The notes beneath the pieces were generated by a model. The model was not told where the DNA came from, did not search any database, and was given only the letters and a program-made list of their open reading frames with translations. From positions 18,145,922-18,209,921 of the forward strand of contig JAQNBH010000010.1 of assembly GCA_028752905.1 (NCBI GenBank): a stretch of DNA of 64,000 nucleotides, in the 5' to 3' direction. Positions 1 through 64,000 of the stretch are shown piece by piece. How positions within the stretch are numbered: the stretch's first letter is position 1; each line of letters starts with the position of its first letter. This DNA comes from Cladorhizidae sp. MBARI D1340-BT2 (taxonomy: Eukaryota > Porifera > Demospongiae > Poecilosclerida > Cladorhizidae). The position numbers were made by a program, and so were the translations under genes.

Positions 1-83
1 TAGAAGAGTTTTAACGCAGCGGTGAGAAAACATAGCTTGAAGAGAAAATGCATTTTATAAGTGATGAAATGTGGTGTCTGGAT

Positions 84-203
84 GCCTACGACCATACCAC
101 GTTGAGAACACCGGTTCTCGTCCGATCACCAAAGTTAAGCAGCGTTGGGCCTGCCCAGTACTTGGATGGGTGACCGCCTGGGAACAGCAGGTGTTGTAGG
201 CTT
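84..203 (+). rRNA. 5S rRNA gene copy 1 (G48A)
   Basis: Full-length 120 nt with a type A upstream region. It differs from the array consensus by G to A at 5S position 48 (base 131), in a CpG of the consensus. First copy in the window. Confidence 0.95.
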
Positions 204-1048
204 TTTGCTGGCCTCTCTCTTTTTTTTCTTCTTCTTTTTCACCTCTTACTTTGTGCAATAGTAATTCTACTCGGCAAGCGTAGAACCATGAATTCAGTCA
301 GACATTTGGCATTTGCACTTGGCTGAACAATTTGATCAGGGAAAAACAACAGCATGTGCCAAGATTTTGTTTGCCATTGAACTTGGAGGAAAAAATTGGA
401 TATATCGTATTTAAAAAATCGACCCATGCTGCTTCGACTACCCTCTGCCACCACTTGGTGATAATATATAGAACTTGGAGGAAAACATGAAGGGAAAAAT
501 GAGCACCACTGTGGATTGGAACAAGCCTATCGATGTTTAGTTCTTTTACGCGTGGAGGGAATAAAGTTGGGCTGAAATGAAATAGTGCAGCTTGTACTTT
601 CGAACATGCCTTCTCTTGTGTGTTCTTAATTGAACGAGTTTTTATTCGTGGTAAAAGATTGGTTAACAAATGCCTCCACTGGAGTTGATTTCAGCCTTGT
701 GTCATACTCCACTTCTAGTCCACTTTGAAGGACAGGATATCTGAAAGTGAGGTCAGCTTTGATAGCTATAAAAAAAAAATGATTTAAAATTGTTAGAAAT
801 GGAAAAGAAAAAGGAAGAGTTGGAGCTTCACAGTCATTTAAGATCTGTGACAAAGCCAAACTTATGATGTTATGTATATCACAAGTTCAAGTATTGAATG
901 TACTCTCTGCTTCGACTAATACCAAGCTGATGTGTCATCTGATGGAGTTCTATATAGTGAAAATTGGGTACAGCATCATCATGTTTGCAGGGGATGCCTG
1001 AAGATTGTGTCTCTAAAAACAACGAGGGCTGGTTTTGATCAGTGATAG

Positions 1049-1192
1049 TGTAGCTACCTCGTAGGGAGCTAACAAACAAAATCCAACAAGGAATAATTGA
1101 CAGAACCACTCGAGACAAAACTTGTTGTTATTATATATTGCGATCGAACATCTATCCTATATGACCCTTGACCTCCTATGTTGAACGCTACA
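1049..1192 (-). repeat. 3' LTR of element 1
   Basis: 144 bp, left copy; identical to 5263-5406 by eye. Termini TGTAGC/GCTACA. It is the 3' LTR because the element is coded on the minus strand. Confidence 0.95.
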
Positions 1193-1203
1193 TGGCCCCC
1201 CCT
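1193..1203 (-). other. Polypurine tract of element 1
   Basis: On the minus strand AGGGGGGGCCA directly abuts the 3' LTR, the expected position of the plus-strand primer. Confidence 0.75.
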
Positions 1204-1246
1204 AGCAATGTAAAATACAACAATAATCAGTTTGTGTATTATAACA

Positions 1247-4200
1247 TTACCAAGTTCGCAGGTTCAGTCTGTCCGGAGGGAGAATCTCACGTCCACTTCG
1301 TGTACGGAGAGATGGAGCCGTATCCGGAGGTGCTGGCCGAGTTTCCACTGTAGTTGTTGGTGGAGGAGCTGTGGCACTTTGTGGTTCCATAGGGGACGGG
1401 TAGGCAGTTTTGAGGCGATCAACTGTAACTCTCTCTACTTTGCCATCTCGATTAATGAGAAAGTGTTTCTCATTCCGTTCCAGAACTGGGTAGGGCCCAG
1501 CATAAGGGCGTTGGAGGGGGTTACGATGGGCACCATGGCGCATGTAGACGAAGCCCGTGTGCCCAAGGTCTATAGGGATGTGAGTTGGTCGGGTGCCATG
1601 GTATTGTGGAGGAGGAGGTAGGGCAGTGTGCATGGAAGTCTGAAGCTCGCGGAGGAAACCAGATTGCAGGTCGGACGCCCTTGGGGCGCTGAAAAATTCC
1701 CCAGGCAGGTGGAGAGCGGTGCCGTACACAAGGTCAGCTGGGGAGCACTCAGCATCCTCACGCCAGGCGGTTCGTATGCCCAGCAACACCATTGGCAATT
1801 CATCCATCCACTTGGGTCCTGTGAGGCGAGCCTTGAGGGAAGCTTTTAATTGCCTGTGCATTCGTTCGACTAGACCATTCGCCTGGGGGTGGTAAGCTGT
1901 GGTATTGTTGGCCGAAATTCCAAGCAGTCTGTTGAGTTCCGACCACAATTCCGAGGTGAACTGTGGGCCTCTGTCTGAGGTGAGGTCCCCAGGAACCCCA
2001 AAGCGAGCTATCCAGTTTCGCAGGAAGCCTTTGATGCACGTCTCCGCAGTGCATCCTGCCATGGGAATTGCTTCTGTCCACCGAGTGTAACGGTCGATAA
2101 CGGTAAAGAGGTATGTCATACACTCAGATTCGGGCAGTGGGCCAACAATGTCTACATGGAGAGATCCAAAGCGCCGTTCTGGCGGTGGACGAGGCTGCAG
2201 AGGGGCATGGACATGTCGTTGCACTTTGGAAGCCTGACAGGGGTGGCATGTTCGGCACCAGCTGCGGACATCGGTCTTCATCTTGTGCCAGACGAACCGA
2301 CGTGAGATAGCTCTGAGTGTGGGGCGGCTGCCAGCGTGTGAGAGTCCATGGATGGTGTCAAAGATGCGCCGTCTCCACTCGCGTGGCACAAGTGGCCGTG
2401 TATGACCAGTGGAGATATCACACAGCACAGTGAAGTCCTGGAAGGGTACGTCCTCTAGCCGGAGGCTGGTGATTGCTGTGCGATAGGCATGGATCTCATC
2501 CGAGGTGGTTTGGTCAGCGGCCAGTTGTCGGTAGTTAATGTCTGGTGAGAACATTGCAGCGATGGTAGGGGCTCTGGACAGGGCATCGGCTACCACGTTG
2601 TTTCGACCTGACACATGTTGCACGTCGTTTGTGAACTCTGCCACGAACGAGAGATGCCTTGTTTGGCGAGGGGAGCGGTCTACAGCATTTGACATTGCCC
2701 CAACAAGGGGCTTGTGATCTGTGAAGGCTGTGAATGATCGGCCTTCAACATAGTGGCGAAACTGCTTGATGCCCAGATACAGTGCGAGGAGTTCTCTGTC
2801 GAAAGTGGCGTACTTTTGTTCAGCTGTGGTAAGTTTCTTGCTGAAGAAAGCAAGCGGGTGCCAGGAACCCTCGCGGAACTGGTCCAGGGAACCACCAACA
2901 GCAAAATCTGAAGCGTCTACAGTAATGGCGAGTTTGCCGCCATTGATGGGGTGCTCAAGGAGGGCCGCAGAGGCAAGGGCGGACTTGGCCATGTCAAAGG
3001 CAATCTGACAGTTGTCTGACCAGGTAATTGCTTGACCCCTTCTTTTGCAGGCTTCATGCAGAGGATGAAGGTGGCCGGCAAGTCCAGGCAAGAATCGGTG
3101 GTAGAAGTTAACCATTCCGAGGAACATCTGGAGACTTTTCTTGGTATTCGGGGCTGGGAACTCGCGGACTGCTGAGACTCGTTCCGGTAGTGGTTTGATA
3201 CCGGTTGTGGTAACATGGTGGCCAAGGAAGTCTATCTGGGCGACACCGAAGACACACTTTTGTCTTTGGACAACCATCCCACTATCCGACAAGGCTTTGA
3301 AGACTTTGCGAAGGTCGTTTGCATGTTCCGTTCGGGTGCTGCTGCTCACGAGGATGTCGTCCAGGTAGATGAAGACGCAGGGGATGCCTCGGAGTATGGT
3401 GTCCATGAGTCGTTGGAATGTTTGAGCGGCGTTCTTGAGTCCGAATGGCATACGGAGAAATTCCCACAGGCCGAAGGGAGTAATGATGGCTGTTTTGCAA
3501 ATGTCTGACTCTGCCATCGGAATTTGGTGGTACCCTCGAGCCAAGTCAATTTTGGAGAAAATAGTCTTGTCGTGTAGATTTCCGTTAAAGTCGCCAATGT
3601 GAGGTATGGGATAGCGGTCATCTGTGGTGGCCGCGTTGAGGTGCCTGAAATCGCCACATGGTCGCCAGCCACCGCCTGGTTTGGGTGTGATATGTAGAGG
3701 AGATGACCAGGGAGAGTTCGATCTCCGGATAATGCCCAAGTCTTCCATCTTCTTGAACTCAGTCTTGGCTACGGCTAGTTTCTCATCATGGAGGCGGCGT
3801 ACCCGAGCGAAAACAGGGGGTCCCTTGGTGGTCAGATGGTGCTCTACGCCGTGCAAGTTTTCGTCAGAGGAACGAAAGCGTGGAACTAGTAGTTCGGGAA
3901 ACTCATTGAGAATGGAGGCCATGTCACTGTCATCTGTCCTGACTCGGTGGATGCCGCGCACGTCTGATGCCAACGAGGCTGTGGTTGGGATGACGGAATA
4001 AGAGTAGAGATCGATAAGGCGACGTCCTCGGAGGTCGACTGTGAGGTTGTTAGAGACGAGAAAGTCTGCGCCCAGAATAGGTTGGCGTACATCTGCAATG
4101 TGGAATGATTGCACGAAGGAGCGGGATCCCAGATTGACTGTAATACTTCTTTGGCCCCAGGTTGAGATTTTAGAGTCGTTTGCTGCGGCGAGCGGTTGGG

Positions 4201-4306
4201 TTGTTTCACGATGTTGTCGATCAGTGGGGGAAGCAGGAAACACCGACTCATCTGCACCTGTGTCGATGAGGAAGTGTCTGCCAGTTTTACGGTCCCAGAC
4301 AGACAT
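1247..4306 (-). CDS. Pol polyprotein of element 1 (PR-RT-RNase H-IN)
   Basis: 1019 codons without a break. Residue positions: protease DTG 15-17; reverse transcriptase about 150-335 with YLDD 314-317; RNase H with D464, E505, D530 and D574; integrase zinc domain H653, H657, C687, C690; catalytic D719, D778 and E814, the last spaced exactly DX35E. The ATG at 4306 may not be the real start. The frame is open upstream through the gag stop and is -1 relative to gag, so synthesis as a Gag-Pol fusion by -1 frameshifting is likely. I did not identify a slippery site. No chromodomain seen; the C-terminus is proline-rich. The protein copies and inserts the element. Confidence 0.95.
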
Positions 4307-4350
4307 TGTGTTGCTTCCGTCTTGATGATGATGGCCGACCGCTACGACGG

Positions 4351-5130
4351 CTAGCGGCCGGCGGTGGCATTTCCCGACCTCGGGATAAGGTGGGCCATGT
4401 CACATAGTGCCGCAGATGAGGTTTCACCACATTTGCGTGCTTTCTCCCCAAACTTGGCGTGGTAATAACAGCGTGTGCCTGTCCTACCTATAGGCGGATG
4501 TGTGCGTCTGTCCCTGTTACCTGGCGAGACCACCGCGATACCATAGGCCGGGGATTGGGCTGCAAGGACGTCATCAGCGGCTTTGGCGAGGTCAGTTATG
4601 TTGGTTGGGGGATCTCGGGCAAGTACGACCCGAACAGACTCTGGTAGCTGCCGCAGGAAGAGGGCGCGGTAGACTGTGGACTTCTGGTCGTCAGCTGTAG
4701 TCAGTGAGTTCATGTACCGGAGGAGGCCCGATGGTTTGCGGTCACCCAGACCTGAGATGGCAAGGAGAGAAGTATCTTTGTCAGCTTGAGTGAGGCCAAA
4801 GGTGCTGATGAGTAGCATCTTTAATGCGTCAAACTTGCCTCTGACAGGTGGATTTAGGAGGAAGGCCGAGATTTCTTCGGCTGTTGTCTTGTCCAGCCCT
4901 TGCACCACATGGTGGTATTTGGTATCATCAGCTATGATGTTCTTGGTGACAAACTGTGACTCTAGGAGGGAGAACCACACTTCAGGGCGGGTGGGCCAAA
5001 AGGTTGGTATCTTGACTGTTACTGCTTGGACTACTCCAGCGATATCACCCACGGCACCCACTGCAGGGGTTGCCGCTGTTTGGAGAGCAATAACCCGTTG
5101 AGCGATGGCAGTGATGTCGGCAGGGTCCAT
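4351..5130 (-). CDS. Gag protein of element 1 (CHCC type)
   Basis: 259 codons. Forms the virus-like particle and binds RNA. The N-terminal half has the [15 protein letters not shown] segment (39-53) typical of CsRn1-like Gag. Near the C-terminus Cys221, His224, Cys234 and Cys243 give CX2HX9CX8C, the unusual CHCC box of this clade instead of CCHC. The start codon at 5130 has A at -3 and G at +4, a good animal initiation context. It ends with TAG at 4351-4353, 45 bases before the first pol ATG and overlapping the open pol frame. Confidence 0.92.
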
Positions 5131-5244
5131 GCTGGGTAGATGTTTGTTTCAGTACGCCGGGGCGTTATTTGGAGTTAACTTTCACAACACTGTACTAACT
5201 GCAGTTGAGAAGAACTGGAGGCCAGTGTTGGGAGAGAGTGTGCT

Positions 5245-5261
5245 TCACGTCGGGGTCACCA
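5245..5261 (-). promoter_or_regulatory. Primer-binding site of element 1 (tRNA-Trp)
   Basis: The plus strand reads TCACGTCGGGGTCACCA, matching the conserved 3' end of animal cytosolic tRNA-Trp plus CCA. On the element's strand it is the complementary site, one base from the 5' LTR. tRNA-Trp priming is known for CsRn1-clade elements. Confidence 0.88.
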
Positions 5262-5262
5262 G

Positions 5263-5406
5263 TGTAGCTACCTCGTAGGGAGCTAACAAACAAAATCCAA
5301 CAAGGAATAATTGACAGAACCACTCGAGACAAAACTTGTTGTTATTATATATTGCGATCGAACATCTATCCTATATGACCCTTGACCTCCTATGTTGAAC
5401 GCTACA
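5263..5406 (-). repeat. 5' LTR of element 1
   Basis: 144 bp, right copy, identical to 1049-1192. Carries the element's promoter by position; no motif assigned. Confidence 0.95.
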
Positions 5407-5790
5407 ATAGTATCCTTAGTGTGAATGGTTACTATAGGGTTGATATTTCGTGGACTTTTTGCTCATTTTTGTTTCCAATGCAAATAGAAATATGTCTGGT
5501 CTAGAAGGGGTAAGGATCGTCACGTTTTGACCGTCACTGCGAAGTGAACTTCCAGGTACAAGTTAGTAGTCCTAACGAAAGCTGATCTACGGTCCAGGAG
5601 AAATTGGCTGACTCTCAATTGATACTAGGACCTTGCGAATGACATAAGAACTTGGGGAAAAGAAGATGAAAAAAATAGAGTGCACAAAACATTAGTAGCC
5701 GCTGTTGAATTGGAACAAGCCGGAAATCTGTCTCTTCTAGAAGAGTTTTAACGCAGCGGTGAGAAAACATAGCTTGAAGAGAAAATGCAT

Positions 5791-5798
5791 TTTATAAG
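5791..5798 (+). promoter_or_regulatory. TATA-like box at -30 of 5S (representative)
   Basis: TTTATAAG lies 30 to 23 bases upstream of 5S copy 2. The same octamer at the same distance precedes every 5S gene in the window, in both A and B spacers. A TATA-like element near -30 is known to assist RNA polymerase III at 5S genes in several eukaryotes (Drosophila, Arabidopsis, Neurospora). Conservation alone is weak evidence because the whole array is homogenised. Confidence 0.6.
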
Positions 5799-5820
5799 TG
5801 ATGAAATGTGGTGTCTGGAT

Positions 5821-5940
5821 GCCTACGACCATACCACGTTGAGAACACCGGTTCTCGTCCGATCACCGAAGTTAAGCAGCGTTGGGCCTGCCCAGTACTT
5901 GGATGGGTGACCGCCTGGGAACAGCAGGTGTTGTAGGCTT
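5821..5940 (+). rRNA. 5S rRNA gene copy 2 (array consensus)
   Basis: 5S rRNA, component of the large ribosomal subunit, transcribed by RNA polymerase III. The 120-nt sequence has the conserved landmarks GTCCGATCACCGAAG and TACTTGGATGGGTGACCGCC. The ends GCCTAC (1-6) and GTAGGC (113-118) pair as helix I. It starts at GCCTACGACC and ends in a T run. This copy is the consensus used to describe the others; exact matches are the copies starting at 5821, 12826, 14267, 25870, 50681, 52124, 53478, 56373, 57731 and 59088. Confidence 0.98.
5870..5917 (+). promoter_or_regulatory. 5S internal control region (A box to C box, representative)
   Basis: Positions 50-97 of the gene cover the type 1 pol III internal promoter known from other animals: A box about 50-64, intermediate element about 67-72, and C box about 80-97, the TFIIIA-binding region. 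Assignment is by homologous position. Copies with indels here (22889, 38623, 60506, 61876) are likely impaired. Confidence 0.7.
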
Positions 5941-5964
5941 TTTGCTGGCCTCTCTCTTTTTTTT
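5939..5964 (+). terminator. Pol III T-run terminator (representative)
   Basis: TTTTT at the 3' end of the 5S gene (5939-5943), followed 13 bases later by an eight-T run (5957-5964) that could act as a backup. The arrangement recurs in every unit. Some copies have a C interrupting the second run. Confidence 0.8.
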
Positions 5965-6485
5965 CTTCTTCTTTTTCACCTCTTACTTTGTGCAATAGTA
6001 ATTCTACTCGGCAAGCGTAGAACCATGAATTCAGTCAGACATTTGGCATTTGCACTTGGCTGAACAATTTGATCAGGGAAAAACAACAGCATGTGTCAAG
6101 ATTTTGTTTGCCATTGAACTTGGAGGGAAAAATTGGATATATCGTATTAAAAAAATCGACCCATGCTGCTTCGACTACCCTCTGCCACCACTTGGTGATA
6201 ATATATAGAACTTGGAGGAAAACATGAAGGGAAAAATGAGCACCACTGTGGATTGGAACAAGCCTATCGATGTTTAGTTCTTTTACGCGTGGAGGGAATA
6301 AAGTTGGGCTGAAATGAAATAGTGCAGCTTGTACTTTCGAACATGCCTTCTCTTGTGTGTTCTTAATTGAACGAGTTTTTATTCGTGGTAAAAGATTGGT
6401 TAACAAATGCCTCCACTGGAGTTGATTTCAGCCTTGTGTCATACTCCACTTCTAGTCCACTTTGAAGGACAGGATATCTGAAAGT

Positions 6486-6678
6486 TAGACAATAACGACC
6501 TAGACTAGTCCTCCTATACGTGTATTAACATTGCTGGTCGCACCTTACCCGGTTGACGTCCCCTTACCTCACGCATGCTCACGCACATACGTTCACTTGA
6601 TGTATTCATTCCATGCCTGCCATACTGATATTCAATCCTCTCTGATCAGGTACTGGAACGGCGTACCGCGCTTGACTA
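6486..6678 (+). repeat. 5' LTR of element 2
   Basis: 193 bp. The putative RNA start is at about 6594 (CACTTG), giving U3 of about 108 bp. U3 shares blocks with the LTR of element 3, for example TTAACATT, ACCTTACCCG and TCCCCTTACCT. No canonical TATA box at -30 was found. Confidence 0.92.
6594..6608 (+). promoter_or_regulatory. Putative self-primer (predicted 5' end of element 2 RNA)
   Basis: CACTTGATGTATTCA within the 5' LTR is a perfect 15-nt reverse complement of 6679-6693. The preceding T makes TCACTT, an initiator-like context. In Tf1 of fission yeast the first 11 nt of the transcript fold back and prime reverse transcription; this segment has the matching geometry. Confidence 0.75.
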
Positions 6679-6693
6679 TGAATACATCAAGTG
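6679..6693 (+). promoter_or_regulatory. Self-complementary primer-binding site of element 2
   Basis: TGAATACATCAAGTG begins at the first base after the 5' LTR, where a primer-binding site belongs. It does not start with TGG, so it cannot pair with a tRNA CCA end. It pairs perfectly with 6594-6608. Confidence 0.78.
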
Positions 6694-6749
6694 CTTTGAT
6701 AGTCTCTATTTAGACATCTAGCCTTGCCTGCAACAGTGCTGGCGAAGTG

Positions 6750-6805
6750 AGCCTTCGTTTCGGTAGGAGTTCTATTTAGCCTTCGTTTCGGTAGGAGGTC
6801 TATTT
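6750..6805 (+). repeat. 28-bp direct repeat in element 2 leader
   Basis: Two tandem copies of a 28-bp sequence starting AGCCTTCGTTTCGG, differing at one base (AGTTC versus AGGTC), just upstream of the gag start. Confidence 0.9.
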
Positions 6806-6815
6806 GGTGCCCACC

Positions 6816-7283
6816 ATGGCGGTGAGCTGCCCATACCCTGGATGTGATTATGCCACGCCCATGGAGGTAGATCCAGTGGTGGTAGCAGCCATACTGAACG
6901 GGCATATGTTGATACACAGCCAGGCAACACGAGCGAAGCCCACACCCGTCCGTCGGCCGGAAGTATCGGCCGGGGGGACCACCGAGGGATGGCAGTACTT
7001 CCTGACCAGGTGGAGGGCCTACTCGCAGGCTGTCCGCTTGGTGGGGCCCGACATCGGCATACAACTCCTCGAATGTCTAGACGCCAAACTCAGGAGAGAC
7101 GTGACCCGGAATGTCATCGGACCCTTACCCATAGAGGAGTACACGGAGGCGGACCTCCTAGCAGCCATCAAGGCCCTGGCTGTGAGGGAGGAGAACCCCA
7201 AGGTAGCCAGGGTCGCCCTCTCCAGGATGGTCCAGGATCGGTGGGAGCCTATCCGGTCTTTCGCCGCGAGGCTCCGCGGCTAG
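6816..7283 (+). pseudogene. Gag N-terminal part of element 2, ends at premature TAG
   Basis: Starts at ATG 6816 in a strong context (CCCACCATGG). The first 30 residues have a C2H2-like finger: CPYPGC, then HMLIH. A helical Gag region follows, ending in FAARLRG. TAG at 7281-7283 stops it after 155 codons. The frame resumes without shift, and in element 3 the same position is a sense codon, so this is a nonsense mutation in gag, not the gag-pol boundary. Confidence 0.9.
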
Positions 7284-7304
7284 GCAGAGGTCTGCCGGTT
7301 CACC

Positions 7305-10300
7305 ATGAAGTGTGCAGCGTGTGACCAGGTGAACAACCAGGGGGAGCAGCGGGTCGCTGACCAGCTCTGCATCGGCCTGGCCGATGCAGACATCCAAGTC
7401 GACCTGCTGAAGGACCCCAATCAATCAATGACAGTGGAGGAGACGGTGCGCTTCGTGGAGGTGAGGGCCGCAGGCAAACGGTCCGCGGTAACCATTACCA
7501 CACCCACCTCAACAGGCGCCCTAGGCGAGGGGACGGAGAATGAAGACGCTGCCGCACTCAGTGGATACCGCCACCAACAGCGCCAGCCCTCACCTTGCAC
7601 CAAGGCGACCCTTCCCAGGACCAACCGTCCCCATGCCACACAACCTCACCAACCCCAGAGGAATATGCCCAACCCAAGCAGAGGGCAAACTAACACCACC
7701 TGGCACCCCACAAACCCCAAGGCCACCTGCTGCTTTTGTGGCCGACAGGGCCATGGCGAGAGAGAAAGAACCGCCATCCGCAGAACACACTGCCCAGCAT
7801 TTGGCTCCACCTGCCCATCATGTGGCAGGTCGAATCACTTTGCACCCATGTGTTGGCAGAGGTCATCTGAACAAGAGAGCGCCGTGTCGGAGCAGGTCCA
7901 CACCATGACCGAAGGCACGCTCCCCCATCAATCCTGGGACTCAGACACCCAACGATGGACCCAACGCCGCTCACCGCCACAGCCAATCATTGAAGTATCG
8001 GTGTCCACCCACAGAGAGGACTACCGGGCACATGGCCACACACTCAAGAAGGAAAGACACCACCTCGCCACCACAGCCATGGCTGACACGGGCTGCCAGA
8101 GTTGCCTGGCAGGCCCACTCCTCCTGAGAGACCTGAACCTGCTCGAAACCGACCTCATACCTGCCACACTCGTGATGAGCTCGGCCAGCGGGAACAACCT
8201 GCCCATCCTTGGCACCGCACTCCTCCGGATCAAGCTCCACCACTCAAGACGCGAGACGAGGCAGATGGTATATTTTAGCCCCTTAGCCACGAAGCTGTAC
8301 CTGAGCATGTCCACGTGCACAGACCTTGGGCTGATCGATACGGGGTTCCCCCTCTGTATGCCGACGCCACCCACGGGAAACGGCACGGGTACACGGGCGA
8401 CCCCTGATCAGCCCTCGTCACATCTCAATGCGGTCCTGCAGACCAGAACACCCCTGCTGACCAGAACCCGTCAACCAGCGACCAGACCAGCCATCGGCCG
8501 TCCGACAATGTCCCCAGCGGACCTGCAGACCAGACCACCGGGACCCCACACTCAACCAGTGGTGAGCCAAAATGCACACAATCCCCCCAGACCCTGCTCA
8601 TGCCCAACCAGGGCACCCCCCCCAGATAGACCAACCTCCCTTCCCTTTCCTGGCACTGAGGAGAACCGCCACAGACTTGAGCGCCACTTGCTGGACCTAT
8701 ACTCAGCAAGTGCGTTCAACGTCTGTGAGCATCAACCCCTCCCCATGATGTCTGGACCCCCACTCTCCCTGAGCATTGACCCAACAGCCATCCCCAAACC
8801 CTGCCACAACCCCATAGACATTCCCATCCATTGGCAGGACGAGGTGAAGGCAGGGCTCGACCGGGACGTCCGCCTTGGCGTGCTGGAGAAGGTCCCCCTG
8901 GGTACGCCCGTCACTTGGTGCCACCGTATGGTAATATGCACCAAGAAGGACGGGTCACTCAGGAGGACAATCAACTTCCAGCCCCTGAACCAGCACGCCA
9001 CGCGCGAGACCCATCACTGCCCATCACCCTTCCACCAAGCCCGTGCCATTCCATGCCGAACCAAAAAGACCGTCTTCGACGCGTGGAATGGCTACCACTC
9101 CGTGGCCCTTGACAAAAGAGATCGCCACTATACAACTTTCATCACTCCATGGGGCAGGTACAGATACTGTACCGCCCCCCAAGGCTACATCGCCTCAGGG
9201 GATGCCTACACGGCCAGATACGATGCCCTCGTCGCCAACGTTACGTCTAAGACCAAGTGCATCGACGATGCACTACTCTGGTCGGACGACATCACAGGAG
9301 CATTCCACCAGGCGACTGAGTGGCTCCACATCTGCGCCGTGAACGGCATCACCTTAAACCCCCGAAAGTTCCACTTTGCGGAAGACACCGTGGAGTTTGC
9401 TGGATTCAACGTGACACCATCTGAGGTACGCCCAGCCAATAAGTTCATCGAATCGATCACGGATTTCCCAACCCCAACCGGCATTACTGACATACGTGCC
9501 TGGTTCGGCCTGGTGAATCAGGTATCCTACACATTCGCCATGACAGCCACCATGCTACCCTTCAGAGCCCTGCTCAAACCCTCCACCCCTTTCACCTGGA
9601 CGGACGAGCTGGCTGAAGCCTTCACTGCATCCAAACTCCACATCTGCGAGCGCATCAGGGTCGGCGTCCAAATCTTCGACAAGGACCGCCCAACCTGCCT
9701 GGCGACCGACTGGAGCAAGGACGGGATCGGGTTCTGGCTGTTCCAAAAACACTGCCAGTGCCCGCCCCGCGCCTTGTTCTGTTGCCAGGATGGTTGGCGC
9801 ATCACCCTGGTGGGCTCGCGCTTCACCCACCCAGCTGAGTCCCGCTACGCCCCTGTTGAGGGAGAGGCTCTAGCTGTGGCTGATGCACTGGACAAGGCCC
9901 GACACTTCGTCCTCGGGTGCAGCGATCTCGTGGTAGCAGTCGACCACAAACCCCTGCTGAAGCTCTTCGGTGATCGCTGCCTCGAGGACATCCCCAACCC
10001 CCGCCTACGCAACATCAAGGAGAAGACCCTCCGATACCGGTTCCGGATGGTGTACATCCCTGGCGTGAGAAACCACACCAGCGATGCCCTCTCACGCCAC
10101 CCATCCGGGACCCGGACCCCACCCCGCCTCCACCTCACAGACGACCTCGCTGACCCAAACGCGTCATGCCCAGGCAGCCCCACATCGGCAATCGCAATCA
10201 TTCAGACGGACAGTGACGACAGTCGGGACGACAACGGCCTCTCAACTGCACTGTGCATGGCCATCTCAACCATACCAATCAACTGGGAACAAATACAGAT

Positions 10301-11168
10301 CGCCACAGCAGCAGACCCATCCCTACAGGACCTCAGCCACTACATAGAGGAAGGGCCCCCGACAGACAGACACATGCTACCAGCCGCCATCCGGACCTAC
10401 TTCCCCATATTCTACAGGCTGTCTGTCATCGATGGGGTTATCTGCCATGGAGACTGTGTCGTCATCCCTGCATCACTCAGACCAACCTGCCTTGCCGCCC
10501 TACATGCCGCCCATCAAGGCACCAGTGGGATGACGGCCCGAGCAACCTCCTCGTTATACTGGCCAGGCCTCACCGCCGACATAGCCGCTACCAGGAACAG
10601 CTGCACCATATGTAACGGCAATGCCCCCTCACAGCCAGCGATGCCCTCAGTCACACCAGAGGAGCCGGAGTACCCCTTCCAGCACATCTGCGCGGATTTC
10701 TTCCACCACGAGGGATCCGCATATGTCGTGCTGGTCGACAGGTACTCCGGCTGGCCGATCGTCGCACCCGCCCTCAACGGAGCCTCAGGCCTCGCCACAA
10801 CCCTCAGGGACACCTTTGCCACCTTTGGCATCCCGGACTCCCTTACAACGGACGGCGGACCCGAGTTCGCAGCACAATCCACCAGAGAGCTCCTCAAGAC
10901 ATGGGGCGTCCACCACAGGATATCAGCGGCATACAACCCGCATGCAAACAACAGGGCGGTGACGGCAGTTAAGACAGTAAAGAGACTCATCGCTGGCAAC
11001 ACCGGTCCCGGTGGCTCTCTACAATCACCATTCTTCAAGGCCCTTCTCCTATACAGGAACTGCCCCAGCCCGGATACGAAGATGTCCCCAGCCATGGCCC
11101 TTTTCGGCCGCCCCATCAGGGACCTCCTCCCCTTCATACCAGCACGCCTCAAGCAGCCCCAGGACTAG
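7305..11168 (+). CDS. Gag C-terminus and Pol of element 2 (open segment of the broken frame)
   Basis: 1287 codons in the same frame as 6816-7283, so this ATG is internal, not a native start. Two zinc knuckles lie at about 142-183, the second a CX2CX4HX4C. Protease DTG 261-263. Reverse transcriptase about 505-760 with CIDD 652-655 in place of the usual YXDD. RNase H D802, E854, D880 and D927. Integrase zinc ligands H1067, H1070, C1100, C1103; core D1131 and D1183. The expected Glu 36 residues on is Val1219 (codon 10959-10961), so strand transfer should be dead. It ends at TAG 11166-11168, where element 3 reads through. Confidence 0.92.
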   Translation: MKCAACDQVNNQGEQRVADQLCIGLADADIQVDLLKDPNQSMTVEETVRFVEVRAAGKRSAVTITTPTSTGALGEGTENEDAAALSGYRHQQRQPSPCTKATLPRTNRPHATQPHQPQRNMPNPSRGQTNTTWHPTNPKATCCFCGRQGHGERERTAIRRTHCPAFGSTCPSCGRSNHFAPMCWQRSSEQESAVSEQVHTMTEGTLPHQSWDSDTQRWTQRRSPPQPIIEVSVSTHREDYRAHGHTLKKERHHLATTAMADTGCQSCLAGPLLLRDLNLLETDLIPATLVMSSASGNNLPILGTALLRIKLHHSRRETRQMVYFSPLATKLYLSMSTCTDLGLIDTGFPLCMPTPPTGNGTGTRATPDQPSSHLNAVLQTRTPLLTRTRQPATRPAIGRPTMSPADLQTRPPGPHTQPVVSQNAHNPPRPCSCPTRAPPPDRPTSLPFPGTEENRHRLERHLLDLYSASAFNVCEHQPLPMMSGPPLSLSIDPTAIPKPCHNPIDIPIHWQDEVKAGLDRDVRLGVLEKVPLGTPVTWCHRMVICTKKDGSLRRTINFQPLNQHATRETHHCPSPFHQARAIPCRTKKTVFDAWNGYHSVALDKRDRHYTTFITPWGRYRYCTAPQGYIASGDAYTARYDALVANVTSKTKCIDDALLWSDDITGAFHQATEWLHICAVNGITLNPRKFHFAEDTVEFAGFNVTPSEVRPANKFIESITDFPTPTGITDIRAWFGLVNQVSYTFAMTATMLPFRALLKPSTPFTWTDELAEAFTASKLHICERIRVGVQIFDKDRPTCLATDWSKDGIGFWLFQKHCQCPPRALFCCQDGWRITLVGSRFTHPAESRYAPVEGEALAVADALDKARHFVLGCSDLVVAVDHKPLLKLFGDRCLEDIPNPRLRNIKEKTLRYRFRMVYIPGVRNHTSDALSRHPSGTRTPPRLHLTDDLADPNASCPGSPTSAIAIIQTDSDDSRDDNGLSTALCMAISTIPINWEQIQIATAADPSLQDLSHYIEEGPPTDRHMLPAAIRTYFPIFYRLSVIDGVICHGDCVVIPASLRPTCLAALHAAHQGTSGMTARATSSLYWPGLTADIAATRNSCTICNGNAPSQPAMPSVTPEEPEYPFQHICADFFHHEGSAYVVLVDRYSGWPIVAPALNGASGLATTLRDTFATFGIPDSLTTDGGPEFAAQSTRELLKTWGVHHRISAAYNPHANNRAVTAVKTVKRLIAGNTGPGGSLQSPFFKALLLYRNCPSPDTKMSPAMALFGRPIRDLLPFIPARLKQPQD

Positions 11169-11879
11169 ACACAGCACCTCATCCACCGCGAACAGGCACT
11201 CTCCCGCCGGCAGTCACTGGGCCGAGCACGATAGGATGAGCACTCCCGCGGCCTCTCCCCCCTTCGTTGTGGTGACAACGTCCTTATCCAGAACCAAACA
11301 GGACGCCATCCCACGAAGTGGGACAAAACAGGAGTGGTCGTGGAGGTGCTCCAATATCATCAATATCAGGTCCGCATGGACGACTCGGGAAGACTCACCA
11401 TGCGGAACAGGCGGTTCCTTCGCCGCCACACTATCCCCACCACAACCCCGGACCACCCACTCCAGCGACGCCTGCTGAACATCCAAACCCCTCTGCAGCC
11501 TTCAGAAAAACCCATCCCCCACACACCCCCAAACATCACTATCTTACCTCCTACCCCCCCACCTCTCATCCCACCTCAGATCCAACACCCGCCACCACTG
11601 GACGCACAGGCCCCAACGCTATCGCCTGCCGTGACTCGCAACCCTGGCCTAACACCGACTACCCCCAGGCCAGTCATCCTCACCACCCCGGCAAACCAGC
11701 GTACGTATGCCTCGGTCGCCGGCACACCAACGCCACCCCGTAGCCCCACCCGGACCGCCCAAAAAAGCTCGTCCATGATGCCTACCCTCGTCCTACCCCA
11801 GACCCCAAACCCTGCCCCCGGCCCCAGAAGGAGCAAAAGGGGCCCGAAACCTGTTCTACGATACGGACAGTCAACATAA
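11169..11879 (+). pseudogene. Integrase C-terminal tail of element 2, after TAG codons
   Basis: Same frame continuing after TAG 11166-11168, interrupted again by TAG at 11232-11234, then open from 11235 to the natural stop at 11877-11879. It contains the segment around TGRHPTKWDK and EVLQYHQYQVR, aligning with element 3, then a long proline-rich tail ending RRSKRGPKPVLRYG. Three TAG codons in all break the polyprotein; each could arise by one C-to-T or G-to-A transition. Confidence 0.88.
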
Positions 11880-11902
11880 CTATTCAGCCCTCCCGAAGTC
11901 GG

Positions 11903-11915
11903 ACTTGGGGGGAGA
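11903..11915 (+). other. Polypurine tract of element 2
   Basis: TTGGGGGGAGA directly before the 3' LTR at 11916. Element 3 has nearly the same sequence at its 3' LTR. Confidence 0.8.
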
Positions 11916-12110
11916 TAGACAATAACGACCTAGACTAGTCCTCCTATACGTGTATTAACATTGCTGTGTACGCACCTTACCCGGTTGACGTCCCCTTACC
12001 TCACGCATGCTCACGCACATACGTTCACTTGATGTATTCATTCCATGCCTGCCATACTGATATTCAATCCTCTCTGATCAGGTACTGGAACGGCGTACCG
12101 CGCTTGACTA
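11916..12110 (+). repeat. 3' LTR of element 2
   Basis: 195 bp, begins TAGACAATAA and ends CTTGACTA; matches the 5' LTR except for a 4-to-6-base patch near 11966. Confidence 0.93.
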
Positions 12111-12825
12111 AAAGTGAGGTCAGCTTTGATAGCTATAAAAAAAAAATGATTTAAAATTGTTAGAAATGGAAAAGAAAAAGGAATAGTTGGAGCTTCACAG
12201 TCATTTAAGATCTGTGACAAAGCCAAACTTATGATGTTATGTATATCACAAGTTCAAGTATTGAATGTACTCTCTGCTTCGACTAATACCAAGCTGATGT
12301 GTCATCTGATGGAGTTCTATATAGTGAAAATTGGGTACAGCATCATCATGTTTGCAGGGGATGCCTGAAGATTGTGTCTCTAAAAACAACGAGGGCTGGT
12401 TTTGATCAGTGATAGTATCCTTAGTGTGAATGGTTACTATAGGGTTGATATTTCGTGGACTTTTTGCTCATTTTTGTTTCCAATGCAAATAGAAATATGT
12501 CTGGTCTAGAAGGGGTAAGGATTGTCACGTTTTGACCGTCACTGCGAAGTGAACTTCCAGGTACAAGTTAGTAGTCCTAACGAAAGCTGATCTACGGTCC
12601 AGGAGAAATTGGTTGACTCTCAATTGATACTAGGACCTTGCGAATGACATAAGAACTTGGGGAAAAGAAGATGAAAAAAATAGAGTGCACAAAACATTAG
12701 TAGCCGCTGTTGAATTGGAACAAGCCGGAAATCTGTCTCTTCTAGAAGAGTTTTAACGCAGCGGTGAGAAAACATAGCTTGAAGAGAAAATGCATTTTAT
12801 AAGTGATGAAATGTGGTGTCTGGAT

Positions 12826-12945
12826 GCCTACGACCATACCACGTTGAGAACACCGGTTCTCGTCCGATCACCGAAGTTAAGCAGCGTTGGGCCTGCCCAG
12901 TACTTGGATGGGTGACCGCCTGGGAACAGCAGGTGTTGTAGGCTT
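12826..12945 (+). rRNA. 5S rRNA gene copy 3 (consensus)
   Basis: Identical to consensus; type A upstream spacer; first gene downstream of element 2. Confidence 0.97.
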
Positions 12946-14102
12946 TTTGCTGGCCTCTCTCTTTTTTTTCTTCTTCTTTTTCACCTCTTACTTTGTGCAA
13001 TAGTAATTCTACTCGGCAAGCGTAGAACCATGAATTCAGTCAGACATTTGGCATTTGCACTTGGCTGAACAATTTGATCAGGGAAAAACAACAGCATGTG
13101 CCAAGATTTTGTTTGCCATTGAACTTGGAGGAAAAAATTGGATATATCGTATTAAAAAAATCGACCCATGCTGCTTCGACTACCCTCTGCCACCACTTGG
13201 TGATAATATATAGAACTTGGAGGAAAACATGAAGGGAAAAATGAGCACCACTGTGGATTGGAACAAGCCTATCGATGTTTAGTTCTTTTACGCGTGGAGG
13301 GAATAAAGTTGGGCTGAAATGAAATAGTGCAGCTTGTACTTTCGAACATGCCTTCTCTTGTGTGTTCTTAATTGAACGAGTTTTTATTCGTGGTAAAAGA
13401 TTGGTTAACAAATGCCTCCACTGGAGTTGATTTCAGCCTTTTGTCATACTCCACTTCTAGTCCACTTTGAAGGACAGGATATCTGAAAGTGAGGTCAGCT
13501 TTGATAGCTATAAAAAAAAAATGATTTAAAATTGTTAGAAATGGAAAAGAAAAAGGAGAGTTGGAGCTTCACAGAGTCTTTTAAGATCTGTGACAAAGCC
13601 AAACTTATGATGTATGTATATCACAAGTTCAAGTATTGAATGTACTCTCTGCTTCGACTAATACCAAGCTGATGTGTCATCTGATGGAGTTCTATATAGT
13701 GAAAATTGGGTACAGCATCATCATGTTTGCAGGGGATGCCTGAAGATTGTGTCTCTAAAAACAACGAGGGCTGGTTTTGATCAGTGATAGTATCCTTAGT
13801 GTGAATGGTTACTATAGGGTTGATATTTCGTGGACTTTTTGCTCATTTTTGTTTCCAATCTGGTCTAGAAGGGGTAAGGATCGTCACGTTTTGACCGTCA
13901 CTGCGAAGTGAACTTCCAGGTAGAAGTTAGCAGTCCTAACGAAAGCTGATCTACGGTCCAGGAGAAATTGGCTGACCCTCAATTGATACTAGGACCTTGC
14001 GAATGACATAAGAACTTGGGGGAAAGAAGATGGGAAAAAAGAGTGCACAAAACATTAGTAACCGCTGTTGAATTGGAACAAGCCGGAAATCTGTCTCTTC
14101 TA

Positions 14103-14188
14103 TATTATGAAACAGATGTTAAGACTTGTCACATTATGAAACAGATGTTAAGAATAGTGTCATATTATGAAACAGATGTCATATTGAA
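14103..14188 (+). repeat. Triple ATTATGAAACAGATGT repeat of type B spacer (representative)
   Basis: Three copies of ATTATGAAACAGATGT spaced by short linkers, ending in CATATTGAAGAG about 80 bases before the 5S gene. The block is present only in type B spacers. The copies before 27300, 30104 and 32908 lack about 10 bases (AATAGTGTCA) between the second and third repeat. No function recognised. Confidence 0.85.
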
Positions 14189-14266
14189 GAGTTTTAACGC
14201 AGCGGTAAGAAAACATAGCTTGAAGAGAAAATGCATTTTATAAGTGATGAAATGTGCTGTCTGGAT

Positions 14267-14386
14267 GCCTACGACCATACCACGTTGAGAACACCGGTTC
14301 TCGTCCGATCACCGAAGTTAAGCAGCGTTGGGCCTGCCCAGTACTTGGATGGGTGACCGCCTGGGAACAGCAGGTGTTGTAGGCTT
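14267..14386 (+). rRNA. 5S rRNA gene copy 4 (consensus, type B spacer)
   Basis: Identical to consensus; first type B upstream region in the window, with GTGCTG instead of GTGGTG just before the gene. Confidence 0.97.
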
Positions 14387-15707
14387 TTTGCTGGCCTCTC
14401 TCTTTTTTTTCTTCTTCTTTTTCACCTCTTACTTTGTGCAATAGTAATTCTACTCGGCAAGCGTAGAACCATGAATTCAGTCAGACATTTGGCATTTGCA
14501 CTTGGCTGAACAGTTTGATCAGGGAAAAACAACAGCATGTGCCAAGATTTTGTTTGCCATTGAACTTGGAGGAAAAAATTGGATATATCGTATTTAAAAA
14601 ATCGACCCATGCTGCTTCGACTACCCTCTGCCACCACTTGGTGATAATATATAGAACTTGGAGGAAAACATGAAGGGAAAAATGAGCACCACTGTGGATT
14701 GGAACAAGCCTATCGATGTTTAGTTCTTTTACGCGTGGAGGGAATAAAGTTGGGCTGAAATGAAATAGTGCAGCTTGTACTTTCGAACATGCCTTCTCTT
14801 GTGTGTTCTTAATTGAACGAGTTTTTATTCGTGGTAAAAGATTGGTTAACAAATGCCTCAACTGGAGTTGATTTCAGCCTTGTGTCATACTCCACTTCTA
14901 GTCCACTTTGAAGGACAGGATATCTGAAAGTGAGGTCAGCTTTGATAGCTATAAAAAAAAAATGATTTAAAATTGTTAGAAATGGAAAAGAAAAAGGAAG
15001 AGTTGGAGCTTCACAGTCATTTAAGATCTGTGACAAAGCCAAACTTATGATGTTATGTATATCACAAGTTCAAGTATTGAATGTACTCTCTGCTTCGACT
15101 AATACCAAGCTGATGTGTCATCTGATGGAGTTCTATATAGTGCAAATTGGGTACAGCATCATCATGTTTGCAGGGGATGCCTGAAGATTGTGTCTCTAAA
15201 AACAACGAGGGCTGGTTTTGATCAGTGATAGTATCCTTAGTGTGAATGGTTACTATAGGGTTGATATTTCGTGGACTTTTTGCTCATTTTTGTTTCCAAT
15301 CTGGTCTAGAAGGGGTAAGGATCGTCACGTTTTGACCGTCACTGCGAAGTGAACTTCCAGGTAGAAGTTAGCAGTCCTAACGAAAGCTGATCTACGGTCC
15401 AGGAGAAATTGGCTGACCCTCAATTGATACTAGGACCTTGCGAATGACATAAGAACTTGGGGGAAAGAAGATGAAAAAATAGAGTGCACAAAACATTAGT
15501 AACCGCTGTTGAATTGGAACAAGCCGGAAATCTGTCTCTTCTTTATTATGAAACAGATGTTAAGACTTGTCACATTATGAAACAGATGTTAAGAATAGTG
15601 TCATATTATGAAACAGATGTCATATTGAAGAGTTTTAACGCAGCGGTAAGAAAACATAGCTTGAAGAGAAAATGCATTTTATAAGTGATGAAATGTGCTG
15701 TCTGGAT

Positions 15708-15827
15708 GCCTACGACCATACCACGTTGAGAACACCGGTTCTCGTACGATCACCGAAGTTAAGCAGCGTTGGGCCTGCCCAGTACTTGGATGGGTGACCG
15801 CCTGGGAACAGCAGGTGTTGTAGGCTT
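15708..15827 (+). rRNA. 5S rRNA gene copy 5 (C39A)
   Basis: One substitution, C to A at 5S position 39 (base 15746). Type B spacer, directly after another B unit. Confidence 0.96.
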
Positions 15828-17080
15828 TTTGCTGGCCTCTCTCTTTTTTTTCTTCTTCTTTTTCACCTCTTACTTTGTGCAATAGTAATTCTACTCGGCA
15901 AGCGTAGAACCATGAATTCAGTCAGACATTTGGCATTTGCACTTGGCTGAACAGTTTGATCAGGGAAAAACAACAGCATGTGCCAAGATTTTGTTTGCCA
16001 TTGAACTTGGAGGAAAAAATTGGATATATCGTATTTAAAAAATCGACCCATGCTGCTCGACTACCCTCTGCCACCACTTGGTGATAATATATAGAACTTG
16101 GAGGAAAACATGAAGGGAAAAATGAGCACCACTGTGGATTGGAACAAGCCTATCGATGTTTAGTTCTTTTACGCATGGAGGGAATAAAGTTGGGCTGAAA
16201 TGAAATAGTGCAGCTTGTACTTTCGAACATGCCTTCTCTTGTGTGTTCTTAATTGAACGAGTTTTTATTCGTGGTAAAAGATTGGTTAACAAATGCCTCA
16301 ACTGGAGTTGATTTCAGCCTTGTGTCATACTCCACTTCTAGTCCACTTTGAAGGACAGGATATCTGAAAGTGAGGTCAGCTTTGATAGCTATAAAAAAAA
16401 AAGATTTAAAATTGTTAGAAATGGAAAAGAAAAAGGAAGAGTTGGAGCTTCACAGTCTTTTAAGATCTGTGACAAAGCCAAACTTATGATGTTATGTATA
16501 TCACAAGTTCAAGTATTGAATGTACTCTCTGCTTCGACTAATACCAAGCTGATGTGTCATCTGATGGAGTTCTATATAGTGAAAATTGGGTACAGCATCA
16601 TCATGTTTGCAGGGGATGCCTGAAGATTGTGTCTCTAAAAACAACGAGGGCTGGTTTTGATCAGTGATAGTATCCTTAGTGTGAATGGTTACTATAGGGT
16701 TGATATTTCGTGGACTTTTTGCTCATTTTTGTTTCCAATGCAAATAGAAATATGTCTGGTCTAGAAGGGGTAAGGATCGTCACGTTTTGACCGTCACTGC
16801 GAAGTGAACTTCCAGGTACAAGTTAGTAGTCCTAACGAAAGCTGATCTACGGTCCAGGAGAAATTGGCTGACTCTCAATTGATACTAGGACCTTGCGAAT
16901 GACATAAGAACTTGGGGAAAAGAAGATGAAAAAAATAGAGTGCACAAAACATTAGTAGCCGCTGTTGAATTGGAACAAGCCGGAAATCTGTCTCTTCTAG
17001 AAGAGTTTTAACGCAGCGGTGAGAAAACATAGCTTGAAGAGAAAATGCATTTTATAAGTGATGAAATGTGGTGTCTGGAT

Positions 17081-17200
17081 GCCTACGACCATACCACGTT
17101 GAGAACACCGGTTCTCATCCGATCACCGAAGTTAAGCAGCGTTGGGCCTGCCCAGTACTTGGATGGGTGACCGCCTGGGAACAGCAGGTGTTGTAGGCTT
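17081..17200 (+). rRNA. 5S rRNA gene copy 6 (G37A)
   Basis: G to A at 5S position 37 (base 17117), a CpG in the consensus. The change is shared with copies 7 and 8 although spacer types differ (A, B, A). Confidence 0.96.
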
Positions 17201-18525
17201 TTTGCTGGCCTCTCTCTTTTTTTTCTTCTTCTTTTTCACCTCTTACTTTGTGCAATAGTAATTCTACTCGGCAAGCGTAGAACCATGAATTCAGTCAGAC
17301 ATTTGGCATTTGCACTTGGCTGAACAATTTGAGGGAAAAACAACAGCATGTGCCAAGATTTTGTTTGCCATTGAACTTGGAGGAAAAAATTGGATATATC
17401 GTATTAAAAAAATCGACCCATGCTGCTTCGACTACCCTCTGCCACCACTTGGTGATAATATATAGAACTTGGAGGAAAACATGAAGGGAAAAATGAGCAC
17501 CACTGTGGATTGGAACAAGCCTATCGATGTTTAGTTCTTTTACGCGTGGAGGGAATAAAGTTGGGCTGAAATGAAATAGTGCAGCTTGTACTTTCGAACA
17601 TGCCTTCTCTTGTGTGTTCTTAATTGAACGAGTTTTTATTCGTGGTAAAAGATTGGTTAACAAATGCCTCCCCTCCACTGGAGTTGATTTCAGCCTTGTG
17701 TCATACTCCACTTCTAGTCCACTTTGAAGGACAGGATATCTGAAAGTGAGGTCAGCTTTGATAGCTATAAAAAAAAAATGATTTAAAATTGTTAGAAATG
17801 GAAAAGAAAAAGGAAGAGTTGGAGCTTCACAGAGTCTTTTAAGATCTGTGACAAAGCCAAACTTATGATGTTATGTATATCACAAGTTCAAGTATTGAAT
17901 GTACTCTCTGCTTCGACTAATACCAAGCTGATGTGTCATCTGATGGAGTTCTATATAGTGAAAATTGGGTACAGCATCATCATGTTTGCAGGGGATGCCT
18001 GAAGATTGTGTCTCTAAAAACAACGAGGGCTGGTTTTGATCAGTGATAGTATCCTTAGTGTGAATGGTTACTATAGGGTTGATATTTCGTGGACTTTTTG
18101 CTCATTTTTGTTTCCAATCTGGTCTAGAAGGGGTAAGGATCGTCACGTTTTGACCGTCACTGCGAAGTGAACTTCCAGGTAGAAGTTAGCAGTCCTAACG
18201 AAAGCTGATCTACGGTCCAGGAGAAATTGGCTGACCCTCAATTGATACTAGGACCTTGCGAATGACATAAGAACTTGGGGGAAAGAAGATGGAAAAAAAG
18301 AGTGCACAAAACATTAGTAACCGCTGTTGAATTGGAACAAGCCGGAAATCTGTCTCTTCTATATTATGAAACAGATGTTAAGACTTGTCACATTATGAAA
18401 CAGATGTTAAGAATAGTGTCATATTATGAAACAGATGTCATATTGAAGAGTTTTAACGCAGCGGTAAGAAAACATAGCTTGAAGAGAAAATGCATTTTAT
18501 AAGTGATGAAATGTGCTGTCTGGAT

Positions 18526-18645
18526 GCCTACGACCATACCACGTTGAGAACACCGGTTCTCATCCGATCACCGAAGTTAAGCAGCGTTGGGCCTGCCCAG
18601 TACTTGGATGGGTGACCGCCTGGGAACAGCAGGTGTTGTAGGCTT
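18526..18645 (+). rRNA. 5S rRNA gene copy 7 (G37A)
   Basis: Same G37A change (base 18562), here with a type B spacer, so the gene variant and spacer type are not fully linked. Confidence 0.96.
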
Positions 18646-19900
18646 TTTGCTGGCCTCTCTCTTTTTTTTCTTCTTCTTTTTCACCTCTTACTTTGTGCAA
18701 TAGTAATTCTACTCGGCAAGCGTAGAACCATGAATTCAGTCAGACATTTGGCATTTGCACTTGGCTGAACAATTTGATCAGGGAAAAACAACAGCATGTG
18801 CCAAGATTTTGTTTGCCATTGAACTTGGAGGAAAAAATTGGATATATCGTATTTAAAAAATCGACCCATGCTGCTTCGACTACCCTCTGCCACCACTTGG
18901 TGATAATATATAGAACTTGGAGGAAAACATGAAGGGAAAAATGAGCACCACTGTGGATTGGAACAAGCCTATCGATGTTTAGTTCTTTTATGCATGGAGG
19001 GAATAAAGTTGGGCTGAAATGAAATAGTGCAGCTTGTACTTTCGAACATGCCTTCTCTTGTGTGTTCTTAATTGAACGAGTTTTTATTCGTGGTAAAAGA
19101 TTGGTTAACAAATGCCTCCACTGGAGTTGATTTCAGCCTTGTGTCATACTCTACTTCTAGTCCACTTTGAAGGACAGGATATCTGAAAGTGAGGTCAGCT
19201 TTGATAGCTATAAAAAAAAAATGATTTAAAATTGTTAGAAATGGAAAAGAAAAAGGAAGAGTTGGAGCTTCACAGTCTTTTAAGATCTGTGACAAAGCCA
19301 AACTTATGATGTTATGTATATCACAAGTTCAAGTATTGAATGTACTCTCTGCTTCGACTAATACCAAGCTGATGTGTCATCTGATGGAGTTCTATATAGT
19401 GAAAATTGGGTACAGCATCATCATGTTTGCAGGGGATGCCTGAAGATTGTGTCTCTAAAAACAACGAGGGCTGGTTTTGATCAGTGATAGTATCCTTAGT
19501 GTGAATGGTTACTATAGGGTTGATATTTCGTGGACTTTTTGCTCATTTTTGTTTCCAATGCAAATAGAAATATGTCTGGTCTAGAAGGGGTAAGGATCGT
19601 CACGTTTTGACCGTCACTGCGAAGTGAACTTCCAGGTACAAGTTAGTAGTCCTAACGAAAGCTGATCTACGGTCCAGGAGAAATTGGCTGACTCTCAATT
19701 GATACTAGGACCTTGCGAATGACATAAGAACTTGGGGAAAAGAAGATGAAAAAAATAGAGTGCACAAAACATTAGTAGCCGCTGTTGAATTGGAACAAGC
19801 CGGAAATCTGTCTCTTCTAGAAGAGTTTTAACGCAGCGGTGAGAAAACATAGCTTGAAGAGAAAATGCATTTTATAAGTGATGAAATGTGGTGTCTGGAT

Positions 19901-20020
19901 GCCTACGACCATACCACGTTGAGAACACCGGTTCTCATCCGATCACCGAAGTTAAGCAGCGTTGGGCCTGCCCAGTACTTGGATGGGTGACCGCCTGGGA
20001 ACAGCAGGTGTTGTAGGCTT
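19901..20020 (+). rRNA. 5S rRNA gene copy 8 (G37A)
   Basis: G37A (base 19937), type A spacer. Followed by a unit carrying the 79-bp minisatellite. Confidence 0.96.
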
Positions 20021-20268
20021 TTTGCTGGCCTCTCTCTTTTTTTCCTTCTTCTTTTTCACCTCTTACTTTGTGCAATAGTAATTCTACTCGGCAAGCGTAG
20101 AACCATGAATTCAGTCAGACATTTGGCATTTGCACTTGGCTGAACAGTTTGATCAGGGAAAAAACAACAGCATGTGCCAAGATTTTGTTTGCCATTGAAC
20201 TTGGAGGGAAAAATTGGATATATCGTATTTAAAAAATCGACCCATGCTGCTTCGACTACCTTCTGCGG

Positions 20269-20525
20269 GAGCTAATAAAAGGAAAGTAATCAAAACTAAT
20301 CAATCCTTAAAAAGGCCGTTATACCCTTAAACTGATAAACTCAGACTGAGCTAATAAAAGGAAAGTAATCAAAACTAATCAATCCTTAAAAAGGCCGTTA
20401 TACCCTTAAACTGATAAACTCAGACTGAGCTAATAAAAGGAAAGTAATCAAAACTAATCAATCCTTAAAAAGGCCGGTATACCCTTAAACTAATAAACTC
20501 AGACTGAGCTAATAAAAGGAAAGTA
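20269..20525 (+). repeat. 79-bp minisatellite, 3.25 copies (first of three sites)
   Basis: Units begin GAGCTAATAAAAGG at 20269, 20348, 20427 and a 20-base partial at 20506. AT-rich. It sits between TTCTGC and TAGAACTTGG, where other units have the short palindrome CACCACTTGGTG plus flank. No coding potential; the same array occurs in two other spacers. Confidence 0.93.
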
Positions 20526-21514
20526 TAGAACTTGGAGGAAAACATGAAGGGAAAAATGAGCACCACTGTGGATTGGAACAAGCCTATCGATGTTTAGTTC
20601 TTTTAAGCATGGAGGGAATAAAGTTGGGCTGAAATGAAATAGTGCAGCTTGTACTTTCGAACATGCCTTCTCTTGTGTGTTCTTAATTGAACGAGTTTTT
20701 ATTCGTGGTAAAAGATTGGTTAACAAATGCCTCCACTGGAGTTGATTTCAGCCTTGTGTCATACTCCACTTCTAGTCCACTTTGAAGGACAGGATATCTG
20801 AAAGTGAGGTCAGCTTTGATAGCTATAAAAAAAAATGATTTAAAATTGTTAGAAATGGAAAAGAAAAAGGAAGAGTTGGAGCTTCACAGTCTTTTAAGAT
20901 CTGTGACAAAGCCAAACTTATGATGTTATGTATATCACAAGTTCAAGTATTGAATGTACTCTCTGCTTCGACTAATACCAAGCTGATGTGTCATCTGATG
21001 GAGTTCTATATAGTGAAAATTGGGTACAGCATCATCATGTTTGCAGGGGATGCCTGAAGATTGTGTCTCTAAAAACAACGAGGGCTGGTTTTGATCAGTG
21101 ATAGTATCCTTAGTGTGAATGGTTACTATAGGGTTGATATTTCGTGGACTTTTTGCTCATTTTTGTTTCCAATGCAAATAGAAATATGTCTGGTCTAGAA
21201 GGGGTAAGGATCGTCACGTTTTGACCGTCACTGCGAAGTGAACTTCCAGGTACAAGTTAGTAGTCCTAACGAAAGCTGATCTACGGTCCAGGAGAAATTG
21301 GCTGACTCTCAATTGATACTAGGACCTTGCGAATGACATAAGAACTTGGGGAAAAGAAGATGAAAAAAATAGAGTGCACAAAACATTAGTAGCCGCTGTT
21401 GAATTGGAACAACCCGGAAATCTGTCTCTTCTAGAAGAGTTTTAACGCAGCGGTGAGAAAACATAGCTTGAAGAGAAAATGCATTTTATAAGTGATGAAA
21501 TGTGGTGTCTGGAT

Positions 21515-21634
21515 GCCTACGACCATACCACGTTGAGAACACCGGTTCTCGTCCGATCACCGAAGTTAAGCAGCGTTGGGCCTGCCCAGTACTTGGATGG
21601 GTGACCGCCTGGGAACAGCAGATGTTGTAGGCTT
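21515..21634 (+). rRNA. 5S rRNA gene copy 9 (G108A)
   Basis: G to A at 5S position 108 (base 21622), near the 3' helix region. Type A spacer. Confidence 0.95.
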
Positions 21635-22888
21635 TTTGCTGGCCTCTCTCTTTTTTTCCTTCTTCTTTTTCACCTCTTACTTTGTGCAATAGTAATTCTA
21701 CTCGGCAAGCGTAGAACCATGAATTCAGTCAGACATTTGGCATTTGCACTTGGCTGAACAATTTGATCAGGGAAAAACAACAGCATGTGCCAAGATTTTG
21801 TTTGCCATTGAACTTGGAGGAAAAAATTGGATATATCCTATTAAAAAAATCGACCCATGCTGCTTCGACTACCCTCTGCCACCACTTGGTGATAATATAT
21901 AGAACTTGGAGGAAAACATGAAGGGAAAAATGAGCACCACTGTGGATTGGAACAAGCCTATCGATGTTTAGTTCTTTTACGCGTGGAGGGAATAAAGTTG
22001 GGCTGAAATGAAATAGTGCAGCTTGTACTTTCGAACATGCCTTCTCTTGTGTGTTCTTAATTGAACGAGTTTTTATTCGTGGTAAAAGATTGGTTAACAA
22101 ATGCCTCCACTGGAGTTGATTTCAGCCTTGTGTCATACTCCACTTCTAGTCCACTTTGAAGGACAGGATATCTGAAAGTGAGGTCAGCTTTGATAGCTAT
22201 AAAAAAAAATGATTTAAAATTGTTAGAAATGGAAAAGAAAAAGGAAGAGTTGGAGCTTCACAGTCTTTTAAGATCTGTGACGAAGCCAAACTTATGATGT
22301 TATGTATATCACAAGTTCAAGTATTGAATGTACTCTCTGCTTCGACTAATACCAAGCTGATGTGTCATCTGATGGAGTTCTATATAGTGAAAATTGGGTA
22401 CAGCATCATCATGTTTGCAGGGGATGCCTGAAGATTGTGTCTCTAAAAACAACGAGGGCTGGTTTTGATCAGTGATAGTATCCTTAGTGTGAATGGTTAC
22501 TATAGGGTTGATATTTCGTGGACTTTTTGCTCATTTTTGTTTCCAATGCAAATAGAAATATGTCTGGTCTAGAAGGGGTAATGATCGTCACGTTTTGACC
22601 GTCACTGCGAAGTGAACTTCCAGGTACAAGTTAGTAGTCCTAACGAAAGCTGATCTACGGTCCAGGAGAAATTGGCTGACTCTCAATTGATACTAGGACC
22701 TTGCGAATGACATAAGAACTTGGGGGAAAGAAGATGAAAAAAATAGAGTGCACAAAACATTAGTAGCCGCTGTTGAATTGGAACAAGCCGGAAATCTGTC
22801 TCTTCTAGAAGAGTTTTAACGCAGCGGTGAGAAAACATAGCTTGAAGAGAAAATGCATTTTATAAGTGATGAAATGTGGTGTCTGGAT

Positions 22889-23012
22889 GCCTACGACCAT
22901 ACCACGTTGAGAACACCGGTTCTCGTCCGATCACCGAAGTTACTTAAGCAGCGTTGGGCCTGCCCAGTACTTGGATGGGTGACCGCCTGGGAACAGCAGG
23001 TGTTGTAGGCTT
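22889..23012 (+). rRNA. 5S rRNA gene copy 10 with 4-base insertion in A box
   Basis: 124 nt. Four extra bases (ACTT, 22942-22945) follow position 53, inside the region matching the A box. This disrupts both RNA structure and the internal promoter, so it is a probable pseudogene. Otherwise consensus. Confidence 0.9.
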
Positions 23013-24279
23013 TTTGCTGGCCTCTCTCCTTTTTTTCTTCTTCTTTTTCACCTCTTACTTTGTGCAATAGTAATTCTACTCGGCAAGCGTAGAACCATGA
23101 ATTCAGTCAGACATTTGGCATTTGCACTTGGCTGAACAATTTGATCAGGGAAAAACAACAGCATGTGCCAAGATTTTGTTTGCCATTGAACTTGGAGGAA
23201 AAAATTGGATATATCGTATTAAAAAATCGACCCATGCTGCTTCGACTACCCTCTGCCACCACTTGGTGATAATATATAGAACTTGGAGGAAAACATGAAG
23301 GGAAAAATGAGCACCACTGTGGATTGGAACAAGCCTATCAATGTTTAGTTCTTTTACGCGTGGAGGGAATAAAGTTGGGCTGAAATGAAATAGTGCAGCT
23401 TGTACTTTCGAACATGCCTTCTCTTGTGTGTTCTTAATTGAACGAGTTTTTATTCGTGGTAAAAGATTGGTTAACAAATGCCTCCACTGGAGTTGATTTC
23501 AGCCTTGTGTCATACTCCACTTCTAGTCCACTTTGAAGGACAGGATATCTGAAAGTGAGGTCAGCTTTGATAGCTATAAAAAAAAATGATTTAAAATTGT
23601 TAGAAATGGAAAAGAAAAAGGAAGAGTTGGAGCTTCACAGTCATTTAAGATCATTTAAGATCTGTGACAAAGCCAAACTTATGATGTTATGTATATCACA
23701 AGTTCAAGTATTGAATGTACTCTCTGCTTCGACTAATACCAAGCTGATGTGTCATCTGATGGAGTTCTATATAGTGAAAATTGGGTATATACAGCATCAT
23801 CATGTTTGCAGGGGATGCCTGAAGATTGTGTCTCTAAAAACAACGAGGGCTGGTTTTGATCAGTGATAGTATCCTTAGTGTGAATGGTTACTATAGGGTT
23901 GATATTTCGTGGACTTTTTGCTCATTTTTGTTTCCAATGCAAATAGAAATATGTCTGGTCTAGAAGGGGTAAGGATCGTCACGTTTTGACCGTCACTGCG
24001 AAGTGAACTTCCAGGTAGAAGTTAGTAGTCCTAACGAAAGCTGATCTACGGTCCAGGAGAAATTGGCTGACTCTCAATTGATACTAGGACCTTGCGAATG
24101 ACATAAGAACTTGGGGAAAAGAAGATGAAAAAAATAGAGTGCACAAAACATTAGTAGCCGCTGTTGAATTGGAACAAGCCGGACATCTGTCTCTTCTAGA
24201 AGAGTTTTAACGCAGCGGTGAGAAAACATAGCTTGAAGAGAAAATGCATTTTATAAGTGATGAAATGTGGTGTCTGGAT

Positions 24280-24399
24280 GCCTACGACCATACCAAGTTG
24301 AGAACACCGGTTCTCGTCCGATCACCGAAGTTAAGCAGCGTTGGGCCTGCCCAGTACTTGGATGGGTGACCGCCTGGGAACAGCAGGTGTTGTAGGCTT
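24280..24399 (+). rRNA. 5S rRNA gene copy 11 (C17A)
   Basis: C to A at position 17 (base 24296). Its upstream spacer is type A but carries the type B substitution GTAGAAG near 24017, so it looks like an A/B recombinant. Confidence 0.95.
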
Positions 24400-24646
24400 T
24401 TTGCTGGCCTCTCTCTTTTTTTCCTTCTTCTTTTTCACCTCTTACTTTGTGCAATAGTAATTCTACTCGGTAAGCGTAGAACCATGAATTCAGTCAGACA
24501 TTTGGCATTTGCACTTGGCTGAACAGTTTGATCAGGGAAAAACAACAGCATGTGCCAAGATTTTGTTTGCCATTGAACTTGGAGGGAAAAATTGGATATA
24601 TCGTATTAAAAAAATCGACCCATGCTGCTTCGACTACCTTCTGCGG

Positions 24647-24903
24647 GAGCTAATAAAAGGAAAGTAATCAAAACTAATCAATCCTTAAAAAGGCCGTTAT
24701 ACCCTTAAACTAATAAACTCAGACTGAGCTAATAAAAGGAAAGTAATCAAAACTAATCAATCCTTAAAAAGGCCGTTATACCCTTAAACTAATAAACTCA
24801 GACTGAGCTAATAAAAGGAAAGTAATCAAAACTAATCAATCCTTAAAAAGGCCGTTATACCCTTAAACTAATAAACTCAGACTGAGCTAATAAAAGGAAA
24901 GTA
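24647..24903 (+). repeat. 79-bp minisatellite, 3.25 copies (second site)
   Basis: Units start at 24647, 24726, 24805 and a partial at 24884. Same flanking breakpoints as the site at 20269, so either one insertion spread by exchange or repeated use of one breakpoint. Confidence 0.93.
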
Positions 24904-25869
24904 TAGAACTTGGAGGAAAACATGAAGGGAAAAATGAGCACCACTGTGGATTGGAACAAGCCTATCGATGTTTAGTTCTTTTACGCGTGGAGGGAATAAA
25001 GTTGGGCTGAAATGAAATAGTGCAGCTTGTACTTTCGAACATGCCTTCTCTTGTGTGTTCTTAATTGAACGAGTTTTTATTCGTGGTAAAAGATTGGTTA
25101 ACAAATGCCTCCACTGGAGTTGATTTCAGCCTTGTGTCATACTCCACTTCTAGTCCACTTTGAAGGACAGGATATCTGAAAGTGAGGTCAGCTTTGATAG
25201 CTATAAAAAAAAAAAAGATTTAAAATTGTTAGAAATGGAAAAGAAAAAGGAAGAGTTGGAGCAAAGCCAAACTTATGATGTTATGTATATCACAAGTTCA
25301 AGTATTGAATGTACTCTCTGCTTCGACTAATACCAAGCTGATGTGTCATCTGATGGAGTTCTATATAGTGAAAATTGGGTACAGCATCATCATGTTTGCA
25401 GGGGATGCCTGAAGATTGTGTCTCTAAAAACAACGAGGGCTGGTTTTGATCAGTGATAGTATCCTTAGTGTGAATGGTTACTATAGGGTTGATATTTCGT
25501 GGACTTTTTGCTCATTTTTGTTTCCAATGCAAATAGAAATATGTCTGGTCTAGAAGGGGTAAGGATCGTCACGTTTTGACCGTCACTGCGAAGTGAACTT
25601 CCAGGTACAAGTTAGTAGTCCTAACGAAAGCTGATCTACGGTCCAGGAGAAATTGGCTGACTCTCAATTGATACTAGGAGCTTGCGAATGACATAAGAAC
25701 TTGGGGAAAAGAAGATGAAAAAAATAGAGTGCACAAAACATTAGTAACCGCTGTTGAATTGGAACAAGCCGGAAATCTGTCTCTTCTAGAAGAGTTTTAA
25801 CGCAGCGGTGAGAAAACATAGCTGGAAGAGAAAATGCATTTTATAAGTGATGAAATGTGGTGTCTGGAT

Positions 25870-25989
25870 GCCTACGACCATACCACGTTGAGAACACCGG
25901 TTCTCGTCCGATCACCGAAGTTAAGCAGCGTTGGGCCTGCCCAGTACTTGGATGGGTGACCGCCTGGGAACAGCAGGTGTTGTAGGCTT
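25870..25989 (+). rRNA. 5S rRNA gene copy 12 (consensus)
   Basis: Identical to consensus, type A spacer. The preceding spacer (near 25263) has lost a short stretch between GAGTTGGAGC and AAAGCCAAAC that all neighbours keep. Confidence 0.97.
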
Positions 25990-27299
25990 TTTGCTGGCCT
26001 CTCTCTTTTTTTTCTTCTTCTTTTTCACCTCTTACTTTGTGCAATAGTAATTCTACTCGGCAAGCGTAGAACCATGAATTCAGTCAGACATTTGGCATTT
26101 GCACTTGGCTGAACAGTTTGATCAGGGAAAAACAACAGCATGTGCCAAGATTTTGTTTGCCATTGAACTTGGAGGAAAAAATTGGATATATCGTATTTAA
26201 AAAATCGACCCATGCTGCTTCGACTACCCTCTGCCACCACTTGGTGATAATATATAGAACTTGGAGGAAAACATGAAGGGAAAAATGAGCACCACTGTGG
26301 ATTGGAACAAGCCTATCGATGTTTAGTTCTTTTACGCGTGGAGGGAATAAAGTTGGGCTGAAATGAAATAGTGCAGCTTGTACTTTCGAACATGCCTTCT
26401 CTTGTGTGTTCTTAATTGAACGAGTTTTTATTCGTGGTAAAAGATTGGTTAACAAATGCCTCCACTGGAGTTGATTTCAGCCTTGTGTCATACTCCACTT
26501 CTAGTCCACTTTGAAGGACAGGATATCTGAAAGTGAGGTCAGCTTTGATAGCTATAAAAAAAAATGATTTAAAATTGTTAGAAATGGAAAAGAAAAAGGA
26601 AGAGTTGGAGCTTCACAGTCTTTTAAGATCTGTGACAAAGCCAAACTTATGATGTTATGTATATCACAAGTTCAAGTATTGAATGTACTCTCTGCTTCGA
26701 CTAATACCAAGCTAATGTGTCATCTGATGGAGTTCTATATAGTGAAAATTGGGTACAGCATCATCATGTTTGCAGGGGATGCCTGAAGATTGTGTCTCTA
26801 AAAACAACGAGGGCTGGTTTTGATCAGTGATAGTATCCTTAGTGTGAATGGTTACTATAGGGTTGATATTTCGTGGACTTTTTGCTCATTTTTGTTTCCA
26901 ATCTGGTCTAGATGGGGTAAGGATCGTCACGTTTTGACCGTCACTGCGAAGTGAACTTCCAGGTAGAAGTTAGCAGTCCTAACGAAAGCTGATCTACGGT
27001 CCAGGAGAAATTGGCTGACCCTCAATTGATACTAGGACCTTGCGAATGACATAAGAACTTGGGGGAAAGAAGATGAAAAAATAGAGTGCACAAAACATTA
27101 GTAACCGCTGTTGAATTGGAACAAGCCGGAAATCTGTCTCTTCTATATTATGAAACAGATGTTAAGACTTGTCACATTATGAAACAGATGTTAAGTATTA
27201 TGAAACAGATGTCATATTGAAGAGTTTTAACGCAGCGGTAAGAAAACATAGCTTGAAGAGAAAATGCATTTTATAAGTGATGAAATGTGCTGTCTGGAT

Positions 27300-27419
27300 G
27301 CCTACGACCATACCACGTTGAGAACACCGGTTCTCGTCCGATCACCGAAGTTAAGCAGCGTTGGGCCTGCCCAGTACTTGGATGGGTGACCGCCTGGAAA
27401 CAGCAGGTGTTGTAGGCTT
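27300..27419 (+). rRNA. 5S rRNA gene copy 13 (G99A)
   Basis: G to A at position 99 (base 27398). Type B spacer with the shortened triple repeat. First gene of the dimeric higher-order repeat. Confidence 0.96.
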
Positions 27420-28674
27420 TTTGCTGGCCTCTCTCTTTTTTTTCTTCTTCTTTTTCACCTCTTACTTTGTGCAATAGTAATTCTACTCGGCAAGCGTAGA
27501 ACCATGAATTCAGTCAGACATTTGGCATTTGCACTTGGCTGAACAATTTGATCAGGGAAAAACAACAGCATGTGCCAAGATTTTGTTTGCCATTGAACTT
27601 GGAGGAAAAAATTGGATATATCGTATTTAAAAAATCGACCCATGCTGCTTCGACTACCCTCTGCCACCACTTGGTGATAATATATAGAACTTGGAGGAAA
27701 ACATGAAGGGAAAAATGAGCACCACTGTGGATTGGAACAAGCCTATCGATGTTTAGTTCTTTTACGCATGGAGGGAATAAAGTTGGGCTGAAATGAAATA
27801 GTGCAGCTTGTACTTTCGAACATGCCTTCTCTTGTGTGTTCTTAATTGAACGAGTTTTTATTCGTGGTAAAAGATTGGTTAACAAATGCCTCCACTGGAG
27901 TTGATTTCAGCCTTGTGTCATACTCTACTTCTAGTCCACTTTGAAGGACAGGATATCTGAAAGTGAGGTCAGCTTTGATAGCTATAAAAAAAAAATGATT
28001 TAAAATTGTTAGAAATGGAAAAGAAAAAGGAAGAGTTGGAGCTTCACAGTCTTTTAAGATCTGTGACAAAGCCAAACTTATGATGTTATGTATATCACAA
28101 GTTCAAGTATTGAATGTACTCTCTGCTTCGACTAATACCAAGCTGATGTGTCATCTGATGGAGTTCTATATAGTGAAAATTGGGTACAGCATCATCATGT
28201 TTGCAGGGGATGCCTGAAGATTGTGTCTCTAAAAACAACGAGGGCTGGTTTTGATCAGTGATAGTATCCTTAGTGTGAATGGTTACTATAGGGTTGATAT
28301 TTCGTGGACTTTTTGCTCATTTTTGTTTCCAATGCAAATAGAAATATGTCTGGTCTAGAAGGGGTAAGGATCGTCACGTTTTGACCGTCACTGCGAAGTG
28401 AACTTCCAGGTACAAGTTAGTAGTCCTAACGAAAGCTGATCTACGGTCCAGGAGAAATTGGCTGACTCTCAATTGATACTAGGACCTTGCGAATGACATA
28501 AGAACTTGGGGAAAAGAAGATGAAAAAAATAGAGTGCACAAAACATTAGTAGCCGCTGTTGAATTGGAACAAGCCGGACATCTGTCTATTCTAGAAGAGT
28601 TTTAACGCAGCGGTGAGAAAACATAGCTTGAAGAGAAAATGCATTTTATAAGTGATGAAATGTGGTGTCTGGAT
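27420..28674 (+). repeat. Type A 5S spacer (representative)
   Basis: 1255-bp non-coding spacer between copies 13 and 14. Landmarks in order: pyrimidine-rich tract after the gene; palindrome CACCACTTGGTG near 27665; A run near 27990; block GCAAATAGAAATATG near 28334; AGAAGAGTTTTAACG before the next promoter. A 123-codon ORF on the minus strand recurs here and in most spacers but is broken in others. No snRNA, tRNA or spliced-leader gene was recognised in it. Confidence 0.85.
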
Positions 28675-28794
28675 GCCTACGACCATACCACGTTGAGAAC
28701 ACCGGTTCTCGTCCGATCACTGCAGTTAAGCAGCGTTGGGCCTGCCCAGTACTTGGATGGGTGACCGCCTGGGAACAGCAGGTGTTGTAGGGTT
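28675..28794 (+). rRNA. 5S rRNA variant copy 14 (C47T, A49C, C118G)
   Basis: Three substitutions (bases 28721, 28723, 28792). C118G breaks the terminal G1-C118 pair of helix I. Type A spacer. The same triple occurs in the copy at 31479. Possibly a variant or non-functional gene. Confidence 0.9.
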
Positions 28795-30103
28795 TTTGCT
28801 GGCCTCTCTCTTTTTTTCCTTCTTCTTTTTCACCTCTTACTTTGTGCAATAGTAATTCTACTCGGCAAGCGTAGAACCATGAATTCAGTCAGACATTTGG
28901 CATTTGCACTTGGCTGAACAGTTTGATCAGGGAAAAACAACAGCATGTGCCAAGATTTTGTTTGCCATTGAACTTGGAGGAAAAAATTGGATATATCGTA
29001 TTTAAAAAATCGACCCATGCTGCTTCGACTACCCTCTGCCACCACTTGGTGATAATATATAGAACTTGGAGGAAAACATGAAGGGAAAAATGAGCACCAC
29101 TGTGGATTGGAACAAGCCTATCGATGTTTAGTTCTTTTACGCGTGGAGGGAATAAAGTTGGGCTGAAATGAAATAGTGCAGCTTGTACTTTCGAACATGC
29201 CTTCTCTTGTGTGTTCTTAATTGAACGAGTTTTTATTCGTGGTAAAAGATTGGTTAACAAATGCCTCCACTGGAGTTGATTTCAGCCTTGTGTCATACTC
29301 CACTTCTAGTCCACTTTGAAGGACAGGATATCTGAAAGTGAGGTCAGCTTTGATAGCTATAAAAAAAATGATTTAAAATTGTTAGAAATGGAAAAGAAAA
29401 AGGAAGAGTTGGAGCTTCACAGTCTTTTAAGATCTGTGACAAAGCCAAACTTATGATGTTATGTATATCACAAGTTCAAGTATTGAATGTACTCTCTGCT
29501 TCGACTAATACCAAGCTGATGTGTCATCTGATGGAGTTCTATATAGTGAAAATTGGGTACAGCATCATCATGTTTGCAGGGGATGCCTGAAGATTGTGTC
29601 TCTAAAAACAACGAGGGCTGGTTTTGATCAGTGATAGTATCCTTAGTGTGAATGGTTACTATAGGGTTGATATTTCGTGGACTTTTTGCTCATTTTTGTT
29701 TCCAATCTGGTCTAGAAGGGGTAAGGATCGTCACGTTTTGACCGTCACTGCGAAGTGAACTTCCAGGTAGAAGTTAGCAGTCCTAACGAAAGCTGATCTA
29801 CGGTCCAGGAGAAATTGGCTGACCCTCAATTGATACTAGGACCTTGCGAATGACATAAGAACTTGGGGGAAAGAAGATGAAAAAATAGAGTGCACAAAAC
29901 ATTAGTAACCGCTGTTGAATTGGAACAAGCCGGAAATCTGTCTCTTCTATATTATGAAACAGATGTTAAGACTTGTCACATTATGAAACAGATGTTAAGT
30001 ATTATGAAACAGATGTCATATTGAAGAGTTTTAACGCAGCGGTAAGAAAACATAGCTTGAAGAGAAAATGCATTTTATAAGTGATGAAATGTGCTGTCTG
30101 GAT
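28795..30103 (+). repeat. Type B 5S spacer (representative)
   Basis: 1309-bp spacer before copy 15. It differs from type A by CCAATCTGGTCTAG (16-base loss), GTAGAAGTTAGCAG, CTGACCCTC, the triple ATTATGAAACAGATGT block, CAGCGGTAAG and GTGCTG before the gene. No gene recognised. Confidence 0.85.
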
Positions 30104-30223
30104 GCCTACGACCATACCACGTTGAGAACACCGGTTCTCGTCCGATCACCGAAGTTAAGCAGCGTTGGGCCTGCCCAGTACTTGGATGGGTGACCGCCTG
30201 GAAACAGCAGGTGTTGTAGGCTT
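30104..30223 (+). rRNA. 5S rRNA gene copy 15 (G99A)
   Basis: Same G99A as copy 13, exactly one 2804-bp period away. Type B spacer. Confidence 0.96.
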
Positions 30224-31478
30224 TTTGCTGGCCTCTCTCTTTTTTTTCTTCTTCTTTTTCACCTCTTACTTTGTGCAATAGTAATTCTACTCGGCAAGCG
30301 TAGAACCATGAATTCAGTCAGACATTTGGCATTTGCACTTGGCTGAACAATTTGATCAGGGAAAAACAACAGCATGTGCCAAGATTTTGTTTGCCATTGA
30401 ACTTGGAGGAAAAAATTGGATATATCGTATTTAAAAAATCGACCCATGCTGCTTCGACTACCCTCTGCCACCACTTGGTGATAATATATAGAACTTGGAG
30501 GAAAACATGAAGGGAAAAATGAGCACCACTGTGGATTGGAACAAGCCTATCGATGTTTAGTTCTTTTACGCATGGAGGGAATAAAGTTGGGCTGAAATGA
30601 AATAGTGCAGCTTGTACTTTCGAACATGCCTTCTCTTGTGTGTTCTTAATTGAACGAGTTTTTATTCGTGGTAAAAGATTGGTTAACAAATGCCTCCACT
30701 GGAGTTGATTTCAGCCTTGTGTCATACTCTACTTCTAGTCCACTTTGAAGGACAGGATATCTGAAAGTGAGGTCAGCTTTGATAGCTATAAATAAAAAAT
30801 GATTTAAAATTGTTAGAAATGGAAAAGAAAAAGGAAGAGTTGGAGCTTCACAGTCTTTTAAGATCTGTGACAAAGCCAAACTTATGATGTTATGTATATC
30901 ACAAGTTCAAGTATTGAATGTACTCTCTGCTTCGACTAATACCAAGCTGATGTGTCATCTGATGGAGTTCTATATAGTGAAAATTGGGTACAGCATCATC
31001 ATGTTTGCAGGGGATGCCTGAAGATTGTGTCTCTAAAAACAACGAGGGCTGGTTTTGATCAGTGATAGTATCCTTAGTGTGAATGGTTACTATAGGGTTG
31101 ATATTTCGTGGACTTTTTGCTCATTTTTGTTTCCAATGCAAATAGAAATATGTCTGGTCTAGAAGGGGTAAGGATCGTCACGTTTTGACCGTCACTGCGA
31201 AGTGAACTTCCAGGTACAAGTTAGTAGTCCTAACGAAAGCTGATCTACGGTCCAGGAGAAATTGGCTGACTCTCAATTGATACTAGGACCTTGCGAATGA
31301 CATAAGAACTTGGGGAAAAGAAGATGAAAAAAATAGAGTGCACAAAACATTAGTAGCCGCTGTTGAATTGGAACAAGCCGGACATCTGTCTCTTCTAGAA
31401 GAGTTTTAACGCAGCGGTGAGAAAACATAGCTTGAAGAGAAAATGCATTTTATAAGTGATGAAATGTGGTGTCTGGAT

Positions 31479-31598
31479 GCCTACGACCATACCACGTTGA
31501 GAACACCGGTTCTCGTCCGATCACTGCAGTTAAGCAGCGTTGGGCCTGCCCAGTACTTGGATGGGTGACCGCCTGGGAACAGCAGGTGTTGTAGGGTT
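31479..31598 (+). rRNA. 5S rRNA variant copy 16 (C47T, A49C, C118G)
   Basis: Carries the same three substitutions as copy 14, one dimer period downstream. Confidence 0.9.
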
Positions 31599-32907
31599 TT
31601 TGCTGGCCTCTCTCTTTTTTTCCTTCTTCTTTTTCACCTCTTACTTTGTGCAATAGTAATTCTACTCGGCAAGCGTAGAACCATGAATTCAGTCAGACAT
31701 TTGGCATTTGCACTTGGCTGAACAGTTTGATCAGGGAAAAACAACAGCATGTGCCAAGATTTTGTTTGCCATTGAACTTGGAGGAAAAAATTGGATATAT
31801 CGTATTTAAAAAATCGACCCATGCTGCTTCGACTACCCTCTGCCACCACTTGGTGATAATATATAGAACTTGGAGGAAAACATGAAGGGAAAAATGAGCA
31901 CCACTGTGGATTGGAACAAGCCTATCGATGTTTAGTTCTTTTACGCGTGGAGGGAATAAAGTTGGGCTGAAATGAAATAGTGCAGCTTGTACTTTCGAAC
32001 ATGCCTTCTCTTGTGTGTTCTTAATTGAACGAGTTTTTATTCGTGGTAAAAGATTGGTTAACAAATGCCTCCACTGGAGTTGATTTCAGCCTTGTGTCAT
32101 ACTCCACTTCTAGTCCACTTTGAAGGACAGGATATCTGAAAGTGAGGTCAGCTTTGATAGCTATAAAAAAAATGATTTAAAATTGTTAGAAATGGAAAAG
32201 AAAAAGGAAGAGTTGGAGCTTCACAGTCTTTTAAGATCTGTGACAAAGCCAAACTTATGATGTTATGTATATCACAAGTTCAAGTATTGAATGTACTCTC
32301 TGCTTCGACTAATACCAAGCTGATGTGTCATCTGATGGAGTTCTATATAGTGAAAATTGGGTACAGCATCATCATGTTTGCAGGGGATGCCTGAAGATTG
32401 TGTCTCTAAAAACAACGAGGGCTGGTTTTGATCAGTGATAGTATCCTTAGTGTGAATGGTTACTATAGGGTTGATATTTCGTGGACTTTTTGCTCATTTT
32501 TGTTTCCAATCTGGTCTAGAAGGGGTAAGGATCGTCACGTTTTGACCGTCACTGCGAAGTGAACTTCCAGGTAGAAGTTAGCAGTCCTAACGAAAGCTGA
32601 TCTACGGTCCAGGAGAAATTGGCTGACCCTCAATTGATACTAGGACCTTGCGAATGACATAAGAACTTGGGGGAAAGAAGATGAAAAAATAGAGTGCACA
32701 AAACATTAGTAACCGCTGTTGAATTGGAACAAGCCGGAAATCTGTCTCTTCTATATTATGAAACAGATGTTAAGACTTGTCACATTATGAAACAGATGTT
32801 AAGTATTATGAAACAGATGTCATATTGAAGAGTTTTAACGCAGCGGTAAGAAAACATAGCTTGAAGAGAAAATGCATTTTATAAGTGATGAAATGTGCTG
32901 TCTGGAT

Positions 32908-33027
32908 GCCTACGACCATACCACGTTGAGAACACCGGTTCTCGTCCGATCACCGAAGTTAAGCAGCGTTGGGCCTGCCCAGTACTTGGATGGGTGACCG
33001 CCTGGAAACAGCAGGTGTTGTAGGCTT
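32908..33027 (+). rRNA. 5S rRNA gene copy 17 (G99A)
   Basis: G99A, type B spacer with the shortened triple repeat; third B gene of the higher-order repeat. Confidence 0.96.
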
Positions 33028-34282
33028 TTTGCTGGCCTCTCTCTTTTTTTTCTTCTTCTTTTTCACCTCTTACTTTGTGCAATAGTAATTCTACTCGGCA
33101 AGCGTAGAACCATGAATTCAGTCAGACATTTGGCATTTGCACTTGGCTGAACAATTTGATCAGGGAAAAACAACAGCATGTGCCAAGATTTTGTTTGCCA
33201 TTGAACTTGGAGGAAAAAATTGGATATATCGTATTTAAAAAATCGACCCATGCTGCTTCGACTACCCTCTGCCACCACTTGGTGATAATATATAGAACTT
33301 GGAGGAAAACATGAAGGGAAAAATGAGCACCACTGTGGATTGGAACAAGCCTATCGATGTTTAGTTCTTTTACGCATGGAGGGAATAAAGTTGGGCTGAA
33401 ATGAAATAGTGCAGCTTGTACTTTCGAACATGCCTTCTCTTGTGTGTTCTTAATTGAACGAGTTTTTATTCGTGGTAAAAGATTGGTTAACAAATGCCTC
33501 CACTGGAGTTGATTTCAGCCTTGTGTCATACTCTACTTCTAGTCCACTTTGAAGGACAGGATATCTGAAAGTGAGGTCAGCTTTGATAGCTATAAATAAA
33601 AAATGATTTAAAATTGTTAGAAATGGAAAAGAAAAAGGAAGAGTTGGAGCTTCACAGTCTTTTAAGATCTGTGACAAAGCCAAACTTATGATGTTATGTA
33701 TATCACAAGTTCAAGTATTGAATGTACTCTCTGCTTCGACTAATACCAAGCTGATGTGTCATCTGATGGAGTTCTATATAGTGAAAATTGGGTACAGCAT
33801 CATCATGTTTGCAGGGGATGCCTGAAGATTGTGTCTCTAAAAACAACGAGGGCTGGTTTTGATCAGTGATAGTATCCTTAGTGTGAATGGTTACTATAGG
33901 GTTGATATTTCGTGGACTTTTTGCTCATTTTTGTTTCCAATGCAAATAGAAATATGTCTGGTCTAGAAGGGGTAAGGATCGTCACGTTTTGACCGTCACT
34001 GCGAAGTGAACTTCCAGGTACAAGTTAGTAGTCCTAACGAAAGCTGATCTACGGTCCAGGAGAAATTGGCTGACTCTCAATTGATACTAGGACCTTGCGA
34101 ATGACATAAGAACTTGGGGAAAAGAAGATGAAAAAAATAGAGTGCACAAAACATTAGTAGCCGCTGTTGAATTGGAACAAGCCGGACATCTGTCTCTTCT
34201 AGAAGAGTTTTAACGCAGCGGTGAGAAAACATAGCTTGAAGAGAAAATGCATTTTATAAGTGATGAAATGTGGTGTCTGGAT

Positions 34283-34328
34283 GCCTACGACCATACCACG
34301 TTGAGAACACCGGTTCTCGTCCGATCAC
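34283..34328 (+). pseudogene. Truncated 5S rRNA copy 18 (first 46 nt)
   Basis: The gene runs from position 1 to 46 (ends GATCAC), then the sequence jumps back to AGAGAAAATG of the promoter region and restarts. It is the product of an 89-bp tandem duplication. It lacks the internal promoter and cannot encode 5S rRNA. Confidence 0.95.
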
Positions 34329-34371
34329 AGAGAAAATGCATTTTATAAGTGATGAAATGTGGTGTCTGGAT

Positions 34372-34491
34372 GCCTACGACCATACCACGTTGAGAACACC
34401 GGTTCTCGTCCGATCACTGAAGTTAAGCAGCGTTGGGCCTGCCCAGTACTTGGATGGGTGACCGCCTGGGAACAGCAGGTGTTGTAGGCTT
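34372..34491 (+). rRNA. 5S rRNA gene copy 19 (C47T)
   Basis: Complete gene 89 bp after the truncated copy. C to T at position 47, a CpG in the consensus. It does not share A49C or C118G of copies 14 and 16. Confidence 0.95.
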
Positions 34492-35810
34492 TTTGCTGGC
34501 CTCTCTCTTTTTTTCCTTCTTCTTTTTCACCTCTTACTTTGTGCAATAGTAATTCTACTCGGCAAGCGTAGAACCATGAATTCAGTCAGACATTTGGCAT
34601 TTGCACTTGGCTGAACAGTTTGATCAGGGAAAAACAACAGCATGTGCCAAGATTTTGTTTGCCATTGAACTTGGAGGAAAAAATTGGATATATCGTATTT
34701 AAAAAATCGACCCATGCTGCTTCGACTACCCTCTGACACCACTTGGTGATAATATATAGAACTTGGAGGAAAACATGAAGGGAAAAATGAGCACCACTGT
34801 GGATTGGAACAAGCCTATCGATGTTTAGTTCTTTTACGCGTGGAGGGAATAAAGTTGGGCTGAAATGAAATAGTGCAGCTTGTACTTTCGAACATGCCTT
34901 CTCTTGTGTGTTCTTAATTGAACGAGTTTTTATTCGTGGTAAAAGATTGGTTAACAAATGCCTCCACTGGAGTTGATTTCAGCCTTGTGTCATACTCCAC
35001 TTCTAGTCCACTTTGAAGGACAGGATATCTGAAAGTGAGGTCAGCTTTGATAGCTATAAAAAAAATGATTTAAAATTGTTAGAAATGGAAAAGAAAAAGG
35101 AAGAGTTGGAGCTTCACAGTCTTTTAAGATCTGTGACAAAGCCAAACTTATGATGTTATGTATATCACAAGTTCAAGTATTGAATGTACTCTCTGCTTCG
35201 ACTAATACCAAGCTGATGTGTCATCTGATGGAGTTCTATATAGTGAAAATTGGGTACAGCATCATCATGTTTGCAGGGGATGCCTGAAGATTGTGTCTCT
35301 AAAAACAACGAGGGCTGGTTTTGATCAGTGATAGTATCCTTAGTGTGAATGGTTACTATAGGGTTGATATTTCGTGGACTTTTTGCTCATTTTTGTTTCC
35401 AATCTGGTCTAGAAGGGGTAAGGATCGTCACGTTTTGACCGTCACTGCGAAGTGAACTTCCAGGTAGAAGTTAGCAGTCCTAACGAAAGCTGATCTACGG
35501 TCCAGGAGAAATTGGCTGACCCTCAATTGATACTAGGACCTTGCGAATGACATAAGAACTTGGGGGAAAGAAGATGAAAAAATTGAGTGCACAAAACATT
35601 AGTAACCGCTGTTGAATTGGAACAAGCCGGAAATCTGTCTCTTCTATATTATGAAACAGATGTTAAGACTTGTCACATTATGAAACAGATGTTAAGAATA
35701 GTGTCATATTATGAAACAGATGTCATATTGAAGAGTTTTAACGCAGCGGTAAGAAAACATAGCTTGAAGAGAAAATGCATTTTATAAGTGATGAAATGTG
35801 CTGTCTGGAT

Positions 35811-35930
35811 GCCTACGACCATACCACGTTGAGAACACCGGTTCTCGTCCGATCACCGAAGTTAAGCAGCGTTGGGCCTGCCCAGTACTTGGATGGGTGA
35901 CCGCCTGGAAACAGCAGGTGTTGTAGGCTT
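35811..35930 (+). rRNA. 5S rRNA gene copy 20 (G99A)
   Basis: G99A; type B spacer with the full-length triple repeat. Confidence 0.96.
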
Positions 35931-37251
35931 TTTGCTGGCCTCTCTCTTTTTTTTCTTCTTCTTTTTCACCTCTTACTTTGTGCAATAGTAATTCTACTCG
36001 GCAAGCGTAGAACCATGAATTCAGTCAGACATTTGGCATTTGCACTTGGCTGAACAATTTGATCAGGGAAAAACAACAGCATGTGCCAAGATTTTGTTTG
36101 CCATTGAACTTGGAGGAAAAAATTGGATATATCGTATTTAAAAAATCGACCCATGCTGCTTCGACTACCCTCTGCCACCACTTGGTGATAATATATAGAA
36201 CTTGGAGGAAAACATGAAGGGAAAAATGAGCACCACTGTGGATTGGAACAAGCCTATCGATGTTTAGTTCTTTTACGCATGGAGGGAATAAAGTTGGGCT
36301 GAAATGAAATAGTGCAGCTTGTACTTTCGAACATGCCTTCTCTTGTGTGTTCTTAATTGAACGAGTTTTTATTCGTGGTAAAAGATTGGTTAACAAATGC
36401 CTCCACTGGAGTTGATTTCAGCCTTGTGTCATACTCTACTTCTAGTCCACTTTGAAGGACAGGATATCTGAAAGTGAGATCAGCTTTGATAGCTATAAAT
36501 AAAAAATGATTTAAAATTGTTAGAAATGGAAAAGAAAAAGGAAGAGTTGGAGCTTCACAGTCTTTTAAGATCTGTGACAAAGCCAAACTTATGATGTTAT
36601 GTATATCACAAGTTCAAGTATTGAATGTACTCTCTGCTTCGACTAATACCAAGCTGATGTGTCATCTGATGGAGTTCTATATAGTGAAAATTGGGTACAG
36701 CATCATCATGTTTGCAGGGGATGCCTGAAGATTGTGTCTCTAAAAACAACGAGGGCTGGTTTTGATCAGTGATAGTATCCTTAGTGTGAATGGTTACTAT
36801 AGGGTTGATATTTCGTGGACTTTTTGCTCATTTTTGTTTCCAATCTGGTCTAGAAGGGGTAAGGATCGTCACGTTTTGACCGTCACTGCGAAGTGAACTT
36901 CCAGGTAGAAGTTAGCAGTCCTAACGAAAGCTGATCTACGGTCCAGGAGAAATTGGCTGACCCTCAATTGATACTAGGACCTTGCGAATGACATAAGAAC
37001 TTGGGGGAAAGAAGATGAAAAAATAGAGTGCACAAAACATTAGTAACCGCTGTTGAATTGGAACAAGCCGGAAATCTGTCTCTTCTATATTATGAAACAG
37101 ATGTTAAGACTTGTCACATTATGAAACAGATGTTAAGAATAGTGTCATATTATGAAACAGATGTCATATTGAAGAGTTTTAACGCAGCGGTAAGAAAACA
37201 TAGCTTGAAGAGAAAATGCATTTTATAAGTGATGAAATGTGCTGTCTGGAT

Positions 37252-37371
37252 GCCTACGACCATACCACGTTGAGAACACCGGTTCTCGTCCGATCACCGA
37301 AGTTAAGCAGCGTTGGGCCTGCCCAGTACTTGGATGGGTGACCGCCTGGAAACAGCAGGTGTTGTAGGCTT
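37252..37371 (+). rRNA. 5S rRNA gene copy 21 (G99A)
   Basis: G99A; second of two consecutive type B units. Confidence 0.96.
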
Positions 37372-38622
37372 TTTGCTGGCCTCTCTCTTTTTTTCTTCTT
37401 CTTTTTCACCTCTTACTTTGTGCAATAGTAATTCTACTCGGCAAGCGTAGAACCATGAATTCAGTCAGACATTTGGCATTTGCACTTGGCTGAACAATTT
37501 GATCAGGGAAAAACAACAGCATGTGCCAAGATTTTGTTTGCCATTGAACTTGGAGGAAAAAATTGGATATATCGTATTTAAAAAATCGACCCATGCTGCT
37601 TCGACTACCTTCTGCCACCACTTGGTGATATATAGAACTTGGAGGAAAACATGAAGGGAAAAATGAGCACCACTGTGGATTGGAACAAGCCTATCGATGT
37701 TTAGTTCTTTTACGCATGGAGGGAATAAAGTTGGGCTGAAATGAAATAGTGCAGCTTGTACTTTCGAACATGCCTTCTCTTGTGTGTTCTTAATTGAACG
37801 AGTTTTTATTCGTGGTAAAAGATTGGTTAACAAATGCCTCCACTGGAGTTGATTTCAGCCTTGTGTCATACTCTACTTCTAGTCCACTTTGAAGGACAGG
37901 ATATCTGAAAGTGAGGTCAGCTTTGATAGCTATAAATAAAAAATGATTTAAAATTGTTAGCAATGGAAAAGAAAAAGGAAGAGTTGGAGCTTCACAGTCT
38001 TTTAAGATCTGTGACAAAGCCAAACTTATGATGTTATGTATATCACAAGTTCAAGTATTGAATGTACTCTCTGCTTCGACTAATACCAAGCTGATGTGTC
38101 ATCTGATGGAGTTCTATATAGTGAAAATTGGGTACAGCATCATCATGTTTGCAGGGGATGCCTGAAGATTGTGTCTCTAAAAACAACGAGGGCTGGTTTT
38201 GATCAGTGATAGTATCCTTAGTGTGAATGGTTACTATAGGGTTGATATTTCGTGGACTTTTTGCTCATTTTTGTTTCCAATGCAAATAGAAATATGTCTG
38301 GTCTAGAAGGGGTAAGGATCGTCACGTTTTGACCGTCACTGCGAAGTGAACTTCCAGGTACAAGTTAGTAGTCCTAACGAAAGCTGATCTACGGTCCAGG
38401 AGAAATTGGCTGACTCTCAATTGATACTAGGACCTTGCGAATGACATAAGAACTTGGGGAAAAGAAGATGAAAAAAATAGAGTGCACAAAACATTAGTAG
38501 CCGCTGTTGAATTGGAACAAGCCGGAAATCTGTCTCTTCTAGAAGAGTTTTAACGCAGCGGTGAGAAAACATAGCTTGAAGAGAAAATGCATTTTATAAG
38601 TGATGAAATGTGGTGTGTGGAT

Positions 38623-38741
38623 GCCTACGACCATATCACGTTGAGAACACCGGTTCTCGTCCGATCACTGAAGTTAAGCAGCGTTGGCCTGCCCAGTACT
38701 TGGATGGGTGACCGCCTGGGAACAGCAGGTGTTGTAGGCTT
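38623..38741 (+). rRNA. 5S rRNA gene copy 22, degenerate (C14T, C47T, one G lost)
   Basis: 119 nt. Two transitions plus loss of one G from the GGG at 64-66, in the internal control region. Likely non-functional. Type A spacer; this unit's spacer holds the minisatellite and the TTAA transposon. Confidence 0.9.
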
Positions 38742-38987
38742 TTTGCTGGCCTCTCTCTTTTTTCCTTCTTCTTTTTCACCTCTTACTTTGTGCAATAGTA
38801 ATTCTACTCGGCAAGCGTAGAACCATGAATTCAGTCAGACATTTGGCATTTGCACTTGGCTGAACAGTTTGATCAGGGAAAAACAACAGCATGTGCCAAG
38901 ATTTTGTTTGCCATTGAACTTGGAGGAAAAAATTGGATATATCGTATTTAAAAAATCGACCCATGCTGCTTCGACTACCTTCTGCGG

Positions 38988-39215
38988 GAGCTAATAAAAG
39001 GAAAGTAATCAAAACTAATCAATCCTTAAAAAGGCCGTTATACCCTTAAACTAATAAACTCAGACTGAGCTAATAAAAGGAAAGTAATCAAAACTAATCA
39101 ATCCTTAAAAAGGCCGTTATACCCTTAAACTAATAAACTCATAAACTCAGACTGAGCTAATAAAAGGAAAGTAATCAAAACTAATCAATCCTTAAAAAGG
39201 CCATTATACCCTTAA
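38988..39215 (+). repeat. 79-bp minisatellite, third site, left part
   Basis: Units start at 38988, 39067 and 39154; the second is 87 bp because of an 8-base duplication (ATAAACTC). The array is cut by the TTAA transposon and resumes at 42384. Confidence 0.92.
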
Positions 39216-39230
39216 GGGGGGACTGCTCCT
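39216..39230 (+). repeat. Left terminal inverted repeat of TTAA transposon
   Basis: 15 bp, perfect complement of 42369-42383; starts with six G. Confidence 0.95.
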
Positions 39231-39539
39231 CAAAAAAAGTTTTTCACTTTTTTTTTCTTTTTTTTGCTCAAGTTGTACCTATAATGTGTGTGCAGGCAGA
39301 GTTTCAAGTCCTGAAGAAACTACTTACTTCAATCACAAGTTACAGCTAATTCTGTCCATGCACTATTGATTTCATTTCATTATTATTCTTATAGTTCTTC
39401 TGTAACTTACCTCTGAATGTCTTCATTTCTACCCGAGCGCTACTCTGAGGTCGTTACCCCTACTGACACTTTTTATATATCAAAATGTAGCATTTTCGAC
39501 GGTGCTTCGTTCCAGCTGAATTACGCAATGTTTGGAGTA

Positions 39540-39555
39540 GGGGGGGGGGGGGGGG
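39540..39555 (+). repeat. G16 homopolymer
   Basis: Sixteen consecutive G upstream of the transposase start. Could form a G-quadruplex; length may be uncertain in assembly. Confidence 0.85.
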
Positions 39556-39643
39556 TAGGCATGCGCACGTGATGAATCCCCGTCAGTTTGTGAATTTCCC
39601 CATGAGGTAAGGTCAATTATTGAGTTTTTCTGCGATTCTGAAG

Positions 39644-39884
39644 ATGCCACGTCTGTGCAAAGCTAAAGCGAAGGCTCTCCTAGCCCGGCAGACCAAAGCT
39701 GGATGGCCTGGAGATAATTCTCCCCCTGCCCAGTTGGCAGCTACGGAATCTTCAACTCGGACTGCTGCTATGGAATCTTCCACTCGGTCTGCTTCTATCG
39801 AATCTTCCACTCGGTCTGCTGCTACTGAATCTTCCACTCAAGGTCTTGGAGTTGCTCCTGCAGGACCTAGTCAAGAAGCAACAG
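39644..39884 (+). CDS. Transposase exon 1 (predicted)
   Basis: Begins at ATG 39644 with the basic stretch MPRLCKAKAKALLARQTK, probably DNA-binding or nuclear-targeting. Then a Ser/Thr-rich region made of 9-residue repeats ESSTRSAxx (coding 27-bp repeat 39746-39840). I end the exon at 39884, where ACAG|GCAAGT is a GC-type splice donor; reading on unspliced meets a stop at 39899-39901. Splicing to 39973 keeps the frame into exon 2. Confidence 0.7.
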
Positions 39885-39972
39885 GCAAGTTTTATGAATA
39901 AGAAATGTGGATGTAAAAACGTGGATGCTTAGTGGACTGCTTGTGATTGTTATTCTTTCTTGTTTGTAACAG
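39885..39972 (+). other. Predicted GC-AG intron of the transposase gene (88 bp)
   Basis: Donor GCAAGT at 39885, acceptor TTTGTAACAG ending at 39972 after a T-rich tract. Joining gives a continuous frame; the nearby GT at 39889 does not. Confidence 0.6.
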
Positions 39973-40496
39973 TAGAGAGGCCTATTCCCATCATGACAGT
40001 GTCAGGGAAGAAGTTAGCTGCTGCAACCTCTGCTTTGACTCCAGCTAAGTCCACAGTTGAGGAAGGAGAGGGAAGGCGTATTTTTGATTTTTCTGCTTTG
40101 TCCGGTGCTATCGCAGGGGCATGTCTTTGTAAAGTTTGTCAACGGCCCGTCCGACTTGTGGAAAGCTTTGCTAGGAGAAGTGGTATGGTATCCTGTGTGA
40201 CAATTGAGTGTACCAACCCTAGATGTACTGAGGTGACCGTGGTGAGTGATCCCCTGTCGAAGGAGGCCAAGGCCCTAAATAAGGCAGTGATCTTTGGTTC
40301 CCGGGTTACAGGTTGTGGTAGGAGCGGCTTGGAAGATATTACAGCTTGCATGGAGATTTTACCCCCCGTTCGGGAAGCAGCCTTTGCTCGGTATCAGGAG
40401 GAAATAGCGGAGAGTTGCAGTGCAGTCAGTGAGGCTGTTAGGCTAGAGGCGGCTGAGCGTCTGCATGATTTTCATGATGCTAGGAAGGATGAGTGA
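39973..40496 (+). pseudogene. Transposase exon 2, N-terminal zinc-ribbon-like part, ends at frameshift
   Basis: Contains paired cysteines (CLCKVC and CVTIECTNPRC) suggesting a zinc ribbon, then an N-A-A/SGLEDI-type helical region ending FHDARKDE. TGA at 40494-40496 follows a frame change near 40490. The catalytic domain continues in the -1 frame, a net loss of one base. Confidence 0.8.
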
Positions 40497-41014
40497 TTGA
40501 TGTGGCTGTTACGGTTGACGGGACTTGGTCAAAGCGAGGCTACCATTCCCTGAATGGGGTGGTCGCAGTTATATCCTGGGATACTGGTGAAGTACTGGAC
40601 TTTCATGTGATGTCCAAGTATTGTGCAGCATGTGCGTCCTATAAAGCTAAGCATAGTGATGAGTGGTTCAACGGTCATGAAAGAGTGTGTACAAGTAATT
40701 ATGAAGGGAGCTCGGGACAAATGGAGACAGTAGGTGTGGTGAAGTTGTTTGAGAGGTCGGTTAGCAAGTTAGCCCTTCGGTATACCACCATGATAAGTGA
40801 TGGCGATATTAAATCTCATATGGCTCTGATAAATGCCCAACCGGTTATGGTCCTGACACGCTTGTGGAAAAAGAAGAGTGTGTTGGCCATGTTGGGAAAC
40901 GTTTCAAGAAGCACTTGGATGCCCTTCGGAAGAGTGGTGGTGTGGATGAGGAAGGTAATCATGTGTCCTTGCAAGGGAAAAATGGTGTTAGCAATGCCAC
41001 TGCAGTCGCATTAG
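40493..41014 (+). pseudogene. Transposase catalytic domain, first two Asp
   Basis: Frame starting at 40493 reads VAVTVDGTWSKRGY with the first catalytic Asp at 40517-40519, and MISDGD with the second at 40799-40801. Spacing and motifs fit Mutator_dom (PF20700-type) transposases. Sensible homology ends near 40841-40847, where a second net one-base loss moves the coding frame; the rest to 41014 is out of frame. Confidence 0.82.
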
Positions 41015-41451
41015 GTGGATACGTTGCTGGAGCCATTAGAAATAATCAGAATAATTTAGACGGCATGGTCCGGGATATCAAGGCAGTATATTTTCATTGT
41101 GTGTCCACCGATGACCATCCCCAGCATCAGTTTTGTCCCATGGGTGAGAGTAGCTGGTGCAAATATAATAAAGCCATTTCTTTGAAAGAAGCAACACCGA
41201 AGCATAAGCCCAAAATCCCCCCAGCGAAAGGAAAGTTTTTCAAGAAGGTCTTTGATAAAATGTCCCGGAGAGAACTTTTGAAAGGATGTTTGCGTGGTGC
41301 CACTCAAAATCAGAATGAGTGTTTCCATAGTGTGATTTGGAAGAGTGTGAGGAAGTCTGGCTTTGTAACGGCAGTGGTGGTCCATTTGGGTGTAAACATA
41401 GCTGTAGGAACCTTCAATAGCGGCAAGAGTGTGGCATGTCCAGGATGTTGA
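40864..41451 (+). pseudogene. Transposase catalytic domain, Glu-containing part
   Basis: Contains ECVGHVGKR, the family-typical STDDHPQHQFCPMG and SWCKYN segments, and TQNQNECFHS whose Glu (41317-41319) is the third catalytic residue. Loses frame again near 41430; the C-terminal tail is in the next frame. Confidence 0.82.
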
Positions 41452-41684
41452 AGATGGTGACAGGGAATGAGGGTGGTGGACGTTCTAACGCTGCTTTTCT
41501 GAGTTCCGATGCCAGTCGGTTGTACAAGAGTAGGACCCGTGCCGAGGCTACTGCTAAGAGGAGGAGGAAGGGCACCGCTATCCAGAGATCCAGGAGGGAA
41601 GCAGAAGCGATAGTTACGGAAGGTGGTCCCTCTTACGCACCTGCACTTGATGAAGATTTGGATGAAGAGGACGACAGCGACTAA
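41436..41684 (+). pseudogene. Transposase C-terminal tail
   Basis: Frame with a basic stretch (KRRRKGTAIQRSRREAEA) and an acidic end (DEDLDEEDDSD) to the natural stop TAA at 41682-41684. It continues the transposase after a third net one-base loss. Confidence 0.7.
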
Positions 41685-42368
41685 CTTCTTTCTTTCCCCC
41701 CTATCTCATGCTCTGTGTATGAATGTGTCTCTCTGTGTGTGAGTGTGTATTTGTCTCTGTTTTCCTTCCCCCCACCCCTCTCACTCTGGTGTTGTGGTGC
41801 ATGAACTAACAAGGCTCATATCTCAGACCCTTTTTTTTTCCAATTTGAAAACGCTAAAAGTTTGTCAATGTTCACATTTGTTAAAAGGGCTAGGGCTAGG
41901 GCTAGGGCTAGGGCTAGGGCTAGAAATAATTTGTATATCACTAGAATGTTCATTTTGTACTCTTTGGAGTGAAAGAGAGAAAATTTGTGATTTGTGAGCT
42001 GTAAAGTATATATTGGCCCGAATACCTGGCTGGGTACAGTTGTTCTTTTTTTTGAAATTTTGTAAAAAGTTGAAAAAATGAGAAATCATTGAAAAATGCT
42101 CTTTGGCCTTGTAGTAGTGTGTTTCTTCTACTAGCTGTCGAAGTTGAACAACCCTACATCAAGTATTGAAAAAGAAGTAGCATTCTCCCTAGAATTTGGC
42201 AAAAATTTTTTGCACATTTTCCTGTATAAAATTAAAGACAACTCTAATCATCAAAATTAATACATCATCTGAAAGAACAAAGCAAGAGCTATATTTTGAT
42301 ATATAAAACAATGATATATGACAAATACTTTCTGAAATAAGTGGGATAAAAAAGTAGCATTGAAATTC
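41685..42368 (+). other. 3' non-coding part of the TTAA transposon
   Basis: AT-rich, no ORF with recognisable homology. Contains a GT-rich stretch near 41715-41760 and the (GGGCTA)6 run. Confidence 0.7.
41887..41922 (+). repeat. Telomere-like (GGGCTA)6
   Basis: Six perfect GGGCTA units, equal to CTAGGG, one base from the animal telomere repeat TTAGGG. Located inside the transposon's 3' region. Confidence 0.95.
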
Positions 42369-42383
42369 AGGAGCAGTCCCCCC
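42369..42383 (-). repeat. Right terminal inverted repeat of TTAA transposon
   Basis: AGGAGCAGTCCCCCC, perfect complement of the left end. Confidence 0.95.
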
Positions 42384-42424
42384 TTAAACTAATAAACTCA
42401 GACTGAGCTAATAAAAGGAAAGTA
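42384..42424 (+). repeat. 79-bp minisatellite, third site, right remnant
   Basis: Resumes at the duplicated TTAA and ends with the same 20-base partial unit (from 42405) as the other two sites. Confidence 0.9.
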
Positions 42425-43479
42425 TAGAACTTGGAGGAAAACATGAAGGGAAAAATGAGCACCACTGTGGATTGGAACAAGCCTATCGATGTTTAGTTCT
42501 TTTACGCGTGGAGGGAATAAAGTTGGGCTGAAATGAAATAGTGCAGCTTGTACTTTCGAACATGCCTTCTCTTGTGTGTTCTTAATTGAACGAGTTTTTA
42601 TTCGTGGTAAAAGATTGGTTAACAAATGCCTCCACTGGAGTTGATTTCAGCCTTGTGTCATACTCCACTTCTAGTCCACTTTGAAGGACAGGATATCTGA
42701 AAGTGAGGTCAGCTTTGATAGCTATAAAAAAAAATGATTTAAAATTGTTAGAAATGGAAAAGAAAAAGGAAGAGTTGGAGCTTCACAGTCTTTTAAGATC
42801 TGTGACAAAGCCAAACTTATGATGTTATGTATATCACAAGTTCAAGTATTGAATGTACTCTCTGCTTCGACTAATACCAAGCTGATGTGTCATCTGATGG
42901 AGTTCTATATAGTGAAAATTGGGTACAGCATCATCATGTTTGCAGGGGATGCCTGAAGATTGTGTCTCTAAAAACAACGAGGGCTGGTTTTGATCAGTGA
43001 TAGTATCCTTAGTGTGAATGGTTACTATAGGGTTGATATTTCGTGGACTTTTTGCTCATTTTTGTTTCCAATCTGGTCTAGAAGGGGTAAGGATCGTCAC
43101 GTTTTGACCGTCACTGCGAAGTGAACTTCCAGGTAGAAGTTAGCAGTCCTAACGAAAGCTGATCTACGGTCCAGGAGAAATTGGCTGACCCTCAATTGAT
43201 ACTAGGACCTTGCGAATGACATAAGAACTTGGGGGAAAGAAGATGAAAAAATAGAGTGCACAAAACATTAGTAACCGCTGTTGAATTGGAACAAGCCGGA
43301 AATCTGTCTCTTCTATATTATGAAACAGATGTTAAGACTTGTCACATTATGAAACAGATGTTAAGAATAGTGTCATATTATGAAACAGATGTCATATTGA
43401 AGAGTTTTAACGCAGCGGTAAGAAAACATAGCTTGAAGAGAAAATGCATTTTATAAGTGATGAAATGTGCTGTCTGGAT

Positions 43480-43599
43480 GCCTACGACCATACCACGTTG
43501 AGAACACCGGTTCTCGTCCGATCACCGAAGTTAAGCAGCGTTGGGCCTGCCCAGTACTTGGATGGGTGACCGCCTGGAAACAGCAGGTGTTGTAGGCTT
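43480..43599 (+). rRNA. 5S rRNA gene copy 23 (G99A)
   Basis: G99A; type B; the gene before element 3. Confidence 0.96.
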
Positions 43600-44169
43600 T
43601 TTGCTGGCCTCTCTCTTTTTTTTCTTCTTCTTTTTCACCTCTTACTTTGTGCAATAGTAATTCTACTCGGCAAGCGTAGAACCATGAATTCAGTCAGACA
43701 TTTGGCATTTGCACTTGGCTGAACAATTTGATCAGGGAAAAACAACAGCATGTGCCAAGATTTTGTTTGCCATTGAACTTGGAGGAAAAAATTGGATATA
43801 TCGTATTTAAAAAATCGACCCATGCTGCTTCGACTACCTTCTGCCACCACTTGGTGATATATAGAACTTGGAGGAAAACATGAAGGGAAAAATGAGCACC
43901 ACTGTGGATTGGAACAAGCCTATCGATGTTTAGTTCTTTTACGCATGGAGGGAATAAAGTTGGGCTGAAATGAAATAGTGCAGCTTGTACTTTCGAACAT
44001 GCCTTCTCTTGTGTGTTCTTAATTGAACGAGTTTTTATTCGTGGTAAAAGATTGGTTAACAAATGCCTCCACTGGAGTTGATTTCAGCCTTGTGTCATAC
44101 TCTACTTCTAGTCCACTTTGAAGGACAGGATATCTGAAAGTGAGGTCAGCTTTGATAGCTATAAATAAA

Positions 44170-44427
44170 AAATGATTTAAAATTGTTAGAAATGGAAAAG
44201 AAAAAGGAAGAGTTGGAGCTTCACAGTCTTTTAAGATCTGTGACAAAGCCAAACTTATGATGTTATGTATATCACAAGTTCAAGTATTGAATGTACTCTC
44301 TGCTTCGACTAATACCAAGCTGATGTGTCATCTGATGGAGTTCTATATAGTGAAAATTGGAAATGGAAAAGAAAAAGGAAGAGTTGGAGCTTCACAGAGT
44401 CTTTTAAGATCTGTGACAAAGCCAAAC
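44170..44427 (+). repeat. Partial internal duplication of the spacer before element 3
   Basis: After GTGAAAATTGG (ending near 44360) the sequence jumps back to AAATGGAAAAG, repeating the segment from about 44189 until element 3 cuts it at 44427. The identical junction is seen near 54352. Confidence 0.85.
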
Positions 44428-44615
44428 TAGAGGATAGTGCGTTACACATTTGATCATTGGATCAGCAAGGATATAAAGTAGCTTTCAATGAATAGCAATG
44501 CATGGACAAGTGACAGATGTGTGTGTGCGCATGCGTTAGGTAAGGGGACGACAAACGGGTAAGGGGTCGTACATAATAATGTTAATACGCATAGATGTTT
44601 GTATATACTTCACTA
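44428..44615 (-). repeat. 3' LTR of element 3
   Basis: 188 bp, left copy. Differs from the right copy around GCGCATGCG, GACGACAAA and GGGGTCGTAC. Confidence 0.92.
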
Positions 44616-44626
44616 CCTCCCCCCAA
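44616..44626 (-). other. Polypurine tract of element 3
   Basis: Minus strand reads TTGGGGGGAGG immediately before the 3' LTR, matching the tract of element 2. Confidence 0.8.
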
Positions 44627-44734
44627 GTAGGCTGGAGGGCTACTGATTTAGGATTGTTAGTACCCGTACCGGTCCACCGGTTTCGGTCCTCGTAGGCTGC
44701 GGCGGGGTAGTGGTGGGGTTGGTGGTAGTTTGGA

Positions 44735-45850
44735 CTAGGCCACGGGAGGGGTATTCTTTGATGTGGGCAGGAGTGGGCTCCTTAATGGCAGCTTGATCTG
44801 TGGGAGGCGCGATGCTCGGGATGGTGTCTTGGCCACGGACGCATATGTTTTCGGCGTTGTCGGTAGTGGGCTGGGTGTCGCTGACTGGGGAGGGATCTTG
44901 ATCTGTGCAGGAGCCGTGTTGATGTCCGGGAGTCGTGGTGATGGAGCTGGGTTGTTGGGGGGTGCCGGTGTGGGTGGTCTGTTGGGCGGGGGGTTTGGTG
45001 TGGTCGTCGGTGGAGCTGGGGCGATCGTGGCTGGGCCGACGGCAGGTGGCGTATATGCAGGTTGGGGCGTGATGGTGTGGGTGTTTTGGGATGTCAGGAA
45101 TGGGTCGTACTTCCGAAGGAAACGACGATTCCGGGTGGTCAGCCGCCCAGAGCCATCCGTTCGCACCGAGTACTGGTGGTACTGTAGTACCTCTACCACC
45201 GTGCCAGATTTATCCCACTTAGTCGGGTGGCGGCCAGTCTGATTTTGTATCATGACCGCGTCGCTGCAACGAAGTGGAGACAGGCCTTGGGAATGCTCGT
45301 CCCATCTGGCACGGCCAGTGACTCTGCGCTTGGAGAGGGCGCGCTCCCGGAGATCCAGGCGGTCTGACCAGTCCTGATGTGGGCGGTACTTACTGGGGAT
45401 GCCAGGTATGAGGTCTTTGGTGGATCTTCCGAACAGGCAATTCGCAGGGGACATGCCTGTTTCGGGGTTGGGGCCATTGCGATACTGCAGTAACGCGCGG
45501 TGGAACTTGTCGGAGAGTTCTCCATCGATGCCAGTGTAGCCAGATATCAAGCGCTTCATGGTTTTCACCGCGATCTCCGCGCGGCAGTTGCTGTGCGGGT
45601 TGTATGCGGCGGAGATGCAGTGGTGTATGCTCCAGGACAGGAGGAAGTCTCGGGTGGAGTGGGCAGCAAACTCGGGGCCGCCGTCAGAAGTGAGGCTGTC
45701 GGGGATGCCGTATGTGGAGAAGGTTTCGCGTAAGGTGCAGATGAGTCCATCGGCCCCATTCTTTTGGATGTGGTGACAATTGGCCAGTTGGAGTACCGGT
45801 CGACCAGTACAAGATACGCCAATCCTCCGTGGTGGACTAAGTCGGCGCAT
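44735..45850 (-). pseudogene. Integrase C-terminal half of element 3 (shifted frame)
   Basis: Homology to integrase begins at about 45765, after HIQKNGADG; upstream codons in this frame are out of register. It contains SDGGPEF with the second catalytic Asp, then NCRAEIAVKT with the catalytic Glu retained, unlike element 2. A C-terminal domain with TGRHPTKWDK and a proline-rich tail follow. It joins the main frame across a net one-base loss at about 45758-45768. Confidence 0.88.
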
Positions 45851-48800
45851 ATGTGCTGGAAGGGGTACTCTGGGTCAGCTGGCGTCGTGGATGGCATAGC
45901 TGGCTGTGACGGCGCGTTGCCGTTACAGATGGCGCACTGGGTTCTGGTGAGTCCGATATCCTTGGTCATGCCGGGCCAGAAGATGGATGCTTGGGCCCGG
46001 GCGGTCATCCCACTGGTGCCTTGATGTGCGGCGTGGAGTGCTTGGAGGCAGGTGGGGCGAAGGGCAGTGGGGATCACTATCCTTTCGCCTCGGCATATGA
46101 CGCCGTCCACGGTGGAGAGGGAGTCGAGGTAGGGGTGGTATTCTCGGATGGCTGCTGGCATGTGGTGTCTGGCCTCTGGTGGTCCCCCCTCGATCAAGTC
46201 TGAGAGTTGCTGGAGGCTGGCGTCGGCCGCTGTGGCGACCTGGATGTCCTCCCAGGTGATCGGGGCGTTGCGGATGGCCGCAGTTAGTGCTGTGGCCAGT
46301 CCTTCGGGGTCATTGGCAATGCAGGCGATCCTGTTTGTTGGAATGCACGTGTTGATGGTTGTGTGAGTGTCGTCCTGCAGGTGGAGTCGGGCGGGTGAAC
46401 GATCGCCGGATGGGTGGCGGGATAGGGCGTCGCTGGTGTGATTGCGGACTCCGGGGATGTATACCATCCGGAATCTGAATTGGAATGTCTTCTCCTTCAG
46501 ATTCCGGAGGCGGGTGTTGTGGATGTCCTCGAGCGAGCGATCTCCAAATACTTTGAGCAGTGGCTTGTGGTCCACTGCGATCTGGAGGTCGCTGCACCCG
46601 AGGACAAAGTGGCGGGCTTTCTCTAGGGCATCCACGATGGCGAGGGCCTCCCCCTCGATGGGGGCGTAGCGTGACTCGGCAGAGTGGGTAAAACGGGACC
46701 CGACAAGGACGACCTTCCATCCCTCCTGGCAACAGAGAATTTCCCGGGAAGGGCACTGGCAATGTTTTTGGAACAGCCAGAACCCTATCCCGTCCTTGCT
46801 CCAGTCTGTCGCCAGGCAGGTGGGTCGGTCCTTGTCGTATATCCGTACGCCTTCTTTGATGCGTCGGCAGATGTCCAGCTTCGACGCGTCGAAGGCTTGC
46901 TGTAGGCTGTCCGTCCAGGTGAATGGTTGTGATGGGCTGAGGAGGTCTCTGAAGGGTTGCATCACCGGGGCCATGGAGAAGGCATACGCGACCTGGTTCA
47001 CGAGTCCGAACCAAGCGCGTACGTCTGTTATGCCGAGTGGTTGTGGGAAGTCTCTGATGGCGGCGAGGTACTTCTTGCTGGGTCGGACATCTGTCAGGGT
47101 GATATCGAACCCGGCAAACTCCACTTCATCCTGTGCGAAGCGGAATTTGCGCGGGTTCAAGGTGATGCCGTTCCGTGAGCAGAGGTCGAGCCATTGGGTG
47201 GCCTGATGGTATGCTGTTTCCAGGTCTGGGGACCATAGCAGGGCGTCATCGATGCACTTTGTTTTGCAAGTGACATGCGAGACAATGGCATCATACCGTG
47301 CCGTGTATGCATCCCCAGATGCGATGTACCCCTGTGGGGCGGAACGGTAGCGATACCTGCCCCAAGGGGTGATAAAGGTGGTGTTGTGGCGGTCCGACTC
47401 TGTCAGGGTGACAGAGTGGTAGCCGTTCCAGGCATCGAAGATTGTCTTTTTGGTGTTACTTGGAACGGCCCGCGCCTGGTGGAAGGGTGACTGGCAGTGA
47501 TGGGTCTCCCTGGTGGCGTGCTGGTTCAGTTGCTGGAAGTTGATGGTCCTCCTCAGGGACCCGTTCTTCTTGGTGCAGATGACCATTCTATGGCACCAAG
47601 TGTCTGGGGTACCCAAGGGGACCTGTTCCAGCACGCCGAGGCGAACGTCCCTGTCCAGGCCTGCCTTTACCTCATCTTGCCAGTTGATGGGGATGCTGAT
47701 GGGCGTGTGGCAAGGTTTGGGAATGGCAGCAGGGTCGATACTGAGGGACAGGGGTGGTCCGGCCATCATTGGCAGGAGCTGGTGCTCGCACACATTGAAC
47801 GCACTTGCTGCGTATGTCTGCAGCAAGTGGCGTTCAAGCAGCCCCCGATTGGCCTCTGTGGCCGGGTATGGTAAGCTGGTAGGTCTGGGTGGTGGAGCGG
47901 CTCTCTTGGGGCACGAGCAGGGGCGGGCAGGTGTGGGTGCCGGGTTTTGCTGGGGTATGCTTATGGGGATGCTCACTGGGGCATTCACTGGTTGAGGTCG
48001 GGGGATGCTCACTGGTGTGTGTGATACTCTGGTGTGTGTGACACTCGCTGGTACACTCACTGGTTGAGATGGTGGTGGGTTTCCGTGGGTCATCCGTACT
48101 GGGTCCCTGGTCTGGCCGCGTTCCGTGGGGGGTGGTGGTGGGCTTGGTTGGGGTCCGGGGCGGGGTGTGTATGCCTGGTTTTGTGTGTCTACGACTGATT
48201 CCGACCTTGTCTGGTGTGCCTTTGGTTTGGTAGGCGAGCTGAGGGGGAATTCCAGGGGGATCATGTCGAGGTCTGCACATGTGGCCAGACTTAGATAGAG
48301 CTTCGTGGCTGACGGACTGAAATACACCATCTGGCGGGTCTCTGCACCTGATGGAATGCGGATTCGGATCAGGGCGGCTCCTTGAATGGGGAGGTTGGTT
48401 CCTGAGGCTGATTTCATCAGGAGGTTGACCGGGATGAGGTCATCAGGCGTGAGGTGGAGTTGTTCCATTAGAGTGGGGCCGGCCAGGCAACTCTGGCACC
48501 CAGTGTCTGCCATGGCTATGGTCTGGACGTTGAGGGTCTCCTGGGAGAGGGTGTGGCCGTGTGCTCGGAAGTCCTCATATCTGGCAGATATGGTGACTGG
48601 GATGTTAGGTTGGGGTGGGGAGCGTCTCTGCGTCCACGTCTCGGAGGTTCTGTTCCAGGTTTGGTGCTGTAGGGTGCCTTCGTGCATCCCCAGGACTTGC
48701 TCGGAGACGCTAGATTCGTTTTCCGCTTGCTGCCAGCACATGTGTGGGAGGTGGTGTTGTCTGCCGCATGCCGAGCATGTTGTGCCAAAGGCGGGACAAT

Positions 48801-49644
48801 GGATGCATCGGTGGGCCGTCCTCTCTTGCTCTCCGTGTCCCTGCTGCCCACAGTAGGCACATACACCTCGGTTGGTTGGGGGTCTGCTCTGTGGGGTGTT
48901 GCCTCTGGGTCGGATGTTTCTCGGTGCCAGGGTTGTGTTGGTTGACCTCTGTTGAGTTGGGGTGTGGCGGTGTCGAGGGGGGGTGCCTCTAGGCGGTTGA
49001 GGGTTTTGGCGTTGCAGCTTCTTGTATGAGCTGGCAACGGCTGATGTGTCCTCGTCTTCGTAGTGGGAGATGGCGCTGGAGGAGGTCGGGGTTGAGATGG
49101 ACAGGGCCGAACGCTTTCCTGCAGCCCGCACCTCGATGAATTTGATGGTGTCCTCCACTGAGAGGTCCTGGTCCGGATGCTTAAGGAGATCCTCTTGGAT
49201 CTCCGCATCCGCCAGGCCTATGCAGAGCTGGTCGGCCACTCGCTCCTCCACCTGGTTTGTCATGCCGTCGCAGTTTGGGCACTTCTTAAGGAACCGGCAG
49301 ACTTCGGCCTGTCCTCTGAGGCGTGCTGCGAAGGCGCGGATGGGCTCTGTACGGTCCTGGGTCATTTGGGAGAGGGCTACCCTGGCCACCTTCGGGTTCT
49401 CTGATCTGACAGCTAGGGACTTGATGGCAGCGAGGAGTGCTTCCTCCGTCGACCCTTCGATGGGTAGAGGACCGATCGAGTTTCTCGTGACGTCACGCCT
49501 GAGTTTCGTGTCGCAACACTCCAGCAATTGCACTGGTATGTCCGCGCCAGACAGTTGGACGGCCTGAACATACGACCTCCAGCATTGGAGGAAGTATATC
49601 CAGGCCTCTGTCGTCCCACCAGAGGAGACTTCCGGTCTTTTCAC
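45565..49644 (-). CDS. Gag-Pol of element 3 (main open segment)
   Basis: 1359 codons; the last roughly 65 (below about 45765) are out-of-frame read-through after the frameshift. Gag helical region 1-185; zinc knuckles 262-303; protease DTG 380-382; long proline-rich linker about 470-590; reverse transcriptase with CIDD 797-800; RNase H motif ATDWSKDG and VDHKPLLK; integrase zinc domain HAAHQGT...CAICN and first Asp in HICADL. The ATG at 49644 is internal: the native start is probably 49773, cut off by TGA at 49744-49746. Confidence 0.92.
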   Translation of the reverse strand: MKRPEVSSGGTTEAWIYFLQCWRSYVQAVQLSGADIPVQLLECCDTKLRRDVTRNSIGPLPIEGSTEEALLAAIKSLAVRSENPKVARVALSQMTQDRTEPIRAFAARLRGQAEVCRFLKKCPNCDGMTNQVEERVADQLCIGLADAEIQEDLLKHPDQDLSVEDTIKFIEVRAAGKRSALSISTPTSSSAISHYEDEDTSAVASSYKKLQRQNPQPPRGTPPRHRHTPTQQRSTNTTLAPRNIRPRGNTPQSRPPTNRGVCAYCGQQGHGEQERTAHRCIHCPAFGTTCSACGRQHHLPHMCWQQAENESSVSEQVLGMHEGTLQHQTWNRTSETWTQRRSPPQPNIPVTISARYEDFRAHGHTLSQETLNVQTIAMADTGCQSCLAGPTLMEQLHLTPDDLIPVNLLMKSASGTNLPIQGAALIRIRIPSGAETRQMVYFSPSATKLYLSLATCADLDMIPLEFPLSSPTKPKAHQTRSESVVDTQNQAYTPRPGPQPSPPPPPTERGQTRDPVRMTHGNPPPSQPVSVPASVTHTRVSHTPVSIPRPQPVNAPVSIPISIPQQNPAPTPARPCSCPKRAAPPPRPTSLPYPATEANRGLLERHLLQTYAASAFNVCEHQLLPMMAGPPLSLSIDPAAIPKPCHTPISIPINWQDEVKAGLDRDVRLGVLEQVPLGTPDTWCHRMVICTKKNGSLRRTINFQQLNQHATRETHHCQSPFHQARAVPSNTKKTIFDAWNGYHSVTLTESDRHNTTFITPWGRYRYRSAPQGYIASGDAYTARYDAIVSHVTCKTKCIDDALLWSPDLETAYHQATQWLDLCSRNGITLNPRKFRFAQDEVEFAGFDITLTDVRPSKKYLAAIRDFPQPLGITDVRAWFGLVNQVAYAFSMAPVMQPFRDLLSPSQPFTWTDSLQQAFDASKLDICRRIKEGVRIYDKDRPTCLATDWSKDGIGFWLFQKHCQCPSREILCCQEGWKVVLVGSRFTHSAESRYAPIEGEALAIVDALEKARHFVLGCSDLQIAVDHKPLLKVFGDRSLEDIHNTRLRNLKEKTFQFRFRMVYIPGVRNHTSDALSRHPSGDRSPARLHLQDDTHTTINTCIPTNRIACIANDPEGLATALTAAIRNAPITWEDIQVATAADASLQQLSDLIEGGPPEARHHMPAAIREYHPYLDSLSTVDGVICRGERIVIPTALRPTCLQALHAAHQGTSGMTARAQASIFWPGMTKDIGLTRTQCAICNGNAPSQPAMPSTTPADPEYPFQHICADLVHHGGLAYLVLVDRYSNWPIVTTSKRMGPMDSSAPYAKPSPHTASPTASLLTAAPSLLPTPPETSSCPGAYTTASPPHTTRTATAARRSR

Positions 49645-49743
49645 CGGGGCGGGTTTGGCTCTGGTGTTTCGGTGGATCAGGGCGTGGGTTGACAGGAGTA
49701 CCGGGGCAATGCCAGGGTCAGTGCCTTCGGCGATGGTATATTC

Positions 49744-49773
49744 TCATCCTGGGAATGGACAGTGGATGGCCAT
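49744..49773 (-). pseudogene. Native Gag start of element 3, stopped after 9 codons
   Basis: ATG at 49771-49773 begins MAIHCPFPG, aligning with MAVSCPYPG of element 2. TGA at 49744-49746 sits where element 2 has the second Cys of the N-terminal C2H2-like finger. The frame then runs open into 49644 without shift. Confidence 0.85.
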
Positions 49774-49873
49774 GAGGTGGGTGGGCGTCAAATGGAGTAT
49801 CACCCAGGAGTCTCCGATCGGTATGCAGACTCTTTGTAGGTGATCGCAGGAAGACTACCAGATGCTATTCGGG

Positions 49874-49887
49874 CACTTGTCCATGCA
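49874..49887 (-). promoter_or_regulatory. Self-complementary primer-binding site of element 3
   Basis: On the element's strand TGCATGGACAAGTG follows the 5' LTR with no gap and perfectly complements 49959-49972 within that LTR. No TGG start, so not a tRNA site. Confidence 0.78.
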
Positions 49888-50078
49888 TAGAGGATAGTGC
49901 GTTACACATTTGATCATTGGATCAGCAAGGATATAAAGTAGCTTTCAATGAATAGCAATGCATGGACAAGTGACAGATGTGTGTGTGCGCGCATGTGTTA
50001 GGTAAGGGGACATAAAACGGGTAAGGTGTCGTCCATAATAAATGTTAATACGCATAGATGTTTGTATATACTTCACTA
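49888..50078 (-). repeat. 5' LTR of element 3
   Basis: 191 bp, right copy. Minus-strand U3 shares blocks ACCTTACCCG and TCCCCTTACCT with element 2 up to the CACTTG predicted RNA start; the sequence after that differs. Confidence 0.92.
49959..49972 (-). promoter_or_regulatory. Putative self-primer (predicted 5' end of element 3 RNA)
   Basis: Minus strand CACTTGTCCATGCA, at the position homologous to CACTTGATGTATTCA of element 2, preceded by T. Complementary to 49874-49887 over 14 nt; pairing ends at the same C as in element 2. Confidence 0.75.
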
Positions 50079-50680
50079 CAAACTTATGATGTTATGTATA
50101 TCACAAGTTCAAGTATTGAATGTACTCTCTGCTTCGACTAATACCAAGCTGATGTGTCATCTGATGGAGTACTATATAGTGAAAATTGGGTACAGCATCA
50201 TCACGTTTGCAGGGGATGCCTGAAGATTGTGTCTCTAAAAACAACGAGGGCTGGTTTTGATCAGTGATAGTATCCTTAGTGTGAATGGAACCTATATGGT
50301 TGATATTTCGTGGACTTTTTGCTCATTTTTGTTTCCAATGCAAATAGAAATATGTCTGGTCTAGAAGGGGTAAGGATCGTCACGTTTTGACCGTCACTGC
50401 GAAGTGAACTTCCAGGTACAAGTTAGTAGTCCTAACGAAAGCTGATCTACGGTCCAGGAGAAATTGGCTGACTCTCAATTGATACTAGGACCTTGCGAAT
50501 GATATAAGAACTTGGGGAAAAGAAGATGAAAAAAATAGAGTGCACAAAACATTAGTAACCGCTGTTGAATTGGAACAAGCCGGAAATCTGTCTCTTCTAG
50601 AAGAGTTTTAACGCAGCGGTGAGAAAACATAGCTTGAAGAGAAAATGCATTTTATAAGTGATGAAATGTGGTGTCTGGAT

Positions 50681-50800
50681 GCCTACGACCATACCACGTT
50701 GAGAACACCGGTTCTCGTCCGATCACCGAAGTTAAGCAGCGTTGGGCCTGCCCAGTACTTGGATGGGTGACCGCCTGGGAACAGCAGGTGTTGTAGGCTT
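50681..50800 (+). rRNA. 5S rRNA gene copy 24 (consensus)
   Basis: Consensus sequence, type A spacer; first gene after element 3. Confidence 0.97.
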
Positions 50801-52123
50801 TTTGCTGGCCTCTCTCTTTTTTTTCTTCTTCTTTTTCACCTCTTACTTTGTGCAATAGTAATTCTACTCGGCAAGCGTAGAACCATGAATTCAGTCAGAC
50901 ATTTGGCATTTGCACTTGGCTGAACAGTTTGATCAGGGAAAAACAACAGCATGTGCCAAGATTTTGTTTGCCATTGAACTTGGAGGAAAAAATTGGATAT
51001 ATCGTATTAAAAAAATCGACCCATGCTGCTTCGACTACCTTCTGCCACCACTTGGTGATAATATATAGAACTTGGAGGAAAACATGAAGGGAAAAATGAG
51101 CACCACTGTGGATTGGAACAAGCCTATCGATGTTTAGTTCTTTTACGCGTGGAGGGAATAAAGTTGGGCTGAAATGAAATAGTGCAGCTTGTACTTTCGA
51201 ACATGCCTTCTCTTGTGTGTTCTTAATTGAACGAGTTTTTATTCGGGGTAAAAGATTGGTTAACAAATGCCTCCACTGGAGATGATTTCAGCCTTGTGTC
51301 ATACTCCACTTCTAGTCCACTTTGAAGGACAGGATATCTGAAAGTGAGGTCAGCTTTGATAGCTATAAAAAAAAAATGATTTAAAATTGTTAGAAATGGA
51401 AAAGAAAAAGGAAGAGTTGGAGCTTCACAGAGTCTTTTAAGATCTGTGACAAAGCCAAACTTATGATGTTATGTATATCACAAGTTCAAGTATTGAATGT
51501 ACTCTCTGCTTCGACTAATACCAAGCTGATGTGTCATCTGATGGAGTTCTATATAGTGAAAATTGGGTACAGCATCATCACGTTTGCAGGGGATGCCTGA
51601 AGATTGTGTCTCTAAAAACAACGAGGGCTGGTTTTGATCAGTGATAGTATCCTTAGTGTGAATGGTTACTATAGGGTTGATATTTCGTGGACTTTTTGCT
51701 CATTTTTGTTTCCAATCTGGTCTAGAAGGGGTAAGGATCGTCACGTTTTGACCGTCACTGCGAAGTGAACTTCCAGGTAGAAGTTAGCAGTCCTAACGAA
51801 AGCTGATCTACTGTCCAGGAGAAATTGGCTGACCCTCAATTGATACTAGGACCTTGCGAATGACATAAGAACTTGGGGAAAAGAAGATGAAAAAATAGAG
51901 TGCACAAAACATTAGTAACCGCTGTTGAATTGGAACAAGCCGGAAATCTGTCTCTTCTATATTATGAAACAGATGTTAAGACTTGTCACATTATGAAACA
52001 GATGTTAAGAATAGTGTCATATTATGAAACAGATGTCATATTGAAGAGTTTTAACGCAGCGGTAAGAAATCATAGCTTGAAGAGAAAATGCATTTTATAA
52101 GTGATGAAATGTGCTGTCTGGAT

Positions 52124-52243
52124 GCCTACGACCATACCACGTTGAGAACACCGGTTCTCGTCCGATCACCGAAGTTAAGCAGCGTTGGGCCTGCCCAGTA
52201 CTTGGATGGGTGACCGCCTGGGAACAGCAGGTGTTGTAGGCTT
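52124..52243 (+). rRNA. 5S rRNA gene copy 25 (consensus, type B)
   Basis: Consensus gene with a type B spacer; no G99A, unlike the other B genes between 27 and 44 kb. Confidence 0.97.
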
Positions 52244-53477
52244 TTTGCTGGCCTCTCTCTTTTTTTCCTTCTCCTCTTACTTTGTACAATAGTAATTCTA
52301 CTCGGCAAGCGTAGAACCATGAATTCAGTCAGACATTTGGCATTTGCACTTGGCTGAACAGTTGGATCAGGGAAAAACAACAGCATGTGCCAAGATTTTG
52401 TTTGCCATTGAACTTGGAGGGAAAAATTGGATATATCGTATTTAAAAAATCGACCCATGCTGCTTCGACTACCTTCTGCCACCACTTGGTGATAATATAT
52501 AGAACTTGGAGGAAAACATGAAGGGAAAAATGAGCACCACTGTGGATTGGAACAAGCCTATCGATGTTTAGTTCTTTTACGCGTGGAGGGAATAAAGTTG
52601 GGCTGAAATGAAATAGTGCAGCTTGTACTTTCGAACATGCCTTCTCTTGTGTGTTCTTAATTGAACGAGTTTTTATTCGTGGTAAAAGATTGGTTGACAA
52701 ATGCCTCCACTGGAGTTGATTTCAGCCTTGTGTCATACTCCACTTCTAGTCCACTTTGAAGGACAGGATATCTGAAAGTGAGGTCAGCTTTGATAGCTAT
52801 AAAAAAAATGATTTAAAATTGTTAGAAATGGAAAAGAAAAAGGAAGAGTTGGAGCTTCACAGTCTTTTAAGATCTGTGACAAAGCCAAACTTATGATGTT
52901 ATGTATATCACAAGTTCAAGTATTGAATGTACTCTCTGCTTCGACTAATACCAAGCTGATGTGTCATCTGATGGAGTTCTATATAGTGAAAATTGGGTAC
53001 AGCATCATCATGTTTGCAGGGGATGCCTGAAGATTGTGTCTCTAAAAACAACGAGGGCTGGTTTTGATCAGTGATAGTATCCTTAGTGTGAATGGTTACT
53101 ATAGGGTTGATATTTCGTGGACTTTTTGCTCATTTTTGTTTCCAATGCAAATTCTGGTCTAGAAGGGGTAAGGATCGTCACGTTTTGACCGTCACTGCGA
53201 AGTGAACTTCCAGGTACAAGTTAGTAGTCCTAACGAAAGCTGATCTACGGTCCAGGAGAAATTGGCTGACTCTCAATTGATACTAGGACCTTGCGAATGA
53301 CATAAGAACTTGGGGAAAAGAAGATGAATAAATAGAGTGCACAAAACATTAGTAACCGCTGTTGAATTGGAACAAGCTGGAAATCTGTCTCTTCTAGAAG
53401 AGTTTTAACGCAGCGGTGAGAAAACATAGCTTGAAGAGAAAATGCATTTTATAAGTGATGAAATGTGGTGTCTGGAT

Positions 53478-53597
53478 GCCTACGACCATACCACGTTGAG
53501 AACACCGGTTCTCGTCCGATCACCGAAGTTAAGCAGCGTTGGGCCTGCCCAGTACTTGGATGGGTGACCGCCTGGGAACAGCAGGTGTTGTAGGCTT
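53478..53597 (+). rRNA. 5S rRNA gene copy 26 (consensus)
   Basis: Consensus. Upstream spacer is an A derivative with GCAAATTCTGGTC (10 bases lost from the A block). This begins a run of similar units. Confidence 0.97.
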
Positions 53598-54179
53598 TTT
53601 GCTGGCCGCTCTCTTTTTTTTCTTCTCCTCTTACTTTGTGCAATAGTAATTCTACTCGGCAAGCGTAGAACCATGAATTCAGTCAGACATTTGGCATTTG
53701 CACTTGGCTGAACAGTTGGATCAGGGAAAAACAACAGCATGTGCCAAGATTTTGTTTGCCATTGAACTTGGAGGGAAAAATTGGATATATCGTATTTAAA
53801 AAATCGACCCATGCTGCTTCGACTACCTTCTGCCACCACTTGGTGATATATAGAACTTGGAGGAAAACATGAAGGGAAAAATGAGCACCACTGTGGATTG
53901 GAACAAGCCTATCGATGTTTAGTTCTTTTACGCGTGGAGGGAATAAAGTTGGGCTGAAATGAAATAGTGCAGCTTGTACTTTCGAACATGCCTTCTCTTG
54001 TGTGTTCTTAATTGAACGAGTTTTTATTCGGGGTAAAAGATTGGTTGACAAATGCCTCCACTGGAGTTGATTTCAGCCTTGTGTCATACTCCACTTCTAG
54101 TCCACTTTGAAGGACAGGATATCTGAAAGTGAGGTCAGCTTTGATAGCTATTAAAAAAAAAAATGATTTAAAATTGTTA

Positions 54180-54530
54180 GAAATGGAAAAGAAAAAGGAA
54201 GAGTTGGAGCTTCACAGAGTCTTTTAAGATCTGTGACAAAGCCAAACTTATGATGTTATGTATATCACAAGTTCAAGTATCGAATGTACTCTCTGCTTCG
54301 ACTAATACCAAGCTGATGTGTCATCTGATGGAGTTCTATATAGTGAAAATTGGAAACGGAAAAGAAAAAGGAAGAGTTGGAGCTTCACAGAGTCTTTTAA
54401 GATCTGTGACAAAGCCAAACTTATGATGTTATGTATATCACAAGTTCAAGTATTGAATGTACTCTCTGCTTCGACTAATACCAAGCTGATGTGTCATCTG
54501 ATGGAGTTCTATATAGTGAAAATTGGGTAC
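54180..54530 (+). repeat. Partial internal duplication of a 5S spacer
   Basis: The segment from GAAATGGAAAAG to GTGAAAATTGG (about 172 bp) occurs twice in tandem, junction near 54352, making this unit 1531 bp long. Same junction as near 44360. Confidence 0.88.
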
Positions 54531-55008
54531 AGCATCATCATGTTTGCAGGGGATGCCTGAAGATTGTGTCTCTAAAAACAACGAGGGCTGGTTTTGATCA
54601 GTGATAGTATCCTTAGTGTGAATGGTTACTATAGGGTTGATATTTCGTGGACTTTTTGCTCATTTTTGTTTCCAATGCAAATTCTGGTCTAGAAGGGGTA
54701 AGGATCGTCACGTTTTGAGCGTCACTGCGAAGTGAACTTCCAGGTACAAGTTAGTAGTCCTAACGAAAGCTGATCTACGGTCCAGGAGAAATTGGCTGAC
54801 TCTCAATTGATACTAGGACCTTGCGAATGACATAAGAACTTGGGGAAAAGAAGATGAAAAAAATAGAGTGCACAAAACATTAGTAACCGCTGTTGAATTG
54901 GAACAAGCTGGAAATCTGTCTCTTCTAGAAGAGTTTTAACGCAGCGGTGAGAAAACATAGCTTGAAGAGAAAATGCATTTTATAAGTGATGAAATGTGGT
55001 GTCTGGAT

Positions 55009-55128
55009 GCCTACGACCATACCACGTTGAGATCACCGGTTCTCGTCCGATCACCGAAGTTAAGCAGCGTTGGGCCTGCCCAGTACTTGGATGGGTGACC
55101 GCCTGGGAACAGCAGGTGTTGTAGGCTT
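55009..55128 (+). rRNA. 5S rRNA gene copy 27 (A25T)
   Basis: A to T at position 25 (base 55033). A-derivative spacer. Confidence 0.95.
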
Positions 55129-56372
55129 TTTGCTGGCCTCTCTCTTTTTTTCCTTCTTCTTTTTCACCTCTTACTTTGTGCAATAGTAATTCTACTCGGC
55201 AAGCGTAGAACCATGAATTCAGTCAGACATTTGGCATTTGCACTTGGCTGAACAGTTTGATCAGGGAAAAACAACAGCATGTGCCAAGATTTTGTTTGCC
55301 ATTGAACTTGGAGGGAAAAATTGGATATATCGTATTTAAAAAATCGACCCATGCTGCTTCGACTACCTTCTGCCACCACTTGGTGATATATAGAACTTGG
55401 AGGAAAACATGAAGGGAAAAATGAGCACCACTGTGGATTGGAACAAGCCTATCGATGTTTAGTTCTTTTACGCGTGGAGGGAATAAAGTTGGGCTGAAAT
55501 GAAATAGTGCAGCTTGTACTTTCGAACATGCCTTCTCTTGTGTGTTCTTAATTGAACGAGTTTTTATTCGTGGTAAAAGATTGGTTAACAAATGCCTCCA
55601 CTGGAGTTGATTTCAGCCTTGTGTCATACTCCACTTCTAGTCCACTTTGAAGGACAGGATATCTGAAAGTGAGGTCAGCTTTGATAGCTATAAAAAAAAA
55701 TGATTTAAAATTGTTAGAAATGGAAAAGAAAAAGGAAGAGTTGGAGCTTCACAGAGTCTTTTAAGATCTGTGACAAAGCCAAACTTATGATGTTATGTAT
55801 ATCACAAGTTCAAGTATTGAATGTACTCTCTGCTTCGACTAATACCAAGCTGATGTGTCATCTGATGGAGTTCTATATAGTGAAAATTGGGTACAGCATC
55901 ATCACGTTTGCAGGGGATGCCTGAAGATTGTGTCTCTAAAAACAACGAGGGCTGGTTTTGATCAGTGATAGTATCCTTAGTGTGAATGGTTACAATAGGG
56001 TTGATATTTCGTGGACTTTTTGCTCATTTTTGTTTCCAATGCAAATTCTGGTCTAGAAGGGGTAAGGATCGTCACGTTTTGACCGTCACTGCGAAGTGAA
56101 CTTCCAGGTACAAGTTAGTAGTCCTAACGAAAGCTGATCTACGGTCCAGGAGAAATTGGCTGACTCTCAATTGATACTAGGACCTTGCGAATGATATAAG
56201 AACTTGGGGAAAAGAAGATGAAAAAAATAGAGTGCACAAAACATTAGTAACCGCTGTTGAATTGGAACAAGCCGGAAATCTGTCTCTTCTAGAAGAGTTT
56301 TAACGCAGCGGTGAGAAAACATAGCTTGAAGAGAAAATGCATTTTATAAGTGCTGAAATGTGGTGTCTGGAT

Positions 56373-56492
56373 GCCTACGACCATACCACGTTGAGAACAC
56401 CGGTTCTCGTCCGATCACCGAAGTTAAGCAGCGTTGGGCCTGCCCAGTACTTGGATGGGTGACCGCCTGGGAACAGCAGGTGTTGTAGGCTT
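56373..56492 (+). rRNA. 5S rRNA gene copy 28 (consensus)
   Basis: Consensus gene. The flank reads GTGCTGAAATG, one substitution from the usual GTGATGAAATG. Confidence 0.97.
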
Positions 56493-57730
56493 TTTGCTGG
56501 CCTCTCTCTTTTTTTTCTTCTCCTCTTACTTTGTGCAATAGTAATTCTACTCGGCAAGCGTAGAACCATGAATTCAGTCAGACATTTGGCATTTGCACTT
56601 GGCTGAACAGTTGGATCAGGGAAAAACAACAGCATGTGCCAAGATTTTGTTTGCCATTGAACTTGGAGGGAAAAATTGGATATATCGTATTTAAAAAATC
56701 GACCCATGCTGCTTCGACTACCTTCTGCCACCACTTGGTGATATATAGATCTTGGAGGAAAACATGAAGGGGAAAATGAGCACCACTGTGGATTGGAACA
56801 AGCCTATCGATGTTTAGTTCTTTTACGCGTGGAGGGAATAAAGTTGGGCTGAAATGAAATAGTGCAGCTTGTACTTTCGAACATGCCTTCTCTTGTGTGT
56901 TCTTAATTGAACGAGTTTTTATTCGGGGTAAAAGATTGGTTAACAAATGCCTCCACTGGAGTTGATTTCAGCCTTGTGTCATACTCCACTTCTAGTCCAC
57001 TTTGAAGGACAGGATATCTGAAAGTGAGGTCAGCTTTGATAGCTATTAAAAAAAAAAAAGATTTAAAATTGTTAGAAATGGAAAAGAAAAAGGAAGAGTT
57101 GGAGCTTCACAGAGTCTTTTAAGATCTGTGACAAAGCCAAACTTATGATGTTATGTATATCACAAGTTCAAGTATTGAATTTACTCTCTGCTTCGACTAA
57201 TACCAAGCTGATCTGTCATCTGATGGAGTTCTATATAGTGAAAATTGGGTACAGCATCATCATGTTTGCAGGGGATGCCTGAAGATTGTGTCTCTAAAAA
57301 CAACGAGGGCTGGTTTTGATCAGTGATAGTATCCTTAGTGTGAATGGTTACTATAGGGTTGATATTTCGTGGACTTTTTGCTCATTTTTGTTTCCAATGC
57401 AAATTCTGGTCTAGAAGGGGTAGGGATCGTCACGTTTTGACCGTCACTGCGAAGTGAACTTCCAGGTACAAGTTAGTAGTCCTAACGAAAGCTGATCTAC
57501 GGTCCAGGAGAAATTGGCTGACTCTCAATTGATACTAGGACCTTGCGAATGACATAAGAACTTGGGGAAAAGAAGATGAAAAAAATAGAGTACACAAAAC
57601 ATTAGTAACCGCTGTTGAATTGGAACAAGCTGGAAATCTGTCTCTTCTAGAAGAGTTTTAACGCAGCGGTGAGAAAACATAGCTTGAAGAGAAAATGCAT
57701 TTTATAAGTGATGAAATGTGGTGTCTGGAT
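56493..57730 (+). repeat. A-derivative 5S spacer (representative of 52-59 kb)
   Basis: 1238-bp spacer like type A but with GCAAATTCTGGTC, GATATATAG (3 bases shorter than GATAATATATAG) and CAGAGTCTTTT. Shared by the consecutive units from about 53 to 59 kb, so local homogenisation is evident. No gene seen. Confidence 0.8.
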
Positions 57731-57850
57731 GCCTACGACCATACCACGTTGAGAACACCGGTTCTCGTCCGATCACCGAAGTTAAGCAGCGTTGGGCCTG
57801 CCCAGTACTTGGATGGGTGACCGCCTGGGAACAGCAGGTGTTGTAGGCTT
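57731..57850 (+). rRNA. 5S rRNA gene copy 29 (consensus)
   Basis: Consensus gene, A-derivative spacer. Confidence 0.97.
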
Positions 57851-59087
57851 TTTGCTGGCCTCTCTCTTTTTTTCCTTCTTCTTTTTCACCTCTTACTTTG
57901 TGCAATAGTTCTATATACTCAGCAAGCGTAGAACCATGAATTCAGTCGGCATTTGCACTTGGCTGAACAGTTTGATCAGGGAAAAACAACAGCATGTGCC
58001 AAGATTTTGTTTGCCATTGAACTTGGACGGAAAAATTGGATATATCGTATTTAAAAAATCGACCCATGCTGCTTCGACTACCTTCTGCCACCACTTGGTG
58101 ATATATAGAACTTGGAGGAAAACATGAAGGGAAAAATGAGCACCACTGTGGATTGGAACAAGCCTATCGATGTTTAGTTCTTTTACGCGTGGAGGGAATA
58201 AAGTTGGGCTGAAATGAAATAGTGCAGCTTGTACTTTCGAACATGCCTTCTCTTGTGTGTTCTTAATTGAACGAGTTTTTATTCGTGGTAAAAGATTGGT
58301 TAACAAATGCCTCCACTGGAGTTGATTTCAGCCTTGTGTCATACTCCACTTCTAGTCCACTTTGAAGGACAGGATATCTGAAAGTGAGGTCAGCTTTGAT
58401 AGCTATAAAAAAAAAAGATTTAAAATTGTTAGAAATGGAAAAGAAAAAGGAAGAGTTGGAGCTTCACAGAGTCTTTTAAGATCTGTGACAAAGCCAAACT
58501 TATGATGTTATGTATATCACAAGTTCAAGTATTGAATGTACTCTCTGCTTCGACTAATACCAAGCTGATGTGTCATCTGATGGAGTTCTATATAGTGAAA
58601 ATTGGGTACAGCATCATCATGTTTGCAGGGGATGCCTGAAGATTGTGTCTCTAAAAACAACGAGGGCTGGTTTTGATCAGTGATAGTATCCTTAGTGTGA
58701 ATGGTTACTATAGGGTTGATATTTCGTGGACTTTTTGCTCATTTTTGTTTCCAATGCAAATTCTGGTCTAGAAGGGGTAAGGATCGTCACGTTTTGACCG
58801 TCACTGCGAAGTGAACTTCCAGGTACAAGTTAGTAGTCCTAACGAAAGCTGATCTACGGTCCAGGAGAAATTGGCTGACTCTCAATTGATACTAGGACCT
58901 TGCGAATGATATAAGAACTTGGGAAAATGAAGATGAAAAAAATAGAGTGCACAAAACATTAGTAACCGCTGTTGAATTGGAACAAGCCGGAAATCTGTCT
59001 CTTCTAGAAGAGTTTTAACGCAGCGGTGAGAAAACATAGCTTGAAGAGAAAATGCATTTTATAAGTGATGAAATGTGGTGTCTGGAT

Positions 59088-59207
59088 GCCTACGACCATA
59101 CCACGTTGAGAACACCGGTTCTCGTCCGATCACCGAAGTTAAGCAGCGTTGGGCCTGCCCAGTACTTGGATGGGTGACCGCCTGGGAACAGCAGGTGTTG
59201 TAGGCTT
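59088..59207 (+). rRNA. 5S rRNA gene copy 30 (consensus)
   Basis: Consensus gene; its downstream spacer contains the inverted duplication at 59664-59840. Confidence 0.97.
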
Positions 59208-59663
59208 TTTGCTGGCCTCTCTCTTTTTTTCCTTCTTCTTTTTCACCTCTTACTTTGTGCAATAGTAATTCTACTCGGCAAGCGTAGAACCATGAATTCA
59301 GTCAGACATTTGGCATTTGCACTTGGCTGAACAGTTGGATCAGGGAAAAACAACAGCATGTGCCAAGATTTTGTTTGCCATTGAACTTGGAGGGAAAAAT
59401 TGGATATATCGTATTTTAAAAATCGACCCATGCTGCTTCGACTACCTTCTGCCACCACTTGGTGATATATAGAACTTGGAGGAAAACATGAAGGGAAAAA
59501 TGAGCACCACTGTGGATTGGAACAAGCCTATCGATGTTTAGTTCTTTTACGCATGGAGGGAATAAAGTTGGGCTGAAATGAAATAGTGCAGCTTGTACTT
59601 TCGAACATGCCTTCTCTTGTGTGTTCTTAATTGAATGAGTTTTTATTCGGGGTAAAAGATTGG

Positions 59664-59840
59664 CTAACAATTTTAAATCAGTTTTTTTTTTATAGCTATC
59701 AAAGCTGACCTCACTTTCAGATATGGAGTTGATTTCAGCCTTGTGTCATACTCCACTTCTAGTCCACTTTGAAGGACAGGATATCTGAAAGTGAGGTCAG
59801 CTTTGATAGCTATAAAAAAAAACGGATTTAAAATTGTTAG
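59664..59840. repeat. Inverted duplication (about 60-bp arms)
   Basis: 59664-59724 is a near-perfect reverse complement of 59781-59840 (arms end CTAACAATTTT and AAAATTGTTAG), separated by 56 bp. The left arm replaces the usual AAATGCCTCCAC. It would form a long hairpin. Confidence 0.9.
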
Positions 59841-60505
59841 AAATGGAAAAGAAAAAGGAAGAGTTGGAGCTTCACAGAGTCTTTTAAGATCTGTGACAAA
59901 GCCAAACTTATGATGTTATGTATATCACAAGTTCAAGTATTGAATGTACTCTCTGCTTCGACTAATACCAAGCTGATGTGTCATCTGATGGAGTTCTATA
60001 TAGTGAAAATTGGGTACAGCATCATCATGTTTGCAGGGGATGCCTGAAGATTGTGTCTCTAAAAACAACGAGGGCTGGTTTTGATCAGTGATAGTATCCT
60101 TGGTGTGAATGGTTACTATAGGGTTGATATTTCGTGGACTTTTTGCTCATTTTTGTTTCCAATGCAAACAGAAAATATGTCTGGTCTAGAACGGGTAAGG
60201 ATCGTCACGTTTTGACCGTCACTGCGAAGTGAACTTCCAGGTACAAGTTAGTAGTCCTAACGAAAGCTGATCTACGGTCCAGGAGAAATTGGCTGACTCT
60301 CAATTGATACTAGGACCTTGAGAATGACATAAGAACTTGGGGAAAAGAAGATGAAAAAAATAGAGTGCACAAAACACTAGTAACCGCTGTTGAATTGGAA
60401 CAAGCCGGAAATCTGTCTCTTCTAGAAGAGTTTTAACGCAGCGGTGAGAAAACATAGCTTGAAGAGAAAATGCATTTTATAAGTGATGAAATGTGGTGTC
60501 TGGAT

Positions 60506-60627
60506 GCCTACGACCATACCACGTTGAGAACACCGGTTCTCGTCCGATCACCGAAGTTAAGCAGCGTTGGGCCTGCCCAGTTACTTGGATGGGTGGACCG
60601 CCTGGGAACAGCAGGTGTTGTAGGCTT
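60506..60627 (+). rRNA. 5S rRNA gene copy 31 with two 1-base insertions
   Basis: 122 nt: an extra T after position 75 (near 60581) and an extra G near position 89. Both fall in the internal control region. Probably impaired, near the array edge. Confidence 0.9.
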
Positions 60628-61875
60628 TTTGCTGGCCTCCCTCTTTTTTTTCTTCTTCTTTTTCACCTCTTACTTTGTGCAATAGTAATTCTACTCGGCA
60701 AGCGTAGAACCATGAATTCAGTCAGACATTTGGCATTTGCACTTGGCTGAACAGTTTGATCAGGGAAAAACAACAGCTTGTGCCAAGATTTTGTTTGCCA
60801 TTGAACTTGGAGAGAAAAATTGGATATATCGTATTTAAAAAATCGACCCATGCTGCTTCGGCTACCTTCTGCCACCACTTGGTGATATATAGAACTTGGA
60901 GGAAAACATGAAAAATGAGCACCACTGTGGATTGGAACAAGCCTATCGATGTTTAGTTCTTTTACGCATGGAGGGAATAAAGTTGGGCTGAAATGAAATA
61001 GTGCAGCTTGTACTTTCGAACATGCCTTCTCTTGTGTGTTCTTAATTGAACGAGTTTTTATTCGGGGTAAAAGATTGGTTAACAAATGCCTCCACTGGAG
61101 TTGATTTCAGCCTTGTGTCATACTCCACTTCTAGTCCACTTTGAAGGACAGGATATCTGAAAGTGAGGTCAGCTTTGATAGCTATTAAAAAAAACTGATT
61201 TAAAATTGTTAGAAATGGAAAAGAAAAAGGAAGAGTTGGAGCTTCACAGTCTTTTAAGATCTATGACAAAGCCAAACTTATGATGTTATGTATATCACAA
61301 GTTCAAGTATTGAATGTACTCTCTGCTTCGACTAATACCAAGCTGATGTATCATCTGATGGAGTTCTATTATAGTGAAAATTGGGTACAGCATAATTATA
61401 AGCATCATGTTTGCAGGGGATGCCTGAAGATTGTGTCTCTAAAAACAACGAGGGCTGGTTTTGATCAGTGATAGTATCCATAGTGTTAATGGTTACTATA
61501 GGGTTGATATTTCGTGCTCATTTTTGTTTCCAATGCAAACAGAAATATGTCTGGTCTAGAAGGGGTAAGGATCGTCACGTTTTGACCGTCACTGCGAAGT
61601 GAACTTCCAGGTACAAGTTAGTAGTCCTAACGAAAGCTGATCTACGGTCCAGGAGAAATTGGCTGACTCTCAATTGATACTAGGACCTTGCGAATGACAT
61701 AAGAACTTGGGGAAAAGAAGATGGAAAAAATAGAGTGCACAAAACATTAGTAACCGCTGTTGAATTGGAACAAGCCGGAAATCTGTCTCTTCTAGAAGAG
61801 TTTTAACGCAGCGGTGAGAAAACATAGCTTGAAGAGAAAATGCATTTTATAAGTGATGAAATGTGGTGTCTGGAT

Positions 61876-61996
61876 GCCTACGACCATACCACGTTGAGAA
61901 CACCGGTTCTCGTCCGATCACCGAAGTTAAGCAGCGTTGGGCCTGCCCAGTTACTTGGATGGGTGACCGCCTGGGAACAGCAGGTGTTGTAGGCTT
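61876..61996 (+). rRNA. 5S rRNA gene copy 32, last of array, 1-base insertion
   Basis: 121 nt. Shares the extra T after position 75 with copy 31 but not its second insertion. Array homology ends 334 bases downstream. Confidence 0.92.
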
Positions 61997-62853
61997 TTTG
62001 CTGGCCTCTCTCTTTTTTTCCTTCTTCTTTTTCACCTCTTACTTTGTGCAATAGTAATTCTACTCGGCAAGCGTAGAACCATGAATTCAGTCAGACATTT
62101 GGCATTTGCACTTGGCTGAACAGTTTGATCAGGGAAAAACAACAGCATGTGCCAAGATTTTGTTTGCCATTGAACTTGGAGGGAAAAATTGGATATATCG
62201 TATTTAAAAAATCGACCCATGCTGCTTCGACTACCTTCTGCCACCACTTGGTGATATATAGAACTGGAGGAAAACATGAAGGGAAAAATGAGCATCACTG
62301 TGGATTGGAACAAGCCTGTCGATGTTTAGTATAAAGCCAAGAGCAAATCTGTACCCTCATTGGTAGGTCCATCATCTGCAGGAATGAAGAGGGGAGAATT
62401 GAAGCAAAATTAAAAGCACTTTAGACACAGCTAGTGTTGTCTATGCATATATATCAACAATAGCAGGGGGGGAAATAATAATAGTGTGTTACTTGTTCTT
62501 AGAAGATCCAAGGGGTCATTCACCAAACCACTAGCTACGCTGCAGACAGCTGCTACGCAGAGCAAAGACCTCAGTAGGGACTCAACGAAGGCCATCCTTG
62601 GCTGTACGACTCACTGCGGCACTAAAATAATTTTTAGAAACGCAGCACCTCCGCTTTCCTCCCGAAGGACTTTTCTTTTTTCTTTTATAGCATAACGCTC
62701 GCGCAATATAATTCAGCGAATTAGCAATTGGGACCAGGTGTAAAGTTTGGAGAGAAAATATATAGTAATTTGCTTTGCTGTAAATATACATACATGAACT
62801 ATGTGAGAACAGTGAATGACAGACACCTAAAAGCTCGAGTGTATAGTGGTTAG

Positions 62854-62914
62854 ACACACACACACACACACACCACTCACTCACACACTCACACACACAC
62901 ACTCTCACACACAC
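62854..62914 (+). repeat. (CA)n-rich microsatellite
   Basis: About 60 bases of AC repeats interrupted by CTC motifs. Confidence 0.93.
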
Positions 62915-62986
62915 TTGCAAATGCATAGCACAATATCAAAATTCCAGAGCTCTGCTTGTGCATTTAGTTGCCTCCTTGCCTAAAGT

Positions 62987-63027
62987 AGGAGGGAAGGACA
63001 GAAGGAAGGAAAGAAGGAAACAAAGGA
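62987..63027 (+). repeat. Purine-rich GGAA simple repeat
   Basis: AGG/GAAGG-type imperfect repeat of about 40 bases. Confidence 0.85.
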
Positions 63028-63141
63028 CGATGAGTCTGTGTGCTCAGTGGAAACATCACTTCCTTAACCAGCTACATGTGCACATGCCATCACTGTGGTG
63101 CAAGCATTGTTGCTTGGCAAGACAGGGTTAAGCGGCTGCTT

Positions 63142-63162
63142 CAGTGATGGTCATCATCACTG
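63142..63162. other. Short perfect hairpin sequence
   Basis: CAGTGATG and CATCACTG, 8-base arms with a 5-base loop. No T run follows; function unknown. Confidence 0.5.
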
Positions 63163-64000
63163 ACATGCTTCCAGCAATAACGTCATTCATAGGTTACTAA
63201 CATCAGCAGAATCCCCTCAAGATTGGAACCTAATCATCTCTCCCACTATGACCTGAAGTTGTGAGCACCTTGCCTAAAATGACAAGATATCATTGTGAGA
63301 CACAACTACTTGTTCCAATACATTTGCACCATCATACATTGTCGGGGATACCAGCACAGCAGGATTAATGGCTTAAGCATGCAGAGGAGTTAACCCAAAG
63401 ATCAAGTATGCACACCTAAAGAGCAGCCACTTGTTAGATTCTTTTACAGTGTGGACGTCTGGTGTGTTGAGGCCTAAGCATTTGTCAAGGAATTGGGGAC
63501 GAAGTTGCAGGGAGATTTGAACTCCAGGTGCTTCAACATTTGTCTATGGCGATACAGTGAGAATGTTCCAGCAGTATTGGGGACCCTGGCTCCATCTCCA
63601 CCTCCATGACTGGGGTTATTATTATATCATCAATGATTTAATCTTGATAAAGTTGAGCCGGTGAAGGTCACCAAATATGCAGTACACTTAGACCATCAAC
63701 TATCTATCTAACAATAAAATTAGTCCAAGATAGTTTAATATTATTAATTAGAAATATATGTATTGCATTTAGCTCTTCTAGGGGGAGGGCAGGGATGGGA
63801 CCAAATTCCATCCATACCTCCACCATACAAAAATCCTTTCCTTCTCTGCCACCACTTCACAACTCAATAATCACACATTCACCCACCTTCTTCAACACCT
63901 CATTGCTTACTTCTTCCATAACTTTTCCCAACAGCAGTGCCACCCTTCCCTCCACACCAATTCATCCATCCACTCTCCATCCCTCTAAATTTGTGCACCT

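Follow-up and report, generated by a model that had tools for sequence, protein, structure and literature searches.

Primer-binding sites complementary to their own LTR, and probable self-priming, in Ty3/gypsy elements of a tandem 5S rDNA array

In the Tf1/sushi group of retrotransposons (Tf1, Tf2, Tj1, and sushi), the primer-binding site (PBS) is described as the complement of a 5′ LTR segment that lies at the mRNA start (PMC4600332; PMC7175516; PMC10085805). For Tf1, the first 11 nt are given as the primer, with an RNase H cut between nucleotides 11 and 12 (PMC7175516), and the end of the 5′ LTR in fission-yeast elements is stated to be 'always CA' (PMC10085805). Self-priming has also been predicted from complementarity in Tcn1 chromoviruses and in the plant TAR elements of the Ty1/copia type (PMC6317226), and further fungal self-primed elements are named in a paper on bivalve TRIMs (PMC6934838). 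Skipper is presented as an element without the complementarity (PMC5006619), and five gypsy families are described as novel in a survey of the annelid Lamellibrachia (PMC8220671).

The locus described here is a window of 64,000 nt (positions 1-64000, the whole stretch of DNA that was analysed). It consists of a tandem 5S rDNA array with insertions, in which 31 Rfam 5S matches were found at a unit spacing of mostly 1.35-1.6 kb. Three LTR elements lie inside the array, each at a different spacer position, and their empty sites, that is, the joined flanks, were found elsewhere in the window 27 (element 1), 28 (element 2), and 27 (element 3) times. The window also contains a non-array stretch with two ORFs (39960-41451) that each match a different part of the Pfam Mutator-like transposase model, and short direct repeats lie near them at 38988-39215 and 39737-39839.

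Elements of the array and their clade

The polyproteins related to elements 2 and 3 carry the Pfam domains RVT_1, RNase H, H2C2, and rve in this order, which, with the LTRs and a short target-site duplication (TSD), corresponds to Ty3/gypsy (Metaviridae). The best PDB match of element 2 is Ty3. The reverse transcriptase (RT) of the clade is about 24% identical to that of Ty3 and 22-24% to that of element 1, and element 1 and Ty3 share 35%. In an RT tree drawn without Tf1 and sushi, the clade stands on a long branch apart from both Ty3 and element 1; this tree kept 16 of 31 intended rows, with L001 and most genome loci left out for a stop in the RT-RNase H segment or a motif mismatch. A search with E values up to 10, in which the HMMER filters drop most weak hits, gave no Chromo domain match in four family polyproteins and the C-terminal ORF of element 3. 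In the families of E2, E3, L011, L013, L017, L020, and L024, which have 5-bp TSDs, the LTR ends are TAG...CTA or TAG...TTA rather than TG...CA.

Table 1. Coordinates of the features within the window
Feature	Position	Strand	Remarks
Element 1	1049-5406	minus	TSD CTAT
Element 1 PBS TGGTGACCCCGACGTG	5245-5260	minus	2 nt from TGT...ACA-type LTR; internal control
Element 2 (E2)	6486-12110	plus	TSD AAAGT
Element 2 5′ LTR	6486-6678	plus	193 bp, TAG...CTA, TSD AAAGT
Element 2 putative self-primer segment CACTTGATGTATTCA	6594-6608	plus	
Element 2 putative PBS TGAATACATCAAGTG	6679-6693	plus	flush with LTR
Element 2 ORF	7305-11168	plus	RT, RNase H, integrase
Element 2 3′ LTR	11916-12110	plus	195 bp
Element 3 (E3)	44428-50078	minus	TSD GTTTG
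Element 3 5′ LTR	49888-50078	minus	191 bp, TAG...CTA
Element 3 putative self-primer segment CACTTGTCCATGCA	49959-49972	minus	in 5′ LTR; +1 and cleavage presumed
Element 3 presumed +1			A of TCACTT (or preceding C); cleavage expected after CA
Element 3 putative PBS TGCATGGACAAGTG	49874-49887	minus	flush with LTR end, exact complement
Element 3 PBS positions 14-17	49871-49874	minus	hotspot among 40 copies
Element 3 ORF	45565-49644	minus	RT, RNase H, integrase H2C2
Element 3 ORF	44735-45850	minus	part of integrase core; match slightly under Pfam cut-off
Element 3 polypurine tract ACTTGGGGGGAGG	44616-44628	minus	precedes 3′ LTR
Element 3 3′ LTR	44428-44615	minus	188 bp
Self-primer segment copy in element 3 3′ LTR	44499-44512	minus	third exact copy
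Element 3 TSD GTTTG	50079-50083; other copy 44423-44427	minus	5 bp

The N-terminal part of element 2 is split between an ORF at 6804-7283 and the ORF that starts at 7305, whereas its closest relative, P0001, is a single ORF of 1686 aa; this copy may thus be broken at its N-terminal part (6804-7305).

Of 8000 candidates scored in a protein search, 2242 matched. The informative names among the 120 matches listed were Diadema antillarum, Candidatus Thiodiazotropha endolucinida, and the endosymbiont of Escarpia laminata. The two bacterial symbiont assemblies presumably contain host DNA, and elements 2 and 3 belong to a divergent Ty3/gypsy clade that is apparently one of marine animals. Scans of viral contigs returned zero relatives, and a scan of genome contigs returned one, L001, on a contig filed under the symbiont of the tubeworm E. 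laminata, which we infer to be host DNA. Positions 1-5200 of L001 form an LTR element of the E2/E3 clade, whose coding match continues past the contig at either end, as would be seen for a collapsed repeat.

Pairing of the PBS with the LTR

The LTR ends of element 3 are fixed by its 5-bp TSD and by its joined-flank empty site, which recurs 27 times elsewhere in the array, and the gap between the end of the 5′ LTR and the putative PBS (49887-49874, minus strand) is zero. Read on the plus strand, 49874-49887 is CACTTGTCCATGCA, and 49959-49972 is the complement. All 14 positions pair, above the maximum of 11 reached when the LTR was dinucleotide-shuffled 5000 times and offsets of 0-12 were permitted, which bears out the claim of the preliminary description that element 3 has, flush with its 5′ LTR, a site matching that LTR. 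Pairing is 15/15 in element 2 (shuffle maximum 12) and 15 in L001 (maximum 11), each against 5000 shuffles. In elements 2 and 3, whose primer lengths differ by one, it can be extended by one base, into the final A of the LTR. The same description held that these two elements share only a CACTTG/CAAGTG core and differ at the remaining 8-9 positions; this was overstated, since CA and some neighbouring bases are also common when the segments are anchored at the cleavage end. In element 1, the PBS of which we take to be of the tRNA type from its TGG start, pairing between the PBS region and its own LTR never exceeds 6 nt.

Copies and relatives were sought in 857 Mb of genome sequence in 325 contigs. 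A search with P0091 in which 29 of 19230 candidates were scored gave 13 relatives that pair at 13/13 and 15 that pair at 12/13; no PBS site was found in the other one, L016. Thirteen of the fifteen with a mismatch form a young family in which this one mismatch is the same, and the other two are L014 and L015. In the latter loci the PBS runs on for four bases more than usual, and its pairing reaches LTR sequence upstream of the initiator-like A, perhaps as the product of a longer transcript.

Nine primer/PBS pairs were then compared: E2, E3, L001, L011, L012, L013, L017, L020, and L024, eight of them from this genome and L001 from the symbiont-labelled contig. With their own partners, 116 of 117 positions are paired, while 11 of the 13 positions vary and PBS positions 1 and 2 are invariant. 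Swapped partners pair at a mean of 5.4/13, the highest value (12) occurring between two close relatives. The observed total was reached by 1 of 100000 permutations, and 0.28 would be expected from identity order alone. Between L012 and L017, which have equal loop lengths and LTR ends, a C/G in the primer and a G/C in the PBS are swapped on both sides; these two are closely related, so the nine pairs are not fully independent. The covariation suggested from elements 2 and 3, with both sides changed together and pairing kept, thus extends to the part of the family covered here, in which all but one of the 29 scored relatives pair at 12 or 13 of 13 positions and cross-pairing among the nine pairs is poor.

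The pairing also has conserved boundaries. At its near end, CA^TT is found in all nine pairs and in 26 of the 29 scored loci, with TA^TT in L014 and L015. At its far end, eight of the nine pairs have TC|A in the LTR (L011 has CC|A), which is close to the initiator consensus TCAKTY (PMC3601003). Because the segment begins at or beside the A of a TCA motif and ends at CA^TT, the primer is likely to be the 5′ end of the mRNA, probably its first 13-17 nt, as in Tf1. The start base is uncertain in E2 and E3, as pairing there takes in the C preceding the A. In 9/9 pairs the A is preceded in the LTR by C, which would predict G in the PBS; past the complement of the A, the PBS continues with G in E2 and E3, A in L012, and C in the other six (L001, L011, L013, L017, L020, and L024), so that the idea of a cap-templated C fits 6/9 pairs. 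None of the nine pairs has a TGG-type site after the LTR, unlike the neighbouring element 1. Folding of three 5′ leaders predicts the duplex in each (z -3.85 to -4.55), and the minimum free energy folds of these leaders contain the central duplex only, with no flanking 'pretzel' duplexes seen.

Possible copying of the PBS from the primer

Self-priming in these elements is very likely from these features, and we hold it highly probable that elements 2 and 3 prime reverse transcription with their own RNA and have their PBS recopied from the primer. The start site, cap, cleavage, priming, and copying that we infer would be arranged as follows. Transcription from the LTR promoter would begin at or beside the A of the initiator-like TCA motif, and the first 13-17 nt of the RNA would fold back onto the sequence directly 3′ of the 5′ LTR. 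The RNA would be cut after CA, before TT, and its new 3′ end would start minus-strand DNA exactly at the final LTR base. Later, the plus strand would copy the still-attached primer back to the primer 5′ end, by which the PBS would be remade as the primer complement, and a change in the LTR segment would reach the PBS in one cycle. If the plus strand copies the primer in this manner, joint change of the two sides needs one mutation plus copying, not two compensatory events. The preliminary description had taken compensatory change as evidence that the pairing is used: the pairing is indeed supported, but two independent mutations are unnecessary.

Two patterns fit a rewriting of the PBS from the primer and support it, though they do not prove it. 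The first is found among copies of element 3, of which 40 of 179 candidates were scored and all 40 read. Pairing over PBS positions 1-13 is complete (13/13) in 36 of them. Mismatches lie on the PBS side in L040 and L065 and on the primer side in L060 and L067; in the latter two the segment in the 3′ LTR is intact, from which it follows that the changes postdate insertion. Mean diversity is 0.003-0.008 over primer, U5, PBS 1-13, and leader, and 0.065 in the upstream part of the LTR. PBS positions 14, 15, and 17, however, have 4, 4, and 2 alleles (position 16 is invariant), and these four columns hold 7 derived alleles, and the remaining 114 columns together 15 (binomial p 6e-6, a guide only, as the four columns were picked after looking). 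The copies were selected by similarity within the same stretch, which lowers diversity there and does not create a hotspot. Columns 14-17 follow directly on the complement of what is presumed to be the first base. A plus strand made on the primer would exhaust its template at this point, and the hotspot fits this expectation.

The second pattern comes from the young family (40 scored of 43 candidates; 22 places contain the PBS, and all 22 were read). At PBS position 7, 15 of the 22 copies have a C that makes an A-C mismatch with the primer and seven have the matching T. The T occurs with 653C in L030, L031, L091, L092, and L093, with 653T and 428C in L028, and with 428T in L094, and the mismatched C is found on the same three haplotypes, while sites 428 and 653 are mutually compatible. 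Repeated correction from the primer would explain this simply and is supported by it, although template switching near the 5′ end could also produce the haplotype conflict. As 15/22 copies keep the mismatch, perfect pairing is not required and any rewriting is incomplete; this recently active family speaks against strict covariation. Sequence following the primer complement is invariant in all 22 copies, with no hotspot seen.

For the L020 family, 44 candidates gave 40 scored copies, and 23 of these cover the PBS part of the query: 20/23 pair at 13/13, a single mismatch is present in L084 and an indel in L086, and L090 lacks the site. Two copies deviate at each of positions 14 and 15, only a mild excess, and a hotspot as strong as that of the element 3 family was not seen among these 23 copies. 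One member, L018, lies between kilobase direct repeats (43-1263 and 6585-7794; 93% alike) that are distinct from its LTRs, and is perhaps inserted in a satellite.

The pairing, its flush position, the covariation, the conserved boundaries, the hotspot, and the pattern of matched and mismatched copies are visible directly in the sequence, and other readings of them were weighed. The inverted repeat might form a hairpin that acts in RNA packaging, in translation, or in termination, with a tRNA or another RNA priming elsewhere. A long stem does appear in folding, but such a hairpin need not be flush with the LTR end in 9/9 pairs or begin beside an initiator-like A, and the nine pairs are without the TGG-type site that element 1 possesses next to them; we regard this reading as unlikely. 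Chance or simple-sequence pairing, for which the partly palindromic primers of L012 and L017 might speak, is extremely improbable given shuffle maxima of 11-12 against the 14-15 observed and the permutation result above.

It is also very improbable that gene conversion or aberrant repair copied the LTR segment in inverted form to the position after the LTR, with no role in priming for the copy. One-step copying would account for the joint change of both sides, and positions 14-17 resemble a copying edge; yet such events would need to have happened anew in each family, with almost identical positions for both boundaries, whereas priming accounts for both the copying and the boundaries. A copied inverted fragment, named earlier as an alternative that would overturn the use of the pairing, is in itself no true rival, since self-priming predicts copying of the primer. 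A wider form of the self-priming reading is tentative and has somewhat less than an even chance of holding as a whole: that self-priming operates outside chromoviruses in a widespread animal Ty3/gypsy clade, that the PBS is a living primer copy remade up to the mRNA 5′ end, that the bases beyond it are untemplated or cap-dependent additions, and that the integrated genome would thereby record the start site while primer and PBS co-evolve by copying.

Comparison with known systems

As in the Tf1/sushi group, the PBS of the E2/E3 clade lies downstream of the 5′ LTR and is complementary to a segment of it, and the presumed cut would fall inside the LTR RNA, for which CA^TT in 9/9 pairs is suggestive. 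Unlike the Tf1/sushi chromoviruses, the clade has no detected Chromo domain and its LTRs end in TA, not CA, and its presumed primer measures 13-17 nt instead of the 11 nt of Tf1; the predicted folds of the three leaders did not show the flanking duplexes. Its RT is also distant from that of Ty3 (about 24% identity), a relative of the chromoviruses. Tcn1 and TAR share predicted self-priming with the E2/E3 clade but belong to other clades. Element 1, a metazoan Ty3/gypsy element with a tRNA-type PBS, has the same superfamily, domain order, and animal host as elements 2 and 3 and differs in its TGG-type PBS, its TG...CA LTR ends, and its greater proximity to Ty3 (35% RT identity).

Among the titles and abstract openings listed from the open-access literature, none was found that reports self-priming in a non-chromovirus clade of animal Ty3/gypsy elements. 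If the reading is true, the tRNA-independent priming of fungal, plant, and vertebrate elements is shared by a divergent clade of animal elements, and either a great age or a second origin of the route is suggested; joint changes of primer and PBS should then not be counted as two compensatory events. Tools that demand TG...CA ends or a tRNA-type PBS may miss such elements, and the hotspot and the matched and mismatched copies offer a means to seek primer copying from genome data alone. Self-priming itself is already known from the Tf1/sushi group; what is new here is the host clade and these two footprints.
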